From Henriciella pelagia (GTDB lineage Bacteria; Pseudomonadota; Alphaproteobacteria; Caulobacterales; Hyphomonadaceae): a stretch of 64,000 nucleotides of DNA. A program made the translations under genes and the position numbers. The notes below the pieces were generated by a model. It had not been told where the DNA came from. It saw only the letters and a list, made by a program, of their open reading frames with translations, and did not search any database. Within the stretch, counting starts at the first letter, position 1, and every line of letters starts with the position of its first letter. This document shows positions 1 to 64,000 of this stretch, piece after piece. Where the stretch lies: NCBI RefSeq assembly GCF_002088945.1, contig NZ_NCSU01000008.1:124001-188000 (forward strand), written 5' to 3'.

Positions 1-239
1 CCGATGAGCAGGTGAGGACCGCGGTGAAGGACGGCCTGCTCGACTATAATCGCAAGCATCCGAATGCGGCGGCGCGCGTGGCGCGTATCCTGTTGCAGAA
101 GGACATGCCGAAAGCCGATGCCGGTGAAATCACCGAGAAGGGCTATATCAATCAGGGCAAGGTGCAGGCGCTACGGGCAGGCGACGTCGAGCGGCTGTTC
201 GCGAAACAGCCTGACGCCGAGATTATCGAGATCAAATAG
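1..239 (+). CDS. Feruloyl-CoA synthase-like AMP-forming ligase, C-terminal end
   Basis: The reading frame is open from the window edge (first full codon at base 3) to a TAG at 237-239, so only the last ~79 residues of a longer protein are here. The segment with GEITEKGYINQ followed by a run ending near VERLF resembles the C-terminal tail of feruloyl-CoA synthases of the ANL (AMP-binding) superfamily, which activate aromatic acids such as ferulate to their CoA thioesters with ATP. The adenylation core lies outside the window, so substrate cannot be judged. The next gene is a ThDP enzyme on the same strand and may be co-transcribed. Recognition rests on the tail only. Confidence 0.7.
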   Translation, partial: DEQVRTAVKDGLLDYNRKHPNAAARVARILLQKDMPKADAGEITEKGYINQGKVQALRAGDVERLFAKQPDAEIIEIK

Positions 240-278
240 GGCGGCGCTATGCCGTCTGTACAGGGAGCAAATTCTGAC

Positions 279-1847
279 ATGGCTGACACCGAGACAACGA
301 CCATGACTGGCGCTGACGCGCTCGTTTCAACACTGGCCGACAATGGGGTGACGGCGTGTTTCGCCAATCCGGGCACGTCGGAAATGCACCTTGTCACCGC
401 GCTCGACCGGGAGACGCGGATCAAGTCTGTGCTCTGCCTGTTTGAAGGTGTCGCGACCGGTGCTGCCGATGGCTATGCGCGGATTGCCGGGACGCCGGCG
501 ATGACACTGCTGCACCTCGGTGCGGGTTACCTCAATGGCGGCGCGAACATCCATAATGCCAAGCGTGCGCACACGCCGATGATCAATGTGATCGGCGATC
601 ATGCCGTGCCGCACCGCCGCTATGATGCGCCGCTCAATTCCGACATTATGGGCCTGGCCGGACCGAATTCGATCTGGATCAAGTCGGCTGACAGCGTTGA
701 GGTAACGGGCAAGCTCGCAGCCGAAGCCTATGCGGCGAGCTTCGGGCCTGAGCCGGGGCCGGTTTCGCTCATCCTGCCCGCTGACTCTGCCTGGACTGAG
801 GGCGGAAAGAAGGGCGGCAAGACGAGTGTGCCGGCACTGCGCCAGACGCCGAAGGCCGCGATTGATGCGGCTGTTGAGGCGGTTGGCAAGGCAAAGTCGC
901 CGCTTATCCTGATCAATGGGACGGCGCTGACGGAAGCGGGCCTTGCGCAGGCTGCACGCCTCAAGGCGGCGGGTATTCGCGTCATGACCGACACGTTCTA
1001 CTGGAAGATGCGGCGCGGGGCGGGCGTGTTCACGCCGGACCGGATGCAGTATTTTGCCGAAGGCGCTATGGCAGACCTTGAGGGCGCTGACCTGATGCTC
1101 GTTGCGGGCACCTCGCTGCCAGCGGCGTTCTTCGCCTATCCCGGCAAGCCGAGCCTGCTCGTGCCGGAGGGTTGCGAGACGCTGAACCTGGGCGGGCATG
1201 ACACCGATAGCGCGACCACGCTGGAAATTCTTGCTGATGCGCTCGGCGCGAAGGAGGCGGCCGCGCCAGCTGCGCTGAAAAAGCCGGACGCGCCGAAGGG
1301 TGAACTCAATGCGGCCAGCGTCGGGGCAAGTGTTGCGCGGCACATGCCGGAGAATGCCATTGTCTCCGATGATGGCGTGTCGAACAGCCTGCCAGTCTTC
1401 CTGTCGACGCAGGGGGCCGAGCCGCATGACTGGATGATGCTGACGGGCGGGGCGATCGGGCAGGGCCTGCCGCTGGCGCTCGGCGCGTCGGTGGCGGCTC
1501 CGGACCGGAAAGTGATCGCGCTGTCGGGTGATGGCGCGGGCATGTACACCAATCAGGCGCTGTGGAGCATGGTTCGCGAAGGCTGCGACGTGACGACCAT
1601 CGTGTTCGTCAATCACACCTATCGTATCCTGAATATCGAGCTTCATCGCACAGGCGCTGGCAATCCGGGGCCGACGGCGAAGGACATGCTGGCGATTGGC
1701 GAACCGGACATCGACTGGGTGAGCCTGGCGCAGAGCATGGGCGTGCCAGCCACGGCTGCGACGACGGCTGAAGAGTTTGATGCGGCGTTTGAAGAGGCGA
1801 TGAAGCAGAAGGGACCGAGGCTGATCGCAGCGCTTGTGCCGGGGTGA
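279..1847 (+). CDS. Acetolactate synthase-like thiamine diphosphate enzyme
   Basis: This 522-residue protein has the three-domain layout of the acetolactate synthase / benzoylformate decarboxylase family. The N-terminal Pyr domain carries the NPGTSEMH segment and the conserved catalytic Glu in LFEGVATGAADGYAR. The C-terminal PP domain has the ThDP/Mg binding motif starting GDGAGMYT and ending in VNHTY about 30 residues later. It probably performs a 2-keto-acid decarboxylation or carboligation; no small regulatory subunit is adjacent, and the sequence is closer to the stand-alone family members than to IlvB, so the substrate is unknown. Start chosen at ATG 279 behind AGGGA; an in-frame ATG at 249 or 303 is possible. 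It lies 39 bases after the ligase gene and may share its transcript. Confidence 0.85.
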   Translation: MADTETTTMTGADALVSTLADNGVTACFANPGTSEMHLVTALDRETRIKSVLCLFEGVATGAADGYARIAGTPAMTLLHLGAGYLNGGANIHNAKRAHTPMINVIGDHAVPHRRYDAPLNSDIMGLAGPNSIWIKSADSVEVTGKLAAEAYAASFGPEPGPVSLILPADSAWTEGGKKGGKTSVPALRQTPKAAIDAAVEAVGKAKSPLILINGTALTEAGLAQAARLKAAGIRVMTDTFYWKMRRGAGVFTPDRMQYFAEGAMADLEGADLMLVAGTSLPAAFFAYPGKPSLLVPEGCETLNLGGHDTDSATTLEILADALGAKEAAAPAALKKPDAPKGELNAASVGASVARHMPENAIVSDDGVSNSLPVFLSTQGAEPHDWMMLTGGAIGQGLPLALGASVAAPDRKVIALSGDGAGMYTNQALWSMVREGCDVTTIVFVNHTYRILNIELHRTGAGNPGPTAKDMLAIGEPDIDWVSLAQSMGVPATAATTAEEFDAAFEEAMKQKGPRLIAALVPG

Positions 1848-1862
1848 TCGGTGGGGATCAGC

Positions 1863-1890
1863 AAAAAGGGCCGCGATTGCTCGCGGCCCT
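1863..1890 (-). terminator. Intrinsic terminator of the glycine-zipper gene
   Basis: A perfect 10-bp stem (AGGGCCGCGA at 1867-1876, TCGCGGCCCT at 1881-1890) with a TTGC loop is flanked by A5 at 1863-1867. Read on the minus strand the stem is followed by a U-run, so it terminates the minus-strand gene ending at 1939. It may also stop the plus-strand ThDP gene, though the U-run is missing on that side. Confidence 0.85.
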
Positions 1891-1938
1891 CTGCCGTAGG
1901 CTCGGGGGAGCCCGGACTAACCGTCCCTGGTTAAGCTG

Positions 1939-2706
1939 TCAGTCGACGAATTCCCAGCGGTCGCCGCCGACATTACAGGCGGTGGCAGGTTCGCTGACGC
2001 GCTGGCCGTTCACATAGCGGTCGCGATAGACAGTGCGGCATTCGCCGCTGTCATAGCTCTGCGTATAGCCTGCATTATAGCCGGTCGTGGTCGCGCCATA
2101 ATGAGGGTCGTACCGGGAGCCGTAGAGCTCTTCATTGCCGTAGCCGTCATAACCGTAATCGGTTGAGCCATAGGTGGCCTGCTGGCGATTGTTGTAGCCA
2201 TATGGCTGGCTGCCATACTGGCTGCCATAGACCTGGCGGGGCTGCTGCGGCGGGGCGTTATAGACCTGACGCGGCTCCTGATTGCAATTAGTGGCGCTGC
2301 CGCCAATTGCACTGCCGGCAACACCGCCGACAATCGCGCCGATGACGGCACCGGCGACCTGGTCGCCATTACCCTTGTGTCGATGATGGCCGCGTCCGCG
2401 ATATCCATAGCCGTAGCCCCGGTCCCAGCCACGTGAATAGCGGTGGCCGCGATGACGGTGGCGATCATCATCATCGTCTGCGATCGCTGCGCCGATCAGG
2501 CCGCCAGCGACGGCGCCAAGCAGGCCGCCTGCCGTCTGGTTTGACCGCCTCGCCGCTTCACAGCCGGAATTGTGGTAGGTCGGCTGCTGATAGCCGTAAT
2601 CGTCGTAGCCATTATAGCCATTGTAGCCATAGCCCTGGGCACTGGCAGGCAGCGCCATGGCGAGCGCGGCGACACTTCCAACAAAACCCACTTTCAAACT
2701 GGACAT
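1939..2706 (-). CDS. Secreted glycine-zipper 2TM-like envelope protein
   Basis: A 255-residue exported protein. It begins with a signal peptide (hydrophobic VGFVGSVAALAMALPASA, likely cut after ASAQ). There are two glycine-zipper hairpins: GGLLGAVAGGLIGAAIADD around residues 55-75 and GAVIGAIVGGVAGSAIGG around 115-135. Between them lies a His/Arg/Asp-rich segment, and the C-terminal half is a low-complexity Tyr/Gln/Gly repeat region ending in a short conserved-looking tail (CRTVYRDRYVNGQ). Glycine-zipper proteins of this kind sit in or on the outer or inner membrane in alphaproteobacteria; function is unknown. ATG 2706 is preceded by AAAGGAG, which fixes the start; an upstream in-frame extension is not supported. 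Confidence 0.8.
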   Translation of the reverse strand: MSSLKVGFVGSVAALAMALPASAQGYGYNGYNGYDDYGYQQPTYHNSGCEAARRSNQTAGGLLGAVAGGLIGAAIADDDDDRHRHRGHRYSRGWDRGYGYGYRGRGHHRHKGNGDQVAGAVIGAIVGGVAGSAIGGSATNCNQEPRQVYNAPPQQPRQVYGSQYGSQPYGYNNRQQATYGSTDYGYDGYGNEELYGSRYDPHYGATTTGYNAGYTQSYDSGECRTVYRDRYVNGQRVSEPATACNVGGDRWEFVD

Positions 2707-2864
2707 GAATTCTCCTTTCAGCACGGGGCTACAAAGGCCCGCATGTCGTCGAGTGCCACCATAGCAAACCAAACTGAACGGAGGCTGAAGGGAAAAGTCA
2801 ATTAATTTCAGTATATTATACGGCGGACTGGACGTTGTTTGAACACTGCCCCATCTTTTGGGGC

Positions 2865-3953
2865 ATGGGATTGTTCGATGACGCTCAGAAAACGGCGGGC
2901 CGGGCGCGCTATACCGCCGCGCAAGGCATCCGCTCTGCCTGGTATGGCGCGCAATATGCCATCGCCAAGCGCCGCTCGGCGGGCTTCAACCGGCCTGGCG
3001 AGCCGGCTTTCAAGCCGACCAATCCGGTTGATACGAAGGAATTGCGCGCAAGCTATTTCAGACTGTTCGCGAAGGACCGCGCCAATATCGAGGCCGGGCT
3101 CTATCCCGCACCGGAGGATTTCCGCCTGGTCGACCTGCCAAAAGCGGTGAAGCGGGCGCGGCATTTCATGGAAGATGTGGAAGATGTCGACCGGAGGCGC
3201 GTGGCGCGTGACGGTGCCGAGGTGCGGGACCGGCTGGACGGCCATAATCGCTATCCGGCCTATTACCGCCAGAACTTCCATTATCAGACAGATGGCTGGC
3301 TCTCCGATGAGAGCGCCAAGCTTTATGATCACCAGGTCGAGGCGCTGTTTACCGGCTCTGCCGATGCGATGCGGCGGGCGGCGCTCGCCGAGATTGCACG
3401 GGAGCTGAAAGGCCGCGACCAGCGCGAGGTGCGCCTCATGGACCTTGCCTGCGGAACGGGCCGCTTCCTGCGCGAGACGATGCGGGCTTTCCCCCGGCTT
3501 CAGGCGAGTGGGCTCGACCTCTCACCGAACTATGCAGAGCGCGCGCGGATGCAGGTCGCGCCTTGGCCGCAGGTCGATATCATCGAGGGGCTGGCGGAGG
3601 CGTTGCCTCTGGAGGATGCGTCGCTGGATGTCGTTGTCTCGATCTACCTTTTTCATGAGCTGCCCGAAAAAGCGCGCCGGGATGTGATGGCAGAGGTGTC
3701 GCGCGTGCTGAAGCCGGGCGGGGTGTTCATCATCGCCGACAGTCTTCAGTTCAAGGACAATGAGAAGCTGGACGGTATTCTCGAATACTTCCCCGAAGGC
3801 TTTCATGAGCCGTATTACAAAGCCTATCTCGGCTGGGATTTTGCCGCCCCGATGCAGGAGGCGGGATTTGCACTGGAGCGAACGGAAATTGCCTTCCTCA
3901 CCAAGGTGAATGTCTGGCGCAAGCATGCGGGAGGAGCTGGAGATGGCGAATAA
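2865..3953 (+). CDS. Class I SAM-dependent methyltransferase
   Basis: This 362-residue protein has a ~190-residue N-terminal extension of unknown fold followed by a Rossmann methyltransferase domain of the Methyltransf_11 type. Motif I is LMDLACGTGRFL; the acidic end of strand 2 follows as LDLSPNY, motif II/III regions as SLDVVVSIYLFHELP, and the post-motif region as VLKPGGVFIIADS. Substrate is not evident; the family includes ubiquinone/menaquinone-type C-methylases and small-molecule methylases. The start is taken at ATG 2865; a TTG at 2835 would add ten residues. The stop overlaps the downstream SDR start by 11 bases, implying translational coupling. A short GCCCC/GGGGC hairpin sits immediately before the ATG, where no good Shine-Dalgarno is visible. 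Confidence 0.85.
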   Translation: MGLFDDAQKTAGRARYTAAQGIRSAWYGAQYAIAKRRSAGFNRPGEPAFKPTNPVDTKELRASYFRLFAKDRANIEAGLYPAPEDFRLVDLPKAVKRARHFMEDVEDVDRRRVARDGAEVRDRLDGHNRYPAYYRQNFHYQTDGWLSDESAKLYDHQVEALFTGSADAMRRAALAEIARELKGRDQREVRLMDLACGTGRFLRETMRAFPRLQASGLDLSPNYAERARMQVAPWPQVDIIEGLAEALPLEDASLDVVVSIYLFHELPEKARRDVMAEVSRVLKPGGVFIIADSLQFKDNEKLDGILEYFPEGFHEPYYKAYLGWDFAAPMQEAGFALERTEIAFLTKVNVWRKHAGGAGDGE

Positions 3954-4758
3954 CAGGCTGGCATTGATCACGGGCGCATCTGCAGGTCTCGGCGCCGAGT
4001 TTGCTCGCCAATATGCGGCGAAAGGCTGGGATGTGGCACTGACCGCACGGCGGCTCGACCGGCTGGATGCGCTCGCGCGGGAGCTTGAGGAAAAGCACAA
4101 GATCGCCACAATCACGATCTCGCAGGACCTGGCGCTGGTGAAGGGCGTGGACACGATCCTGCGCGAGCTGAAAGAGGCGGGCCGGTATGTCGACGCGCTG
4201 GTCAACAATGCCGGCTACGGCCTTCCCGGCACCTTTTTCGATACGAGCTGGAAAGATCAGGCGGCATTTATCCGTGTGCTGTACACCGCGCCGATCGAGC
4301 TTGTGCACAAGGTGCTGCCGGGCATGGTGGAGCGCAAATTCGGTCGGATCATCAATGTCGCCTCGCTTGCCGGCTATGCGCCGGGGGCCAGTGGCCACAC
4401 GCTATATGGCAGCGTGAAGGCCGGTCTCATCAAGTTTTCCGAAAGCGTGCATGCCGAGGCCCAGGCGGCTGGACACAACATTCACTGCACGGCGCTCTGT
4501 CCGGGTTTCACTCGTACCGAGTTCCACGATGCCAATGGGACACGGGAGGCGGCTGATCAGTCGCCGGACTGGATCTGGATGAAGGCCGGGCCGGTTGTCG
4601 AGGCGGGGATCGAGGCGGTCACGAAGGGCCAGCCGGTTGTCGTTCCGGGTGCCGTCAACAAGGGGCTCGCGACGCTGACGAAGCTGGTGCCGGAGCCGCT
4701 CGGCCGGGCTGTGATGAAGCAGCAGTCAAAGCGCTTCTGGATGAAAGACGGGGATTAA
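3943..4758 (+). CDS. Short-chain dehydrogenase/reductase
   Basis: A 271-residue classical SDR. The cofactor-binding TGASAGLG is at residues ~9-16. The NNAG-type structural motif appears as VNNAGYG, the catalytic Ser as NVASLAG, and the catalytic Tyr/Lys as YGSVK. An Arg-rich ALTARRLDRL after strand beta-2 suggests NADP(H) preference. The start ATG 3943 follows GGGAGGAG; it overlaps the 3' end of the methyltransferase, so both are probably one operon. Substrate unknown; the C-terminal region resembles the DltE/YqjQ-like SDRs often annotated as short-chain oxidoreductases of lipid metabolism. Confidence 0.88.
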   Translation: MANNRLALITGASAGLGAEFARQYAAKGWDVALTARRLDRLDALARELEEKHKIATITISQDLALVKGVDTILRELKEAGRYVDALVNNAGYGLPGTFFDTSWKDQAAFIRVLYTAPIELVHKVLPGMVERKFGRIINVASLAGYAPGASGHTLYGSVKAGLIKFSESVHAEAQAAGHNIHCTALCPGFTRTEFHDANGTREAADQSPDWIWMKAGPVVEAGIEAVTKGQPVVVPGAVNKGLATLTKLVPEPLGRAVMKQQSKRFWMKDGD

Positions 4759-4789
4759 GCAGCGTCCCGACCGTGCACCCTGCGAAGGT

Positions 4790-5947
4790 TCAGGGCGATA
4801 GCTCCGCGGCGATACGGTCTGCGAGCAGTCTCCCTTCGGCGGTCAGGGCGACGTTGGTGCCTGTTTGCCTGATCAGACCGTTTGTTTTCAGGGTTGCGAG
4901 TGTTTCCGGATCGGTGCGCGCGTCGATGAGGGCCTCAATGCGGGACAGGTCGAAACCCTCGGCAGGGCGCAGGCCGAGTGCGAGCAGCTCGCGGGCCGTG
5001 TCGAGGCTGGACAGAGGCTCAGGTGACAGGCCTGTATCGACCGAGGCGATGTATTCGGCCGGCTTCAGAGCGGCGTGCGTGGCAACGCGTTGTCCGTCGA
5101 CGGTCAGCCGCCCATGGGCGCCGGGGCCAAGGCCGATCCAGTCGCCGCCGCGCCAATAGGTGAGATTGTGCTGTGACTGGGTTCCGGATGAGCGGGCATG
5201 GTTCGAGACCTCATAGGCGGGCAGGCCGTGCGCCTCCGCGACCTCTTGCGTCAGCTCATAAAGGTCTGCCTGGTCATCGTCTTCCATCGGGATGAGCTCT
5301 CCGCGAGCGGCGCGTTTACCGAAGGCGGTGCGTTCCTCGATGGTCAGTTCATAGAGCGAGAGGTGCGGCGCACCGAGAGAGAGGGCATCGGTGAGTTCAG
5401 CCTTCCAGCTCTCGGCGGACTGGCCAGGGCGGGCATAGATGAGGTCAAGCGTGACATTGTCGAATGTGGTCAGCGCCGCGTCTGCGGCAAGGCGGGCATT
5501 GGCGGCATCATGGTCGCGTCCAAGGAAGGCAAGGGCCGCATCGTCCAGCGACTGCAGGCCGACCGAGAGGCGGTTCACGCCGGCAGCGGACCAGGCTTCG
5601 AGGTCGGCAGCAAGGACATCATTCGGATTGGCCTCCAGCGTGATTTCCACGTCAGGCGCAAGTCCGAAGCTGCGCTCGGCCAGTTCGATGAGAAGTGCAA
5701 TGTCACCAGCGCCGAGCAGGGATGGGGTCCCGCCGCCAAAATAGACAGAGCCAAGCTGCGGGTGATCGGGCAGGGCTTCAGCATGCCGGGCGAGGTCGCG
5801 CGATATGGCTTCGACAAGCGAGCGACTGTCCCGCCCCTTTGCGGTGTAGACGTTGAAGTCGCAATAGGGGCAGATCTTCGAACAATAGGGCCAGTGGACG
5901 TAGAGCCCGAAGCCGTAATCCGGTCCGAAGGGCAGGGGCGTGCTCAT
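4790..5947 (-). CDS. hemW: Radical SAM family heme chaperone HemW
   Basis: A 385-residue radical SAM protein. The [4Fe-4S]/SAM motif is CxxxCxxC at Cys22, Cys26 and Cys29, followed by Asp-Phe rather than the extra Cys of true HemN, which marks the HemW branch. GGGTPSLL and the [10 protein letters not shown] segment are also family hallmarks, with the C-terminal HemN-type domain ([21 protein letters not shown]). HemW binds haem and delivers it to membrane respiratory proteins; it is not a coproporphyrinogen oxidase. The start overlaps the rdgB stop by ATGA, so it is translationally coupled as second gene of an rdgB-hemW operon. Confidence 0.93.
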
Positions 5948-6546
5948 GGCAGCAGGGCGGCTTTGAGCTTGCGGAAGGCGTCGGCGCGGTGGCTCATCGC
6001 ATGCTTCTTCGCCGGGTCCATCTCGCCGAAGGTCTCTGTCTCGCCCTTGACAACGAAAACCGGGTCATAGCCAAAACCCCGGTCGCCGCGCGGTGGCCAG
6101 ACGAGCGTGCCATCCACTGTCCCTTCGAAGACCGCCTCTTGGCCATCGGGCCAGACGACAGCGAGGGTGGAGACGAACCGGGCTGAGCGGTCGGTGGCCT
6201 GCATGTCCTGCAGCAGGTCTTCCACCTTCTTCATGGCGACGTAGAAATCACGCGGTTCGCCAGCCCAGATGGCAGTGTGGACGCCGGGCATCCCACCAAG
6301 CGCCGTAACTTCCAGGCCGCTATCGTCGGAGAGGGCTGGGGCGCCCGTCGCCTTGCAGGCCGCCCGGGCCTTGATGAGGGCATTGCCCGCAAAGGTGAGT
6401 TCCGTTTCGTCCGGCTCCGGAAGATCAAGATCAATGGCGGAGACAACCTCCATGCCGACAGGCTCGAACAAGTCCTTGAGCTCCCTCACTTTTCCCTTGT
6501 TATGGGTTGCGGCAACCAGTCGGCCTTTTCCAAGTGTGCGAGTCAT
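5944..6546 (-). CDS. rdgB: RdgB/HAM1 non-canonical purine NTP pyrophosphatase
   Basis: The 200-residue product hydrolyses dITP, dXTP and ITP to monophosphates and pyrophosphate, cleaning the nucleotide pool. The HAM1 signatures are present: [11 protein letters not shown] at the N-terminus, LSDDSGLEV in the middle, [11 protein letters not shown] and [11 protein letters not shown] near the end. Length is typical. In many alphaproteobacteria the order is rph-rdgB-hemW; here rph lies about 3.2 kb upstream on the same strand with unrelated genes in between (see findings). The start is the ATG at 6546. Confidence 0.93.
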
Positions 6547-6594
6547 GACTGAATGTGGCTCCGGTATTGCTTTATTGATGAATAGTATTATCGT

Positions 6595-6611
6595 TTAACG
6601 GTAAATTACCG
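6595..6611. promoter_or_regulatory. Palindromic operator candidate before the DUF2975-HTH operon
   Basis: CGGTAA-A-TTACCG at 6599-6611 is a perfect 6-1-6 inverted repeat in the 115-base gap between divergent rdgB and the DUF2975 gene. It overlaps a near-consensus CtrA half-site pair, TTAA-N7-TTAC, at 6595-6609. The palindrome suits a dimeric HTH protein, such as the one encoded at 7209-7454. Assignment to either regulator is inference. Confidence 0.4.
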
Positions 6612-6661
6612 GTTTTGTGCTAGAGAGACCGGCTTCGTACCCAAGGATTGACCGAACGTAT

Positions 6662-7192
6662 ATGAGTGTCCGCCAGCAAAACTCCATGGCAGCTGTCCTG
6701 TCCATGCTGATGCAAGTGATCATCTGGGTCGCTGTTGTCGCCGGCATTATCGCGTTTCTCCTCATCGGTGCCGGCCTGATCGGCAGCCTGAATGGCGGCG
6801 CTGTGAAGGTGCCCGGCATGGAGACCTATGTCGAGGATGTAAAGCCTGGCCAGTTTGTCGCCGGACTTGCCGGTCTCGTCGTCTTCGCGCCCGGCATCAT
6901 CTATGTCTGTATGCAGCTGAAGGCGATCCTGAGTACGCTGGCTGAGGGCGATCCGTTCGTGCCGGAAAACGGCCCGCGCCTGACGCGCATCGCTGTCGCG
7001 ATCGGCGCTGTGGAACTGGCCCGGTACGTAACTGTTATTCTGCTCAATGCATTTGTGGACCTTGGCTCCGACCAGCCCGTGCGGCTGAGCATAAACCTTG
7101 CAGCATGGGCTGCTGTGGTAGCGCTTTTCATCCTGGCGCAGGTCTTCCGAGAAGGAAGCCGGCTGCGTGAGGAAGAGAAGATGACGATTTAG
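6662..7192 (+). CDS. DUF2975 membrane protein
   Basis: A 176-residue integral membrane protein with four predicted segments, near residues 12-42, 63-85, 115-135 and 142-162. It matches the DUF2975 layout, including the EGDPFVPENGPRLTRIA loop between segments two and three. DUF2975 proteins are commonly encoded directly upstream of a small Cro/CI-type regulator (the YoaS-YozG pair of Bacillus), which is exactly what follows here. The molecular role is unknown. ATG 6662 is chosen over a GTG at 6617 because the longer N-terminus is polar and unlike the family; the Shine-Dalgarno is weak. Confidence 0.82.
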   Translation: MSVRQQNSMAAVLSMLMQVIIWVAVVAGIIAFLLIGAGLIGSLNGGAVKVPGMETYVEDVKPGQFVAGLAGLVVFAPGIIYVCMQLKAILSTLAEGDPFVPENGPRLTRIAVAIGAVELARYVTVILLNAFVDLGSDQPVRLSINLAAWAAVVALFILAQVFREGSRLREEEKMTI

Positions 7193-7208
7193 GAGGCCGA
7201 GAACAGAT

Positions 7209-7454
7209 ATGGCCATTCGTGTAACTCTCGACCGTGTTCTTCTGGAGCGCCGCATGTCGCTGACCGAGCTCTCCGACCGTGTCGGCGTGACGCTCGCCAA
7301 CCTTTCAATCCTGAAAACGGGCAAGGCCAAGGCCGTCCGCTTCTCGACGCTGGAATCGCTCTGCCGCGAACTCAATTGCCAGCCGGGCGACATTCTGGTG
7401 TTTGACGAGGAAGAAGACGGCACCGCGGCGAAAGGCGATGAAGAGGCGGCGTAG
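7209..7454 (+). CDS. Small Cro/CI-type HTH regulator, YozG family
   Basis: An 81-residue protein with a single helix-turn-helix spanning roughly residues 12-66 (LLERRMSLTELSDRVGVTL, then LSILKTGKAKAVRFSTLESLCRELNCQPGDIL). This is the YozG-like family of short DNA-binding proteins. It starts 16 bases after the DUF2975 stop with AGGAGG upstream, so the two form one operon. It probably autoregulates the pair; the palindrome at 6599-6611 is the obvious candidate site. The acidic C-terminal tail (EEEDGTAAKGDEEAA) is not part of the fold. Confidence 0.87.
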   Translation: MAIRVTLDRVLLERRMSLTELSDRVGVTLANLSILKTGKAKAVRFSTLESLCRELNCQPGDILVFDEEEDGTAAKGDEEAA

Positions 7455-7499
7455 GCCTTCTGCGCGGAACCTTCCAGCGATGGTGGAGGTTCATTTCTC

Positions 7500-8006
7500 A
7501 TGACAATCGGAAAATTTGCACTGGCGCTGCTTGGCGCTGCCATGATCGCGTCCGCCTGCACGGGCAGCGACCGCGAAGCCGGCGAGTTCAAGAATGACTG
7601 GCTGGGCAATGAGATCAAGATCGACCGGCTGGCCGATCCGAAGGTGCAGGGCATCACCTGCCACATTGCCTATTTCGACCGGGGCGTCTGGGACCGGATT
7701 GGAAAGGGCAACTGGTTCGAGGACCCGTCCAACTCTTCCATCTCATGCCTGAAAACCGGGCCGGTTGTGATCGGGAAAATCGACCTTGACCGTTCGGGTG
7801 AAGAGGTCTGGGACCGGGGCCGCTCGCTGATCTTCAAGCAGCTGGCGGTGCGCCGCATCTATGACCCGAACAGCGACACGATGATGTATGTTTCCTTCTC
7901 AAGAAAGCCGGTGGACGGCTCAGCCAAGATGAGCCTGTCGACAGTCTCGCTCTATGATGGCGATGTGACCTGGGCCGGGCGGGAGCGGCCCGACCCGCGC
8001 GACTAG
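7500..8006 (+). CDS. creA: CreA family lipoprotein-like protein
   Basis: The 168-residue product carries an N-terminal hydrophobic leader ending in an ASAC that can serve as a lipobox (Cys19). The mature part matches CreA: DPKVQGITCHIA, the SSISCLKTGPVVIG block and the D-rich LDRSGEEVW segment, each also seen in E. coli CreA. Four Cys occur in the ORF, two in these CreA blocks and a late one absent, so one disulphide is plausible. CreA has no assigned biochemical role. It lies 45 bases after the HTH gene and may be transcribed with it, although it is functionally unrelated. Confidence 0.8.
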   Translation: MTIGKFALALLGAAMIASACTGSDREAGEFKNDWLGNEIKIDRLADPKVQGITCHIAYFDRGVWDRIGKGNWFEDPSNSSISCLKTGPVVIGKIDLDRSGEEVWDRGRSLIFKQLAVRRIYDPNSDTMMYVSFSRKPVDGSAKMSLSTVSLYDGDVTWAGRERPDPRD

Positions 8007-8075
8007 ACATGCTGGAATAAGTGTCATGCTGGCGGGCGTGTTGTGAGCGGCTGCTGAAATCGCCAACTTTCGCAG

Positions 8076-8912
8076 ATGACACAGCAACCCAGCCTCTTCA
8101 TCTCGCACGGTGCGCCGACGCTTGTGCTCGATGCGTCTCCGGCGCGTGATTTTCTCGAACGACTGGGCACGCAATTAGAGCGGCCGAAGGCCATCCTGAT
8201 CATTTCCGCCCATTTCGATGCGCGCAATCCGACGCTGACATCAGGTGCGGCGCCCCGGACCATTCATGATTTTGGCGGCTTCGGCCCGGAGATGCATGCG
8301 ATGCAGTATCCAGCGCCGGGCGATCCGGAGCTGGCCGAGCGGGCGGCCGCGATGCTGCGGGCGAGCGGCCTTGATGCGGTGACGGACGGTGAGCGCGGGC
8401 TCGATCATGGCGCCTGGGTGCCGCTGAAGCTTGCCTATCCGGAGGCCGATATTCCGGTCGTGCAGCTCTCGATCAGCATGAACCAGTCGCCGGAATGGCA
8501 TTACCGGCTGGGGCAGGCGATTGCGCCGCTGCGCGATGAGGGCGTCCTGATCATCGGCTCAGGCGGGACGACGCACAATCTGCGAGCCTTCTTCACCGGC
8601 AGCTACAAGATCGATTCAGACGCGCCTGAATGGGTGACGCTGTTTTCCGAATGGGTCGCAGAAAAGGTCGCCGCGAACGATCGCGGCGCGCTAATTGAGG
8701 CTGTCGAGCAGGGTCCGATGGCGCGGCAGAACCATCCAAGCATGGACCACATCCTGCCCTTCTTTGTTGCGCTCGGCGCTGGCGGGGAGGGGGCTGGCGA
8801 ACGTCTGCACCAGAGCACGACATATGGCGTGCTGGCGATGGACGCTTACCGGTTTGGCGGTGAGGTTGCGGCTCAACTTAGTTCGCTCGATTATGGTCTT
8901 CCGAAAGACTGA
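8076..8912 (+). CDS. ygiD: DODA-type class III extradiol dioxygenase (YgiD-like)
   Basis: A 278-residue LigB-fold protein of the 4,5-DOPA dioxygenase family. Expected metal-binding and active-site histidines are visible in FISHGAP near the start, ISAHFDA, LDHGAWVPL and GSGGTTHNL. Family members cleave catechol-type rings with Fe(II) or Zn(II). The natural substrate of the bacterial enzymes is mostly unknown. No clear Shine-Dalgarno precedes ATG 8076. The last 35 bases overlap the 3' end of a convergent AT-rich gene. Confidence 0.88.
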   Translation: MTQQPSLFISHGAPTLVLDASPARDFLERLGTQLERPKAILIISAHFDARNPTLTSGAAPRTIHDFGGFGPEMHAMQYPAPGDPELAERAAAMLRASGLDAVTDGERGLDHGAWVPLKLAYPEADIPVVQLSISMNQSPEWHYRLGQAIAPLRDEGVLIIGSGGTTHNLRAFFTGSYKIDSDAPEWVTLFSEWVAEKVAANDRGALIEAVEQGPMARQNHPSMDHILPFFVALGAGGEGAGERLHQSTTYGVLAMDAYRFGGEVAAQLSSLDYGLPKD

Positions 8913-9705
8913 ACCCGTACGAGTTGGGCTTGTTTTTGAGCGGCAAATATCGGTCCATAACATAGTTGAATGTCAATAATCTCCGGGTGCCAAAGCAGTC
9001 TCTATACTGGACCACGCCTCTAAAGATCAATTCCGCCGTACCATTGAGAATCGCGATCTTTTGTTGATGGTGGAGTTGAAAATGAAAGCTTGGAAACACG
9101 CTCTCGCCGCTCGGCAGATAGAGTTTTTGCGAGCGAGCTATCGTTTTCTCTGACGGGATGTGTTCTTCGTCCACCAGCCTTACGAATGCGCGTCTGGTGA
9201 ATTGGACATCATGGGCTGGTGTCCTCCCTGTGTTGCGAAGTTCGAATTTCAGAATGCATTCGCTGGTCCTATCAGACAAAAAATTTAGGACTTCGATCTG
9301 TCGTACGAAAACGTATGCTCTGGACTGTCGCTCGCCGATTTTGCGGTTTGTGTTCTCCGATTCCCATGCGGCATCAGTGGTATCTCTCGCTTCGACAAGC
9401 ATTTGGTATGTGGCACGCAAAGTCCAGCCAATGAGAAGTACTCCCAAAGCCGACACCGCCAACATCCATGTTGCGGTTGAGGCCATGGACTGTTGCGCTT
9501 CGAGATTTTGCTGAGCTCGCTGTGTATCAGACAGGCTTGAGGCTGCTATGCTGCTAGCGTCTGCCGAATCAGCGGTTGCTGCGGCTAGATAGCCATAGAA
9601 GTACCCGAGACCGCCAAACACAATTGCGGCGACCAACATCCACCAAAGAGTTGGAAAGAACTCATCTGGTCGCTTCGGGCGATTATGTTTTCGTTGTCCC
9701 ACCAT
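8878..9705 (-). CDS. Hypothetical two-helix membrane protein, AT-rich, likely acquired
   Basis: A 275-residue protein with two membrane segments, near residues 20-44 (LWWMLVAAIVFGGLGYFYGYLAA) and 78-100 (WMLAVSALGVLLIGWTL). A helical stretch with ERQSRAYV follows, then a C-terminal domain of about 160 residues rich in beta-strand-like segments (LKFELRNTGRTPAHDV, ending in a VQYRDCFG region). Proteins with this layout are widespread orphans near mobile DNA. The gene is visibly richer in A+T than its neighbours and uses codons such as AAT, TTT and CGA freely. It sits in the gap that separates rph from rdgB. ATG 9705 is preferred over TTG 9711. Confidence 0.7.
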   Translation of the reverse strand: MVGQRKHNRPKRPDEFFPTLWWMLVAAIVFGGLGYFYGYLAAATADSADASSIAASSLSDTQRAQQNLEAQQSMASTATWMLAVSALGVLLIGWTLRATYQMLVEARDTTDAAWESENTNRKIGERQSRAYVFVRQIEVLNFLSDRTSECILKFELRNTGRTPAHDVQFTRRAFVRLVDEEHIPSEKTIARSQKLYLPSGESVFPSFHFQLHHQQKIAILNGTAELIFRGVVQYRDCFGTRRLLTFNYVMDRYLPLKNKPNSYGFSLSEDHNRAN

Positions 9706-9749
9706 TCGCAATCATAGGTAAACTCGATTGGCTAGACGCAGCAATAGGT

Positions 9750-10475
9750 CTAGCCGATTGCCTTCCTCTGCGCTTCGAACAGCTCGGTGCAGCCCTTTTC
9801 CGCGAGTTCCAGCAGGCGCTCGACTTCGGGCCGGGTCATTGGGCGTTCTTCGCCGGTGCCCTGGATTTCGATGAAGCCGCCGTCGGAGCTCATGACGACA
9901 TTCATGTCGCCTTCGCCGCCGGAGTCTTCGGGGTAGTCGAGGTCGAGGACGGGGTGGTCCTTGAAGAGGCCCACCGAAACGGCGGCGGCCTGTTTCTGGA
10001 TGGGGTCTTTCTGGATGATACCTTCTTCGCGAAGATATTTCATGGCGAGGGCCATGGCCACGAAACCGCCCGTGATGGAGGCTGTACGCGTACCGCCATC
10101 GGCCTGGATGACGTCGCAGTCGATGGTGAGCTGGTTTTCGCCGAGGGCAGAGAGATCCACGACAGAGCGGAGCGAGCGGCCGATAAGGCGCTGGATTTCC
10201 TGCGTGCGCCCGGATTGCTTGCCAGCGGCAGCTTCGCGCCGGCCGCGTGTGTGCGTGGCGCGGGGCAGCATGCCGTATTCGCCAGTGACCCAGCCCTTGC
10301 CCTGTCCGCGCAGCCATGGCGGGACATTGTCCTGCCAGCTGGCGGTGCAAAGGACGTGTGTGTGGCCGAACTTGGCGAGGCAGGAGCCTTCGGCATAGCG
10401 GGTCACATTGGTCTCAAGCACGATATCGCGAAGCTGGTCAGCGGCGCGGCCGGACGGACGGATAAGGTCAGTCAT
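9750..10475 (-). CDS. rph: Ribonuclease PH
   Basis: A 241-residue RNase PH, a phosphorolytic 3'-5' exoribonuclease that trims tRNA 3' ends. Typical blocks are present: [16 protein letters not shown] at the N-terminus, [17 protein letters not shown] with the RNA/phosphate-binding region, [30 protein letters not shown] and the DLDYPEDS acidic motif. The start overlaps the stop of the upstream MFS gene by 8 bases (ATGACTGA), indicating coupling. The usual partner rdgB is not adjacent. Confidence 0.95.
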
Positions 10476-11871
10476 GGAAATCTCCTTCTTTCACCGGGGG
10501 GTGAAGCGATTCCAGCGTGGCTTGTCCACCCGCATTGATGGCCGCAGCTGCTTTGGCCTGTTCCGTGCGCGTGATCGGATAGGTCCAGATCAGGAGCGCG
10601 GCGAGGGCATAGGAGACGACGGGCACCCCGACGAAGACCAGCATCAGCCCCTGGACCGTTTCAGGTGAATTGTCGGTGGCCGGATTGAAGCCGACCAGCA
10701 GGCCGAGCAGCAGGTAGGGGATGCCGATGGCAAAGCTCGCGCCTGTCTTGTAGGCGCCCGACATCAGAGAATAGAACAGGCCGGCTCGGTTCTGCCCGCC
10801 CTTGGCCTCTTCGGTTTCGACAAGGTCTGCCATCATGGAACGGGCGAGGATGAAGGGTGAGCCATATCCGAGGCCGGAGACGATTGCGACGGCCAGGATT
10901 GGGATGAAGCCGCCGCCGCTCATGGAGAGCGGGAGATAGGCGATATAGGTGAGCGCCGACCAGAGGCAGACATATCTCATCGCGATGTGCTTCTCGGTGC
11001 GTCTGGAAATCCATACCCAGACCGGCATGGCGGCAAAGCCGGCCACGAAGTGGGCGAGCAGGACGAGCGATGCCTCGTCGCGCGCGACGCCGAATCCCCA
11101 CTGGGCGGCGAACAGGAAGGTGCCGGCTGTGCCCGCAATGGCGATGCCGACGAAGATTTCGGTGGCCAGCAGCCGCCACAGGGTCTGCTGGCGAAGGGCC
11201 GCCAGGATGGCTTGAGGGTGGAAGCTGGCTTTTGGCTCGTCTGATTTTGGCTTGGGGTCGGGAACAAGCCACACCGCCGCGCCGATGGTCAGCGGCAGGG
11301 CGATGATCAGGAACCACCCCATGAGTGACACCTGATGCGAGAAGCTGACATCTCCTGCCTGGGACATGATGGCCGGCAGGGCGAGCATGATCAGCATGGT
11401 CGAGATAGTGAACAGTTCGCGCCACATGAACAGGCGGGAGCGCTCGTCATAGGTCCTGGCGATGGAAGGCGCCCAGGCCTGGTGCGGCGTCACCACCATA
11501 GTCGTGCCGATGTAGAAGATGAACAGGATGATCCCGAGCATCAGCGGCGAGACCGGCGGGTCGCCCGGATTGTAGAGGAACCAGACCGTGGGTAGCAGGA
11601 TCGGCACGGCGATCAGCAGCCAGTGGCGCACCCGGCCAAAGCGGGACGGCTTGGTGTCCACCAGCCAGCCCATCACCGGATCGGAGAACAGGTCCCAGAA
11701 GCGCAGGAACATGAAGATCAGTCCTACAAGCGCCGTGCCCATGCCCATTTCTTCGGCATAGAATGGAGCGATGTAGACCGCCATGGGCAGACCAACGGCG
11801 CCGAAGGGAATCCCGACGGAGCCGTATGCGATGACTTGCTTCAGGGGCAGTTTTGCTGGCACGGTTGTCAT
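10468..11871 (-). CDS. MFS transporter of the GPH (sugar/cation symporter) type
   Basis: A 467-residue 12-helix transporter. The early segment [17 protein letters not shown] with an acidic pair and the [10 protein letters not shown] loop is the hallmark of the glycoside-pentoside-hexuronide branch of MFS. A second half begins near [14 protein letters not shown]. Substrate unknown. It opens a two-gene transcription unit with rph and is divergent from hrcA (89 bases between starts). ATG 11871 is used; the open frame extends upstream but that part overlaps hrcA and has no family character. Its position between hrcA and rph is unusual and suggests insertion. Confidence 0.82.
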
Positions 11872-11921
11872 GCTGGCCAGACAAGCTGATTTGGGCGCGT
11901 CGTCCAAGCAAAAACGCCCTA

Positions 11922-11950
11922 TTGAAACTGCTGATTGCAATTCATATTGA
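11922..11950 (+). promoter_or_regulatory. Weak promoter candidate for hrcA
   Basis: TTGAAA (11922-11927) and TATTGA (11945-11950) are spaced by 17 bases in the hrcA upstream gap. Transcription would begin only a few bases before the ATG at 11961, so the mRNA would be nearly leaderless. A GATTC (GANTC) site overlaps the -10 end. No CIRCE-type repeat is visible here. Confidence 0.25.
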
Positions 11951-11960
11951 TTCCCGCGAG

Positions 11961-13058
11961 ATGAGCGACAGAAACATTCCATCCGGCCTCCTGCAAAGCC
12001 TCGATGAACGCTCGCGGCAGATCTTCCGCGAGATTGTCGAAACCTATCTGCAGACAGGTGAACCGGTAGGGTCGCGCACTTTGTCAAAGAGCGGCATTGG
12101 CCTGTCGCCAGCCTCGATCCGCAATGTGATGTCGGACCTGACTGATCTTGGCCTGCTCGACAGCCCGCACATATCGGCCGGCCGCATGCCGACCCATGTC
12201 GGTCTGCGCCTGTTCGTCGACGGCTTCCTGGAAATGGGTGAGCCAACAGAGGCGGATCGCGCCGAGATCGAGGACCGGTTGCGGGCTAATGGGCGCGACA
12301 TGCAGGGCGTGCTGAAAGAGGCGTCCTCGCTTCTATCCGGTCTTGCGGGCGGAGCAGGACTGGTGTCATCGCCGACGCGAGAGCGGCCTGTGCGCCACGT
12401 CGAGTTCGTGCCGCTGGCGACCGGCGAGGCGTTGTGCATCCTCGTTGACGAGGCGGGCGACGTGGAGAACCGCCTGGTGAAAATCCCGCCCGGCCTTCCA
12501 GCAACGACGCTGATAGAGGCTGGCAATTACCTTGCGGCGCGCATGAAGGGCCGCACGCTGCGCGAAGCCGCGCAGGCCGTGCGCGAGGAGATCAGCGAGC
12601 GGCGGGCACAACTGGATCAGGCCGCTACCAGCCTTGTCGAGCAGGGACTCGCCGAATGGGGCGGGGAAGTGCCGGGCGAGGAACGCGCGCTGATCGTTCA
12701 TGGACGCGCCAATCTGCTGGCCGACACGCAGGCGGCTGAGGACATGGAGCAGGTCCGTCAGCTGTTCGACATTCTCGAGCGCCAGCAGAGCATGCTGGAC
12801 GTGCTGGATTCGACCCGGGAAGCCGAAGGTGTGCGGCTTTTCATCGGTTCGGAGAACAGGCTTTTTCCGTTGTCGGGTTCAAGCCTGATTGTTGCTCCCT
12901 ATATGAACGCGTCAAGACAGGTTATAGGCGCGCTCGGCGTGATTGGTCCGACCCGTCTCAACTATGCCCGCGTGATCCCGATGGTGGATTATACCGCGCG
13001 CATGGTGGGACAGATCCTCGGCGAGCGGCAAAACAGTTGGAAGAGTGAACGAGAATGA
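11961..13058 (+). CDS. hrcA: Heat-inducible transcription repressor HrcA
   Basis: A 365-residue repressor with an N-terminal winged-helix domain ([20 protein letters not shown], then [18 protein letters not shown], and [19 protein letters not shown]), a GAF-like middle and the C-terminal [15 protein letters not shown] segment. HrcA binds CIRCE operators, classically upstream of groESL, and is stabilised by GroEL. ATG 11961 fits the family start; the longer open frame is shadow. Its stop overlaps grpE by ATGA, so hrcA-grpE is a coupled operon. No CIRCE element is visible in this window. Confidence 0.94.
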
Positions 13059-13654
13059 GTGAAGACCGGAAGAGACCGCCAGAAGCTGTAGAAACCGAAA
13101 CCCTGGATGCCGGATCGCCGGAGTCCGAAGTGCTGGAAGAGGCGGCGGTTGCGGACAATGGCGAACCGACGCCTGAAACGCGCATCGCCGAGCTTGAAGG
13201 CGAGATTCTCGGGCTGAAGGACCAGGTGCTGCGCACGCTTGCCGAGGCCGACAATGTGCGCAAGCGCGCGGCCAAGGAAGTCGCCGATGCCCGCGTTTAC
13301 GCTGTCGAGAAGTTCGCCGCTGACCTGCTCAATGTGTCTGACAATCTCGCCCGCGCGCTCGGCGCGCTGCCGGATGAGGAACGAGAAGTGCTGACCGAAG
13401 CGGGCAAGAATTTGCTCGGCGGTATCGAGATGACGCAGAAGGAGCTGCACACCGTGCTGGCACGCCATGGCGTGACGGCGATCGATGCAGCGCCCGGCGC
13501 GACGTTCGATCCGAATATGCATCAGGCCGTCAGCCAGATCCCGTCCGATCAGCCCTCCGGAACCATCGCCGAGACGTTCCAGTCAGGCTGGAAGATCGGT
13601 GAGCGCACACTGCGCGCTGCGATGGTTGCCGTCAGCGCGGGCAAGCCGAGCTAG
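13055..13654 (+). CDS. grpE: Nucleotide exchange factor GrpE
   Basis: The 199-residue co-chaperone exchanges ADP on DnaK. It has an acidic disordered N-terminus (~45 residues), a long coiled coil ([30 protein letters not shown]), the head domain with FDPNMHQAV, and the terminal [13 protein letters not shown] strand. The start overlaps hrcA by four bases. dnaK follows after DUF2061 on the same strand, so chaperone genes remain clustered but not in one transcript. Confidence 0.94.
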
Positions 13655-13699
13655 TCTTGAGGCGGTCAAACCTGTCCGTACGGTCTGATCGAGATCTGG

Positions 13700-13978
13700 T
13701 CAGGCCGTATTGGGCAGGTGCGTGCTTTCGAAGGTTTCGCTGATCCGCGTCATAGTTGTCTCACAAGCGTGTATGGATGCCACCGGCACCAACTTGCCCG
13801 GCAGCCACCTCTCCCAGATGCGTTCATGGATGGAATAGGCGACGGTCTGCACCAGGGGCTCGATCATGCCGATGCCAAGGGCAATGGCGAGATTGCCTGT
13901 GAGCGCATAGGCGACCGTGATCGCCACTGCGAGGTGCATCAGGCTATAGGTCAGGGTCTTGATCAGGGCGCGGGGCAT
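13700..13978 (-). CDS. DUF2061 membrane protein
   Basis: A 92-residue protein matching DUF2061. Two membrane helices span roughly residues 5-27 (IKTLTYSLMHLAVAITVAYAL) and 29-50, followed by the typical YSIHERIWERW amphipathic segment. The family is small and uncharacterised, widespread in proteobacteria. GAGGAAC lies six bases before ATG 13978. It is convergent with grpE and divergent from dnaK, and the C-terminal tail after the conserved core is unique. Confidence 0.85.
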   Translation of the reverse strand: MPRALIKTLTYSLMHLAVAITVAYALTGNLAIALGIGMIEPLVQTVAYSIHERIWERWLPGKLVPVASIHACETTMTRISETFESTHLPNTA

Positions 13979-14342
13979 TTTGTTCCTCAGTCGTGCGGGG
14001 ATCAGACTAATTGAGTGAGACGCATTAGCAATTCAATAGTTGTTGTGTAAAACATAGAAAAAGTCGATAGGTTGGGGAGACTGAGCCGGGATGGGCGTGC
14101 CGAGGTGCGGCGTCATAGGTGTGAATCCTTATTGCTCACTGGAATTGCAGTGAATTCACTGAGCTTGATCACCGAAATGTGAGCCTGCCTCTTGAGCGAA
14201 CGCACCGGCTTCCCATATCGCTGCAGTAAGACGCGTCTGCCCCTGCAGGCGCACAGTTCACAATCCAAGAGCTGCTGTTTCGGGGTGCTGCCCGACAGGC
14301 CCGGAAGAGAAGCGGCGGCGGCTAAAACAAGAGAGTGATAAA
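13979..14342. other. dnaK upstream intergenic region
   Basis: This 364-base gene-free stretch separates DUF2061 (leftward) from dnaK (rightward). It is AT-rich at its left end. The only strong element seen is the sigma-32-like promoter at 14191-14219. The remaining ~120-base leader is G/C-rich and could fold, but I see no known riboswitch. No CIRCE repeat is present; TTAGCAATTC near 14023 lacks the matching second arm. Confidence 0.6.
14191..14219 (+). promoter_or_regulatory. Sigma-32 (RpoH)-like heat-shock promoter for dnaK
   Basis: CTTGAG at 14191-14196 and CCCATATC at 14212-14219, with 15 bases between, closely match the alphaproteobacterial RpoH pattern (CTTGAA / CCCATnT). The predicted start would give a dnaK leader of about 115 bases. 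dnaK of Caulobacter is known to use a sigma-32 promoter, which supports the reading. Confidence 0.7.
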
Positions 14343-16256
14343 ATGGGAAAAATCATTGGTATTGACCTCGGCACCACCAATAGCTGCGTGGCTGTCATGG
14401 ATGGCGGCGAAGCCAAGGTTATCGAGAACTCCGAAGGCGCACGCACGACCCCGTCCGTTGTCGCTTTCACTGAAGGCGGCGAACGCCTCATCGGTATGCC
14501 GGCGCGCCGCCAGGCCGTCACGAACCCCGACTTTACCTTTTACGCGATCAAGCGCCTGATCGGCCGTCAGTTCGACGATCCGACCGCGCAGAAGGACAAG
14601 GAAATCTCCCCCTTCGAGATCGTGAAGGGCGCGAATGGCGATGCCTGGGTCAAGGGCCGCGACAAGGAATATGCGCCGCAGGAAATCTCCGCTTTCATCC
14701 TGACCAAGATGAAAGAGACCGCCGAAGCCTATCTCGGTGAGAAGGTGGAGCAGGCGGTGATTACCGTTCCGGCCTACTTCAACGACGCCCAGCGTCAGGC
14801 AACCAAGGATGCCGGCAAGATTGCGGGCCTCGAAGTGCTGCGCATCATCAACGAGCCGACGGCTGCGGCCTTGGCCTATGGTCTCGACAAGGACACCAAC
14901 AAGACGATCGCCGTCTATGACCTTGGCGGTGGTACGTTCGACGTCTCCATTCTCGAGATTGGCGACGGTGTGTTTGAAGTTCTCTCGACCAATGGTGACA
15001 CCTTCCTCGGTGGTGAAGACTTCGACCTTCGTATCGTCGATTTTCTCGTCAGCGAGTTCAAGAAGGACCAGGGCATCGACCTGTCCAAGGACAAGCTCGC
15101 CCTGCAGCGCCTGAAGGAAGAAGCCGAGAAGGCGAAGAAGGAGCTTTCGTCCGCGAGCCAGTATGAAGTGAACCTGCCATTCATTACCGCTGACCAGACC
15201 GGCCCGAAGCACCTCAATATCAAGCTCAGCCGTGCCAAGTTCGAGAGCCTCGTCGAGGACCTCGTGAAGCGCACCATCGAGCCTTGCAAGAAGGCGCTTG
15301 CAGATGCTGGCAAGTCGACCTCGGAGATTGACGAGGTTGTTCTCGTGGGTGGCATGACCCGCATGCCTGCTGTGCAGTCTGCCGTGAAGGATTTCTTCGG
15401 CAAGGAGCCGCACAAGGGCGTGAACCCGGATGAAGTTGTTGCCATTGGCGCAGCCATTCAGGGCGGCGTGCTGCAAGGCGATGTGAAAGATGTTGTCCTG
15501 CTCGACGTGACGCCACTGTCGCTCGGTATCGAGACGCTGGGCGGCGTGTTTACCCGCCTTATCGACCGCAACACCACGATCCCGACCAAGAAGTCGCAGA
15601 CCTTCTCGACCGCTGAAGACAATCAGCCGGCTGTGACGATCCGCGTCTTCCAGGGTGAGCGCGAAATGGCGGCCGACAACAAGATCCTCGGCCAGTTCAA
15701 TCTCGAAGGCATCCCGGCTGCGCCGCGCGGTGTCCCGCAGATCGAAGTGACGTTCGACATCGACGCCAACGGCATCGTGTCTGTCAGCGCCAAGGACAAG
15801 GCGACCAATAAAGAGCAGAAGATCACCATTCAGGCGAATGGCGGCCTCTCTGAAGACGAGATCAAGAACATGATGAAGGACGCTGAGGCGAATGCCGACG
15901 CTGACAAGCAGCGCCGCGAACTCGTCGAAGCCAAGAATGCCGCCGAAGCGCTCGCACACCAGACCGAAAAGCAGCTCGCCGAGCATGGCGACAAGGTCGA
16001 TGCTGACGTGAAGGCCGAGATCGAAAAGGCCGCCGAAGAGCTCAAGAAGGCTGCGGAAGGTGATAATCTCGCCGACATCCAGGCCAAGCATCAGGCGCTC
16101 ATGACGGCTGCGATGAAGCTCGGTGAAGCGATCTATGCGAGCCAGCAGGCAGATACAGCCGAAGCGGATGCGAAAGCCGACGCGGCTGCAGACGGCGACG
16201 ACGATGTGGTCGACGCAGACTTCGAGGAAGTGGACGACGACCGCAAGTCGGCCTAG
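14343..16256 (+). CDS. dnaK: Molecular chaperone DnaK (Hsp70)
   Basis: A 637-residue Hsp70. The nucleotide-binding domain opens with [16 protein letters not shown] and includes [36 protein letters not shown] and [10 protein letters not shown]. The linker [17 protein letters not shown] and the substrate-binding domain follow, ending in an acidic tail ([12 protein letters not shown]). It acts with GrpE and DnaJ in protein folding and, in this group, modulates RpoH. Expression is probably heat-induced from the promoter at 14191. Unusually, dnaJ does not follow; a terminator and mscS do. Confidence 0.97.
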
Positions 16257-16283
16257 TGCTTCGTAGAGTGATGTAAAATCTGG

Positions 16284-16310
16284 CGCCCCGCAGCTTCTGC
16301 GGGGCGTTTT
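16284..16310 (+). terminator. Intrinsic terminator of dnaK
   Basis: Perfect 10-bp stem CGCCCCGCAG / CTGCGGGGCG (16284-16293 and 16297-16306) with a 3-base loop and TTTT. It ends dnaK 28 bases after the stop and isolates it from mscS. Confidence 0.9.
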
Positions 16311-16330
16311 ACTATAGGGGTCTGGTCGCG

Positions 16331-17698
16331 ATGAAATTTGGGGCACAAGAGGGCGAGGGCCTGAACACCGACAATCTCGGCATTGTGTCGACGCTCAACG
16401 ATTACTGGGCGCAGGTCGAGGATGTGTTCAGCACGGGATTTCTGGGCCAGCCAATTGGCCGTGGCCTCCTCGCCATTGGTATCCTGCTTGTCGCCTACAT
16501 GATGCGCGGTGTCGTTGCGCACCTGATCGCTGGCACGATCGGCAAGCTCGCCGGCAAGACCGAAACCACATTCGATGACAATCTGGTCAAGGCGCTGAAG
16601 CCACCCCTGACGCTCCTGCCGATTTCGGCGGGCATCTTCTTTGCTGCACAGGCCATGGGCGCGACGGGCGAAGTGGACGAGTTCTTCGTTGCGGTGACCA
16701 AGTCCATCGTCATCGGCGCGATCTTCTGGGCCCTGTTCCGCCTGATCACACCGCTCCTGATGCTGATCAGGGGGATGCGGCACCTGTTCGGTGAAACCTT
16801 CCTTGGGTGGATCAGCCGTATCCTGAAGGCAATCGTGGTCTTTGTCGGAGGCGCGGCAATCCTGGATGTCTGGGGTGTGCCGGTATTGCCGTTCCTGGCG
16901 TCGCTGTCTCTCCTGTCGGTGGCTGTCGCGCTCGGTGCACAGGACCTGTTCAAGAATTTGATTGGTGGCATGACGATCATTGGTGAGCGCCGCCTGTCGC
17001 GGGGTGACTGGATCTTTGTCGACGGGGTGGTCGAAGGCACGGTCGAGGATGTGGGGTTCCGCTCGACGACGGTACGCCGGTTTGACAAGTCACCGGTCTA
17101 TGTCCCGAACGCCAAGCTCGCGGACAATCCGCTGACCAATTTCTCGCGCATGACGCATCGCCGGATCTATTGGAAGATCGGCCTCGAATATCGAACGACA
17201 GATGACCAGCTGGCGGCCATTCGCGGCGCCATAGAAGACTATATCACCAGTAGCGATGATTTCGCGCCAGCCGCGGAAGTGTCGACCTTCGTGCATATTG
17301 ACGAGTTCTCCGACAGCTCGGTGAATATCATGGTCTATTGCTTTACCAGGACGACGGTCTGGGGGGAGTGGCTCGCGATCAAGGAGCAGCTCGCCTTCCA
17401 CATCAAGAAGATTGTCGAAAACGAGGGGGCAAGCTTCGCCTTTCCGAGCCGGTCGCTCTACTTCGAGAAATTGCCCGATGGCGCCGCGCCTGAAGCCTTT
17501 GAGCCGCCGTCGGATGGGGAAGGGGCGCCTGCAGACGATGACAAGGTACCTGAGACGCCCGAAAGCGAGAGCGTCAAGGCGTCGAAGCGCAATCCGGGCG
17601 GCCAGCGCGGGGCCCCACGCCCCGATGGCCGGGGCGTTGCTGGCGAAGGCGGCGACAAGGGGGAAGCTGAAAGCGGCGGCGGAAAGGCTGAGGGCTAA
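16331..17698 (+). CDS. MscS-family mechanosensitive ion channel
   Basis: A 455-residue inner-membrane channel of the small-conductance family. About four N-terminal membrane helices are followed by the pore-lining TM3 (VPVLPFLASLSLLSVAVALGAQDLFKNLIGG, with Gly/Ala packing) and the beta domain (LSRGDWIFVDGVVEGTVEDVGFRSTTVRRFD, VYVPNAKLADNPLTNFSRM). The last ~80 residues are a low-complexity Pro/Glu/Gly/Lys-rich cytoplasmic tail that is not part of the fold. It opens on hypo-osmotic stress to release solutes. ATG 16331 lies in the window between the dnaK terminator and the gene, with only a weak Shine-Dalgarno. Confidence 0.92.
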   Translation: MKFGAQEGEGLNTDNLGIVSTLNDYWAQVEDVFSTGFLGQPIGRGLLAIGILLVAYMMRGVVAHLIAGTIGKLAGKTETTFDDNLVKALKPPLTLLPISAGIFFAAQAMGATGEVDEFFVAVTKSIVIGAIFWALFRLITPLLMLIRGMRHLFGETFLGWISRILKAIVVFVGGAAILDVWGVPVLPFLASLSLLSVAVALGAQDLFKNLIGGMTIIGERRLSRGDWIFVDGVVEGTVEDVGFRSTTVRRFDKSPVYVPNAKLADNPLTNFSRMTHRRIYWKIGLEYRTTDDQLAAIRGAIEDYITSSDDFAPAAEVSTFVHIDEFSDSSVNIMVYCFTRTTVWGEWLAIKEQLAFHIKKIVENEGASFAFPSRSLYFEKLPDGAAPEAFEPPSDGEGAPADDDKVPETPESESVKASKRNPGGQRGAPRPDGRGVAGEGGDKGEAESGGGKAEG

Positions 17699-17727
17699 CG
17701 GTCGTGGCATCCCTCGCAGCGTAAACA

Positions 17728-17756
17728 AAAACCCCGGCCAGCGCGGCCGGGGTTTT
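17728..17756. terminator. Bidirectional terminator between mscS and ctrA
   Basis: Stem CCCCGGCC (17732-17739) / GGCCGGGG (17745-17752) with loop AGCGC, flanked by AAAA and TTTT so it works from both strands. It serves the convergent mscS and ctrA genes. Confidence 0.9.
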
Positions 17757-17782
17757 CTGACTGCTCGGTTCGAAAGAGCGCG

Positions 17783-18508
17783 TCAGGCAGCTGCCAGCGC
17801 CTCGTCCTTCGATTTCTTCGGGTCACGCAGGACATAGCCGCGGCCCCAGACGGTTTCGATATAATGTTCGCCGTCAGGATTGTCGGCAGTCGCCGTTGCC
17901 TTTGCGAGCTTCTTGCGCAGCTTGCAGATGAAGACGTCGATGATCTTCAGCTCAGGCTCGTCCATGCCACCATACAGGTGGTTGAGGAACATTTCCTTGG
18001 TCAGCGTCGTGCCTTTCCGAAGGGAAAGGAGCTCGAACATCTGGTATTCCTTGCCGGTCAGGTGGACGCGGTCACCGTCGACTTCGACAGTCTTCGCATC
18101 GAGATTGACCAGGATCTCGCCGGTACGGATGACGCTTTCGGCGTGACCTTTGGAGCGGCGAACGATTGCCGTGATCCGTGCAATCAGCTCGTCCTTGTTA
18201 AACGGTTTGGTCAGGTAATCGTCAGCGCCATAACCGAGCGTTTTCACTTTCGCTTCAATGTCTGGATTGCCTGAAAGAATCAGAACAGGTGTATTCACGC
18301 GGCTCATACGGAGCTGCTTGAGCACTTCGTAGCCGGAGATATCAGGGAGAGACAGGTCGAGGATAATAATATCGTACTCGTACACCTTGCCGAGGTCGAC
18401 GCCCTCTTCACCGAGGTCGGTGGTGTAAATATTGAACCCTGCAGCCTTCAGCATTAGCTCGATGCTGCGGGCGACGGAGTTGTCGTCTTCAATTAGAAGA
18501 ACCCTCAT
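17783..18508 (-). CDS. ctrA: Cell-cycle response regulator CtrA
   Basis: A 241-residue OmpR-type regulator and the master cell-cycle regulator of this group. Receiver residues Glu7/Asp8 (acidic pocket), phosphoacceptor Asp51 ([15 protein letters not shown]) and Lys in [12 protein letters not shown] are intact. The DNA-binding domain is nearly canonical ([32 protein letters not shown], then [14 protein letters not shown] and [13 protein letters not shown]). The C-terminus ends in Ala-Ala, the signal for ClpXP proteolysis in Caulobacter CtrA. It is usually phosphorylated by the CckA-ChpT relay, represses replication initiation and activates flagellar and pilus genes. The upstream region has a CtrA-box-like site and two GANTC sites, as expected for autoregulation and methylation control. 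Confidence 0.96.
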
Positions 18509-18520
18509 AGCCTTGCTCCC

Positions 18521-18596
18521 GAATCAGTCAGCGACAACCGTAGCCGCGTTGTTAACCAATGTGAATCTACGTACCGTTAATTACCAAGAATTTAAC
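18521..18596. promoter_or_regulatory. ctrA promoter region: CtrA-box-like site and GANTC sites
   Basis: TTAC-N7-TTAAC at 18581-18596 matches the CtrA box (TTAA-N7-TTAAC) with one mismatch. GAATC sequences at 18521-18525 and 18563-18567 are CcrM methylation sites. A similar arrangement governs ctrA P1/P2 in Caulobacter. The match is by eye; binding is inferred. Confidence 0.55.
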
Positions 18597-18631
18597 GTGG
18601 GCAGAAATTTGCCCAACTTTGTTCATACGTC

Positions 18632-19483
18632 TTAACAGTGCAGATTTTGCCCGCCACTATTGCCGATAAGGGTCTGGGCGATGGCGATGGCGTCCTGAAT
18701 GGGTTGTGCTGAAGGATCTGTGGAAATCAGCGTCCGCTGTGCGCGCATGGCCTCGCGGACCTTCTCATCCCTCATGACAATCCCGGCAAGTGCCGGGCGG
18801 AAACCAAGGAACTGCTTGGACGCGCGGGCAATCGCTTCATAGGTTTGCTGACCCATGGCTCGGGTCGTGGCCTGGTTGATAATAATACTCTGTTCGACAT
18901 CCGGTGCATAACCGCGAAGCACCTTGATGAAGGCGTAGCCGTCCGTCATCGAGGCGGGGTCGTCGGTGATAACCATCAGCGCCCGGTCAGCTGACCGGGC
19001 GAGGCGCATGCAGTTGGCTTCAATGCCGGCGCCAAGGTCGAGGACGATCTTGTCGTACTGGAGGGAGAGCGCGGATATGCCAGCCGTCAGGCGGGAGACT
19101 TCGTCCGTGCTGAGTTCAGCTAGCGTGCCTGAACCGGAGCGACCCGGCAGGACGTCAAAGCCGCCCTGGCCAGCGCCGCCATCCACGTTGATGACGGCGT
19201 CTTCAAGCTCGATCCAGCCGGCGACAACCGCTGCGAGGTCGGTTTCGGGCGCGATGCCGAGCTGGACATCTACGTTTGCGAGACCGAGGTCTCCGTCAAC
19301 GAGCAGGGTGCGCTGTCCGGCCTGGGCGAGGGCGCTCGCCAGGGTGATCGACATAAAGGTCTTGCCGACACCGCCCTTTCCGGACGCGACGGCGATAATG
19401 GAGCCTGGCTGAACACGCGACGGCGTGCGTTTGCCTGGCGTATCCGATGGCCTGTCCATCGATTTTGGAAGCATGAAGCTCAT
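18632..19483 (-). CDS. flhG: FlhG/FleN (YlxH) MinD-like ATPase
   Basis: A 283-residue SIMIBI-class ATPase. The deviant Walker A SGKGGVGKT spans residues 34-42 and both Lys are present; LLVDGDLGLANVDVQLG (switch I/II) and IVLDLGAGIEANC (Walker B) follow. FlhG controls flagellar number and, with FlhF, polar placement. The N-terminal ~27 residues are Pro/Arg/Lys-rich, and I see no DQAxxLR motif, the segment that in Bacillus FlhG stimulates FlhF GTPase. The start lies one base after the flhF stop region (gap 1), so both are one operon. It is encoded directly upstream of ctrA on the same strand with a 123-base gap holding the ctrA promoter. Confidence 0.85.
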   Translation of the reverse strand: MSFMLPKSMDRPSDTPGKRTPSRVQPGSIIAVASGKGGVGKTFMSITLASALAQAGQRTLLVDGDLGLANVDVQLGIAPETDLAAVVAGWIELEDAVINVDGGAGQGGFDVLPGRSGSGTLAELSTDEVSRLTAGISALSLQYDKIVLDLGAGIEANCMRLARSADRALMVITDDPASMTDGYAFIKVLRGYAPDVEQSIIINQATTRAMGQQTYEAIARASKQFLGFRPALAGIVMRDEKVREAMRAQRTLISTDPSAQPIQDAIAIAQTLIGNSGGQNLHC

Positions 19484-19484
19484 A

Positions 19485-20492
19485 TCATGCAGCTCCTCTC
19501 AAAGCGATGTCTGCTGGAGCTTCTTCCAGCAGTATTTTCGATAGGCGTGCCGGCGCGGCAGGAACCAGGCCGCCGCCGATGAAGGGGGTTACGGCCAGAT
19601 GCGAGAACGCGATGCCTGCGCTCGACAGGGCAGAGACGATGCCGCCGCGTCTTCGGGTTACATCCAGCTTCGTGACAATTGCGCGGCGCACACCGACATC
19701 AGCGAAGGCGCGCGCAGCTTCGACCTGGTCGTCGGGATGGCCTTCTGCGGAAATGACAAGGACCGGCTCAGCGTCGATCACGGCGATCAGGTCTTTCAGG
19801 CTGGCCATGTCTTCTTCATCGAAGGGGACGATGGCCGGCAGGTCGATCACGCACCGATAACCATCCTTGCGGGCCCCGCGCAGCAGGTCGAACAGGGAGT
19901 CCGGTGTATTGGCAGAGCGGATCTGGCGTTGCTCGAGCTCAAGATAGGCTGCAAGCTGGGCCCCGCCGGCTGTCGCGTCAAGATCAGCTGCGACGGGCAG
20001 AATCTCGGTGTTCGTCACTGCGGCGCGGCGGGTCATCTTGGCGGCGGTCGCTGTGCGGCCATGACCGGGAGGGCCGACCAGGATAATGTCGCGCGTTGGC
20101 ATGGCCGGGATCGGATCGCAGGTAATCAGCGCGTCGAGGCCGGAGGCCATGATCTCTGAAGGATCCTGCGACTTCGCGCTCAGGGGGGCACCGGCATCGG
20201 CCACCCGGTCAGCAAATCTCTGTGGTGCGCCATGCCAGAGGAGGGCGTCGCGGACCCGGTTGCGAAGCGGGTTCTCATTCGCGCGGCCGTGCCCGTTATT
20301 GGCATGCATCCGTGTCAGGAACCGGGGCTCACTCGGGACCATGCCGCCACCAAGCTTGTCGGTTGCAGCGCGAACTTCAACGCCACCAGGTACTTCACGC
20401 TCAGACAGGATAATCGCATCTTCGCCCATTTCGGCAAAGATGGCCGCCTTTGCGGCCTCGAAACTCTCAGCTGCGAACATTTTCATGCGCAT
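19485..20492 (-). CDS. flhF: FlhF-like SRP-family GTPase with degenerate nucleotide site
   Basis: A 335-residue protein. The B-domain start MKMFAAESFEAAKAAIFAEMGEDAIIL is typical of FlhF. The NG domain begins near residue 75. Its P-loop reads GPPGHGRT (residues 140-147), so the catalytic Lys is Arg146. The G2 region AAYLELEQ lacks the usual D-x-x-R, and the G3 motif DTAGR is replaced by DLPAI at 217-221. G4 TKLD (274-277) remains. FlhF normally recruits FliF to the pole; here GTP binding or hydrolysis is probably altered. ATG 20492 chosen behind GGAG; TTG 20498 or ATG 20486 are alternatives. Two adjacent genes (fliN, FlbE-like) and FlhG support a flagellar role. Confidence 0.78.
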   Translation of the reverse strand: MRMKMFAAESFEAAKAAIFAEMGEDAIILSEREVPGGVEVRAATDKLGGGMVPSEPRFLTRMHANNGHGRANENPLRNRVRDALLWHGAPQRFADRVADAGAPLSAKSQDPSEIMASGLDALITCDPIPAMPTRDIILVGPPGHGRTATAAKMTRRAAVTNTEILPVAADLDATAGGAQLAAYLELEQRQIRSANTPDSLFDLLRGARKDGYRCVIDLPAIVPFDEEDMASLKDLIAVIDAEPVLVISAEGHPDDQVEAARAFADVGVRRAIVTKLDVTRRRGGIVSALSSAGIAFSHLAVTPFIGGGLVPAAPARLSKILLEEAPADIALRGAA

Positions 20493-20635
20493 GGGCAATA
20501 AACTCCACTTCTGGAATCACACCTTGGCGCGTAAAGGTTAACGAAATCTGTTGATTTGTTAGGAAGTCGGAAATCTTCGTGAAAGAGCTGTGGAATGCCC
20601 GTCGCTATTCCGGCGGTGGCCGTTTCGCAGGTCGA

Positions 20636-20896
20636 TCAGGCGGCGTGTTTCTCGTCCACGATTTCTGAAAGCTTAACGCCAAGCTCTCCATTGGCGACGA
20701 CGAGGCGGCCGCGCGCCATGAGCCGGTCAGAGACATAGATGTCGACTGGCTCATTGGTCTTCTTCTCGAGCGCAACGATTTCGCTCGGGCCGAGATTGAG
20801 AAGCGTCTCGATCGGCATGCGCGCTTCACCCAGCACCACATCCACGCGTACAGGCACGTCCATGAGGCTGGATTCGAGGGCGCGATTGACGGTCAT
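20636..20896 (-). CDS. fliN: Flagellar motor switch protein FliN
   Basis: An 86-residue SpoA-fold protein that should build the lower C-ring. Nearly the whole length is the domain: LMDVPVRVDVVLGEARMPIETLLNLGPSEIVAL and VSDRLMARGRLVVANGELGVKLSEIV match FliN. The long N-terminal extension typical of many FliN proteins is absent. GGAG precedes ATG 20896. It follows the FlbE-like gene with a 90-base gap and is separated from flhF by 143 bases, so a promoter for flhF may lie there. Confidence 0.9.
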   Translation of the reverse strand: MTVNRALESSLMDVPVRVDVVLGEARMPIETLLNLGPSEIVALEKKTNEPVDIYVSDRLMARGRLVVANGELGVKLSEIVDEKHAA

Positions 20897-20986
20897 GCAA
20901 CAACTCCGTGGGTGCGAATCACAAAACTCGCCTTGAATGGTTTCCGGGTTATGAACGCTTAAGCTCTGTGCCCGGTCAATTCACGC

Positions 20987-21352
20987 TCAGGATTGGAAAA
21001 GATTGCCCTGGCCGTCAATCATCTCCGATGCGATGCGGCAGACCTGGGTATTCACCTCCGAGCGGTCTGCTTCAGAAAGATCAATTTTCTCAAGGGTTTC
21101 CGCGAGTTGAATGATCTGGGCCAATGCTGCTTTTAGCTGTTCATTCGTATGGCGGATTGCTTCGGTCTGCTGTTCGACCTGTTCGTTACGGATCAGCGCA
21201 GCTGTGCTCTGGCGGGTGTCTTCCAGAAGGGCGGCGAGCTCGGCCACGCTGATGGAAATGCGCGCATCCTGATCTGTGGCCGGGGGCTCTGGCGCAGTAA
21301 AGTCGCTGCGAAAATCGAACGGGGTGACAGTGGCGGGCCTGGTCTTGCTCAT
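20987..21352 (-). CDS. FlbE/FliH-like coiled-coil protein
   Basis: A 121-residue acidic protein with a predicted coiled coil (residues ~40-95: AALLEDTRQSTAALIRNEQVEQQTEAIRHTNEQL...). I do not recognise a domain. Its position between fliG and fliN is that of flbE (the FliH counterpart) in the Caulobacter fliF operon. The start overlaps fliG by ATGA, so it is coupled. It is shorter than the usual FlbE/FliH (about 200 residues) and would lack the C-terminal ATPase-binding segment. Assignment is by gene order only. Confidence 0.55.
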   Translation of the reverse strand: MSKTRPATVTPFDFRSDFTAPEPPATDQDARISISVAELAALLEDTRQSTAALIRNEQVEQQTEAIRHTNEQLKAALAQIIQLAETLEKIDLSEADRSEVNTQVCRIASEMIDGQGNLFQS

Positions 21353-22293
21353 TCGACAAGCTCGTCATCATCATTGGCGGACAGGATGTCACCACGCCGG
21401 GCCAGCGACCGCGCCATGCGTATGATGTCCTGCCGGGCCTCATCGATTTCAGAGCGCCGGACGGGGCCAAGGGAATCGATCTCAGTCACGAGAAGATCGC
21501 CGGCGCGCTTCGTCATGTTGCGCAGAAATACCTCGCGCACGGCGGGGCGGGCCCCCTTGAGGGCGATGCCCAGAACGGCGCGGTCAACCGAGGAAAGGAT
21601 AGTCTGGATGGCCGCCGGTTCGAGGCGGGAAAGATCGTCAAAGGTAAACATCAGGGCGCGGATGCGTTGCCCGCTTCCCGGTTCATTCTTGTCGAGCGCG
21701 GCCAGGAGGCCGTTTTCATCCTGTCCGCCCATCTCGTCGAAGATGCGCGCAACCGTCTCGTGCCCATTGCCGGTCGCTGCGTCGAGGCCGGACGCGACAA
21801 GGTCGCCGACAGCCTGTTCGATGACGCTCAGGGCTTCGGTGCGGATGCGGCCGAGGTGAAGCAGGCGCTGCAGGGCGTCGGTCGCGACCGGCCGGGGAAG
21901 GGCGCGCACGGTGGCGGCGGCTGCGTCCGGGGCGAGGCGTGACAGGATCACGGCGATGACCTGCGGGTTCTCCGTCTCGAAGCCGCGGGCAATCTGGGCC
22001 GGGTCCATCTGGCTGAGGCGCGCCCAGATCGAGCTTTCTGCAGAACCGGGTTCGGGGGTAGGAACGGCTTCATAGCTGCGGACAAAGTCTGCCGTATCGT
22101 CCGAGGGCGATGTTGCGGATGAATGAGGGTGCGGGGTATTCATGGCGACGCTGAGCTGGTCGGCTTCTTCAGGCGAAAGCTCTGCCCAGACGCCGGACGC
22201 GGCAGGGCCGAGGGCCTTCATCAGACGTGCAGCCCGTGCGACGCCGCGGCCGAAGACGGATCTGTGATCCTGGACGAGGGCAGGGACGCTCAT
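21349..22293 (-). CDS. fliG: Flagellar motor switch protein FliG
   Basis: A 314-residue FliG. The middle domain holds the ENPQ counterpart of the EHPQ motif (GFETENPQVIAVILSRLAP). The C-terminal torque domain is well conserved: NMTKRAGDLL, then DSLGPVRRSEIDEARQDIIRMARSL. The ~100-residue N-terminal domain, which binds FliF, is more divergent and contains a short low-complexity insert (HPHSSATSPSDDT). FliG links the MS ring to FliM/FliN and contacts the stator. The start is coupled to the short FliF gene by ATGA and its stop to the FlbE-like gene by ATGA. Confidence 0.9.
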   Translation of the reverse strand: MSVPALVQDHRSVFGRGVARAARLMKALGPAASGVWAELSPEEADQLSVAMNTPHPHSSATSPSDDTADFVRSYEAVPTPEPGSAESSIWARLSQMDPAQIARGFETENPQVIAVILSRLAPDAAAATVRALPRPVATDALQRLLHLGRIRTEALSVIEQAVGDLVASGLDAATGNGHETVARIFDEMGGQDENGLLAALDKNEPGSGQRIRALMFTFDDLSRLEPAAIQTILSSVDRAVLGIALKGARPAVREVFLRNMTKRAGDLLVTEIDSLGPVRRSEIDEARQDIIRMARSLARRGDILSANDDDELVE

Positions 22294-22964
22294 CGGGTGC
22301 CGTCCTCGCTGGAAGTCATCCAGCTTCTGAGGATGCGCGCCGTTTCCTTCGGGTTTTCGCGGGCGATGCGGCGGGCTTCTGCTGCAGCGTCCTGCGCGGG
22401 CGCGTGGTCCGGCAGTGGGACCGCGCGAAGCCGTGGAGTATCATTCGCTGGCGCCTCGATGCGCGGCGCGCCCGTCTCTTCCGTCTGGTTTCGCCCGGAG
22501 ATGAGCAGCATGCCAAGAAGGCCCGCAATGGCGAGCAAGGCGGCAAGTTCGATGAGCTGCTCGGTGGAGAACCCGCCGGCAAGGCCCGAAGCGAAGACGA
22601 TGGGCTGGATCTGGAGGCGATCGGTGCTGGCATCATAGCCGGCGGCGGCCTCCAGGATCATCTCGACCTGGGCGGCTTTCTGCGGCGCGATGGCAAAAGA
22701 CTGTCCCGGGCGGTTCACGAGAATGAGGAAGCTGCGGCTGTCATCGGCGGACTGATGGATGGCGACGCGCACGTCACCGCGTCCAAGCACCGGTTCGAGA
22801 AGGTTGGTCAGTTCAGCCTGGGCGGGGGTCATCTCACCGCGGTCGAGGCGGTGGTCGGTCAGGAAATCATTGGCCCGCCATGCAAGTAGGCACGCGGTGA
22901 TTGCCAACGCAATGAGCGTGGCAAGCCGCGTGCCTCCGGGCATGTTGGACTTAAGTGCTGACAT
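22290..22964 (-). CDS. fliF: Severely shortened FliF-like MS-ring protein
   Basis: The 224-residue product is less than half the usual ~550. A first membrane helix spans ~13-31. A periplasmic part (~32-134) follows; its LLEPVLGRGDVRVAI and AAQVEMILEAAAGYD segments resemble the conserved RBM3 region of FliF, while RBM1 and RBM2 appear to be missing. The second helix is ~136-156. The cytoplasmic tail ends with ARENPKETARILRSWM (202-216), the FliG-binding helix of FliF. So membrane topology and the FliG anchor are kept. The ATG at 22964 sits behind GGGAAGG; the reading frame is intact and no remnant of a longer gene lies upstream. It heads the operon that continues with fliG. Confidence 0.75.
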   Translation of the reverse strand: MSALKSNMPGGTRLATLIALAITACLLAWRANDFLTDHRLDRGEMTPAQAELTNLLEPVLGRGDVRVAIHQSADDSRSFLILVNRPGQSFAIAPQKAAQVEMILEAAAGYDASTDRLQIQPIVFASGLAGGFSTEQLIELAALLAIAGLLGMLLISGRNQTEETGAPRIEAPANDTPRLRAVPLPDHAPAQDAAAEARRIARENPKETARILRSWMTSSEDGTR

Positions 22965-23034
22965 GGAGCCTTCCCGCTGCAGGCCACCATCTGAAATCAA
23001 TGGCGACGACTGCAGTCAGAATGGCGTATCAGCG

Positions 23035-23050
23035 TAAACGGCGCTTTAAC
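23035..23050. promoter_or_regulatory. CtrA-box-like site upstream of the fliF operon
   Basis: TAAA-N7-TTAAC (23035-23050) is one base from the CtrA consensus, in the gap between sciP and fliF. A GAATC (GANTC) site lies at 23054-23058. CtrA control of fliF is known in Caulobacter; orientation and use here are inferred. Confidence 0.45.
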
Positions 23051-23092
23051 GATGAATCAGGAGCCGTGATGGAGTGCCAGATGCCAATACGG

Positions 23093-23365
23093 TCAGGCGC
23101 GATATTGCTGAAGTCGCGTTGTCCGCAGGCCCTTGGTGCCGTGCTTGTCGTACAGCTGGGACCATCCATTCAGTTCTTCTTCCGTCAGGGAGTAGCGGTC
23201 GCACGCTTCCTTGCGGGAAAGAAGACCCCCCCGGACAGCCGCGACGACTTCTGCCTTGCGGCGAGTCACCCAGCGACTGATGCCAGGGGGTGGGAGGTCA
23301 TCCCGGGTCATTGGTTGGCCGTCTGGGCCCTTAACGCTCAAAGTTCTCGCATTCTGCTGCGCCAT
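23093..23365 (-). CDS. sciP: CtrA inhibitor SciP (DUF1153)
   Basis: A 90-residue HTH protein. The block ISRWVTRRKAEVVAAVRGG, followed by LLSRKEACDRYSLTEEEL and GLRTTRLQQYR, is nearly identical to SciP (DUF1153). In Caulobacter SciP binds CtrA or its promoters and prevents RNA polymerase recruitment in swarmer cells, blocking flagellar and methylase genes. It sits upstream of fliF on the same strand, as CC_0903 does in Caulobacter. ATG 23365 has GGTGG in front; ATG 23377 is also possible and adds four residues. The 114-base gap to the fliF start region contains the CtrA-box-like site. Confidence 0.93.
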   Translation of the reverse strand: MAQQNARTLSVKGPDGQPMTRDDLPPPGISRWVTRRKAEVVAAVRGGLLSRKEACDRYSLTEEELNGWSQLYDKHGTKGLRTTRLQQYRA

Positions 23366-23573
23366 GAGATCCACCATTATTAGCGGTTGATACCGAAGAC
23401 GCTTCTGCGCCTATGAAGGTGGGTTTACACGAGGCATCTTAAATCAGGTTTCAGCGCAGACTGTGAGTTTTCATGAAAATTGAAAACGTTCTTCGCGAAC
23501 GCGTTAAATCCATGTTTGCAAACCTGTCCCGGCATGGGGCAATTGTGCCGGATCTGTACAGAATCCTACAGAT

Positions 23574-24752
23574 TCAGGCCGAAATACGTTCATCGGCCGG
23601 GATCGTGGATGAAATAAATCCGCCGCCCATTACACGATTTTTAGATGACAGTTCGTACAGGACGCAGGCCTGACCGCGCGCGACCCCTTCCTCTGGTATA
23701 TCGAAATACACCGCAGGTTGAGTTCCGTGCCATCCAAGCCTTGCGGGCAGGGGTTCGCGTGTGGAGCGGACGCGGGCGAGCACTGGCTGGGCGGCGTCGC
23801 AGGCCTCCTCCAGAGTGCCGTCACCGAGCCAGTTCAGTTCTTCCATGGTGAGGCCTGCCGTCAGCAGGGCTTCGCGCGGGCCGACAATCACCTTGCGCGC
23901 TGCCGCATCGATCTTCACGACGAATAGCGGCTCGCCGGTGGCAACACCGAGGCCGCGGCGCTGGCCGATCGTATAGTGGATGACGCCTTCATGCTCGCCC
24001 AGCACGCGGCCATCGAGATGCACGATCTCACCGCCGCGTCCGGCACCGGGGCGCATCTTCTTCACGACATCGGCATAGGAGCCTGTCGGGACGAAGCAGA
24101 TGTCCTGGCTGTCGGGCTTGGCCGCGACGGGCAGGCTGTACTTCTCTGCCAGTTCGCGGACTTGCGTCTTGGGAAGGTTGCCGAGCGGGAAGCGCAGATA
24201 GTCGAGCTGCTCGCGCGTCGTTGCGAAGAGAAAGTAGGACTGGTCACGCGACGGGTCTGCGGCGCGGTGAAGCTCTGCCCCGTTCGGGCCATCGACACGC
24301 CTTATATAGTGCCCGGTCGCAAGACAGTCGGCGCCGAGCTCCTTCGCGGTGGCAAGGAGGTCGGAGAACTTGACCGTCTGATTGCAGCGAATGCACGGAA
24401 TAGGGGTCGAGCCGGCAAGATAGGTGTCGGCGAAGTCTTCCATCACCTGCTCGCGGAAGCGGCTTTCATAGTCGAGCACATAATGCGGGATGCCGACCTG
24501 GTCAGCAACGTTGCGCGCATCGTGGATGTCCTGGCCAGCGCAGCACGCCCCCTTCTTCTCAATGGCGGCGCCGTGATCATAGAGCTGCAGCGTGATGCCG
24601 ATGACATCATAGCCTTCTTCGGCCAGCATTGCGGCCACAACGGAGCTGTCCACGCCGCCGGACATGGCCGCGACCACGCGTGTTTCAGATGGGGGTTTGG
24701 CAAAGCCAAGGGAATTGAGCCCGCCTGTCCAGGCGGTCGTCGTATCGGTCAT
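23574..24752 (-). CDS. mnmA: tRNA-specific 2-thiouridylase MnmA
   Basis: A 392-residue enzyme that makes s2U34 in tRNA(Lys/Glu/Gln) using ATP and sulphur relayed by IscS/Tus. The PP-loop ATPase motif SGGVDSS is at residues 31-37. The catalytic Cys pair lies in [12 protein letters not shown] and DSQDICFVP, and the central GHYIRRVDG and [11 protein letters not shown] segments are diagnostic. The start ATG 24752 follows GGAGG. Length is at the upper end of the family because of a C-terminal region ending in ERISA. It is transcribed from the HAD gene side or its own promoter; 91 bases separate it from that gene. Confidence 0.95.
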
Positions 24753-24843
24753 ATCATCCTCCAGCGGGTTCAAGGCCCGAAGCAGAAACATTTAAGTGAG
24801 TGCGTTCCATAATGGAAAAGCGCACGATTGTCAGGCGCGGGTA

Positions 24844-25464
24844 TCAGCCCTGTCGGTACAGCTTCGCTTCCAGTGCCTCGTGCGACCCCGGTACAAAATG
24901 GAAGGCGTCCCAGCCGTGCGCTCGCGCGGCCTGGACGTTTTCTTCAAGGTCGTCGACGAGGATGACGTCCTTTCCCGTGACGCCCATCGCGTCTTCGATA
25001 TGGGCGAAGTAGGCGAGGTCGGGTTTGGCGAGGCGCATGCGGCCGGCAGCAAACACGGCATGCATGTGATCGCCGAAGCCCTGCTGCTCGATCCAGTCGG
25101 CCCTGTACACTTCATTATTGGTGGCGATGACATTGGTGACGCCTGCCGTGCGGGCCTTGCGAACGATAGCGAGCGTCTTTTCGTCGGGGATGTGATCCCT
25201 GTCGAACCAGTAGTCGATCACCTCGCCAGCCCGATGCGGCACGCCTTCGCTTGCTGCCCATTCGCCGACAAGTTCATGCAGGTCTGCCTCTCCGACCATG
25301 GCACGCTGAAACCGCCCATTGAACAGATAGGTCGCAAGTGAACGGACCGACATGCCTGTATCTTCGTCAAACGTCTTCATCCAGGCGAAGATGCCGTCCG
25401 TAACATTGGCATTCAGGACACCGTCAAAGTCCCAGGCGATGAGTTTGTACCGGGGGTGCTGCAT
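24844..25464 (-). CDS. HAD-superfamily hydrolase (subfamily IA)
   Basis: A 206-residue haloacid dehalogenase-like phosphatase. The nucleophile motif DFDGVLN is at residues 11-17. A small alpha-helical cap (residues ~18-85) follows. Motif II is VIATNN, motif III Lys is in AKPDLAYFAHI and the acidic motif IV is VILVDDLEENV. Substrate is unknown; phosphoglycolate- or sugar-phosphate-phosphatase-like enzymes share the layout. AAGG lies 10 bases before ATG 25464. It overlaps nothing and may be co-expressed with mnmA downstream. Confidence 0.87.
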   Translation of the reverse strand: MQHPRYKLIAWDFDGVLNANVTDGIFAWMKTFDEDTGMSVRSLATYLFNGRFQRAMVGEADLHELVGEWAASEGVPHRAGEVIDYWFDRDHIPDEKTLAIVRKARTAGVTNVIATNNEVYRADWIEQQGFGDHMHAVFAAGRMRLAKPDLAYFAHIEDAMGVTGKDVILVDDLEENVQAARAHGWDAFHFVPGSHEALEAKLYRQG

Positions 25465-25594
25465 GTATGACGAACCTTTCAGCCGTTTAGCTGTGGAAAG
25501 ACGCGGTTTAGATCAAAATTCAAACAATTCGGCAAAGTCGCGGCAAGGTAGATTAACGAGAATATGTCGCTCAAGGGTGACGGAGACATCTTTC

Positions 25595-26104
25595 ATGAAT
25601 TTTGCGCGACAGCTCCTGTCCGAGGGAGCCGTTAAGGTCGAGGTCGAGCTGAATGCAGACGCTCCTATAGAGCGTCTTTTTGAGCTGCTCGATTTCAGTG
25701 CACCTGGCAATGCCCTGCGCGAGCGTGGATTCCTGTTCCTTGAGGAGCCGGAAGGTGCTCTCGGCCGGTTCCGTGCAACCAATCCAGCAACGCCCGACAT
25801 CATCTATGTGTATGACGTTACAGACTTCCGGTGGCCCAAAACGCTGAGCTTTGAGACGCGGTTCGAAACCGATGAACAGCTGAGCGCCGTCGTCAAGAAC
25901 AGGCGTGACTATACGCTGACATCGACCGGGCCGGATACGTGCCGTGTCAACCTGGTCGAGCGCAGCTGGATGAGACAGGGATTGTCGCGCAAGACGCAGC
26001 GCATGGAGCAGGCGATGCGGACGCTGTCGGTGCAGCTGCACATTACGCGGCTGTGCGTGCATGCTGCGATTGGCGTGGAGGAAGCCGAAAAGCTGTTTCC
26101 CTGA
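25595..26104 (+). CDS. Hypothetical protein, possible SRPBCC-like domain
   Basis: A 169-residue soluble protein without signal peptide or membrane helix. The start VKVEVELNADAPIERLFELLDFSAPGNALRERGF and the following strands (LFLEEPEGALGRFRA..., RRDYTLTSTGPDTCRVNLVERS) would suit a START/SRPBCC-type hydrophobic ligand-binding fold, but I see no signature motif. ATG 25595 has GGAG nine bases upstream and is preferred; the open frame extends much further upstream but that part overlaps the divergent HAD gene. Function unknown. It precedes the cytochrome bd operon but the 129-base gap suggests independence. Confidence 0.6.
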   Translation: MNFARQLLSEGAVKVEVELNADAPIERLFELLDFSAPGNALRERGFLFLEEPEGALGRFRATNPATPDIIYVYDVTDFRWPKTLSFETRFETDEQLSAVVKNRRDYTLTSTGPDTCRVNLVERSWMRQGLSRKTQRMEQAMRTLSVQLHITRLCVHAAIGVEEAEKLFP

Positions 26105-26233
26105 CTGGCCTGCGCTGGTGCCACTGACAGCGTGTAGGAGATGTGTTGCGCCATCCTGCCGCGCGGCGTGATGTGCCGTTTGTAAGCAATCGCGAAAATA
26201 CGTACAGTCTCATCCGATCAGGGGAGACTGTGC

Positions 26234-27652
26234 ATGGAACTCGACGCCCTAATCCTGTCCCGGCTGCAGTTCGCATTTGTGGTTGCATTCCATATCCTGT
26301 TCCCGGCTTTCACCATCGGCCTGGCCGCCTTTCTTGCCGTGTGCGAGGGGCTGTGGCTGTGGACGAAGCGCGATGTGTTCAAGCGCCTTTACCTGCACTG
26401 GATCAAGATTTTCGCGCTCGCCTTTGCGATGGGTGTCGTTTCGGGCGTGGTGATGTCCTACCAGTTCGGCACGAACTGGTCGGTCTTCTCGGACAAGGCT
26501 GGCAGCGTGATCGGGCCACTGCTTGGCTATGAGGTGCTGACGGCCTTTTTCCTCGAGGCGACATTTCTCGGCGTGATGCTGTTTGGCTGGAAGCGGGTGG
26601 GCAACAAGCTGCATTTCATCGCGACCTGTGCGGTTGCCATTGGCACGACGATTTCGGCTTTCTGGATCCTCTCGGCCAATAGCTGGATGCAGACGCCGGT
26701 CGGCTTCGCGACCGATCCCGAGACGGGCAATTTCTATGCGACAGACTGGTGGGCGGTAATCTTCAATCCGAGCTTCCCGTCCCGCTATGTGCACATGATG
26801 CTGGCGGCGTTCATCACGACGGCGGCCGTCATCATGGCGGCCGGCGCGTGGCAGGTGATCCGAGGCCATTCCAGCCAGCCAACACGCTGGCAGATCCGGA
26901 TGGCAGCGGGCACGCTGTGTTTGCTGATGCCGCTGCAGATCTGGGCAGGCCACTGGTCGGGCGAAGTCGCGCATGAGTACCAGCCGGCAAAGGTCGCTGC
27001 GATCGAAGGCTGGTGGGATACCCGCGACGTTCAGGGAACCGTCCTGTTCGCGATCCCGGACGAAGATAATGAACGCAACATTGCGGAGATCACCGTGCCG
27101 GGCACAAGTCCGTACCTGTTTGCGAATGCGCATGGGCCGCTTCAGGGGCTCAAGGACTTCGCCAGGGAGGACCGCCCGCCCGTCTTCATCGTGTTCTGGG
27201 CGTTCCGGATCATGGTCGGTGCCGGGCTTGTCATGCTGGCGCTCGGTATCTGGGGCGCAATCTTGTGGTGGCGGGACAGGATCGACAAGCCGGGCCTGTT
27301 CCACCTGCTGGCCGTACCCGGAGGCGCGCTGGGCTTCGTCGCTGTGCTGACGGGCTGGATTACGGCGGAAGTCGGGCGCCAGCCTTACACCGTCTATGGT
27401 TTCCTGCGCACCGAGGACAGTGTGGCGCCGGTCTCGGCAGAGCAGGTGGCGACGTCGCTGCTCATCTTCATGATCGTCTATGCGATCGTTTTCACGGCTG
27501 GCACGGTCTATATGGCACGGATTGCGACGCGAGGGTTTGGCGACGACCCCGCCGATCCGCCCGAACGCGAGAATCGTGCACCCGGCAGCGCGCTTGGGGC
27601 CGTGGATGACAAGGCCGAAATGCCGACACCCAATCGGCAGCGGGCTAAATAG
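26234..27652 (+). CDS. cydA: Cytochrome bd-type quinol oxidase subunit I (CioA/CydA)
   Basis: A 472-residue subunit that binds haems and oxidises quinol. The N-terminal haem ligand is His20 (RLQFAFVVAFHILFP), the acidic E99-like region is in LGYEVLTAFFLEATFLG, and the Q-loop shows the short form of the cyanide-insensitive (CioA) type with PGTSPYLF. The C-terminal signature EVGRQPYTVYGFLRT is intact. Together with CydB it couples quinol oxidation to oxygen reduction at high affinity or under sulphide/cyanide stress. The start is ATG 26234 after GGGGAGA. cydB follows after 12 bases. Confidence 0.95.
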   Translation: MELDALILSRLQFAFVVAFHILFPAFTIGLAAFLAVCEGLWLWTKRDVFKRLYLHWIKIFALAFAMGVVSGVVMSYQFGTNWSVFSDKAGSVIGPLLGYEVLTAFFLEATFLGVMLFGWKRVGNKLHFIATCAVAIGTTISAFWILSANSWMQTPVGFATDPETGNFYATDWWAVIFNPSFPSRYVHMMLAAFITTAAVIMAAGAWQVIRGHSSQPTRWQIRMAAGTLCLLMPLQIWAGHWSGEVAHEYQPAKVAAIEGWWDTRDVQGTVLFAIPDEDNERNIAEITVPGTSPYLFANAHGPLQGLKDFAREDRPPVFIVFWAFRIMVGAGLVMLALGIWGAILWWRDRIDKPGLFHLLAVPGGALGFVAVLTGWITAEVGRQPYTVYGFLRTEDSVAPVSAEQVATSLLIFMIVYAIVFTAGTVYMARIATRGFGDDPADPPERENRAPGSALGAVDDKAEMPTPNRQRAK

Positions 27653-27664
27653 GGAGGCTACGCC

Positions 27665-28705
27665 ATGGATCTCGATCTTCCGCTTATCTGGGCTATCCTG
27701 ATCGCGGTGGCTGTCATGCTCTACGTCCTGCTTGACGGCATGGACCTTGGCATCGGCATCCTCACTGGCCTCGCAAAGGATGATGAGGAGCGAAACCTGA
27801 TGACGGCCACGATCGAGCCGGTCTGGGATGGCAATGAGACCTGGCTGATCCTTGGTGGCGGTGGTCTGTTTGCCGCCTTCCCGCTGGCCTATGCGATCCT
27901 GATGCCGGCCTTCTACCTGCCGGTCCTGCTGATGCTGGCGGCGCTGATCTTCCGCGGGGTGGCATTCGAATTTCGGCACAAGGCGGTCCGCAAGCCGACC
28001 AAGCTGTTCTGGAATGGTGCCTTTTTCGGCGGTTCCCTGGCTGCGGCGCTCGCGCAAGGGCTGATCCTGGGCGGGTTCATACAGGGGGTGACGGTCGAGG
28101 GCCGGGCCTTTGCCGGCGGCGCGTTTGACTGGCTCACGCCGTTCTCGCTGCTGGTCGCCGTGTCCGTGGCGATCGGTTACGTGCTGCTTGGTGCCTGCTG
28201 GCTTATCCTGAAAACAGAAGGAGACGTGCAGGACCGCGCGCGTAAACGGGCCTTCATGGCACTGGTGGGCGTCGGCGTGTGTTTTGCGGCGGTCAGCCTC
28301 GCCACCCTCTCGATTGATCCGCGCGTGACGGAACGCTGGGGCTTCTCGATGACTCATATGGATTTTGGCAAGCTTTTGCCCTTGTCGCCCATTCCACTCT
28401 TCGGGATCGTGATGGTGGTGCTCGCCGCCCGCGATCTTACGCTGAATGTACATGCCCCGGACTGGCGGCCCTATCTCTTTTCTGTGGGCGTCTTCCTCTC
28501 CGGTTATATCGGACTCGCCGTCAGCCTGTTCCCGAATCTCGTGCCATTCGAAGTCGATATCTGGGAGGCGGCGGCGCGTGACAATGCGCTCGGCCTGATG
28601 CTGGTCGGTGCGGCAATCATGCTGCCGGTGATCCTGATCTATACCGGTTATGTGTACTCGCTCTTCTGGGGAAAGGTGGACCCTGACGAGGCCTATCATG
28701 ACTAA
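27665..28705 (+). CDS. cydB: Cytochrome bd-type oxidase subunit II (CydB)
   Basis: A 346-residue protein with about eight or nine membrane segments. The first helix ends with YVLLDGMDLGIGIL, and the second segment contains EPVWDGNETWLILGGGGLFAAFP, both conserved in CydB. It forms a heterodimer with CydA and stabilises haem binding. Its stop overlaps the next small gene by 8 bases. The Shine-Dalgarno is GGGAGG, seven bases upstream of ATG 27665. Confidence 0.95.
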   Translation: MDLDLPLIWAILIAVAVMLYVLLDGMDLGIGILTGLAKDDEERNLMTATIEPVWDGNETWLILGGGGLFAAFPLAYAILMPAFYLPVLLMLAALIFRGVAFEFRHKAVRKPTKLFWNGAFFGGSLAAALAQGLILGGFIQGVTVEGRAFAGGAFDWLTPFSLLVAVSVAIGYVLLGACWLILKTEGDVQDRARKRAFMALVGVGVCFAAVSLATLSIDPRVTERWGFSMTHMDFGKLLPLSPIPLFGIVMVVLAARDLTLNVHAPDWRPYLFSVGVFLSGYIGLAVSLFPNLVPFEVDIWEAAARDNALGLMLVGAAIMLPVILIYTGYVYSLFWGKVDPDEAYHD

Positions 28706-28862
28706 GGGCCTGTTCGAGCCGGAAGGGCCGGATGAAACGGGCGAGGCGTCGTCCCCGGTCGGCGCGAAGCTGCTTTGGTTTGCTGGCATTGCGCTGGTCA
28801 GCGTGCTGGTCGTCGCTCTTGCCGCTTATACCTTGAGAGGGCTGCTATTCCTCGAGGCGTGA
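28698..28862 (+). CDS. Small DUF2474/CydX-like subunit of the bd oxidase
   Basis: A 54-residue protein with one C-terminal membrane helix (KLLWFAGIALVSVLVVALAAYTL) after a polar, acidic N-terminus. It resembles the DUF2474 proteins found downstream of cyanide-insensitive bd oxidases, and likely takes the CydX role of stabilising the complex. The start overlaps the cydB stop by 8 bases, so its translation should depend on cydB. It is longer than CydX (~37 residues) because of the N-terminal extension. Confidence 0.8.
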   Translation: MTKGLFEPEGPDETGEASSPVGAKLLWFAGIALVSVLVVALAAYTLRGLLFLEA

Positions 28863-28950
28863 GCGCGGGGCGATTGCTTGACTTTGGCCGCGAGCAGGGC
28901 AATTCCGGATGAGGATCAAATCCTGCGATCTGTAATAAGAGGAACAGAAC

Positions 28951-29286
28951 ATGGCCGGAAGATTCGAGCTCTACAAAGACAAGGCGGGCGAATTCCGCTT
29001 TCGTCTGAAGGCCGGGAATGGCGAGATCATCCTGACGAGTGAGGGCTACAAGCAACGTGCCAGCGCAGTGAAGGGCATCGAGTCGGTCAAGAAGAATTCG
29101 GCGAGCGAAGCGCGCTTCGAGAAGAAGGCGAGCGGTGCCGACAAATTCATGTTCAATCTAAAGGCCTCCAATGGCCAGGTCGTCGGCAGCTCGCAGAGCT
29201 ACAAGACAGAATCCGGGCGCGACAATGGCGTGCAGTCGGTCATGAAGAACGCCGCCGACGCCAAGGTCGAGGACCAGACGGCCTGA
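28951..29286 (+). CDS. DUF1508 (YegP-like) protein with two repeats
   Basis: A 111-residue protein made of two tandem DUF1508 motifs (MAGRFELYKDKAGEFRFRLKAGNGEIILTSEGYK, and the second KKASGADKFMFNLKASNGQVVGSSQSYK). YegP proteins are small and mostly beta-stranded with unknown function, often stress-related. AAGAGGAAC precedes ATG 28951. An isolated unit: 88 bases after the cyd operon and followed by a 160-base gap. Confidence 0.88.
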   Translation: MAGRFELYKDKAGEFRFRLKAGNGEIILTSEGYKQRASAVKGIESVKKNSASEARFEKKASGADKFMFNLKASNGQVVGSSQSYKTESGRDNGVQSVMKNAADAKVEDQTA

Positions 29287-29432
29287 CCACATCCCGGTGG
29301 GCGGCGAGACGCTCGTCGTTTATCGAGATTGACACTTCTGACGCGAAGAGCGCATAGTCTACTCGCGTCAGAAGAGACAACTCCAGCGTGATCTGGAGAG
29401 TTCTGGGCGAACCAGACGTGCTGTCTCGACGT

Positions 29433-29441
29433 GGGGGGGGG
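29433..29441 (+). repeat. G9 homopolymer directly before a start codon
   Basis: Nine consecutive G (29433-29441) lie three bases upstream of ATG 29445 and overlap the Shine-Dalgarno. Such tracts are prone to slipped-strand change. If translation began at an upstream start in the same frame the tract would also sit inside the coding region. Confidence 0.6.
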
Positions 29442-29444
29442 ACA

Positions 29445-29969
29445 ATGCGTGGCGCTGCAACACAGATACTTCTCATAGTACAAATCGCCCTGATCGGCCT
29501 GCTGGTCGTGCGCGTCTATGATCTCGGCATGCGTGTGGATTCGCTGTCGCAGGAACGTTCTGCACGTGCCGAGTCTTATGCGGCCCTCCCAAAATTCGCC
29601 ACGTCTGCTGAGCTTCCAGCCGAAACTGCGCTGGTCGAGTTTGACATGGCGTCTCAGGTCACCCTTCGGCAGATTGTCCGCGAAGAGCTGGAGACCTTCT
29701 CCGAAACGCTTCCTGACCCGGCTGGGAACACGCGCGCTGCGTCTTCTGACGCCGCCCAAACCGTCCCGCCTGACGAACCGGCGGACCCGGCATTCAAGCG
29801 TCGGGTCGATGAGCAGCTCTATTCGCTCATTGCGCAGGGACAGGCGAGTCAGGCCGAACTGATTGCCCTTGAAAACAATATTGCCAGACTTCCGCCGGCA
29901 CATCGGCGGCAGGTCCTCGGAGAGCTCAACAAGGCGGTAAATGATGGCCGTCTTGATGCCAGGTTTTAA
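29445..29969 (+). CDS. Hypothetical single-pass membrane protein
   Basis: A 174-residue protein with one N-terminal membrane helix (residues ~6-26, ATQILLIVQIALIGLLVVRVY) and a likely coiled-coil C-terminus. The central section is acidic and Pro/Ala-rich (DPAGNTRAASSDAAQTVPPDEPADPAFKRR). No family recognised. The Shine-Dalgarno is an unusual G9 homopolymer (29433-29441) ending three bases before the ATG. A longer open frame from 29388 (GTG) would pass through the G9 tract. It is followed by a secreted-protein gene after 39 bases. Confidence 0.62.
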   Translation: MRGAATQILLIVQIALIGLLVVRVYDLGMRVDSLSQERSARAESYAALPKFATSAELPAETALVEFDMASQVTLRQIVREELETFSETLPDPAGNTRAASSDAAQTVPPDEPADPAFKRRVDEQLYSLIAQGQASQAELIALENNIARLPPAHRRQVLGELNKAVNDGRLDARF

Positions 29970-30008
29970 CAGGACGGATTCAACCGTCCACAAACAGGGA
30001 GGAAACTC

Positions 30009-30440
30009 ATGAAGCTCAGAATGGTGATACCGGCGCTACTCGGCGCAATGGCGCTGGCGCCAGCGGCGAGCGCGGGACAGACCCAGCCCGCACCGGTGCA
30101 GGTCGATCTCGACAATTTCTTCGCTCAAGGCGATTTAATTAGCGCACGCGACGACAAGGATGGTGACGTGTTCATCGGCTGTGGAACGCGCTCATTTGCG
30201 GGCGGATTCGAGTTTGGTTTCTGTCAGGCAGAAGACGCTGATGGCGACCGCATCCTCTGCAACATAGATGACCCTGTCCTGATAGATGCGGCGCAATCAA
30301 CATCAGATACCAGCTTCGTCACGTTCAGCTGGGCGGATGATGGTTTCGGCAACATGATCTGCAATCGGGTCGGTACGTCCACCCAGTCCTTCTATCTGGA
30401 CAAACACACGATGGGGAACACGCAGGGCAAAGGCAACTAG
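30009..30440 (+). CDS. Hypothetical exported protein
   Basis: A 143-residue protein with a signal peptide (KLRMVIPALLGAMALAPAASAG, predicted cut after ASA). The mature part has an acidic stretch (RDDKDGDVFIGC, then QAEDADGDRILCNIDD) and four Cys (Cys56/72/83/118 region), compatible with two disulphides. No known family. GGGAGG sits a few bases before ATG 30009. It follows the upstream membrane protein closely and ends at a strong terminator, so both may form one transcript. Confidence 0.6.
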   Translation: MKLRMVIPALLGAMALAPAASAGQTQPAPVQVDLDNFFAQGDLISARDDKDGDVFIGCGTRSFAGGFEFGFCQAEDADGDRILCNIDDPVLIDAAQSTSDTSFVTFSWADDGFGNMICNRVGTSTQSFYLDKHTMGNTQGKGN

Positions 30441-30475
30441 AGCCGAGGCTTGCGTTCACATTCATCAGAAAAGAA

Positions 30476-30504
30476 ACGGCCCGCGCTCTGGCGGGCCGTT
30501 TTTT
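30476..30504 (+). terminator. Intrinsic terminator of the exported-protein gene
   Basis: Stem ACGGCCCGC / GCGGGCCGT (30476-30484, 30491-30499) with a six-base loop and T6. It ends the plus-strand unit; the stem also abuts the convergent desaturase stop at 30528. Confidence 0.9.
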
Positions 30505-30527
30505 GTTTGGTGGGAAAAGTCGCAGCC

Positions 30528-31424
30528 TCAGGCGAATTGCGGCGCAATCTTCAGATTCTTCACCCAGCCGATCTTCTCATAGAATAGCAGCATGGTGCCA
30601 TTATAGTCGACGATCCGGTTCCAGACGCCCTTGCGCGGACGGTGCAGCGCTGATTGAGGCTCATCATGGTGATGGTCGTGGAAGGCTTCGCCGCCCGTCA
30701 ACAGTGCCATCAGGTGATCGGCCCAGGCAGGGGTCTTGAGGTGGCCCAGCACATTGATGCCATAGGTCGTCGCGTGGAACTGGATGGCGCGGCCGATGAC
30801 GACGCTGGCATGAATGATCGCAGTCAGGACAAGCGATCCGCCAGCGGCCCAGACGATCAGGTAGATCGCGGCCGGGATGAACAGGTGCACGACCAGTGAG
30901 ATTGAATTGTAGAAGCCGTCCATCCAGACGATGATCGGGTGGTTCTTCAGCCAGAGCGGCATTGGGCGCATCATGTCCTTCTTGTCGCGGAACAGGATCC
31001 AGCCGACCCAGGCCCAGCGCTTTGACTCGAAGGGGTTATGCGGATCGCCCGGACCGTCGGCAAAGCGGTGATGCTGGGAGTGGTAGTTGACCCAGTCCTT
31101 TACCTCGCCCTGCATGGCGATGACGAGGTTGAGCATGGTGATAACCTGCGCGGGCCAGCGCATCTCGCCCGCGCGGTGCTGCATCAGGCGGTGAAGCGGG
31201 CCGATGCCGGCATTGCAGACGAACACGGTGAATGCGATCACGCCGAGCGACAGCGGCAGGTACCAGAGCTTCAGCTCGACATGGGTCAGCGCAAAGCCGA
31301 GCGCGAGCATGGTAATGAGCATGGCGAGGCCCAGGGCCGGGTAGATGAACGCAGAAAAGCAGCTCGCAAAATTAAACGTCTTCCAGTTTTTCGGGATCGC
31401 GAGTGATCGCGGTATTTTCGGCAT
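30528..31424 (-). CDS. Fatty acid desaturase (acyl-CoA delta-9 type)
   Basis: A 298-residue membrane di-iron desaturase. Three histidine clusters are visible: HRLMQHR near residue 79, HSQHHRF near 115 and EAFHDHHHDEPQSALH near 245, with hydrophobic segments around them. Such enzymes insert cis double bonds into acyl-CoA or acyl-lipids, adjusting membrane fluidity. The first box is slightly atypical (Gln before the second His). ATG 31424 is used; the upstream gap of ~170 bases is shared with the divergent cupin gene. Confidence 0.88.
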   Translation of the reverse strand: MPKIPRSLAIPKNWKTFNFASCFSAFIYPALGLAMLITMLALGFALTHVELKLWYLPLSLGVIAFTVFVCNAGIGPLHRLMQHRAGEMRWPAQVITMLNLVIAMQGEVKDWVNYHSQHHRFADGPGDPHNPFESKRWAWVGWILFRDKKDMMRPMPLWLKNHPIIVWMDGFYNSISLVVHLFIPAAIYLIVWAAGGSLVLTAIIHASVVIGRAIQFHATTYGINVLGHLKTPAWADHLMALLTGGEAFHDHHHDEPQSALHRPRKGVWNRIVDYNGTMLLFYEKIGWVKNLKIAPQFA

Positions 31425-31597
31425 TCGGCCCTCCAGAGAATAGTGCGCCAGGCTGAGTGTCGCCTGTATCGCCTAGCAGAATCTTAAGAATGATTATCAG
31501 TTTCCGAAAGAGGCAAAGTGATGACAACACTGCATTGGAGCGCAATTGTGTCGCAGAAGTCGCGCCCGACCAGGACAAGCTTGAGGAGGAGACAGGC

Positions 31598-32137
31598 ATG
31601 AGTGAGAGACTGAAGCTTCGCCGCGTGGTGACAGGAGAGGATGAGCGCGGGCGGTCGCGCATCCTGATAGACGGCCCGCAGGCGGCTGAATTCCGGAGCG
31701 GTGAACTTGGCGGGCTGTACGAAATCTGGACCGATACGCTGACGGGGCCTATCGACGCCGCCGATACCGTGGACTGGGGCCAGGGCAAGCCCGTGCTTTC
31801 GCCGCCCAGGGGCGGGGTGAAAATCAGGTGGTTTGCCATCGAGCCTGCGCCCGAAGGCATTTCGGACGAGGAGATGCGCGCCTTCACCCGGGCCCGCTTT
31901 GTCGAAATGGGGGCCGCAGATCACCAGCCCGACACCAGCCGCCATCCGGCGATGCACAAGACGGACACGATCGACGCCATCATCCTGATCAGCGGACGGG
32001 TGAAACTGCTTCTCGACGAGGATGAGACCATCATCGAGCCGGGCCAGGTTGTCGTGCAGCGTGCGACCAATCACGCCTGGGTCGTTGAAGGTAACCAGCC
32101 CGCACTTTTCGTCGCTGTGCTTGTTGACAGGTCTTGA
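31598..32137 (+). CDS. Cupin-domain protein
   Basis: A 179-residue protein of the cupin fold. The C-terminal half carries the cupin motif 2-like segment (VKLLLDEDETIIEPGQVVVQRATNHAW) and a partner motif (HKTDTIDAIILISG). The N-terminal ~100 residues with PPRGGVKIRWFAIEP are also part of this family of unknown function. Metal ligands are likely His in MHKTD and NHAW. The start follows GAGGAGGAG at ATG 31598; the longer frame is not supported. Substrate unknown. Confidence 0.82.
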   Translation: MSERLKLRRVVTGEDERGRSRILIDGPQAAEFRSGELGGLYEIWTDTLTGPIDAADTVDWGQGKPVLSPPRGGVKIRWFAIEPAPEGISDEEMRAFTRARFVEMGAADHQPDTSRHPAMHKTDTIDAIILISGRVKLLLDEDETIIEPGQVVVQRATNHAWVVEGNQPALFVAVLVDRS

Positions 32138-32207
32138 CTTAATTCCCGTTTTGTTCTGTTTGTGTTCGCTTATTGGGCGAGTTTATTGGTAAACAGGGCG
32201 AAATTTC

Positions 32208-33371
32208 ATGGAAGCTATTCAGGAACGTACCGGTGAGTTGTGGTCGCTCCTCGTTGCGCACGGCTTTGCAGACCTCTTCGCAGATAGCGACACGGCGCGC
32301 GTGGAATGTCCCGCCTGCAACGCCCCGCGCGCGCTGAAGCTCAGCCTTGCGACCGGGCAGGCGCGATGTTCCAGTTGTGGGATTGCGGCGCCGATCCGCA
32401 CCTATCTGAGTGAGCTGGAAGACGCCGAAATCATGCAGGAAGCTGACGTATTCAGCGAAGCGGAGATCATTCCACTGCATGCTGACCGGTCGCCCGTGCC
32501 GGCGCTGCAGCCTCAATCCCGGCCAGCGCCAGTCGAGACTGAGCCTGTCTGGCGCGCCGAACTTCTGGAAGACGAACCTGTCGCAGCGGATGAGAAAGCG
32601 CAGGCGCCGGTGCGGAGCCGGGCCGCAGGGCGCGGCGTGTTCGAGACCCTGATCATCTGCCTTCTGTCGCTGGTTTTCCTTATCGCAGGGCTCGCGGCAG
32701 CCGGCCTCTCGGCCTTTGCCAATTTCCAGGCGTTCAGCGCCAGTGTTGCGGATCCTGTCCAGGGCAGGGTCTGGGGCTGGGCGGGGGTCATCGCGACCGT
32801 CTGCTCATTTGGCGGGTTCACCTTCTTCTGGTGGCATGTGTCTGGCGGGCGACACAAGGAAGGTGCACGGGCGCTTGTCTTTGCCCTTGCGGGCGCGGCG
32901 ACGAGTGTGCTCGGCACGGCGCTGTTCATGCAGTCGAATGCTGATGCAAGATTGCAGGCAGAGGCCAGCGCCGCCGCAGCCCGTCCGCTGATCGAAGCGC
33001 AGATTGCCGACTATGCCAGACAACTCGACGGCATCCCGCCTGAAACCCGCTCGGTGGAAGGGCTGGAAGCCTATCTTCGCGGAGTGGAAGCGGCCGGACG
33101 CACACACCAGAAACCCTATCGCGATGCGCAGAATGAGCTTGGTCTCGCCAAGAGACGGGCCGAGCTTGAGGCCAAGATCGAGACGGCGCGGATGAGCCTG
33201 CTGGGAGAGGGCGGCCCTGCAGTGCTCAATGCAGAGGGCCCGACAAAGGGGCTGCCGACCTGGTTTTTCGCTATCATGCTGGAAGTGTTTTCCTCCCAGG
33301 GGACGAGTATTGCGCTGGTCGCTTTGCTTGTCCTGGCTTCCGGCAGGGGCAGGGCGGCGCGCTTAGCCTGA
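32208..33371 (+). CDS. Zinc-ribbon plus multi-helix membrane protein
   Basis: A 387-residue protein. An N-terminal zinc ribbon has Cys34-x2-Cys37 and Cys54-x2-Cys57 with a primase-like spacing. A low-complexity linker follows to residue ~140, then three membrane segments (about 145-170, 185-205 and 222-240). A helical segment of about 100 residues (DARLQAEASAAAARPLIEAQIADYARQL...) and a final helix near 350-375 complete it. Similar ribbon-membrane proteins are orphans. It starts 70 bases after the cupin gene with AGGG; no neighbour hints at function. Confidence 0.7.
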   Translation: MEAIQERTGELWSLLVAHGFADLFADSDTARVECPACNAPRALKLSLATGQARCSSCGIAAPIRTYLSELEDAEIMQEADVFSEAEIIPLHADRSPVPALQPQSRPAPVETEPVWRAELLEDEPVAADEKAQAPVRSRAAGRGVFETLIICLLSLVFLIAGLAAAGLSAFANFQAFSASVADPVQGRVWGWAGVIATVCSFGGFTFFWWHVSGGRHKEGARALVFALAGAATSVLGTALFMQSNADARLQAEASAAAARPLIEAQIADYARQLDGIPPETRSVEGLEAYLRGVEAAGRTHQKPYRDAQNELGLAKRRAELEAKIETARMSLLGEGGPAVLNAEGPTKGLPTWFFAIMLEVFSSQGTSIALVALLVLASGRGRAARLA

Positions 33372-33403
33372 ACGGCGCGAGCCAGCCCTGCCCATGCGGG
33401 AGG

Positions 33404-34813
33404 CTATACGCTGACGACGCGGCCCGGATTCATGATGCCGAGCGGGTCGAGCGCGGCCTTGATCGCACGCATCGTCTCCGTCGCGGCAGGCGGACGGATG
33501 CGGGCGAGTTCGTCGCGCTTCAGGCGCCCGACGCCATGTTCCGCGCTGATCGAACCGCCAAACGCCATGGCCTGTTCGTGAACGATACGGGTGATCTCGT
33601 CAGCATGGTTCGACAGGATGGGGTCGCTCGCACCCTTCGGCTCGCAAGCCGAGTAGTGAAGGTTGCCATCGCCGACATGGCCGAAAGCGACAATGTCGGC
33701 CTCGCTGACCACTGCGTGGATCTTCTTTTCGGTGGCATCCAGGAATTCCGGGATCGCAGAGACGGGCACCGACACATCATGATTGATTGCCGTGCCATAA
33801 GCGCGCTTGGATAGCGGGATCGTTTCCCGGATATGCCAGAAGCTTGCGGCCTGCTGCCCGCTTTCAGCGATGATGGCATTGTCGGCGAGGCCGCGTTCGA
33901 GGGCGTCGCTGAGCGCGCTCATGAGCGTGTCGCGGGCCTGATCCTCGCGGGCCATGGAGACTTCGACCAGCACACGCCAGGGCAGGGCGGATGGTGCAGG
34001 GTCGCGCGTGTCCGGCACATCCTTCTGAACCATCTCGATTGCATTGGCGGGAATGATTTCGAAACTGGTCACCGTGTCGCCGGCATGGTCGCGGGTGAGA
34101 GCGAGAAGGTCGACGACATCCTGCGGCGTCTTGCAGATCACCCAGGCCGTGGCCTTTGCGACCTTGGGGAAGAGTTTCAGCGTTGCGGCGGTGATCAGGC
34201 CGAGCGTGCCCTCGGCGCCAGCAAAAAGGTGCTTGAGGTCATAGCCTGTATTGTTCTTGCGAAGGCCCGACAGGCCGTCCCAGACCTCGCCCGAAGGCAG
34301 GACGACTTCCAGTCCGAGAATGAGATCGCGCATCATGCCATATCGCAGAACGGCGACGCCGCCCGCATTGGTCGAGATGAGGCCGCCAATGGTCGCCTGG
34401 CCTTCTGACCCGAGCGAGAGGGGGAACAGCCGGTTGGCTTCATCGGCGGCATTCTGGGCATTCACGAGCGGTGCGCCGGCTTCGATGGTGAGGGAGTTGT
34501 TGAGCGTGTCGACAGCCCGCACGCGCGTCATCCGTCGCATGGACACGGTGATCTCGCCATGCGGCGTGCCGCCATCGACGAGACCGGTATTGCCGCCCTG
34601 CGGCACCATGGCGATGCGATGCTGTGCACAGAGCCGGACAAGGCTGGCTGCTTCGTCGGTCGATCCCGGCATGGCGAGGAAGGGGGTTTCGCCCGGCCAA
34701 GTGCCGCGCCAGGGGGAGGCGGCCTGCTTCAGGGCGTCGGCCTCCATGCTCCAGCCCTTCGGGCCTAGCAGGGCCTTTGCGCCATCGAGAAATGCGGGAG
34801 TAAGCTCGGTCAT
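33404..34813 (-). CDS. FAD-binding oxidoreductase (GlcD / D-lactate-D-2-hydroxyglutarate dehydrogenase type)
   Basis: A 469-residue flavoenzyme. The FAD-binding PCMH domain contains PQGGNTGLVDGG and SLGSEGQATIGGLISTNAGG. The C-terminal cap has the substrate/metal segment FGHVGDGNLHYS and the SISAEHGVG motif. Members oxidise D-2-hydroxy acids (lactate, 2-hydroxyglutarate) with electron transfer to ETF or quinone; the exact substrate cannot be read. The start is coupled to the PaiB gene by ATGA, and the unit follows Sua5 and the b561-YceI genes on the same strand. Confidence 0.9.
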   Translation of the reverse strand: MTELTPAFLDGAKALLGPKGWSMEADALKQAASPWRGTWPGETPFLAMPGSTDEAASLVRLCAQHRIAMVPQGGNTGLVDGGTPHGEITVSMRRMTRVRAVDTLNNSLTIEAGAPLVNAQNAADEANRLFPLSLGSEGQATIGGLISTNAGGVAVLRYGMMRDLILGLEVVLPSGEVWDGLSGLRKNNTGYDLKHLFAGAEGTLGLITAATLKLFPKVAKATAWVICKTPQDVVDLLALTRDHAGDTVTSFEIIPANAIEMVQKDVPDTRDPAPSALPWRVLVEVSMAREDQARDTLMSALSDALERGLADNAIIAESGQQAASFWHIRETIPLSKRAYGTAINHDVSVPVSAIPEFLDATEKKIHAVVSEADIVAFGHVGDGNLHYSACEPKGASDPILSNHADEITRIVHEQAMAFGGSISAEHGVGRLKRDELARIRPPAATETMRAIKAALDPLGIMNPGRVVSV

Positions 34814-35415
34814 GTGTCTCGTTCCATCATGGCGGAGATGGTTGGGTCTCCGCCAGCGGCTTTCAAGTGCGCGCCGGCGCGTTTGCGCGCCTCGGCGGGT
34901 TTGTTCTGGCTGATCTTGGTGATGCCCTGAAGACGGTCAGGCGCAAGGGTATAGGCCACGATGCCGCCAAGCATGGTCTCGAAGCGGCCGGGGCTCATTT
35001 TCGCCCGGGTCCATTCGGGCTTGGGGTAGAGGTCGCCCTCAAACCGTTCAGACAGGCGATCAAGGAGCGCTGTCTTGCCTGAATCGTCCAGCGCGCGCAC
35101 CGGCCCTTCCGCCTCGACGGAAAGATAGTTCCAGGTCGGGACTTCGTCGTTCTGTTCGTACCAGTCCGGCGAGATGTAATCGTGCGGCCCGGAGAAGACG
35201 AGGAGGGCCCGTCCGCTGGCCTCGATGGCGCGCGCAGCCGGATTGCCGCGCGACAGGTGAAAGCTGAGCACGCCCTCGCGGTCGACCAGGACAGGCGTAT
35301 GCGCAACGACTGGTCTTGTTTCAGCGACAGAGATGACGAGGGCAAAAGGCCAGGCATCGATCCGGCGAAGGAGCCGGTCGCGGTCAGTTTCGAGAAAGGC
35401 CGGGGCCGGATGCAT
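34810..35415 (-). CDS. PaiB-like FMN-binding negative regulator
   Basis: A 201-residue protein matching the PaiB family (FMN-binding negative transcriptional regulator): HTPVLVDREGVLSFHLSRGNP, GPHDYISPDWYEQNDEVPTWNY and the ISQNKPAEARKRA tail. PaiB affects sporulation and protease genes in Bacillus; in proteobacteria the role is unknown and a flavin-binding or protease-related function is possible. It begins 9 bases after the upstream TsaC/Sua5 gene stop and overlaps the next gene by four bases, so it is mid-operon. Confidence 0.9.
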   Translation of the reverse strand: MHPAPAFLETDRDRLLRRIDAWPFALVISVAETRPVVAHTPVLVDREGVLSFHLSRGNPAARAIEASGRALLVFSGPHDYISPDWYEQNDEVPTWNYLSVEAEGPVRALDDSGKTALLDRLSERFEGDLYPKPEWTRAKMSPGRFETMLGGIVAYTLAPDRLQGITKISQNKPAEARKRAGAHLKAAGGDPTISAMMERDT

Positions 35416-35424
35416 TTTCCCGTT

Positions 35425-36360
35425 CTAGTCGCGATTGGCGGCGCGTTCCAGACGGTCATTTATGGCAAGGCCCAATCCGGCTTCGGGAATCGGGGCGACA
35501 GCGATGCGGTCATGCGTCTCATCAAGCTTTCGCAGCATGGAGAAGAGGTTTGCCGCGGCCTCAGTGAGGCTGGCTGAGGGTGAGAGGTTCAGCGTCGCGT
35601 CGCCCGGGCCGAAACCGAGATAGGCTTCACCGGGCCCAGGCGCTGCGGCATTGAGGCGGAGGCGGGCATTCGGTGCATAATGACGAAGAAGCTGGCCGGG
35701 CGAGATTGGTGCGCCCGCCTCCCCGCCGCGCGTGAGGCCGGGCCAGATGGCGTTAATATCATTGGGGCTGATTGTGCCCGGCCGCAGGAGGACAGGGGCT
35801 TCGCCGCGCGCATCAATCACTGTCGATTCCAGGCCTTCCGAACAATCGCCGCCGTCGAGGATGAAGTCGAGTTTGGTGCCGAGGTCTGCGGCGACATGAG
35901 CGGCACTGGTCGGGCTGATGCGGCCTGACGGGTTTGCGGACGGCGCCACCAGTGGGCGGCCTGTCGCTTCCAGCAACGCACGGGCGACGGGATGCGCAGG
36001 GACACGGATGGCGAGCGTTTCCAGGCCAGCCCTCGCGAGGTCGCAGACTGTGGTTGTGTGGGTGGCCTTCACGACCAGCGTCAGTGGCCCCGGCCAGAAA
36101 TGTCGGGCCAGCATCCTGGCAGCCTCGCTGAAGCGGCCCTGCCCGAAGGCCGTCTCTATGGAAGCGACGTGCGCGATGAGCGGGTTGAAGACGGGGCGTT
36201 CCTTCACCCTGTATATGCGCGCAACTGCGTCAGGATTGGTCGCATCCCCGGCGAGACCGTACACCGTCTCGGTGGGCATGGCGACGAGGCCGCCTTCAAG
36301 CAGGCAGGTCGCCGCCTTTTTAATGGCGTCGGCGTCAGGTTTGAGGACAGGCGCTGTCAT
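35425..36360 (-). CDS. tsaC: L-threonylcarbamoyladenylate synthase (Sua5/TsaC)
   Basis: A 311-residue enzyme forming threonylcarbamoyl-AMP for t6A37 in tRNA. The YrdC domain has the MPTETVYGLAG loop and the KERPVFNPLIAHV segment with the Lys/Arg residues that bind ATP, and the SANPSGRISPT segment. The length and the C-terminal part (residues ~220-311) fit the Sua5 subfamily. ATG 36360 is chosen; the upstream extension of eight residues has no Shine-Dalgarno. It sits between b561-YceI and PaiB with short spacings, suggesting one long transcript. Confidence 0.92.
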   Translation of the reverse strand: MTAPVLKPDADAIKKAATCLLEGGLVAMPTETVYGLAGDATNPDAVARIYRVKERPVFNPLIAHVASIETAFGQGRFSEAARMLARHFWPGPLTLVVKATHTTTVCDLARAGLETLAIRVPAHPVARALLEATGRPLVAPSANPSGRISPTSAAHVAADLGTKLDFILDGGDCSEGLESTVIDARGEAPVLLRPGTISPNDINAIWPGLTRGGEAGAPISPGQLLRHYAPNARLRLNAAAPGPGEAYLGFGPGDATLNLSPSASLTEAAANLFSMLRKLDETHDRIAVAPIPEAGLGLAINDRLERAANRD

Positions 36361-36384
36361 GGTGCGCCCGCGCTTAGCACCCAA

Positions 36385-37578
36385 TCAGGATTTACGCGAG
36401 GCCAGCACTTCAACATCAATCAGCACATTCTCACCGACCCAGTCTGCGGTCGGGTCTGATGTCTGGCCGAGATTGAGGGGCGTCCGCTGGACGGTCGCCT
36501 CACCCTTCATGCGCGCCTCATTGCCATCAATGTCGAGTTCGAAGGTGAAAGGCACGGTGACCGAGCTGTCCTTGATGGCAAGGGTAAGGTCTGCGCTGTA
36601 GCGACCGTCGCCGGTCTTCTGGAAGTTTTCCAGCGTCGCAGTGGCGGTTGGAAAGCCGCTGACATTGAACCATTCGGCGGATTTCAGACTGTCGGTGTAG
36701 AGCTTCTTGCTGGCGGTCACCGAGCCTGTGCGGACCGTGATGACGGCGCGGGCGTCTGCGAGCTGTTCCGGGTCGAACCGGATGTTGGCGTTCCAGTCTC
36801 CGAACGCGCCTTCATACTCGCTGCCATCATGAATGCCTGAGAAATAGATGCCGGACTGGGCGGGATCGACTGTCCAGTTCGAGGACATGTTCGCCGGTGT
36901 CTCACTGGTTGTGGTCGATGCGCCGGAGCCGCCGGTGAATAGCATCGGGACAAAGGCGATGAGGGCGAAAAAGCCTATGGCAGCCCCGAAGGCGGCGAGG
37001 AAGCCGCGCGGCGGTGGGCTGGGCTTGTCGGTCTTGCCGAACAGGCCGGGGAGCATCCGCTTCAGCACGCCTTCTTCAGCCGAAATCTCGTGCTTCACCG
37101 CACCAGCCACATGCAGACCCAGCAGGACGATTGCGACCCAGGCGAGCTTTGAGTGGAAGAATTCGACAATGGCGTGGCCTGTCTCGTTCGCGAGAAAGCT
37201 GACGCCTGGAATGTCTGGCCAGCTGACAAGGCCGAATATCACGGTTGGAATATCGAAATCGTGGGACGTCGAAACCAGCAGCCAGCCAGTGAGTGGCATG
37301 GCCAGCATCAGCCCGTAAAAGGCCCAGTGGACAAGGTGGCTTGCTGTCTTCTCAAGCGGTTTCATGTCATCGGGAAGGGGCGGCGGCGGGTTCATCACCC
37401 GCCACACAATCCTGGCGATGGTCAGGACCAGGATCGTGATGCCAATCGACTTATGCAGCTGGTAGAGGCTCTCATTGCCGTCCATGTTCCAGCCGAGGGC
37501 GATCATGCCGATGATGCCGAGCGCGATTGCCCAGTGCAGGGCAATCGCTATGGCGCTATAGCGGGACGATACGGTCAT
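36385..37578 (-). CDS. Cytochrome b561 - YceI fusion protein
   Basis: The 397-residue protein joins two families. Residues 1-~185 form a di-haem b561-type membrane domain with four or five helices; His in ALHWAIAL, LHKSIG, HLVHWAFYG and LLGLHVAGAVKHE are the haem ligands. A fifth helix (~195-215) and a Ser/Thr-rich linker connect to a periplasmic YceI lipocalin-like domain (from WTVDPAQSGIYFSGIHDG to the end). YceI proteins bind isoprenoid quinones and b561 proteins carry electrons, so the fusion may pass electrons to a bound quinone. It follows two separate YceI genes; all three likely form one operon. Confidence 0.9.
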   Translation of the reverse strand: MTVSSRYSAIAIALHWAIALGIIGMIALGWNMDGNESLYQLHKSIGITILVLTIARIVWRVMNPPPPLPDDMKPLEKTASHLVHWAFYGLMLAMPLTGWLLVSTSHDFDIPTVIFGLVSWPDIPGVSFLANETGHAIVEFFHSKLAWVAIVLLGLHVAGAVKHEISAEEGVLKRMLPGLFGKTDKPSPPPRGFLAAFGAAIGFFALIAFVPMLFTGGSGASTTTSETPANMSSNWTVDPAQSGIYFSGIHDGSEYEGAFGDWNANIRFDPEQLADARAVITVRTGSVTASKKLYTDSLKSAEWFNVSGFPTATATLENFQKTGDGRYSADLTLAIKDSSVTVPFTFELDIDGNEARMKGEATVQRTPLNLGQTSDPTADWVGENVLIDVEVLASRKS

Positions 37579-37595
37579 GGGGCGTGTAAATGCCT

Positions 37596-38336
37596 CTATT
37601 CTTCGTTCTCGAGGAATTCACCTGAGAACTCGATGACGACCTCGTCGGAGATGATGCCGGGCAATGAGTCCTGGCCGAAGGCCGAGCGGCTGATCGTTGT
37701 CGTGGCGTCGAAGCCGATGAGACTACGTTCGCCATACCAAGGGGCACTGCCGACACCATTGTAGGTGACGTCGAGGGTGACGGGCCGGGTGGCACCCAGA
37801 AAAGTGAGATTGCCGGTCACGGTGCCGGTATTCTCGCCAGTCTTTGTGACGCTGGTCGAGACGAAGGTGATTTCCGGATACTCGGTAGCATTGAGGAAGC
37901 GGCTGTCCTTGCTGAGCGCCTCCGGCCATGTGTCATACTCGCTGTCGGGATGTCCGGCCTTGTAGTCTGCGCGGTAGTTCACATTGAGGCCGAGCGGATT
38001 GATCCTTGCCGTCAGTGTCGACGCTTCCGGCGCGTCTGGGTCGAAATCCAGCGTGGCGTCGAAATCAGTGAAGTCGACCGTGTATTCCGACAGCCCATTG
38101 TGCATCACCGTGAAGGACAGGAAGGCGTGGGTTGGTTCAATGCTGTAGGTCGCGGCATGCGCAACCGGGGTTTCGGCGGGCGCTTCTGGTTCGGCAGTCT
38201 CGGGTTCGGCCGTTTCGGTGTCGGCGGTTTCCGCCGGAGGCATAGTCGCTTCGATCTCGATCGAATCCTCGCCTTGCGAACAGGCCGCGATGAAAATGGC
38301 GCTCGCTCCAGCGAGCAGGAAGGTGGAAAGTTTCAT
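37596..38336 (-). CDS. YceI-family lipoprotein
   Basis: A 246-residue exported YceI protein. The leader ends in the lipobox IAAC (Cys19) so it should be anchored to a membrane. A Pro/Glu/Thr-rich linker (residues ~25-60, repeated ETAEPE) tethers a lipocalin-like YceI domain that begins TYSIEPTHAFLSFTVMHNGLSEY and ends PGIISDEVVIEFSGEF. YceI proteins bind long-chain isoprenoids such as ubiquinone. Its domain is very similar to the neighbour at 38366-38986, so they are recent duplicates with different anchoring. The start ATG 38336 is clear. The gap to b561-YceI is 17 bases. Confidence 0.9.
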   Translation of the reverse strand: MKLSTFLLAGASAIFIAACSQGEDSIEIEATMPPAETADTETAEPETAEPEAPAETPVAHAATYSIEPTHAFLSFTVMHNGLSEYTVDFTDFDATLDFDPDAPEASTLTARINPLGLNVNYRADYKAGHPDSEYDTWPEALSKDSRFLNATEYPEITFVSTSVTKTGENTGTVTGNLTFLGATRPVTLDVTYNGVGSAPWYGERSLIGFDATTTISRSAFGQDSLPGIISDEVVIEFSGEFLENEE

Positions 38337-38365
38337 GGGTCTGACCCTTGCGTCGTTCGGTTAGA

Positions 38366-38986
38366 CTATTCGTTCTGCAGGAATTCGCCTGAGAACTCGA
38401 TCCTTGTTTCGTCGGAAATCATGCCGAGCATGGCGGTCATGCCGAAGTCCGAGCGCTTGATCGTGGTTTCAGCTGAAAACCCCAGCAGGTCTCTCTCTCC
38501 GTACCAGGGGACGTTGGCGGTGCCATTATAGGTCACGTCCATGGTGACTGGCCTGGTCACACCCAGGAAGGTGAGGTCACCGGTTACGGTGCCGGTGAAG
38601 TCGCCGGTCTGCTCGGCGCTGGTCGAGACGAAGGTGATCTCCGGAAATTCGTCGCCATTGAGGAAGCGGTCATCGGTGGAAAGTTCTGTGTGCCATTCGG
38701 CGCGCTTGGCTTCGTCCGGATAATTGGTTTCGAGCGCCATCGGATTGATCGTGACGGTGATCGAGGAAGCGGACAGGTCTTCTGGATCAAATTCCAGCGT
38801 CGCATCGAAATCAGTGAAGTTCACCGTATAACCGGACAGGCCATTGTGGCGCACCGTCCATGTCAGGAAAGCATGCGTCTTGTCGAGCTGGTAAGTGTCC
38901 GCAGCCACGCCTTCGAGCGTCTGCTCGGCAAGTGCGGGGGCCGCGATTAGGGCGGCGACCGAGACGGATGCGATGATATTGCGCAT
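38366..38986 (-). CDS. Periplasmic YceI-family protein
   Basis: A 206-residue YceI protein with an ordinary signal peptide (RNIIASVSVAALIAAPALA), so soluble in the periplasm. The domain (TYQLDKTHAFLTWTVRHNGLSGY to the end) shares long identical stretches with the lipoprotein version next door, such as FTDFDATLEFDP, TGTVTGDLTFLG and PWYGERDLLGF. AAAGGAG lies six bases before ATG 38986. It is first in the row of three YceI genes and divergent from the acyl-CoA dehydrogenase. Confidence 0.9.
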   Translation of the reverse strand: MRNIIASVSVAALIAAPALAEQTLEGVAADTYQLDKTHAFLTWTVRHNGLSGYTVNFTDFDATLEFDPEDLSASSITVTINPMALETNYPDEAKRAEWHTELSTDDRFLNGDEFPEITFVSTSAEQTGDFTGTVTGDLTFLGVTRPVTMDVTYNGTANVPWYGERDLLGFSAETTIKRSDFGMTAMLGMISDETRIEFSGEFLQNE

Positions 38987-39106
38987 GGATGTTCTCCTTT
39001 GAGTATCCGACATGTATCTGCTCTGCTGAGATTAACCTAGGTCGCATTCAGTTTTATTGCGACCAATAGAAAATGCTTCATAGCACATATCCGGGAGGTG
39101 CATGAG

Positions 39107-40873
39107 ATGGCGTACGAGGCCCCAGTCGAAGATATGGCGTTCGCGCTGAAGTCAATGGCACGCCTTGACCGTTTGTCGGGCAGGGCGTTCCCGGAGTTCG
39201 ACATGGAGCTGATCGAGCCGGTGCTGGAAGAGGCTGGCAAGCTGGCGAGCGAAGTGCTGGCACCGCTCAATCAGCCGGGCGACGAACAGGGCGCACAGCT
39301 GACAGGTGACGGCGTTGTTGCGCCACACGGCTTTGCCGAGGCCTACCGCCAATTTGTCGAAGGTGGCTGGATGGGGCTTGCTGCGCCGGTCGAATGGGGC
39401 GGGCAGGGCCTGCCGAAAGTGCTGGCAAATGCGGTGCTGGAGCTGATCCACGGGGCGAATATGAGCTTCGGGCTCTGTCCGATGTTGAGCCTTGGTGCCA
39501 TCGAGGCGCTGGTGGCGCATGGCGCACGCGAGCAGCAGGAAAAATACCTGCCAAAACTGATTACTGGGGAATGGACCGGCACGATGAACCTCACGGAGCC
39601 GCAGGCCGGTTCGGATGTCGGCGCGCTGAAGTCGAAGGCCGTTCCGAATGGCGACGGCTCCTATGCGATCTCAGGCCAGAAGATCTACATCACCTGGGGC
39701 GATCACGACATGGCGGAGAATATCATCCACCTGGTGCTGGCCCGGCTGCCGCAGGCGCCCGCGGGCTCTCGCGGTATCTCGCTCTTTGTTGTCCCGAAAG
39801 TTCTGGTGAAGGATGATGGCACGCTGGGCGAGCGCAATAAGGTCCAGTGCATCGGGCTCGAAAAGAAGATCGGCATCCACGCCTCACCAACCTGTGTGAT
39901 GGAATATGATGGTGCGACGGGGTGGCTTGTGGGCGAAGAGAACAAGGGGCTGGCCTGCATGTTCACCATGATGAATTCGGCGCGCCTCAATGTCGGCCTT
40001 GAAGGCGTCGGGGTCGGTGAAGCGGCCTATCAGACCGCCTATGCCTATGCGCAGGAGCGCAAACAGGGCAAGGCGGATGGCGTCGATGGGCCCGCGCCGA
40101 TCCTTCATCATGCCGACATTCGCCGGACACTCACGACCATGCGCGCTAATGTGATGGCTGCTCGGTCGATCTGTTATGCATGCGGCGTGGCGGCGGATCT
40201 CGCTGAAACGTGCGAAGATGAGTCAGAGCGCGAAGCGGCGCGTCTGCGCGAAGAATTGCTGACGCCGATTGCAAAAGCCTGGGCGACGGATGTTGGTGTC
40301 GATGTGGCAAGCCTTGGCGTGCAGATCCATGGCGGCATGGGCTTCATGAACGAGACATTGGCCGCGCAGCTTTACCGCGATGCGCGGATTGCGCCGATCT
40401 ATGAAGGCACGAATGGTATCCAGGCCATTGATCTTGTAGGCCGCAAGCTCTCCATGGCGGGCGGCAGGGCGATGGAGGACATGATCGTCGAAGTGCAGGC
40501 AACCGCCCGGACGGCGCGTGAAACGAATGACCCGCAACTGGTCCAGATTGCCGACCGGCTGGCGGCAGCTGCCGATGCGCTGAAAGAGGCGACGACCTGG
40601 ATGGCCGAGGCGATGAAGGCTGACAAGGAAAAGGGCCTCTCCGGCGCGACAGCGTATCTGAAGCTCGCCGGCGATGTGATCGGCGGGCATTTCCTGACGA
40701 TGGGCGCGCTGGCCGGGCGCCAGGAAAGCGGGCCGCTGCGTGGGCGGATGACAGCTCTGGCCGGCTTCTTCGCCGAGACATCCCTCGCCGAAGCACCGGG
40801 CAGGGTGTCGGGCATCACGCGCGGTGGCGACAGCTTCCTCGCCGAGAGCGACGCACTGTTCGGCCTCGCCTAG
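39107..40873 (+). CDS. Acyl-CoA dehydrogenase (long, DmdC-like subgroup)
   Basis: A 588-residue flavoenzyme. The N-terminal part contains MNLTEPQAGSDVGAL for FAD binding and ITWGDHDM. The middle domain and the C-terminal four-helix part follow with GGMGFMNETLAAQLYRDARIAPIYEGTNGIQAIDL. The extra C-terminal domain and length near 590 place it with acyl-CoA dehydrogenases such as the 3-methylmercaptopropionyl-CoA (DmdC)-like subgroup; the exact substrate is unknown. ATG 39107 is eight bases after GGGAGG. Its stop overlaps the convergent MFS gene by four bases. Confidence 0.9.
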   Translation: MAYEAPVEDMAFALKSMARLDRLSGRAFPEFDMELIEPVLEEAGKLASEVLAPLNQPGDEQGAQLTGDGVVAPHGFAEAYRQFVEGGWMGLAAPVEWGGQGLPKVLANAVLELIHGANMSFGLCPMLSLGAIEALVAHGAREQQEKYLPKLITGEWTGTMNLTEPQAGSDVGALKSKAVPNGDGSYAISGQKIYITWGDHDMAENIIHLVLARLPQAPAGSRGISLFVVPKVLVKDDGTLGERNKVQCIGLEKKIGIHASPTCVMEYDGATGWLVGEENKGLACMFTMMNSARLNVGLEGVGVGEAAYQTAYAYAQERKQGKADGVDGPAPILHHADIRRTLTTMRANVMAARSICYACGVAADLAETCEDESEREAARLREELLTPIAKAWATDVGVDVASLGVQIHGGMGFMNETLAAQLYRDARIAPIYEGTNGIQAIDLVGRKLSMAGGRAMEDMIVEVQATARTARETNDPQLVQIADRLAAAADALKEATTWMAEAMKADKEKGLSGATAYLKLAGDVIGGHFLTMGALAGRQESGPLRGRMTALAGFFAETSLAEAPGRVSGITRGGDSFLAESDALFGLA

Positions 40874-42078
40874 GCGCTGCGCGCAACGAGTCTCGGAGAA
40901 ATCAGACCCAGCACGGCGCAAGCGAGGATGCACCAGCCGGCCATCCACAAGAGCTGGGTTGGCAGGGCGATGCCGATATCGATCAGCGCCCCTGTCAGCC
41001 CCGGTCCGAGCGCGGTTGAGAAGACCATGGCGGACATCACGACGGAACGGATGGAGCCGAGGTATCTGATTCCGTAAGTTTCGGGCCACAGCGCGCCGAG
41101 CAGGGTCGCCGTGAAGCCGTTGCTGACGCCGATCAGGAACATGAAGACATAGATCCCCCAGACGGCATCGAGCAGACCGGCGACAGCGCTTGCCAGCGCT
41201 AGAGGCAGCAGGAAGAAGGGCAGGAGGCGGGACGCGCCAAACCGGTCGACCAGCTGTCCGCAGATGAGGGCAAAACAGACACTGGTCAGTGCGAGGATCG
41301 GAAATGCGCCTGCAAATGCGAGCGGGCTGTAACCTCTCAGTTCCACGAGATAGTCCTGGTGGAAGAAGATGGTGGTGCCGATAAAGGGCGGGGCGAGGAC
41401 GCAGGCCAGCATCAGGTAGAACAGTGGATCGCGGAGCACTTCGGCAAGGCGCCAGTCCCGTGCTGTGCGTTCCGGCGTGTCCGAGACCTCATTGCTGGAG
41501 GGGCTGCGGTCGACAGACCAGAGTAGCCTGACGAGTGGTAGGGTGAAAACGAGCAGGGTTATGGCCGCGACGACCCAGCCAGCCTGCCACCCGATCGTGG
41601 CTGCCGCGAAAGAGAAGGCGACGGGCAGGATCGCGGTGCCGCCCTCGATACCGGGTGCTACCAGTGAGATCGCCCGCCCACGATTGGCGGAAAACCACCG
41701 GCCCGTTTCGGTGAAAGCCGTGTGGGTCATCATGCCCTGACCGAAGAGGCGAAGCATGTAGAGCGCAAGCACCATGACGATCACCGATGGGGCGTAGGCG
41801 ATCAGCAGGCAGGCCGCGGCAAGACAGGGAAGCACAAACAGGATGACCTTTCGACCGGGCATATAGTCCAGCGTGCGGCCGAGGAAGGAAAGCGTGGCGG
41901 CGCTGCCAAGTGTGGCGAGCATGTAGGTGAGGCCGAATTCGCCATCGGTGAGGTCGAACTTTGCGCGCAGCTCCTCGCCAGACAGGCCGATGAAGAAAGT
42001 CTGCCCGAAGGAGGAGAAGAAGGTCAGCAGGAAGCCGCCGGCGATCCATCGCGCATTTGTCTTCAGGAAAGCAAACAT
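40870..42078 (-). CDS. MFS transporter
   Basis: A 402-residue 12-helix MFS protein without a strong substrate signature. The motif near YMPGRKVILFVLPCL resembles the GRK loop between helices 2 and 3. It is convergent with the acyl-CoA dehydrogenase (overlap of four bases) and the secreted orphan lies upstream on the same strand. Substrate is not predictable. Confidence 0.85.
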   Translation of the reverse strand: MFAFLKTNARWIAGGFLLTFFSSFGQTFFIGLSGEELRAKFDLTDGEFGLTYMLATLGSAATLSFLGRTLDYMPGRKVILFVLPCLAAACLLIAYAPSVIVMVLALYMLRLFGQGMMTHTAFTETGRWFSANRGRAISLVAPGIEGGTAILPVAFSFAAATIGWQAGWVVAAITLLVFTLPLVRLLWSVDRSPSSNEVSDTPERTARDWRLAEVLRDPLFYLMLACVLAPPFIGTTIFFHQDYLVELRGYSPLAFAGAFPILALTSVCFALICGQLVDRFGASRLLPFFLLPLALASAVAGLLDAVWGIYVFMFLIGVSNGFTATLLGALWPETYGIRYLGSIRSVVMSAMVFSTALGPGLTGALIDIGIALPTQLLWMAGWCILACAVLGLISPRLVARSA

Positions 42079-42133
42079 GCCGCCCTTGTGACGCGCTTTA
42101 CCGGGTTTGCAAATGCCCGATCAGGAAGGGCGG

Positions 42134-44146
42134 TCAGTCGTAGAAGCATTTCTCCGTGCCATCGCCCTGATTGTAACACCGGCCCTGATAGTTTGGGGGC
42201 GGCCGGTAATCGGGTTTCCAGTCGAAGATCGGGTCGCGATAGGCCTTGCGGGCATACTCTTCGGCGGCAACGCGCTCAGCTTGGGCGCGGCCCTCATACC
42301 TGGCTTGAGCCCAGCGCCAGACAGTTCCGCACTCGCGGCTATTGTTGCCGAAGCGGCTGCAGATGTCGCTTGCATCGGCTTCGTTCGGCAACTGTTTGTA
42401 CCTGTTCCAGTAGGCCTGCAGGTATTTGCCGCCCTGCGTGCGGGCGACGGTGTAGAAGACGTCGTTGAACTCAATTTCGTAGCCATTGGCGAGGATCTCA
42501 TCGGCCTTTTCGCGCTGGCTTTTGGCGAGGCGCTCGGCGCGGACGGCGGCCCATTCTTCCGGATATTCGCGCCCCATGCGGGAGTCGTATTTTTCCTCGA
42601 ACAGGGCCCGTGCTTGCTTGATGATCTCTTCGGTGACGAGGGTTTGCGGATCATCGGGAGATGATTTGTAGAATTGTGGATTGCGGTGCTCCGCTGTCTG
42701 GCGGACATACGCGTCTTCCCCGGAAGTGCCGAGCGTGTACCAGTCAGATATACCGCCTGCCGCGCCAAGGTCCGGGTCTTCGAAGAAGCGCACGGCGGCG
42801 TGAAGCGGCATGGATGGAATGTCGTCGGGGTTCTGGCCCCTGAACATGTCGCGGTACACCTCCTCGTCCATTGAGCCGACCCAGACATCCGCCAGTTTGA
42901 GTGCGTTGACCGCATACAGGTTGACATTGATCGGTGCCAGCTCGTGCACGTTACCGGATAATGGCTCCATGAACTCCGGCCCGCCTACGACATGGGTAAT
43001 GAAGCGGTAATATCGTTCCGACCCTTCGCCGTAGACAACGAGCCATCCGCGGACACCCGTAACCGAAAAATCCATGTGGTCTTTTACGTACAGCGGCACC
43101 ATGCCCACGGCGCCGTCCTTCATTTCGACCGGCGTGCCATCCTTCAAGCTCAGCGGCACATAGATGTCGCCGTTGAAGAGGCCGTGGCCGGAGGCGAGCG
43201 TCCCCCGCTTTTCCAGCGGCATACTGACAAAGTCGGTGCCGGACCCGAATGCGATACGATTGAGTTCATCATAGCTTTTGGGGCTGAGCCGGATCCACTG
43301 ATTAGGGGGCGTGTTATCGAGCGAGTGACCAATCGCCATGATGGTGAGCTGAGGACCGAGATGGTCGATCTCCAGCTTGAACGGGTCGATATAGACAGAG
43401 AATTCGCTGCCATCTTCGGCGCGCACGGGGAAGGCGTAGAGATTGTTGTTGAAGACGTAATAGTCGTTGCCCTGGTCCGGCTCGCGCCGTTCCACGACGT
43501 GGTCAATGGTCAGGTCGATCTCTCCTGTAGGCCCCGGGAAGAGGTAGGATTTCAGACCGTCTGAATTCGTGGGGCCTTCAAACCGGACGACGAGTGGCTG
43601 ATCTGGCGTTTTCCCGTACGCTTGATTGATATGCGACCAGTAGAAAGAGGTCGGCGTAAACGATGCTGTGCCGTCCAGCGTGACGTACCCATACTGCAGA
43701 TCGAGGCGTTGCACGTAGGCGAGCTTGTCGGAGACGGGATAAGCCCACCTGTATTCAGCTGGCAGCAGGATGTTTCCCTGGTCGTCCGCAATGCCGGTCA
43801 GGACAGTCTGATTGGCGATGTAGTAGAGATAGTTGTTCTTGCCGAAGCCGAGATGGTCCTGCGCGAATTTCTCGTAAGCCGGCCCGGTTGTGCCCTGGCG
43901 TTCCAAGATGGGGATGAGTGTTTCCTCGCCGAGTATGAATTGCTTCACCAAGGACAGCTTCTTGGGGGCGGCGCCCTCCGTTGACGGGCGAACATAGACC
44001 TGTTCGGCCTCGATGATGCAGCCGACGCCATTGTTAGGGGTTCGGCATTCAGTGTCGAACCGGTCGGTGGAGCTGTAATTTTTCCAGGCATGGGCCGGGA
44101 GGCCGACAGCAACAATTGCGAGAAGGGCGGTGAGTGTTCTGATCAT
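42134..44146 (-). CDS. Large secreted protein of unknown family
   Basis: A 670-residue protein with a signal peptide (TLTALLAIVAVGLPAHA). The first ~450 residues carry many aromatic- and Asp-rich beta-strand-like segments (ILLPAEYRWAYPVSDKLAYVQRLDLQYGYVTLDG resembles a WG-repeat-like unit). The C-terminal ~200 residues are helical with repeated Glu/Arg-rich stretches and four Cys near the end. I do not recognise a domain. Composition is less GC-rich than its neighbours. Start ATG 44146 follows GGGGA nine bases upstream. Its neighbours (MFS, nitroreductase) give no functional hint. Confidence 0.6.
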   Translation of the reverse strand: MIRTLTALLAIVAVGLPAHAWKNYSSTDRFDTECRTPNNGVGCIIEAEQVYVRPSTEGAAPKKLSLVKQFILGEETLIPILERQGTTGPAYEKFAQDHLGFGKNNYLYYIANQTVLTGIADDQGNILLPAEYRWAYPVSDKLAYVQRLDLQYGYVTLDGTASFTPTSFYWSHINQAYGKTPDQPLVVRFEGPTNSDGLKSYLFPGPTGEIDLTIDHVVERREPDQGNDYYVFNNNLYAFPVRAEDGSEFSVYIDPFKLEIDHLGPQLTIMAIGHSLDNTPPNQWIRLSPKSYDELNRIAFGSGTDFVSMPLEKRGTLASGHGLFNGDIYVPLSLKDGTPVEMKDGAVGMVPLYVKDHMDFSVTGVRGWLVVYGEGSERYYRFITHVVGGPEFMEPLSGNVHELAPINVNLYAVNALKLADVWVGSMDEEVYRDMFRGQNPDDIPSMPLHAAVRFFEDPDLGAAGGISDWYTLGTSGEDAYVRQTAEHRNPQFYKSSPDDPQTLVTEEIIKQARALFEEKYDSRMGREYPEEWAAVRAERLAKSQREKADEILANGYEIEFNDVFYTVARTQGGKYLQAYWNRYKQLPNEADASDICSRFGNNSRECGTVWRWAQARYEGRAQAERVAAEEYARKAYRDPIFDWKPDYRPPPNYQGRCYNQGDGTEKCFYD

Positions 44147-44238
44147 GTGTGCTCTGTCCCCGAATCAACAGGAGACAGCTTTACCGGCTGATCAGGCAAT
44201 CGCAATTCGCAAGACGGGAAATCCGACGCCTGCTCGTG

Positions 44239-44907
44239 CTATCTGCCCCAGTGCTGAATAAGCGCTGCCGGGTCGGGCCGGGCGCGTTCCTGCGGGTGGG
44301 CGCTTGCGGTGCCGAGATATACAAAGCCGGCAATCCGCTCAGTCCCTGAAAGGCCGAGCAGCCTGTCGATGCCTTTGGAAAAGCTGATCCATTCGGTCAG
44401 CCAGACACCGGCCCAGCCAGCTGCGTTTGCGGTGAGGAGGAGATTGTAGGTGACTGCGCCGGCCGACAGTTCCTGTTCCCAGACAGGTGTCCTGCCATCA
44501 TCGGTCGGGTTGGAGACGACAGCAATGACGGTCGGCGCGCGCAGGAGAAGTTTCTTTGTGATCTCGATAGCCTCCGGGCTTGCCGAAGGGTCTTCGTCTG
44601 CCTGTATGCGGGCAGCGGCTTCGCCGAATCTGGATCGGGCCTCGCCTTCAAAGATGATGAAGCGCCAGGGTGTCATGCGGCGGTGATCAGGCACACGCAT
44701 GGCTGTGGCGAGGATATCGTCCAATGCTTTTCCGGTGGGGCCGGGGGCGGCAAGCATGGCCTTGTTGGCCGAACGGCGGAGCGAGAGGAAACGGCATGTC
44801 TCAACAGACGGACGCACAGGAAGCATGGGTGTGCCGACGGGCGGCGCGGGCGGGAAGATATCAGTCATGCGGGCTTGATAGGCCGGGCTGGCCGCTTTGT
44901 CAGCCAT
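44239..44907 (-). CDS. Nitroreductase-family protein (YdjA-like)
   Basis: A 222-residue flavin-dependent nitroreductase-fold protein. FLSLRRSANKAMLAAPGPTGKALDDILATAMRVPDHRRMTPWRF and the C-terminal FVYLGTASAHPQERARPD match the short YdjA-like branch, which binds FMN as a dimer. The substrate is unknown. ATG 44907 is taken; starts at 44868 or 44826 are possible because no Shine-Dalgarno is evident. It is divergent from the TetR gene, with a palindrome close to the start. Confidence 0.85.
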   Translation of the reverse strand: MADKAASPAYQARMTDIFPPAPPVGTPMLPVRPSVETCRFLSLRRSANKAMLAAPGPTGKALDDILATAMRVPDHRRMTPWRFIIFEGEARSRFGEAAARIQADEDPSASPEAIEITKKLLLRAPTVIAVVSNPTDDGRTPVWEQELSAGAVTYNLLLTANAAGWAGVWLTEWISFSKGIDRLLGLSGTERIAGFVYLGTASAHPQERARPDPAALIQHWGR

Positions 44908-44957
44908 GATGGCGGCAAATAATGCGAATAAGTCTTAGTTGCAAAGTAAATGATGAA

Positions 44958-44972
44958 GTGAACACTGTTCAC
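44958..44972. promoter_or_regulatory. Perfect palindromic operator in the TetR promoter region
   Basis: GTGAACACTGTTCAC (44958-44972) is a perfect 7-1-7 inverted repeat in the gap between the divergent nitroreductase and TetR genes. A second half-like ATGAACAT lies 14 bases downstream. The size and symmetry suit the TetR-family repressor encoded next to it and the RND pump it precedes. Confidence 0.65.
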
Positions 44973-45039
44973 AAAATGAACATCCTTTTCTTTGATTTCA
45001 TTTCAGGCTATGGGGAAGCAGGCTCCAGAGGCTTACGGG

Positions 45040-45717
45040 ATGGATGACCATATGATTTCTCCCGCCGAGAGACGGCGGCTGCGCGTTCGCGATTCCATTC
45101 TGGAAGCGGCAGAGCGGGTCTTTGCCGATGAGGGGGAGGCCGGCCTGTCCATACGGCGCATTGCCGACGAAATCGATTATTCGCCGGCTGCGATATACAA
45201 ATATTTCGGGTCGAAGGATGAATTGCTCAATGAGCTCAAGGAAGCCTTCTTTGCGCGCATCCTGACGAACATCAATGACATCTATGAATGTTCGGCTTCA
45301 TTTCCGGAGCGGGCGCGGGCCTGCGTGACAGGATATGTCCGCACGGCGCTTGAAAAGCCACATCACTATATAGCGGCCTTTGCCGGTCAGGCACCGCTTG
45401 CTCCAACGCCGTCCGACCCGGAGGCTTTTCGCAGCACCAACCGCGCGCAGGCCTTCATGGTGCTCGCCGGCATGGTCGAAGAGGGCATCACGAACGGGCA
45501 CTTCCGGGCGGAACTCAATCCCTTGGATACGGCCAAGGCGGTCTGGGCGTCGATGCACGGCATCGCGATGATGATGTCGCACTTCCAGACCTTTCCGAAT
45601 ATGAGCGTGTTGCCGAGTGAGCTTTCGCGCGATGCATTTGTCGATTTTCACGCAGATCTCACCATTCGCGGCCTGGAAACACATCCTGGCCAGGCTGTTG
45701 AGAAGAGGGGCGGTTGA
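45040..45717 (+). CDS. TetR/AcrR family regulator of the RND efflux operon
   Basis: A 225-residue regulator. The HTH lies at the N-terminus (RDSILEAAERVFADEGEAGLSIRRIADEIDYSPAAIYKYFGSKDEL), followed by a ligand-binding domain of the TetR_C_33-type. It probably represses itself and the pump genes that start two bases after its stop. ATG 45040 is preferred; ATG 45010 is possible. The palindrome at 44958-44972 is the likely operator. Confidence 0.88.
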   Translation: MDDHMISPAERRRLRVRDSILEAAERVFADEGEAGLSIRRIADEIDYSPAAIYKYFGSKDELLNELKEAFFARILTNINDIYECSASFPERARACVTGYVRTALEKPHHYIAAFAGQAPLAPTPSDPEAFRSTNRAQAFMVLAGMVEEGITNGHFRAELNPLDTAKAVWASMHGIAMMMSHFQTFPNMSVLPSELSRDAFVDFHADLTIRGLETHPGQAVEKRGG

Positions 45718-45719
45718 AC

Positions 45720-46901
45720 ATGTCGGTGTCTGAACACGACCATGGCGAGGTTCGCGAGCCGAAGCCGAGTTTCATCAAGGGGCTGCTATTCCTGTTCGTC
45801 CTGCTGATTGTGGTCGCTGGGCTGGCAATATTTGTGCTGACGCAGCGGTCCAGCGAGGGACCGCTCATCATCTCCGAAGACCCGACGCCGCTCAGTGTCG
45901 ATGTGATGACCGCCAGCCTGCAGCAGTCACTCGATCTCGATGAGAAATTCACCGGCCTCGTGGCAGCGAAGCGGACCAGTGAACTCGGTTTTTCCGCTGG
46001 CGGTCGAATTGCACGAATGAATGCAGATGTGGGCGACCGGGTTGTAACCGGCCAGTCGCTGGCGACGCTGGATACAAGAGGGCTGCGGTCACAGCTGAAT
46101 TCGGCCGAGGCACAGATTGCCGAAGCGGTTGCCAATCACGCACTCGCCATGTCGACGGTGGAACGGCAGAACGCATTGCTTGCAAAAGGGCATGTCGCCC
46201 AGCAGCGCGTCGATGAAGCGGTTGCGCAAGCGACCACAGCGCGCGCTCGGATTGATGCAGCCCGGGCACAGGCCGACACGCTTCGCGTCCAGATCGACCT
46301 GTCGAGCATCACGGCGCCTTATGCCGGCGTGATCACGCGCCGGAACTTTGATGAAGGGGCCATCGCCTCGCCGGGGGCGCCGGTGTTCGAACTGGTTGAA
46401 TCCAGTGCACTGGAAGCGCGGATCGGGCTTCCGTCGAGCCTCGCAGCGGAACTTGTTGTCGGAGACACCTATGAATTGCTGGGCGATCGCGGGCCGGTCG
46501 CAGCGACGCTCAGATCGGTCACGGGCATCATAGATAGCAGCCAGCGCACGGTCACGACGGTGTTTGATATCCTCGACAGTGATGCTGTTTCCACCGGCGC
46601 TGTGGTCCGGCTGGAGATGCAGAGAAGCGTATCAGAGCTCGGTCTCTGGGTACCGGTAAGTGCCCTGTCTGAAGGCCAGCGCGGCCTCTGGTCGCTGTAT
46701 ATTGCCAAGCAGGAAGAGGGCGCCTGGCGCGCCCGGCCGGGTCTTGTCGAAGTGATCCAGAGCGAGGGTGAGCGGGCCTATGTGCGCGGCGCCGTATCCG
46801 ATGGCGACCGGATCATCATTGACGGCCTGCAGCGGATCACCCCCGGACAGGCGATCCATCCGAAGCTTGCGCCGACCGCGACGACGGCGAATGAAGGCTA
46901 G
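45720..46901 (+). CDS. RND efflux periplasmic adaptor (MFP)
   Basis: A 393-residue membrane-fusion protein. One N-terminal membrane helix (~20-42) is followed by a lipoyl/hairpin region (GRIARMNADVGDRVVTGQSLATLD and a coiled coil, RIDAARAQADTLRVQIDLSSITAPYAGVI), then beta-barrel and MPD domains. It bridges the inner-membrane pump and an outer-membrane channel. Start ATG 45720 is two bases after the TetR stop, behind GAGGGG. The permease gene begins six bases after its stop, so all three are one operon. Confidence 0.92.
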   Translation: MSVSEHDHGEVREPKPSFIKGLLFLFVLLIVVAGLAIFVLTQRSSEGPLIISEDPTPLSVDVMTASLQQSLDLDEKFTGLVAAKRTSELGFSAGGRIARMNADVGDRVVTGQSLATLDTRGLRSQLNSAEAQIAEAVANHALAMSTVERQNALLAKGHVAQQRVDEAVAQATTARARIDAARAQADTLRVQIDLSSITAPYAGVITRRNFDEGAIASPGAPVFELVESSALEARIGLPSSLAAELVVGDTYELLGDRGPVAATLRSVTGIIDSSQRTVTTVFDILDSDAVSTGAVVRLEMQRSVSELGLWVPVSALSEGQRGLWSLYIAKQEEGAWRARPGLVEVIQSEGERAYVRGAVSDGDRIIIDGLQRITPGQAIHPKLAPTATTANEG

Positions 46902-46907
46902 GTGAGC

Positions 46908-49900
46908 ATGCGAACGCTCTTCTATCGGCTGCCGCGGCTTTCCATCCTGGTCATCCTGATCGCCATTGCCGGCGCCATCGGGTCGATCCTGACGCTCGGC
47001 AGGCAGGAGGACCCGACGCTTGTCGAACGGTTCGGCTACGTCCTGACGACGCTGCCCGGCGCGGATGCGGAGCGCATTGAAGCGACTGTGACTGATCCGA
47101 TTGAGACGGCGATACGCGAGCTTCCGGAGATCGATGAGGTGCAGTCTGTCTCGCGGGCCAATGTCTCGCAGATAACCGTTCTGATCCGTGAAGACCTGAC
47201 CGAGGCGGAAGTCGACGATGCGTGGACGCTGATCCGCGGCAAGGTGGAGGGCGCGCGCGCGGCCCTGCCGGACGGCGCGAACACGCCTGAAGTCCGCCGG
47301 CTCTATGTCGGTGCTTCCACGCTGCTGGTCGGCCTCGTCTGGGAAGGGCAGGGTGATCCGGAACTTGCGGTCATGGCCCGGTATGCCCGCAATCTTGCGG
47401 ATCGTTTCCAGAACCTCGCGGGCACTGAGGAAACCGACATATTCGGCCTGCCCAAGGAAGAGGTGCGCGTCGTGATGGATCCGGAAGCGCTGGCTTCAGC
47501 CGGTCTGTCCATGTCGCAGGCCGCGCAGCTCATCACCGCAGCCGATGCGAAAGTGCCCGCCGGACAGCTGCGCGGCGACAGCGCGGACATTGGGCTGGAA
47601 GTCGGCGGGGCGTTTGACGGGATCGCGAGGATACGGTCCGTACCGCTTGTGCAGCGGCCAGATGGCACAGCCTTGCGCGTTGGGGATATTGCCGAGGTCC
47701 AGAAGGGAATCGAAGACCCGGCGACGGTGATGAATTTCACCGACAATAAGCGCTCGGTGCTGGTCGCTGCCTATATTCAGCCGAAACAACGCGTCGATCT
47801 CTGGGCCGCGTCAGCGCGCGAGCTGGTCGCCGAATTCGAGCGCAATTCACCGTCGGAAATCGATGTCCGTGTGCTGTTCGACCAAAGCACATACACCGAC
47901 GCACGGCTGAACGGGCTTGCGAAGAATTTGCTCTTCTCGGCGCTGATCGTGTTTCTGGTGCTGTTCATCATCATGGGATGGCGCGCGGCGCTTGTGGTCG
48001 GTTCGGCGCTACCGCTAACCGTGGCGCTGGTGCTGATCCTGTTCAACATCTTCGACTATCCGCTGCACCAGATGTCCGTGACAGGGCTGGTAATTTCGCT
48101 CGGCCTTCTCATCGACAATGCGATCGTTGTGTTCGACGAATACGATCAGGAGCGTGGCCGCGGACACAGCATCATCCAGTCTATCGACATTGCGATCGGC
48201 AAGCTGTTTGGGCCGCTGTTTGCGTCCACGCTGACGACCGCGCTTGCCTTTGCGCCGATTGCCCTGATGCCGGGGTCTGCAGGTGAGTTCATCGGCATGA
48301 TTGGCGTCTCGGTGATCTTTTCGGTCGTGATGTCCTTCCTTGTTGCGATCACGATCATCCCCTTCATGGCTGGCCGGCTCGACCGCACACGCAAGCCGAA
48401 CGAGAAAAAGAACTGGCTGCGCGATGGGGTTTCCCTGGATGCGGTGACGGACGGCTATCGCTGGACGATCGGCGTCGTGCTGGCTTTCCCGCCGCTCGGT
48501 GTGCTGATTGGTGTTCTGCCAGCGGTGCTCGGTTTCATGGTGGGCAGCTCTCTGCCAGTGCAATTCTTCCCGCAGACCGAGCGAGACCAGTTCCAGGTGG
48601 AGATAACGCTGCCGCCATCGGCGACCATCCATGATGCAAGGCGCGCCACCGAGCGCGCAACCGAGCTGCTGTATGGCTATCCGAATGTCGAAATGGTCAA
48701 TTTCACGCTCGGGGAGGGGGCGCCGCGAGTCTACTACAATTCCTTCAACAATACGCAGGGCGTCGCCGGCTTTGCTGCAGGATGGGTGCAGCTGAAGGAC
48801 AATCATTCCACGCGTATCATGGTTAGGACGATCCAGGACGAACTGCGAATGGAGTTTCCTGATGCACAGTTCCTGGCGCTTCCGTTCGAACAGGGACCGC
48901 CAGTCGATGCGCCCATCGAATTCTTCATACGCGGTGACAATCTCGAAACCCTGAACCGGCTGGGCGACGAGGCGAGGCGTATTCTGGCTGGCGTGCCGGG
49001 CATCACATACACACAGGCAAGCCTCAAAACGGGCGCGCCGGTTGTCACAATTCGCGCCGATGAGACCGCTACAGCCATGTCGGGCGAAAGGCTGGCAGAG
49101 CTGGCCAATGAGTTGCGCGCAGAGCTGGAAGGCCTGCCGGCCGGGTCAATCCTCGAAGGGATAAAAGAGGTGCCGGTCCGGGTGATTGCTCCGCAAGCCC
49201 GCCGCTCAGAACTGGCCGATCTTCGCGCCAAGACAATCGGCAATTCGCCAGGCGCCTTCGGCGCATCGATTGCGTCGATCAGCGAGATCACGCTGGATCC
49301 GCAAACGGCGGTCATCTCACGCCTCGACGGTCGCCGTGCCAACCAGATCTACGGCTATACCGAGCCGTACTCGCTGCCGGCGCCGATCATGTCGAATTTC
49401 CAGGAAGCGCTGGAGCGCGAAGGGTTCGAGACGCCGCCTGGCTACGACATCATCATTGGCGGCGAAGCGGAGTCGCGTGACCAGGCGATGGGCAATCTGA
49501 TGTCGCTTGCCGTGCCGCTGATCCTGATTATGGCGGGCGCCGTCGCGCTGGTCTTCAACTCGTTCCGGATGAGCCTGCTCATCCTGCTGACGGGCGGACT
49601 ATCTGTTGGGCTCGCCTTTGGCGGGGTGTGGCTGTTCAACCTGCCGCTCGGCTTCAATGCCATCATTGGCGCCCTCGGCCTGCTGGGCATTTCGATCAAC
49701 AGTTCGATTGTGGTCCTGTCGCTGCTGCAAGGCAGTGAAGCGGCGCGGAATGATGATGTCATCGCGCAGAGGGAGATCGTCGTCGATGCGACGCGCCATA
49801 TCGTGGCAACCACGCTGACGACGATGGGCGGCTTTGTGCCAATCATCCTGACGGGTGACGTGTTCTGGCTGCCTCTGGCGACGGCAATTGCTGGCGGTGT

Positions 49901-50033
49901 GGCAGGGTCAGCCCTGCTGGCGCTCTATTTTGCGCCGGCGGTCTACCGCATCATGACGATGAAGCCGTTTCAGAAAGCCTGGCGAAGTGTGTTCGGCGGA
50001 CGCCGGGAGCCTGCAACGAGAGCGGCTGAATAG
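46908..50033 (+). CDS. RND-family efflux permease
   Basis: A 1041-residue tripartite pump permease with the RND pattern of helix 1, a large periplasmic domain, helices 2-6, a second periplasmic domain and helices 7-12. TM4 shows LLIDNAIVVFDEYD, where the second of the two proton-relay Asp found in AcrB (D407/D408) is Asn; TM10 is SINSSIVVLSLLQG. It uses the proton gradient to export drugs or other amphiphiles. The start is ATG 46908 (GTG 46902 is possible). No outer-membrane factor is encoded adjacent, so a TolC-type channel must come from elsewhere. Confidence 0.9.
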   Translation: MRTLFYRLPRLSILVILIAIAGAIGSILTLGRQEDPTLVERFGYVLTTLPGADAERIEATVTDPIETAIRELPEIDEVQSVSRANVSQITVLIREDLTEAEVDDAWTLIRGKVEGARAALPDGANTPEVRRLYVGASTLLVGLVWEGQGDPELAVMARYARNLADRFQNLAGTEETDIFGLPKEEVRVVMDPEALASAGLSMSQAAQLITAADAKVPAGQLRGDSADIGLEVGGAFDGIARIRSVPLVQRPDGTALRVGDIAEVQKGIEDPATVMNFTDNKRSVLVAAYIQPKQRVDLWAASARELVAEFERNSPSEIDVRVLFDQSTYTDARLNGLAKNLLFSALIVFLVLFIIMGWRAALVVGSALPLTVALVLILFNIFDYPLHQMSVTGLVISLGLLIDNAIVVFDEYDQERGRGHSIIQSIDIAIGKLFGPLFASTLTTALAFAPIALMPGSAGEFIGMIGVSVIFSVVMSFLVAITIIPFMAGRLDRTRKPNEKKNWLRDGVSLDAVTDGYRWTIGVVLAFPPLGVLIGVLPAVLGFMVGSSLPVQFFPQTERDQFQVEITLPPSATIHDARRATERATELLYGYPNVEMVNFTLGEGAPRVYYNSFNNTQGVAGFAAGWVQLKDNHSTRIMVRTIQDELRMEFPDAQFLALPFEQGPPVDAPIEFFIRGDNLETLNRLGDEARRILAGVPGITYTQASLKTGAPVVTIRADETATAMSGERLAELANELRAELEGLPAGSILEGIKEVPVRVIAPQARRSELADLRAKTIGNSPGAFGASIASISEITLDPQTAVISRLDGRRANQIYGYTEPYSLPAPIMSNFQEALEREGFETPPGYDIIIGGEAESRDQAMGNLMSLAVPLILIMAGAVALVFNSFRMSLLILLTGGLSVGLAFGGVWLFNLPLGFNAIIGALGLLGISINSSIVVLSLLQGSEAARNDDVIAQREIVVDATRHIVATTLTTMGGFVPIILTGDVFWLPLATAIAGGVAGSALLALYFAPAVYRIMTMKPFQKAWRSVFGGRREPATRAAE

Positions 50034-50135
50034 CGTCAGACCGGTTCGCCAGCATGCACGCGCCGTAACACACTGATTACTTTTGGCAGGCATAAGAGTT
50101 GTGTTGTATTTACTACATAACAGGTTGTTCTGTTG

Positions 50136-50663
50136 ATGGATTCTTCCACGCTTGATCTTTCCAAGGTTGATCCGCCGCAGTGGCGCGTGCTCGTACATGG
50201 GTCGGTGTATGGCCCATATACGCGCGGCCAGATGCAGGCATTCATCCGGGAGCGGCGGATTGTCGAGGAAACAAAGGTGGCGTGCGGTGATGGCGGCGCT
50301 TTCGTCCTGGCGCGCGAACATGAAGACCTCGCCACAGCCTTTGCAGGCCTGCGGGCGACAACCAGCGAAGCTGAATCAGAGCCGTCGAACTATCTCATCA
50401 TCGCCCGTCTCGCTTCGACGGGCGAGATGCAGATGATGTCGGTGCTGAACCGGCTTGGCAAGTTTGCCGAAGTCATGCCCGGAGTGTGGGCGCTGCGCTC
50501 GACCGTCCGGCAGGCGCGTGTCCGCGAACGTATCCAGGCGGCGCTCGGCGTGGCCGATCAGGTCATGATCGCGAATGCGACGTCAGGACGACTGGCCTGG
50601 CTCAACCTCGGCCCCGAAGCCGATGTTCACATCCGGAACGTCTGGGACGCCAAGATCGCCTAG
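50136..50663 (+). CDS. Hypothetical protein with GYF_2-like N-terminal domain
   Basis: A 175-residue cytoplasmic protein. The N-terminal ~60 residues (WRVLVHGSVYGPYTRGQMQAFIRERRIVEETKVACGDGG) look like the GYF_2/DUF4339 fold, which binds peptides or sits at the membrane face. The remaining ~100 residues have no recognisable motif. ATG 50136 is used, a TTG 50133 precedes it. Its stop overlaps the convergent GMC oxidoreductase by four bases. Confidence 0.68.
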   Translation: MDSSTLDLSKVDPPQWRVLVHGSVYGPYTRGQMQAFIRERRIVEETKVACGDGGAFVLAREHEDLATAFAGLRATTSEAESEPSNYLIIARLASTGEMQMMSVLNRLGKFAEVMPGVWALRSTVRQARVRERIQAALGVADQVMIANATSGRLAWLNLGPEADVHIRNVWDAKIA

Positions 50664-52303
50664 GCCGGTTCGCTGATGTCAGCGGGCTCAAGCGCCGGTT
50701 TTCCGAGGATCATGTCGGCAGCCTTTTCAGCGATCATGATGGTCGGGGCATTTGTATTGCCGCCAATCAGCGTCGGCATGACCGATGCGTCGACGACGCG
50801 CAATCCTTCGACACCCCGGACGCGCAACTCGCCGTCGAGCGGATCGGCGTCATGTATGCCCATGCTGACCGTGCCGACAGGGTGGTAGATCGTCTCGCCG
50901 GTCTCGCGCACGAAAGCATCAATCTCATCGTCTGACTGCACGCCGGGCCCCGGCATGAATTCATCGCCGCGAAAGTCTGAAAAGGCGTCCTGAGCGGCGA
51001 TCTCACGGCTGATCTTCACGCCTTCGCGCATCGCGCGGCGATCTTCCTCTGTGGCAAGGTAGTTCGGATCGATCAGCGGATGGTCGAACGGATCATTGCT
51101 GGCGAGGGTGATGGTGCCGCGGCTTTCCGGCCTCAGCTGGCAGGCATGGATGGTGAAGCCGTCACTTTTTACCTGGGTTCGGCCATGATCGACCATCATG
51201 GCATTCACATAGTGCAGCTGCAGGTCCGGGCGGTCGAGGCCTTCGCGCGATTTCAGGAAGGCGCCGGCCTGCAGGAAGTTATCGCGTCCCGGTCCCTGCT
51301 TGCGAAGCATGTAATTGAGCCCGACCGCGATTTTCTTCAGGCCGGCCTGTTTTGAATAGGCCGACAGCTTTTGGGTCATCCGGTGAATGACCGTCACGTC
51401 GAGATGGTCCTGCAGGTTGCGGCCGATATTGGGGCTGTTTGCGATGACGGGAATGTCGTGGGCGCGAAGTTCGTCTGCCGGCCCGATCCCGGACAGTTTC
51501 AGGAGCTGCGGGGACTGGACCGCACCGGCGCACACGATCACCTCTTGCGAGGCTTCTATGGTCTCGGCCTGCGCGCCACGCTGTGCAATGGTTTCGACGC
51601 CGTGCACGCGCCCGCCGCGAAGCAGGATGCGGCTGACGAGGGCAGTGGACAGGACGGTGAGGTTTGCGCGTTCCTTCAGAACGGGCCGCAGGAAAGCAGC
51701 CGCGGCGCTCCACCGTTCGCCGTCATTGATGGTCCGCTGGTAGCGACCGACGCCTTCCTGCTGGCTGGCGTTAAAATCGCTCGTCCTCGCATGACCAGCC
51801 TGTTCTCCTGCTTCAATGAATGCATTATAACACACTGAATCGAGTGGGCTTTCTTCGACAATGAGCGGCCCGTCCGCGCCATGATGAGGGGTGGCTCCGC
51901 CTTGATAATTCTCGGAGCGGCGGAAGTAGGGCAACACTTCGCTATAGCCCCAGCCGCGCAGGCCGGACTGACGCCACTGGTCGTAGTCGCGCGGATGGCC
52001 ACGGATGTAGATCATGCCATTGATGGCTGAAGATCCGCCCCAGCCCTTGCCGCGTGGCCACCAGAGTTCACGTGCATTCATGTGGGCCTGGGGCGTGGTG
52101 TAGAAGCCCCAATTGTGCGGATTGGCGTCCTTGATGAGGCTGCCGACGCCGGCGGGCATGCGGACCATCAGCCCGTCGGCTTTTCCCCCCGCTTCGATAA
52201 GACAGACGGACACTGCCGGGTCAGCGCTGAGGCGGTTGGCGAGGACGCAACCTGCACTGCCCGCACCGACGATCACATAGTCATATCCTGTGGGTTTGCT
52301 CAT
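50660..52303 (-). CDS. GMC-family alcohol/choline dehydrogenase-like oxidoreductase
   Basis: A 547-residue FAD enzyme. The N-terminal dinucleotide motif is VIVGAGSAGCVLANRLS, the GMC signature PRGKGWGGSSAINGMIYIRG follows, and the catalytic His lie in IYHPVGTVSMG and the terminal TNAPTIMIAEKAADMIL. Such enzymes oxidise alcohols, choline or related compounds at the membrane or in the cytoplasm; the closest groups include AlkJ-like alkanol dehydrogenases. Substrate cannot be named. It is a single-gene unit. Confidence 0.9.
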   Translation of the reverse strand: MSKPTGYDYVIVGAGSAGCVLANRLSADPAVSVCLIEAGGKADGLMVRMPAGVGSLIKDANPHNWGFYTTPQAHMNARELWWPRGKGWGGSSAINGMIYIRGHPRDYDQWRQSGLRGWGYSEVLPYFRRSENYQGGATPHHGADGPLIVEESPLDSVCYNAFIEAGEQAGHARTSDFNASQQEGVGRYQRTINDGERWSAAAAFLRPVLKERANLTVLSTALVSRILLRGGRVHGVETIAQRGAQAETIEASQEVIVCAGAVQSPQLLKLSGIGPADELRAHDIPVIANSPNIGRNLQDHLDVTVIHRMTQKLSAYSKQAGLKKIAVGLNYMLRKQGPGRDNFLQAGAFLKSREGLDRPDLQLHYVNAMMVDHGRTQVKSDGFTIHACQLRPESRGTITLASNDPFDHPLIDPNYLATEEDRRAMREGVKISREIAAQDAFSDFRGDEFMPGPGVQSDDEIDAFVRETGETIYHPVGTVSMGIHDADPLDGELRVRGVEGLRVVDASVMPTLIGGNTNAPTIMIAEKAADMILGKPALEPADISEPA

Positions 52304-52461
52304 AGTCCGCTATTCCGCCCGTGATTCTTATGCTTCTTTTATACCGGTCGATAGTGTCAGCTTTATCCAAAGCTTCAACCTTTTATGAACCCACACAGCC
52401 TAGTTTCACCCTGTACGGTGGGCGTTCATTCCTGCCGATTCGGCGAGATTGGGAGGGGCGC

Positions 52462-53058
52462 TTGCAAGCTCTTTCGAAGAAAGTGTCCAGTATTCGGATC
52501 CGCAGCGACCTGCAAAAGGATCGCCGACGCAATGCGCGCGTCAGCATCGCCTTGAGCGGTCGGTTCCTGTCCGGCGACAATGAAGACCATAGCCTGCTGA
52601 CCCGTAATATTTCCTGCGGCGGGGCAGACCTCATCGCCAATGTACGGCCGACCGCCGGCGCGCCGCTCATCTGCTATTTCGAGGACCTCGGCCGACTTGA
52701 GGCTGAATTTGTGCGCGCGACCGAGGAAGGCTTTGCTGTCCGGTTCAACCTGACCAGCCGCAAACGCGACAAGGTCGCCGACAGGCTTACCTGGCTTGCC
52801 AATTACAAACAGCTCGGTCTTGAAGATGAGCGGGTCGCGCCTCGTTATGCTGGCGGTGGCCCTGCCATGGTGACGCGCGCCAATGGGCGTGTCCTTCAGT
52901 GTCGAACGGTGGACATCTCCCTGACAGGTGCCGCTTTCGAAGGTGACGGACCAGCGCCGCCGATCGGTGAGATCGTTTCGGTCGGCAATCTCCAGGGGGA
53001 AGTCGTCCGGACACTGCGAAACGGGTTTGCGATCCGTTACCTGCCCAAGGGCGCCTAG
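52462..53058 (+). CDS. PilZ-domain protein (two tandem domains)
   Basis: A 198-residue protein. RRRNARVSIALSGRF matches the RxxxR motif of PilZ and TRNISCGGADL the (D/N)xSxxG motif. A second weaker copy follows with TVDISLTGAAF. PilZ domains bind cyclic-di-GMP. The start is uncertain: TTG 52462 has an excellent Shine-Dalgarno (GGGAGGGG) six bases upstream, while the open frame reaches GTG 52321. I prefer 52462. Between 52304 and 52461 no other gene is seen. Confidence 0.78.
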   Translation: MQALSKKVSSIRIRSDLQKDRRRNARVSIALSGRFLSGDNEDHSLLTRNISCGGADLIANVRPTAGAPLICYFEDLGRLEAEFVRATEEGFAVRFNLTSRKRDKVADRLTWLANYKQLGLEDERVAPRYAGGGPAMVTRANGRVLQCRTVDISLTGAAFEGDGPAPPIGEIVSVGNLQGEVVRTLRNGFAIRYLPKGA

Positions 53059-53133
53059 GCGCGAACTTACGACATTGTGACTTGAACGAGGCAGGTTTCC
53101 TAGCCATCTGAACCGTGACAGTCTGGAGGCCCC

Positions 53134-53937
53134 ATGGTCGAAAATCCCGATATTGGCGCGCCGCCGCCACCATGGAAACGTCTGCGCTTTGAGGCCAAGG
53201 CGGCCGCCGCCGATGAGCCTGCACTCGCCAGCTATATTGATGCGGCCATCCTCTCGCACGACACGATCTGCCGGGCACTGGCGTTCCATCTTGCAGAAAA
53301 GCTGGCCGGTCCGGAAATGGGCGCGCAGCAATTCCGGCACATTATCGCATCCGCCTATGATCACGACCACGCCCTGGTCGAGGCGGCCGAAATGGACATG
53401 CAGGCCGTGCTTGAGCGCGATCCGGCATGCCGCGGAATGCTGCAGCCTTTCCTGTTCTTCAAAGGATTTCTCGCGCTCCAGACGCAACGCGTGGCCAACC
53501 GCCTGTGGCGCGAGGGCCGCGAGACGCTCGCCTTCCATTTCCAGTCGCGTTCCAGCGAACTGTTCGGCGTCGACATCCATCCTGCCGTGAAGATGGGCAG
53601 GGGCATCATGCTCGACCACGCCACCAATATCACCATCGGTGAAACGGCTGTCGTTGGCGACGGCTGCTCCATCCTGCAGGGCGTCACGCTTGGCGGTACC
53701 GGCAAGGAAGTTGGTGACCGACATCCCAAGATCGGACGCGGCGTGCTCGTATCGGTCGGCGCGAAGGTGCTGGGCAACATTACGGTTGGCGACGAAGCCA
53801 AGATCGCTGCCGGCAGCGTCGTCCTGAAAGATGTGCCGGCGCATACGACCGTGGCCGGCGTTCCGGCGCGTATTGTGGGCGGCGAGGCAAACAATCCAGC
53901 CCGCAGCATGGACCAGACGATCCCGGACACCAAATAG
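53134..53937 (+). CDS. cysE: Serine O-acetyltransferase
   Basis: A 267-residue enzyme making O-acetylserine for cysteine synthesis. An N-terminal helical region (~1-140) is followed by the left-handed beta-helix with hexapeptide repeats. The catalytic His/Asp and CoA-binding segments are FGVDIHPAVKMGRGIMLDHATNITIGETAVVGDGCSILQGVTLGGTGKE. It ends in a short acidic tail. The Shine-Dalgarno is GGAGG before ATG 53134. Confidence 0.94.
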   Translation: MVENPDIGAPPPPWKRLRFEAKAAAADEPALASYIDAAILSHDTICRALAFHLAEKLAGPEMGAQQFRHIIASAYDHDHALVEAAEMDMQAVLERDPACRGMLQPFLFFKGFLALQTQRVANRLWREGRETLAFHFQSRSSELFGVDIHPAVKMGRGIMLDHATNITIGETAVVGDGCSILQGVTLGGTGKEVGDRHPKIGRGVLVSVGAKVLGNITVGDEAKIAAGSVVLKDVPAHTTVAGVPARIVGGEANNPARSMDQTIPDTK

Positions 53938-54002
53938 TCAGACTCGCTAAGCCAGGCACTTTCTTCTAGGGTCTCCCCGTCAGCAAGCAGGCGAGGTGGG
54001 AC

Positions 54003-54383
54003 ATGTGGAAATTGCTAGGTGGCTTCGGGCTGGTTACATCAAAGATCATCGCGACCTTCTTCATGGTCATCTTCCTGATGTTGCTGGGCTTTGCCTTCTT
54101 TCCGGACCTGCTGAACCGGATGGCCGACTTTACGAACTGGATCGAGGGCCAGATCCGCGACCCGAACATGGACGACAGGGGCAAATTCCTGTTCCGCACG
54201 CTGGTCAATGAGAACACGATCTTCGGTATTATCATGACGCTGATCGCGCGGGCGGTGATCGAGTTCCTGTTCTGGATATTCGGCGTGATGTGGCGCGCGG
54301 TGAACCCGCCGGAAGAGACACCGAAGCCCTCTGCTGCCAGTGCGCCTCGTTCGGATGCACCGCCGACATATTATGAGAGCTGA
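54003..54383 (+). CDS. Hypothetical two-helix membrane protein
   Basis: A 126-residue protein with two membrane helices (~12-35 and 73-97) and a cytoplasmic Pro/Ser-rich tail (PEETPKPSAASAPRSDAPPTYYES). It is not assigned to a family. It lies between cysE and the DUF3126 gene on the same strand, 65 and 76 bases from each, and may share their transcript. Confidence 0.6.
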   Translation: MWKLLGGFGLVTSKIIATFFMVIFLMLLGFAFFPDLLNRMADFTNWIEGQIRDPNMDDRGKFLFRTLVNENTIFGIIMTLIARAVIEFLFWIFGVMWRAVNPPEETPKPSAASAPRSDAPPTYYES

Positions 54384-54459
54384 GGAAAATCAGGGCTCTG
54401 GCATTTGAGCTGGACGCCAATTGCCGTAAGGCCTGTCCCGTACACGACAGGAGACAATC

Positions 54460-54666
54460 ATGGAAAAAGAAGAAATCCTGCGCCTTGAGGCGTATCTGAA
54501 GGAAAAGCTCAATCCGGGCGTCCGTCTCGTCGCGCGCAGCCAGACGGATGATTCCGTTGAGGTGTATCTCGGCGCCGAGTTCATTGCCGTGATCTACAAG
54601 GATGTGGATGAGGGCGAAACGTCCTACCAGTTCCAGATGACGGTGCTGGCTGAAGATTTGGGCTAG
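54460..54666 (+). CDS. DUF3126 family protein
   Basis: A 68-residue cytoplasmic protein matching DUF3126 (EILRLEAYLKEKLNPGVRLVAR, then VEVYLGAEFIAVIYKDVDEGETSYQFQMTVL). In alphaproteobacteria it often lies near cysE, which supports co-regulation with cysteine biosynthesis. GGAG lies close upstream of ATG 54460. Function is unknown. Confidence 0.88.
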   Translation: MEKEEILRLEAYLKEKLNPGVRLVARSQTDDSVEVYLGAEFIAVIYKDVDEGETSYQFQMTVLAEDLG

Positions 54667-54694
54667 CGCGCTCGATTACATCGACAGTTCCCAA

Positions 54695-54728
54695 CAAAAA
54701 ACGGGCGGTCCTTCTGACCGCCCGTTTC
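54695..54728. terminator. Bidirectional terminator between DUF3126 and phoH
   Basis: Perfect 10-bp stem ACGGGCGGTC / GACCGCCCGT (54701-54710, 54716-54725) with loop CTTCT and A6/T3 flanks. It serves convergent DUF3126 and phoH transcripts. Confidence 0.9.
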
Positions 54729-54760
54729 TTCATGCTTGCCTTTCCCGCTGGGTGAAAAGC

Positions 54761-55561
54761 CTAGAGAACGTCGAGCATCTCCGCGACGAGCGGGTGGCGG
54801 ACAATGTCCTGGCCTTCAAGGTAGACCACTTCAGCATCCGAAAGCCCCTGAAGCTTTTCAGCCGCCTGGGCGAGGCCGGACAGGTGCGGGAGCAGATCAG
54901 ATTGTGCCGGGTCGCCGGTCACCGCCATGGTCGAGTGCCAGCCCAGCCGCGTGAGCAGCATCTTGAGCTGCGTGTAGGTGCAGTTTTGCGCCTCATCAAT
55001 GACGACGAAGGCATTATTAAGGGTGCGCCCGCGCATGAACCCGATCGGGGCGATCTCGATCAGGCCTTCGCCCATCATGTGCTTGAGCTGTTGTGGCGAG
55101 AGCCGGTCTGCGAGCGCGTCATAGAGCGGCCGTAGGTAAGGCGCGAGCTTGTCTTCCATCGCGCCTGGAAGGAAGCCGATCTGCTCGCCAGCCTCGACGG
55201 CGGGGCGGGACAGGATGATCCGCGCGACCTTTCCTTTCTGTAGTGCCTCGACGGCCTTGCAAATGGCGAGATAGGTCTTGCCCGTGCCGGCCGGGCCGAG
55301 GGCGCAGACGAGGGACTTTGTTTCGAGCGCCGTCATCAGGCGTGCCTGGTTCTCAGATCTCGGTTTGACGGTTTTCTGGTAACGCTGTTCGCGCGGTGTA
55401 TTCGGATTGCGGACCTTGTCAGCATCATCTGGATGCCAGCCGCCCTGAATTGCGTAGAGCCTTGCTTCGTTTCTCGATTTACCCCCCATTTCCTCCAGGA
55501 AGCCCATGGCTTCCAATTCGGCATTCGCTTTCTGGCGCTTGGCAGAGGCTCTTTTACCCAT
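54761..55561 (-). CDS. phoH: PhoH-family ATPase
   Basis: A 266-residue P-loop protein of the PhoH family. Walker A is LGPAGTGKTYLAI, Walker B is FVVIDEAQN and the sensor region is TGDPAQSD. An N-terminal extension (~70 residues) is Lys/Arg-rich. PhoH proteins are ATPases linked to RNA metabolism; unlike many PhoH loci there is no ybeY beside it. AAGGAG precedes ATG 55561. A hairpin with a T7 tract sits only about 25 bases upstream of the start (see the RNA entry), so its transcription is probably conditional or begins downstream. Confidence 0.92.
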   Translation of the reverse strand: MGKRASAKRQKANAELEAMGFLEEMGGKSRNEARLYAIQGGWHPDDADKVRNPNTPREQRYQKTVKPRSENQARLMTALETKSLVCALGPAGTGKTYLAICKAVEALQKGKVARIILSRPAVEAGEQIGFLPGAMEDKLAPYLRPLYDALADRLSPQQLKHMMGEGLIEIAPIGFMRGRTLNNAFVVIDEAQNCTYTQLKMLLTRLGWHSTMAVTGDPAQSDLLPHLSGLAQAAEKLQGLSDAEVVYLEGQDIVRHPLVAEMLDVL

Positions 55562-55583
55562 GTGAGGATCTCCTTTTTGGGTA

Positions 55584-55735
55584 CAAAAAAACCGCCGGGC
55601 AGAATTGCCGGGCGGCTACGAAAAAGCGGGAGAGGGAAGCTTCGGCCCTTTTACAAAGGCCGGGGGGTATTTCTGGCAGAGATGGTCTGAACACCATCGG
55701 TACTTGCCTCCCGAATCTCTCGACCATTAGAGATT
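55584..55735 (-). ncRNA. Candidate structured RNA in the phoH leader
   Basis: On the minus strand a ~150-base region can fold. It shows a 7-bp hairpin AATCTCT/AGAGATT (plus-strand arms 55714-55720 and 55729-55735), a closing stem CGGGAG/CTCCCG (55627-55632 with 55708-55713) enclosing hairpins GATGGT/ACCATC (55681-55698) and GGCC/GGCC (55644-55661), and then a terminator-like hairpin with T7 (55585-55615). It lies directly upstream of phoH and downstream of a perfect CtrA box. No Rfam family is recognised by eye; it could be a small RNA or an attenuator. Folding energies were not computed. Confidence 0.4.
55585..55615 (-). terminator. Terminator-like hairpin just before the phoH ribosome-binding site
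   Basis: Minus-strand arms CCGCCCGGCA and TGCCCGGCGG (plus 55592-55601 and 55606-55615, one G-G mismatch) with a 4-base loop are followed by T7. Only about 25 bases separate the T-run from the phoH ATG. This is either an attenuator or the 3' end of an upstream RNA. Confidence 0.65.
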
Positions 55736-55740
55736 ACCAA

Positions 55741-55759
55741 GGTTAATGCGCGCTTAACC
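55741..55759. promoter_or_regulatory. Perfect palindromic CtrA box
   Basis: GGTTAA-N7-TTAACC (55741-55759) matches the CtrA consensus TTAA-N7-TTAAC on both strands exactly. It lies between the phoH leader RNA (minus) and the carbonic-anhydrase gene (plus). Which gene it controls is not clear. Confidence 0.72.
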
Positions 55760-55805
55760 AGTCAGGCTGCGTAAGAAATTTTAGTGACACGGAAGGACCA
55801 GAAAT

Positions 55806-56339
55806 ATGGCACTCTATGAACTCGATGGCGTCAAACCGAGCACACCGCAGAGCGGCAAGTACTGGGTCGCCGAAAACGCCACGGTTCTCGGCAATGTGAT
55901 TCTGCGCGAGAATGCGAGCGTCTGGTTCAATGCGGTGCTGCGCGGCGACAATGACCCGATCGAGATCGGCGAAGACTCCAACATTCAGGATGGCAGCGTC
56001 CTGCACACCGATCTTGGCGTTCCGCTGACCATCGGAAAGAAGGTAACCGTTGGGCATATGGTGATGCTGCACGGGTGCACGATTGGCGACGGGACACTGA
56101 TTGGCATCGGCTCAACCATCCTGAACCGGGCGAAGATTGGCAGGAACTGCATTATCGGGGCACATTCACTGATCCCCGAAGGCAAGGAGATTCCTGACAA
56201 TTCGCTGGTCATGGGCGCGCCGGGAAAGGTCGTCCGGCAGCTTGATGAGGGTGCTGCTCAGATGATCGCCGCGTCGGCGCAGGTCTATGTCGACAACTGG
56301 AAGCGCTTCAGCAAAGGGCTGAAGCGAATCGACGGCTAG
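55806..56339 (+). CDS. Gamma-class carbonic anhydrase-like protein
   Basis: A 177-residue left-handed beta-helix protein of the gamma carbonic anhydrase family. The hexapeptide core and metal-binding His are in [33 protein letters not shown]. It may hydrate CO2 or only bind metal, as YrdA/PaaY-like members show varying activity. GGAAGG precedes ATG 55806. Its stop overlaps a convergent PAS gene by four bases. A perfect CtrA box lies 47 bases upstream, so CtrA regulation is possible. Confidence 0.9.
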
Positions 56340-56890
56340 TCGATATCGTTGCTGGCCACCAGCTTGAGGTGTGGTTCCGGTTTCCCGCTGTCGGGCGGGA
56401 AGAGGGCGGTTACACGGTGGCGCCAGACAGGCCGGCCACGCAGGAACATCTCTCCGCCGAGCGTCTGATAGAGGCCGAGAATGCGCGCGCCGCCATCCTT
56501 GTGAGGCGGCTTGGCGAGCGGTGCCAGGATGAGTTCCAGGTCAACGCGCTCGCCCGTCAGCGACTCCCCACGGCCGCGGACCACGCCTGGCAGGCGTTCT
56601 TCAAGGATCGATTTGAGAAAGAGTTCCAGCATGGCCCGGTCATGCCCGGCCCAGAAGTTCAGGAAGTTGTGATCTGTTAGCTGGCGGCCAAGAGAGGCCT
56701 GGATCTGCTCGCCAGCTGTCCGGAAAACCCAGTCGCTGTCCCCGGCATCCTGAATCACGAAAAGACGTGAAACGAGATCTGGATGATCGCGTGTGGCGGG
56801 CGCGGCGGAACCGTCCGTGTGTACGGCGTTCATGCGCTGCCAGGCGGTCAGCAGGGTCTGGCTGTTCGGGTGAAGCGTGCGGTCCAGCAT
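56336..56890 (-). CDS. PAS-domain protein (PAS_5 type)
   Basis: A 184-residue single-domain PAS-like protein. [14 protein letters not shown] begins the domain; [26 protein letters not shown] and the later strands [20 protein letters not shown] and [12 protein letters not shown] are consistent with the PAS_5 family. No kinase or other output domain is attached. Start ATG 56890 is chosen; the open frame continues upstream but the added part overlaps the promoter of the next gene and is unlike the family. It may sense a small ligand or partner. Confidence 0.78.
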
Positions 56891-57089
56891 TCCGGTTTGG
56901 TCACTCTTATACTTATTACTGTAGGCACAGCGTGCGCCTGGTTCGAGACGGCCGTCGCAAGGCGCGGGCCAGACGCTTCCCAACACCCGAGAGGCGTATT
57001 CCTTGCCGGTCTGGGACATTTTTCGCGGGTCACGCGAGCTGCGGCATGGAACGTGCTTCTTGAGAGGCGAAGAGCCACGGAGACACGTC

Positions 57090-58052
57090 ATGCGCGTTTC
57101 AACACGATACACATTCATCGCCGGCGCGGGTATCGCAGCCATTATTGCCCTCACGGCCGCAGCGACTGCAGGAGGCGGCAAAGGCAGCTGCAATGGCTGT
57201 AATGCGCCGCCGCCACCGCCGCCGAGCTATAATCCCAATAATGGATCGCCTTGCTGTACCGGCGGGCGAAACCACGGCGTATTTGTCCCAGGCGTCAATG
57301 TCGCCGGACCGAATATCTCGATTGGCGGCAGCAATGTGAATGTCGGTGGTGGCACACTGAACTTCTCGGCCCAGACCAATCTCAATGTTTCGGCAGCGGC
57401 GTCGGCGAGTTCCGAAGTGGTAGCTTATGCAGGCGGCGGTGGCGGCTTCAGCGGCCCTGCGCCTGTCGGCATGACCGCCATCGACAATCTGAATGTCGTC
57501 GGCGGGGAAGAGTATTATACTGAGAAAGTCGTCGAGCAGGTGCCGACCATTGAAGAATACTGTGTCGATGAGATCAGCTACAAGACGTCCTGGCGCGCGG
57601 TTCAGGCGGTCTGTATTGATGATACCGGCTCGCCACATCCAGCGTCTCAGGTCGATGGCGGCCAGTCCATCGCTTCGGGCTTTTCTGGCGAGATCTACCG
57701 CTGTGTGGCCGGATCGCGCCTCCAGGTCACGATCGGGTCTGTGACGGATGGCAAGGCCAGCTTCGATCAGGGCCAGTCCATGGCCTGCGCCAAGGGTGAA
57801 GCGCTAGTCTTCAAGCCTGGCGGCCAGCTGTCTTGCGCACCGCAAAAACCACAGCGCGACTGCAATGAGCGCTCACTGCTGCGTCGGCACGGTCCGGGCA
57901 TCAAGGTGTTCGAGGGACGCCACGCTGAGAAGGTGTGTGTGCCGCAGCAGCGCACGGTCATGAAATCAGTGACGCGCGAAGTCCAGAAGGTTCGCGCGAC
58001 CGCTGGCGGCTCGATGGTCTTCGATGGCGGCGTGGGCCAGGGCGTTTACTAG
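57090..58052 (+). CDS. Hypothetical Cys-rich secreted protein
   Basis: A 320-residue exported protein with a signal peptide (TFIAGAGIAAIIALTAAATA). The mature N-terminus is Cys/Gly/Pro-rich (SCNGCNAPPPPPPSY, then CCTGG). A central Asn/Gly/Val repeat (NVAGPNISIGGSNVNVGGGTLNF and following) could be a beta-helix or a surface-exposed segment, followed by GGGGGF. The C-terminal half contains spaced Cys (YCVDE, AVCIDD, YRCVAG, MACAKG, LSCAPQ, RDCNER, KVCVPQ) and likely disulphides. I know no family. CGGAG lies nine bases before ATG 57090. It ends at a strong terminator and is a single unit upstream of the TonB receptor. Confidence 0.6.
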   Translation: MRVSTRYTFIAGAGIAAIIALTAAATAGGGKGSCNGCNAPPPPPPSYNPNNGSPCCTGGRNHGVFVPGVNVAGPNISIGGSNVNVGGGTLNFSAQTNLNVSAAASASSEVVAYAGGGGGFSGPAPVGMTAIDNLNVVGGEEYYTEKVVEQVPTIEEYCVDEISYKTSWRAVQAVCIDDTGSPHPASQVDGGQSIASGFSGEIYRCVAGSRLQVTIGSVTDGKASFDQGQSMACAKGEALVFKPGGQLSCAPQKPQRDCNERSLLRRHGPGIKVFEGRHAEKVCVPQQRTVMKSVTREVQKVRATAGGSMVFDGGVGQGVY

Positions 58053-58087
58053 GACAGACGTCGAACCGTAATGAATACAGCAGGAAG

Positions 58088-58110
58088 GCCCCGCCATGCG
58101 CGGGGCTTTT
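58088..58110 (+). terminator. Intrinsic terminator of the Cys-rich protein gene
   Basis: Stem GCCCCGC / GCGGGGC (58088-58094, 58100-58106) with a 5-base loop and TTTT. It closes the plus-strand unit before the TonB receptor promoter. Confidence 0.88.
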
Positions 58111-58254
58111 CTTTTGGTGTCACAGATTGTTCGCCTGAATATTTGCGGTGTTGCCGCTTTACCACGTTGCATCCATGCATGGCGTTGGTAGGCCTTAAGG
58201 AGCGCGTGATTCGCGCCAGAAAAAAATAATCCACGGATTCAGGAGACGTGAGAC

Positions 58255-60819
58255 ATGAGGCAACCTCCCAAAACTCGTTCACAAATTTCCATCTTCAAGG
58301 CATCGCTTTGCGTTGGCGTTGGTCTGAGCGCCCTGATGGCCGCTCCGGTGTCAGCCGCGAATGCGCAGGAAGAAGAAGCCGAAGAAGCCCCGCGCCGACT
58401 GAATGCCGTGGTGGTTGAAGCGACCCGCCGCGAAGGCACGACTGTGCAGGATGTGCCAGTGTCAGTCACGGCGTTCGATGCTGCCCTTCTCGAAGATACA
58501 GGGGTTGCCCGTCTGAACGACATCGAGCAGATCGCGCCGTCCATCCGTGTATCCCAGACCGAATCTGCCGCTTCAGGGACGAGCATCGCCATTCGTGGCA
58601 TCGGTACCGGATCCAACAATCCAGGGTTCGAGCCAGCCGTGGGTGTGGCCATTGATGGGGTGTACCGCACGCGGACCGGCATCGCCCTGTCCGAACTTCC
58701 TGAACTTGCCGGGGTCGAAGTCCTGCGCGGTCCGCAAGGCACGCTGTTCGGCCGCAACACATCTGCTGGCGTGGTATCGATCAATACCGCCAAGCCGCAG
58801 TTCGACCCGAATGCCTATATCGAGGTCGGGGCTGGAAATTACAGCATGTATACCGTTGAGGCCTCTACCACCGGCGGGATCACCGAGAACCTCGCCGGAC
58901 GTTTCGATATCCGCAAGCGCGCCCGCGATGGCTATATTGACGATGTGAACAGTGATCGTGATCTCAACAATCTCGATCGCTTCCTGATGCGGGGACAACT
59001 CCTCTGGGAGAACAATGACAATGCGAGCTTCCGCCTTATCGGTGATTACGGTCAGACGAACGAAGACTGCTGTATCGGTGTGAACCTCGTGCAGGGCCCG
59101 ACAGCCGCTGCCGTCAGCCTCGCGTCGAGCTTCGCCGGCCTGCAGGGCTTTGTGAATGATGATCCTGACGAACTGAAGGTTGCGCTCTCGCCGAACCGGG
59201 ACATTTCTGACGATGTCGAGGAGTGGGGCGTTTCCGGTGAATACAAGAACCGGTTTGGCACGATGAATTTCACATCCGTGACCGCCTATCGCGACTGGCA
59301 GGCGACACGCGGACAGGATGTCGACTTCTCCGGCATTGACCGCGCTTATCGCGATGGCACGGGTATCAAGGACAAGGTGTTCACACAGGAGTTCCGTCTC
59401 CAGGACACGATGGGTAATGTCGACTGGCTGGTCGGTGCATTCTTCATGAATGAGGAGCTGCAATATACCGATACGATCCAGACCGGTACGCAGGCCAATC
59501 TCTACACCGATCTCGTTTCCGCAGGGGCGACAGCCAATCCGCTGGCACCGTCAGGTTTCCAGCTGACCGGGTCCGTGCCCGGCATTCCAAGCCTGTTCGT
59601 GACATTGCCGAACGGCGCTCCTGCGCTTCGTATTGCTCCCGGCGTGCCTGCTGGCCTTGCGCCATTCCTCATTCCGGGGCTTGGCGATGGCGACGGCCAG
59701 AACAGTGACGACTATCAGGTAACCACGAACGCCGCAGCGCTGTTCACGCACAATGAAGTCTTCCTGACTGACAAGCTGACCGCAACGCTCGGTGCCAGGC
59801 TGAACTATGAGGAGAAGGATCTCGAATACGACATCTTCTCATCTGCACCGACCTGCGATTTCTTCTTTACGCCGAATGGTCAGTCCGTACTGGCCCAGCT
59901 CTCGGCGATTGGTGCGACCCAGCTCGCGCTACTCGCCTGTAACCCGGCGATCAATTCCGAATATAACGGGACCGACAGCGACAGCTTCGACGAGACGCAG
60001 GTGACTGGTACCGCCAAGCTCGCCTATGAATTCACGCCGGACTTCATGTCCTACATTTCCTATGCACGCGGCTTCAAATCTGGCGGCTACAATCTCGACC
60101 GGTCGGGCTTTGACAGCGTGCTGTTCGGCGGCGATGGTGCTCAGCCTTCGGACCTGCAGTTCGATGCTGAAACCGTCGACAGCTATGAGCTTGGCTGGAA
60201 GACGACTTTCAACGCGATCGATGCCACGCTTAACGGTGCCCTGTTCTATCAGCAGGTGTCCGACTTCCAGGAGAACTTCTTCACGGGGACGAATTTCCGC
60301 GTGATCAACTCTGATGTCGAAAGCTATGGCCTTGAGCTCGACAGCTCGATCCAGCCGGTTGCCGGCCTGACGCTGCAGGCAGGCTATGCCTACACCAAGG
60401 CGGAGCGCGAAGACGATGTGCTCACCCCGCGCGGGGATGGCACATTTGAACTGCTGGCCCGCGGCGGAGAACAGCTGACGCTGATCCCCGAGCATGTCGT
60501 GACGGCGTCTGGCACGTACCTCTACGATTTCACGCCGGACCTGCGCGGCCTGTTCCACCTCAATGCGCGCTACAATTCCGAACATATCGCCTCGGCGGCG
60601 ACGGCCGGTATTGCCGACAATGACGCCTTTGCGCTGATTGGCGGCCGGATCGGCCTGCAGGCGGCGGACGGTTCATGGGAGTTCTCGATCTTCGGCGAGA
60701 ACATCACTGACGAATACTACAACCTCTCCGCCTTTGTTGTGCCTGAGCAGACCGGGACCATTGCGGTCTATCCGGGCCTGCCGACCATGTACGGCGCAGA
60801 GTTCAAGGTAAACTTCTAG
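58255..60819 (+). CDS. TonB-dependent receptor
   Basis: An 854-residue outer-membrane receptor. The signal peptide ends at AANA; the TonB-box-like segment ANAVVVEATRRE and the plug domain (DVPVSVTAFDAALLEDTG..., with VAIRGIG and GPQGTLFGRNTSAGVVSI) lead into a beta-barrel ending in an aromatic residue (VNF). Such receptors import siderophores, vitamins or polymers using the TonB-ExbBD complex. No substrate gene is close by. It is a single-gene unit with its own promoter in the preceding 202-base gap. Confidence 0.93.
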   Translation: MRQPPKTRSQISIFKASLCVGVGLSALMAAPVSAANAQEEEAEEAPRRLNAVVVEATRREGTTVQDVPVSVTAFDAALLEDTGVARLNDIEQIAPSIRVSQTESAASGTSIAIRGIGTGSNNPGFEPAVGVAIDGVYRTRTGIALSELPELAGVEVLRGPQGTLFGRNTSAGVVSINTAKPQFDPNAYIEVGAGNYSMYTVEASTTGGITENLAGRFDIRKRARDGYIDDVNSDRDLNNLDRFLMRGQLLWENNDNASFRLIGDYGQTNEDCCIGVNLVQGPTAAAVSLASSFAGLQGFVNDDPDELKVALSPNRDISDDVEEWGVSGEYKNRFGTMNFTSVTAYRDWQATRGQDVDFSGIDRAYRDGTGIKDKVFTQEFRLQDTMGNVDWLVGAFFMNEELQYTDTIQTGTQANLYTDLVSAGATANPLAPSGFQLTGSVPGIPSLFVTLPNGAPALRIAPGVPAGLAPFLIPGLGDGDGQNSDDYQVTTNAAALFTHNEVFLTDKLTATLGARLNYEEKDLEYDIFSSAPTCDFFFTPNGQSVLAQLSAIGATQLALLACNPAINSEYNGTDSDSFDETQVTGTAKLAYEFTPDFMSYISYARGFKSGGYNLDRSGFDSVLFGGDGAQPSDLQFDAETVDSYELGWKTTFNAIDATLNGALFYQQVSDFQENFFTGTNFRVINSDVESYGLELDSSIQPVAGLTLQAGYAYTKAEREDDVLTPRGDGTFELLARGGEQLTLIPEHVVTASGTYLYDFTPDLRGLFHLNARYNSEHIASAATAGIADNDAFALIGGRIGLQAADGSWEFSIFGENITDEYYNLSAFVVPEQTGTIAVYPGLPTMYGAEFKVNF

Positions 60820-60843
60820 GCTTTCAGGCCAGCGAAAACAGGC

Positions 60844-60872
60844 AAAGCCCCGTCTCTCAGGCGGGGCTTTTT
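60844..60872 (+). terminator. Intrinsic terminator of the TonB receptor gene
   Basis: Stem AAAGCCCCG / CGGGGCTTT (60844-60852, 60862-60870) with a 9-base loop and T5. The 3' end of the convergent DUF4345 gene overlaps the loop and second arm, so the hairpin may serve both transcripts. Confidence 0.85.
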
Positions 60873-61252
60873 CTGTTGCCGCGAACGCGAAGGGCGATGC
60901 ATGCCAGGATGAAGGTCAGGACTTCAAATGAGGCAAAGCCCCAGCTGGACAGTGTCGGGGTGTCCCCGAGTATCAGAGAGACAGCGCGGGACAGGGTGTA
61001 ACCGCCCATATAGGCGGCGAGAAACCAGAGGGCAGGGCGCTCGAAGCCGGCGGGTTGAGCTGCGCCAAGGCCGGTGAGCGCCGCAGCCCCGAGGCTGACC
61101 CCGCCATAGATGCCGCGCATCTCGAACACATTGTTCGGGCCGCTCGTCTCGACGCCGAGCTGCGCCGTCATGCCGAGCGGATCGAACAGCGACCACAGAC
61201 CAAAGACGAGGAACATGAGGGCGATCAGGGCCAGGAAAATTCGAATGAGCAT
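60857..61252 (-). CDS. DUF4345-like small membrane protein
   Basis: A 131-residue protein with four membrane segments (about 5-25, 48-68, 75-92 and 102-124). The pattern GMTAQLGVETSGPNNVFEMRGIYGGVSLG matches DUF4345. Function is unknown. Its 3' end overlaps the terminator of the TonB receptor gene. The divergent DUF4328 gene starts 112 bases away. Confidence 0.82.
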   Translation of the reverse strand: MLIRIFLALIALMFLVFGLWSLFDPLGMTAQLGVETSGPNNVFEMRGIYGGVSLGAAALTGLGAAQPAGFERPALWFLAAYMGGYTLSRAVSLILGDTPTLSSWGFASFEVLTFILACIALRVRGNRKSPA

Positions 61253-61364
61253 GCCGATGACCTAGTCCAGATTACAGCGCGGGCCAGTTTCGAAAGTTTT
61301 GGTTGAGTTTTCCCGGCAAATCATGTTCGAGATTGAGCGTGATCGGGCCGAGCGGGGGAACTTC

Positions 61365-62114
61365 ATGAGCGCTTCGACAATTGAAGAAACTGTGCCGCCG
61401 CCGGCGAGGGACAAGGCTTCCAGATCACGAAAGGTCAAACCGATCGGGAATCTCTGGGCATGGCTAAAATACGCGATGATCTCTTACATTGTCGTGGATC
61501 TCGCGCTGATGGTCAGCATCATCGTCACGCTTGTCTTTTTTGACCGTGTCGAAAGCGGCTACTACGCGACGGATCAGGACATCATCGCAGCCGGAACAGC
61601 CATCGACATGGTCGCTGCGCCGCTCGGCATTCTCTATATCGTCCTGTTCGTGCTTTGTATGTTCACCTATGCCCGTTTCTTTCACCGGAGCATGAACAAT
61701 GTTCAGGCGGTGGGCGCCAAGGATGCGACGATGCCGCCGGGCTGGGTGTGGGGGTATTTCTTTATTCCGATCGCCAATTTGTGGAAGCCTGTGGAGGGTG
61801 TCCTTCAGATCTGGCGCGGGTCGATGCGGGCGAGCGGCGCCAATCCCAAAGTGCCGCTGGCTGTTGGCCTTTGGTGGACGTTCTGGCTGATCACGACCAT
61901 CATCAGCAATATTTCATTCCGCCTGTCCATCAGTTCGGGCGCGTTTGATGACGAGATCACCGACTTTGACCTGTTTATCACGACAAACTATCTCGATATT
62001 GTCACGAGCGTGACTGGCGTCATCTGCGCGGTGTTCCTGCTATCCTTTGCCAGCCGCTTGAACAAGGCTCAGCAAGCCATCAACAGTGGCGGCATCGCGG
62101 AGACCTTTGAATAA
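61365..62114 (+). CDS. DUF4328 membrane protein
   Basis: A 249-residue protein with about four membrane helices (~48-73, 103-125, 165-180, 215-235) and a WNLWKPVEGV-like loop (IANLWKPVEGVLQIWRG) typical of DUF4328. A cytoplasmic N-terminal tail of ~35 residues is charged. ATG 61365 has GGGGG six bases upstream and is preferred to the TTG/ATG starts at 61299/61323. Function unknown. Confidence 0.83.
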   Translation: MSASTIEETVPPPARDKASRSRKVKPIGNLWAWLKYAMISYIVVDLALMVSIIVTLVFFDRVESGYYATDQDIIAAGTAIDMVAAPLGILYIVLFVLCMFTYARFFHRSMNNVQAVGAKDATMPPGWVWGYFFIPIANLWKPVEGVLQIWRGSMRASGANPKVPLAVGLWWTFWLITTIISNISFRLSISSGAFDDEITDFDLFITTNYLDIVTSVTGVICAVFLLSFASRLNKAQQAINSGGIAETFE

Positions 62115-62134
62115 TTCCTGACTGAAAACCGAAA

Positions 62135-62164
62135 ACCCTCCGGTCCCGTGAGGGAGCGGAGGGT
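62135..62164 (-). terminator. Terminator of hfaD (minus strand)
   Basis: Arms ACCCTCCG / CGGAGGGT (62135-62142, 62157-62164), with TCCC/GGGA nested inside, followed by a T-rich run (TTTTCGGTTTTC) on the minus strand. It lies 30 bases beyond the hfaD stop and is between convergent genes. Confidence 0.7.
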
Positions 62165-62194
62165 CTGGATCGGCAGATCCACAATCGGAAGAAC

Positions 62195-63421
62195 TTAGTC
62201 GCCGATTGATTGGAGTGTGGCAGAGTTGCCAATTGCTGTTGCGGAGCCATAGACCGCGCCGCCATAGGCGACGTGTGCCGAGCCGGTTGCGTAAGTCTGA
62301 CCGTTATTGACCTGGTTGATCTGGCCGCCGACAGCGCCGTCGCTGCAATAGTTGCAGACGGTTGCGGTCGCCGCGTTGCCGATGGCAGTCGAGGTCACGA
62401 TGCCGGTGCCGCCCGTCCAGGACTGGCCAGTAAAGCTCGCCTGGCTGCCGACGGTGCCGTCATTGGTCTGGTCGGCATAGATTGCCGTGTCCGACCCGAT
62501 GTTCGAGATCAGGGCGGAGTTGCCGACGCCATAGGCGCTGGAGGTTGCAAAGCCGGACCAGTGGTCGAGCGTGACATAGGACTGGGCATCGACATCGGCA
62601 CCATTGACCTGCGTCGTTGGTGCACCCTCGAGGCCGAGCGTGGCATAGCCCCACTCATTGTTGACCGTCGCGGAGTTGCCGAAACTGTTGGTCGATGCGG
62701 TGACGTTCGTGCCATCATTCATGTAGACGTCGGTGACGCCGGTAATGGTCGAACCAGCTTCTGTCTTCTGGAGCGCGCGATTGTAATTGCTGCTCGTATA
62801 GCCCGTCGACGAGGTTGCGTTGCCCCCGGCCACAGTCGCATAGCTCGCATAATAGCCGTCGCAGCAGGCGTCAGCATCGGTTTCGGCGCGGACATTGGCA
62901 GAGCTGTACTGCGTCTGGTCCGCGATATTGGTGCCGAAATTATTGTCGCTCGAAGAGACGTTGGCGATGGCGGTCGTTGCGCTGGATACGGTCGCGGTGC
63001 CGAGCAGTTCCATCTCGCTGTTCGCGGTAATGGTGCCGGATGCCGTCTGCGTGCCCCAGAGTGTGTTCGTGCCGTAATCGGTGCCGCTGGTGATGGCATT
63101 GCCATAGGCGGTGGTCGTCGACACGGCTGTATCTGCCGAATAGCCGCGCAGGGAGTTTGTCGCCGTGGCGCTTGCATTGAAGTCCTGGCGAACCGTCGCG
63201 GTGATGTCGCCCGAATTGCGGACGGCTGCCGCTGCGTTTCCGACCGCGGTGGACGTCGAAGCAACTTCAGGCGTGTAGTCCGGCACGTAGACATTCATGT
63301 CCGACCACACATCGCCCATCTGGACCTGGTCGATTGTGCCGGCCTCCTGGGCGATTGCGATGGTCGAGGCCGACATGGCGAGCGCCAGAAGGGTTGAGAT
63401 CCGGGTTTTCTTGCTGATCAT
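62195..63421 (-). CDS. hfaD: Holdfast anchor protein HfaD-like
   Basis: A 408-residue exported protein with a signal peptide (TRISTLLALAMSASTIAIAQ). The mature part is a Ser/Thr/Ala/Asn/Gly-rich sequence with many imperfect repeats of the TAxGN-x-A type (TSTAVGNAAAAV, TTTAYGNAITS, TSTAIGNAATA, SATAIGNSATL), expected to form beta-structure on the cell surface. In Caulobacter HfaD, with HfaA and HfaB, anchors the adhesive holdfast to the stalk. GGAGG precedes ATG 63421, and the HfaB-like gene ends 38 bases upstream on the same strand. The name is by context and repeat type. Confidence 0.78.
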   Translation of the reverse strand: MISKKTRISTLLALAMSASTIAIAQEAGTIDQVQMGDVWSDMNVYVPDYTPEVASTSTAVGNAAAAVRNSGDITATVRQDFNASATATNSLRGYSADTAVSTTTAYGNAITSGTDYGTNTLWGTQTASGTITANSEMELLGTATVSSATTAIANVSSSDNNFGTNIADQTQYSSANVRAETDADACCDGYYASYATVAGGNATSSTGYTSSNYNRALQKTEAGSTITGVTDVYMNDGTNVTASTNSFGNSATVNNEWGYATLGLEGAPTTQVNGADVDAQSYVTLDHWSGFATSSAYGVGNSALISNIGSDTAIYADQTNDGTVGSQASFTGQSWTGGTGIVTSTAIGNAATATVCNYCSDGAVGGQINQVNNGQTYATGSAHVAYGGAVYGSATAIGNSATLQSIGD

Positions 63422-63459
63422 CTCAGCCTCCGTTCATGCGAGGGGTGTCTGCGGGCCGA

Positions 63460-64000
63460 TCAATTGCGGCCGCGCAGGGATGTGTCGCGCTTGCTGTGCC
63501 AGTTAGAAGCAACTTCGCGCGATGGTCCGTTATATTCTTCGAGCGGTGCACCGCGTGGCACGAAGTCCCCCGTGACGCTATTGGTCGAGATGGCACCGGC
63601 GGTTTGCGCGCAGACGTCGCCTGATGGAACCGCATAAAGGTTCGCCATCATCTCCAGCACGGCGCGTTCGACAACCGAACGAATCGCCAGCTGGATCGGC
63701 TCCTGCGCGCGTCCCCCGACACCCACATCGAAAACATTGCCATTGGCAAAATCGAAAATGCCAAGCGAAACCTCGCGGCCGATGATCTGCTTCTGGTAGG
63801 AGATCACATCAACGACTTCGAGCGATTCGGTTTCGACCAGGCGAAGGTCGAGACCAACATTGATCACGTAAAGCTTTGCGCCGATCGAGCCTTTGGTATC
63901 CATCGCGTCGAGGTCGCCGACAAAGGCGTCACCGCCGACAGAACGGATATTGTAGTTCAACTCGGTGATGCCGCCGACAAGATAATAGTCGGAACCCGGG
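63460..64000 (-). CDS. hfaB: Holdfast attachment protein HfaB-like (CsgG family), truncated at window edge
   Basis: The last ~180 residues of a CsgG-like lipoprotein; the frame is open to the window edge. VGGITELNYNIRS near the edge is a CsgG hallmark, and the central YVINVGLDLRLVETESLEVVDVISYQKQI is typical too. CsgG-family proteins form outer-membrane pores for curli-like export. HfaB does this for holdfast anchors. It is upstream of hfaD in the same direction, as in the hfa locus. The N-terminus, including the lipobox, is outside the window. Confidence 0.82.
   Translation of the reverse strand, partial: PGSDYYLVGGITELNYNIRSVGGDAFVGDLDAMDTKGSIGAKLYVINVGLDLRLVETESLEVVDVISYQKQIIGREVSLGIFDFANGNVFDVGVGGRAQEPIQLAIRSVVERAVLEMMANLYAVPSGDVCAQTAGAISTNSVTGDFVPRGAPLEEYNGPSREVASNWHSKRDTSLRGRN

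Follow-up and report, generated by a model that had tools for sequence, protein, structure and literature searches.

Among the closest described relatives of the locus reported here is the alphaproteobacterial flagellar motor, with its MS ring, C ring and MotAB stator and its SciP-fliF operon. RBM1 and RBM2 build the inner M ring of the flagellum. In the portions of the two papers available to us, the hole of the inner M ring is described as fitting the export gate (PMC8270960), and RBM3 alone as forming rings in vitro (PMC8786727). Caulobacter mutants that complete the rotor without the remaining structure produce more holdfast via MotAB and the cyclase DgcB, according to the accessible part of PMC7885107. 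Also, a hat-like inner-membrane complex linked to the flagellar T3SS has been described, among others in Hyphomonas neptunium (available part of PMC9380563). Flagellar gene loss has been reported in the Caulobacteraceae, the accessible main text containing no mention of FliF, FliG, MotA or Henriciella (PMC12700997), and the accessible part of another paper names Hyphomonas in its species list only (PMC11870540). Among the best matches in the open-licence PMC literature, we found none that describes a shortened FliF together with a separate rotor and stator.

The window, i.e., the whole stretch of DNA that was analyzed (64,000 nucleotides of Henriciella pelagia, contig NZ_NCSU01000008.1, positions 124,001 to 188,000), carries a much shortened FliF, hereafter mini-FliF, at the head of an operon.

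Results

Gene Content of the Operon

The gene order around mini-fliF is SciP, mini-FliF, FliG, mini-FliH, FliN, FlhF, FlhG and a CtrA-type regulator. The DUF1153 protein upstream is the one we take to be SciP. FliG, FliN and FliH were read in the regions fetched. The features, with positions in the window, are the following.

23093..23377, minus strand: SciP (DUF1153), which stands in front of full-length fliF, too, in all five canonical regions that were read
23035..23049, minus strand: CtrA-like box TTAAAGCGCCGTTTA, 71 nt before the mini-fliF ATG
22290..22964, minus strand: mini-FliF, 224 aa, with a TM helix, one RBM3-type domain, a TM helix and a FliG-binding-type tail, as assigned by profile search, AlphaFold and Foldseek
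21349..22293, minus strand: FliG of the mini motor, 314 aa, with FliG_C (119 bits), FliG_M (50.5 bits) and FliG_N over residues 17-53 only
20987..21352, minus strand: mini-FliH, 121 aa, named from its alignment with canonical FliH, the N-end FDFRSDF and the C-end GQGNLF being alike
20636..20896, minus strand: FliN, 86 aa, FliMN_C 78.5 bits
19485..20498, minus strand: FlhF-like SRP GTPase with GHGRT as its P-loop (Lys to Arg)
18632..19483, minus strand: FlhG/MinD-like ATPase with GKGGVGKT present
17783..18508, minus strand: CtrA-type response regulator, found in the same order in 20/29 loci

The sequence-only reading had described a gene in the place of fliF, cut to about 224 residues and intact, with a ribosome-binding site and ATGA coupling to fliG. 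This description holds: the frame from 22964 to 22290 on the minus strand is open over 224 codons, its ATG lies behind GGAAGG, and its TGA overlaps the ATG of FliG. The search for homologues with the same gene order, which that reading had proposed, was successful, and a mini-FliF of 214-241 aa occupies the same place in all 29 Hyphomonas and Henriciella loci examined (L009-L036 and L058), its C-terminus being frame-broken in L058. Because it recurs at the same place in 29/29 loci, mini-FliF is neither a chance product nor an assembly error. An ordinary fliF that was frameshifted or misassembled, for which no supporting evidence was found, is refuted by these relatives, and the ATG of mini-fliF follows the stop of SciP after only 128 nt; we regard the probability of such an artefact as negligible.

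The mini-motor FliG passes the curated cut-offs for FliG_M and FliG_C and has the torque charges. It remains below the NCBIfam equivalog cut-off (151 of 226.7 bits), and its FliG_N, the FliF-gripping domain, is itself shortened. Mini-FliH and canonical FliH (202-207 aa) are similar at their two ends, and about 85 residues between these ends are missing from mini-FliH, for which no match above any Pfam cut-off was obtained. FlhF is next after the mini operon in 22 of the 29 loci, some of the remaining loci being cut short, and it also follows the operon in the genomes G220, G026, G307 and G308; near the operon of G041 or G325 it was not found. The P-loop of FlhF is altered, with loss of its lysine, in all mini rows read.

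Domain Composition of Mini-FliF

RBM1 and RBM2 had been supposed to be missing, and the HMM check with FliF domains bears this out, as PF01514 (YscJ_FliF) gave no match in mini-FliF at E<=1. When the single sequence was compared with Pfam, the sole FliF signal was PF08345 (YscJ_FliF_C) at E 0.095, below the cut-off, over residues 81-123 and profile positions 104-146 of 147; two unrelated DUF models scored similarly weakly or slightly better (E 0.014 and 0.062). PF08345 was matched at E<=0.1 in 4 of 24 mini-FliF relatives, the best E being 0.0022. Recognition of RBM3 by Pfam in the single mini-FliF sequence thus failed, and profile search and fold did better.

A profile built from 24 mini-FliF members gave hits in 181 of 299 genomes from the order. 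Among the matches listed, mini-FliFs account for about 50 (E<=3e-33), and most of the others fall on the C-terminal portion of frames that are about 500-630 aa long (E 1e-3 to 1e-11); the full-FliF matches span profile positions from about 91 to 228. Since the profile matches the C-terminal part of such long frames, the homology between mini-FliF and full FliF is statistical.

The AlphaFold model (mean pLDDT 78.7, pTM 0.51) shows a helix at 10-37, an alpha-beta-beta-alpha-beta domain at 47-122 (alpha 47-60, beta 65-71, beta 77-84, alpha 94-108, beta 116-122), a helix at 134-156, and cytoplasmic helices at 193-203 and 205-221. In a Foldseek search against the PDB, the weak matches at ranks 1-4 were Salmonella FliF MS-ring or RBM3 entries (E 2.8e-3 to 5.8e-3); unrelated folds, e.g., ribosomal protein S3, started at rank 5 with similar E. 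The suggested succession of helix, RBM3-like part and helix thus finds agreement in the fold between the two TM helices, in the weak Foldseek matches and in the profile homology. In the C-terminal FliG-binding-type region, for which two helices are predicted, P205, R213 and W215 are invariant in 24 rows. Taken together, these data describe mini-FliF as one ring-building domain (RBM3) with a FliG-binding-type tail, RBM1 and RBM2 being gone. Judging from the length of the protein, its RBM3 presumably lacks the long insert of this domain.

Second Flagellar System and Origin of the Mini Operon

The whole genome was searched for a second fliF, as had been proposed. It contains one full-length FliF with PF01514, in a 507-aa frame on contig C14, and two MotA, two MotB and four FliMN_C proteins were counted. 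This FliF belongs to a second flagellar cluster (F2), which holds FliF, FliN, FliP, FlgI, FlgK, MotA, FliL, a divergent FliG (FliG_C 45 bits), a Flagellin_C protein that we read as FlgL, a FliMN_C protein that we read as FliM, and its own MotB_plug protein. The FlgK, FlgI and FlgL-like genes found are thus part of F2, and the F2 genes for FlhA, MotA, MotB and FliF lie within about 30 kb of C14. G154, which belongs to a different family of the order, likewise has an F2-type cluster, and its genome carries a canonical operon as well.

Five canonical regions (L131-L134 and L136) have SciP, FliF (548-604 aa), FliG (340-372 aa), FliN, FlhF and FlhG at the matching place, with the exception of FlhG, which was not found in the L136 stretch. 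These regions come from four genera of the family without mini-FliF (G110, G185, G334 and G229) and from G154. The region of G110 (L131) was read completely: FliG and FliN flank a 207-aa FliH, and a gene that we read as FlbD-like lies with FlhA between FliN and FlhF; in G185 (L132), FlhF and FlhA share one 1043-aa frame. The gap between FliN and FlhF in the window is 137 nt, and the mini operon contains no copy of flhA. A 2.5-kb insertion between FliN and FlhF in L011 was considered as a remnant of flbD and flhA and rejected, as its ORFs, judged by eye, are unlike these genes.

A tree of FliG was computed from 48 rows and rooted for drawing only; L014, L023 and L024 (the same loci as L126, L119 and L120), L016, L026, L036, L058 and L129 were left out. 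All 36 mini rows cluster together (100/100), on the canonical alphaproteobacterial side of the FliG tree. Two F2 rows stand apart (99/97), and the F2 row of the source genome sits on a very long branch. G307, G308, G220 and G026 group together at 90/80, below the starred level, G308 having a long branch. On the evidence of synteny and the FliG tree, the mini operon is the ordinary fliF operon of the lineage, shrunk. The sequence-only reading had proposed that this would be a second, divergent system if a full-length FliF existed elsewhere. A full-length FliF does exist, in F2 on C14, but the mini operon is the ordinary one and F2 the more divergent of the two.

What is gone are the export-facing parts (RBM1 and RBM2, the FliH core and FlhA), and what is kept are the torque-making parts, with a shortened FliG_N. 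Synteny, the FliG tree and the FliH alignment therefore indicate that export-facing parts were lost and that motor-facing parts were kept, apart from the shortened FliG_N.

FliM-Like, MotA and MotB Proteins

Three further candidate parts were located away from the operon.

C13:272368-273399: FliM-like protein, 344 aa, beside a gene that we read as DksA-like
C14:596791-597057, within a 325-aa ORF: MotA2, the second MotA of the genome
C2, in a 265-aa ORF: MotB2, the second MotB of the genome

The C13 protein combines an EIDALL-type peptide, which we take to be a FliM feature, with the middle fold and FliMN_C. The peptide L(S/T)xAEI(E/A)ALLRP occurs in 11/11 rows, 10 of them distinct, the FliM of the source genome being present in the alignment under two names. 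Foldseek with the model (pLDDT 64.6) returned flagellar C-ring or FliG-FliM chains at ranks 1-9, with a best E of 2.7e-12. No Pfam FliM match was obtained at E<=0.01, the NCBIfam fliM score was 34.9 of 219.6 bits, and phmmer against the PDB gave no useful match. In the family, the FliM-like protein was matched in 78/105 genomes, which belong to the mini-FliF genera with the exception of G327 and its weak match.

MotA2 has MotA_N, MotA_ExbB, the torque residues and the prolines, and it aligns with TIGR03818 over 281 of 282 positions at 285.6 of 303.8 bits, just below the cut-off. MotB2 has MotB_plug with the Asp and an OmpA-like peptidoglycan domain (the OmpA domain was present in the three scanned) and falls below the NCBIfam MotB cut-off. 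Flanking genes are common to MotA2 and canonical MotA in 2/4 regions (L149 and L151), and to MotB2 and canonical MotB in 3/3 regions (L189-L191), the canonical genera having only one MotA and one MotB each. The old motor's FliM, MotA and MotB thus persist at unlinked loci, and the machine extends beyond the operon.

Conserved Residues, Selection and Promoter

Residues are given in what we take to be E. coli numbering. The comparisons of residues and of dN/dS cover the fetched regions, with 12 MotA2, 9 MotB2 and 11 FliM rows. In mini-FliG, the Arg281-like position is R, the Asp289-like position E or D, and the Arg297-like position R, each in 30/30 rows. In MotA2, the Glu98-like position is E and the two channel prolines are present in 12/12 rows; the Arg90-like position is R in 6, K in 5 and Q in 1 (basic in 11/12), the canonical rows having K (4/4). 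The Asp of MotB2 is present in 9/9 rows. MotA Arg90 and Glu98 are described as pairing with FliG Asp289 and Arg281 in the available part of PMC7564593.

These residues bear on a static reading of the ring. According to this, mini-FliF, FliG and FliN would form a scaffold that no longer turns and that is placed at the pole by FlhF and FlhG, MotA2 and MotB2 being kept for something else. The frequent position of FlhF after the operon, including in G220, G026, G307 and G308, would suit such a platform, as would the shortened FliG_N and the altered FlhF P-loop. FliG, MotA2 and MotB2 have kept their torque residues, however, and FlhF was not found near the operon in G041 and G325, and we judge a static scaffold quite unlikely.

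Selection was estimated on whole genes by the Nei-Gojobori method. For G041/G170, dN/dS was 0.24 for mini-FliF, 0.13 for FliG, 0.11 for FliH, 0.05 for FliN, 0.15 for FliM, 0.07 for MotA2 and 0.19 for MotB2; for G325/G321, the respective values were 0.14, 0.03, 0.12, 0.07, 0.11, 0.02 and 0.11. The mini motor genes are under purifying selection in these two closer pairs. More distant pairs gave 0.06 to 0.50 or were not computable, dS being near saturation in most of them. In most pairs, no other part evolves as fast as mini-FliF, with values of up to 0.5 where the pair is distant and nearly saturated.

For the CtrA box, we assumed the consensus TTAA-N7-TTAA. With one mismatch allowed and on one strand, a CtrA-like box was present upstream of mini-fliF in 38/38 loci scanned; mononucleotide shuffles gave 0.62 on average and 4 at most. 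The loci scanned were those whose mini-FliF was found by BLAST at 1e-6; L123, L124, L125 and L127 are outside the 38, and L014, L023 and L024, the same loci as L126, L119 and L120, were left out here too.

Distribution in the Family

Mini-FliF was found at E<=1e-15 in 72 of 105 genomes of the family, full FliF in 90 and FlhA in 92. Sixty-three of the 72 mini-FliF genomes have matches to both FliF and FlhA, one (G321) to FlhA only, and eight to neither, namely G220 (completeness 100%), G026 (99%), G041 (99%), G307 (95%), G325 (93%), G300 (88%), G301 (86%) and G331 (80%). Genomes without flagellum matches were probed with FliF, FlhA, MotA and MotB models. Each of the eight has one MotA_N match (E 1e-18 to 1e-25, like the MotA2s) and a FliM, and seven, i.e., all except G331, have one MotB_plug match. 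The mini motor is thus kept where no flagellum seems to be present, and this suggests that the motor alone does an undescribed job.

The coexistence of mini-FliF with FliF and FlhA in 63/72 genomes would agree with the old rotor and stator being extra or alternative parts of F2, e.g., a second stator set or a second switch ring, and dual stators are known in other bacteria (accessible part of PMC5380961). Against such a part-time supplier, F2 owns FliF, FliG, FliN, MotA, FliL, FliM-like and MotB_plug proteins, the mini set is kept in the eight genomes without FliF and FlhA matches, and the FliG proteins of the mini operon and of F2 are far apart in the tree. This reading is, in our opinion, unlikely.

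FliF and FlhA matches are absent from further genomes, too. G308 has a shortened mini-FliF (E 1.2e-5), MotA and FliM, and no MotB match. No mini-FliF match was obtained in four others: G294 has MotA, MotB and FliM, G302 and G299 have no MotA or MotB match and FliM at E 5.5e-29 and 3.8e-6 (weak), respectively, and G305 has two MotA and two MotB. Because of these two stator pairs, F2 is probably present in G305 and incompletely assembled. The absence of MotA and MotB matches together with mini-FliF in G302 and G299 also counts against the static scaffold, though G294 has both. In the 27 genomes of the genera g3, g4, g5, g6 and g56, no mini-FliF was found, the mini-FliF search giving only its weak match to full FliF in six of them.

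One may also see the mini motor as leftovers of a lost flagellum that slowly drift towards loss. The fast evolution of mini-FliF, the missing mini-FliF matches in G294, G302, G299 and G305, and decay or error in G308, L058 and G279, in which FliG is split into two frames, could be read in this way. One stop was flagged inside the mini-FliF match in G307, G150 and G135, the open frames of G307 and G150 having 215 and 213 aa. On the other side stand the presence of mini-FliF in 72/105 genomes, dN/dS well below 1 in both closer pairs, losses that follow function (RBM1 and RBM2, the FliH core, FlhA), and the promoter box in 38/38 loci. A remnant on its way out is therefore very unlikely.

The main doubt about the flagellum-less carriers concerns missing contigs in draft genomes. 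As the F2 genes form one block, a single missing contig can mimic their joint loss; G220, G307 and G026 are MAGs, the relative G321 of G325 has FlhA, and the relative G170 of G041 has F2. As F2 does not adjoin rpoN in all relatives, the rpoN flank does not serve to recognise a true loss of F2. The high completeness of several of these genomes and the grouping of G307, G308, G220 and G026 (90/80) are in favour of a real loss of F2.

Discussion

We propose that mini-FliF anchors in the membrane a rotary motor that is complete but has no flagellum, a reading to which we assign a probability of roughly 0.6. In an ancestor of the marine bacteria Hyphomonas and Henriciella, the second flagellum (F2) would have taken over swimming, and the original flagellum would have lost its export apparatus, so that rod, hook and filament were no longer possible. 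The motor would have been kept, with a membrane ring of mini-FliF consisting of the RBM3 ring-former only, with FliG, FliM and FliN as torque and switch ring, with FliH stripped to its ends, and with a MotA/MotB stator retaining its ion-carrying aspartate and peptidoglycan-binding domain. Since RBM3 forms rings in vitro and the hole of the M ring serves the export gate, a ring of mini-FliF could carry FliG, FliM and FliN as a ring without any axle, MotA2/MotB2 being its possible drive. A miniature ring able to hold FliG and FliN, possibly a different machine, had already been suggested by the sequence-only reading, and at the level of gene content and domains this suggestion is supported.

The adjoining FlhF and FlhG may position the mini motor, and CtrA probably activates it during the cell cycle. 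The ring would be rotated or put under strain by ions flowing through MotAB. As there is nothing to propel, the likeliest output would be a signal, the load on the motor reporting surface contact or membrane energy to development; turning an envelope partner would be another option. We take mechanosensing or energy sensing as likeliest in view of the signalling of the Caulobacter rotor via MotAB and DgcB.

Tentatively, and with less conviction than for the anchor itself, we suggest an ion-driven rotary machine without axle, hook or filament, made of a 224-aa ring protein, FliG/FliM/FliN and MotAB, timed by CtrA and serving as a sensor or envelope motor, as a possible further way of using flagellar parts, the third after flagella and secretion systems. 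If this minimal set turns or senses load, it would define the smallest natural rotor-stator unit and would show that, in the cell, a switch ring can rest on RBM3 alone. It would also separate torque generation from export and offer a simple model for motor-based surface sensing.

The AglRQS gliding motor, ExbBD, TolQR and GldLM are relatives of MotAB that work as ion-driven stators without a flagellum. To our knowledge, none of them has a FliG/FliM/FliN rotor. The hat-like complex is, in the available part of its description (PMC9380563), an inner-membrane structure related to the flagellum, with a periplasmic part other than FliF; we considered it because Hyphomonas is listed there and rejected it, as it occurs in many species outside the mini-FliF clade, including Bacillus subtilis. 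The alphaproteobacterial flagellar motor has the same locus and gene order, the same FliG and FliN, the same FliM fold and the same torque residues, and by their flanking genes MotA2 and MotB2 are orthologues of its stator proteins. The mini motor differs from it in a mini-FliF without RBM1 and RBM2, in a mini-FliH without its core, in an operon without FlhA and the FlbD-like gene, and in that no other FliF or FlhA was found in some carriers. The rotor and stator described in Caulobacter likewise signal through MotAB with the flagellum unfinished. As presented in the accessible part of PMC7885107, they belong to a flagellum whose assembly is disrupted, whereas the mini motor would be permanent and separate.

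FlhF and the Protein Next to MotA2

The FlhF encoded beside the reduced flagellar operon carries a modified nucleotide-binding motif.

Window 20498-19485, minus strand: FlhF adjoining the reduced operon, P-loop GHGRT

The P-loop lysine is replaced by arginine (GHGRT) in this protein and in all 27 FlhF sequences read from carriers of the mini-FliF, which represent 24 distinct loci. The canonical FlhF sequences, from relatives with a full-length FliF operon, have GKT at this place (6 sequences, 2 of them from one gene). The FlhF of the reduced operon may be a GTPase-dead positioning factor.

Another protein was noted beside MotA2, the second MotA of the genome, proposed as the stator part of the mini motor and unlinked to the reduced operon.

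L161 (MotA2 region), 5559-6119, minus strand: own copy of a protein, 174-221 aa long across the mini-FliF carriers, beside MotA2

This protein lies 3′ of MotA2 in 12 of the 12 regions read from mini-FliF carriers (own, L139-L147, L196, L199), and it was not found in the four canonical motA regions (L149-L152). The own copy gave no Pfam match. It is a candidate motor partner, or merely a neighbor.

Irregular Loci and Additional Systems

Three reduced loci were irregular: in Hyphomonas oceanitis (L058) the mini-FliF frame is broken near its end, in G279 (L129) FliG is split over two frames, and in G308 (L127) mini-FliF is shortened and FliG is fast-evolving. These irregularities reflect either decay or sequencing errors. 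In locus L011, an insertion of about 2.5 kb (7622-10177) occupies the interval between mini-FliN and FlhF; of its open reading frames, we assigned one as hydrolase-like and one, a membrane protein, as resembling a LytTR regulator.

The FliG of F2, the separate flagellar cluster with full FliF in the genome of the window (G000, contig C14, L003), is extremely divergent (tree branch 4.11, FliG_C 45 bits).

The sister genus g5 has another second system: in both G229 and G160, one FlhA match scores about 868 bits and a second 746-750 bits, and FliF is likewise matched twice, once within a 374-aa frame. A possible fusion was seen in genus g6.

L132 (G185, genus g6), 14383-17514: FlhA and FlhF apparently in a single 1043-aa open frame, possibly an FlhA-FlhF fusion
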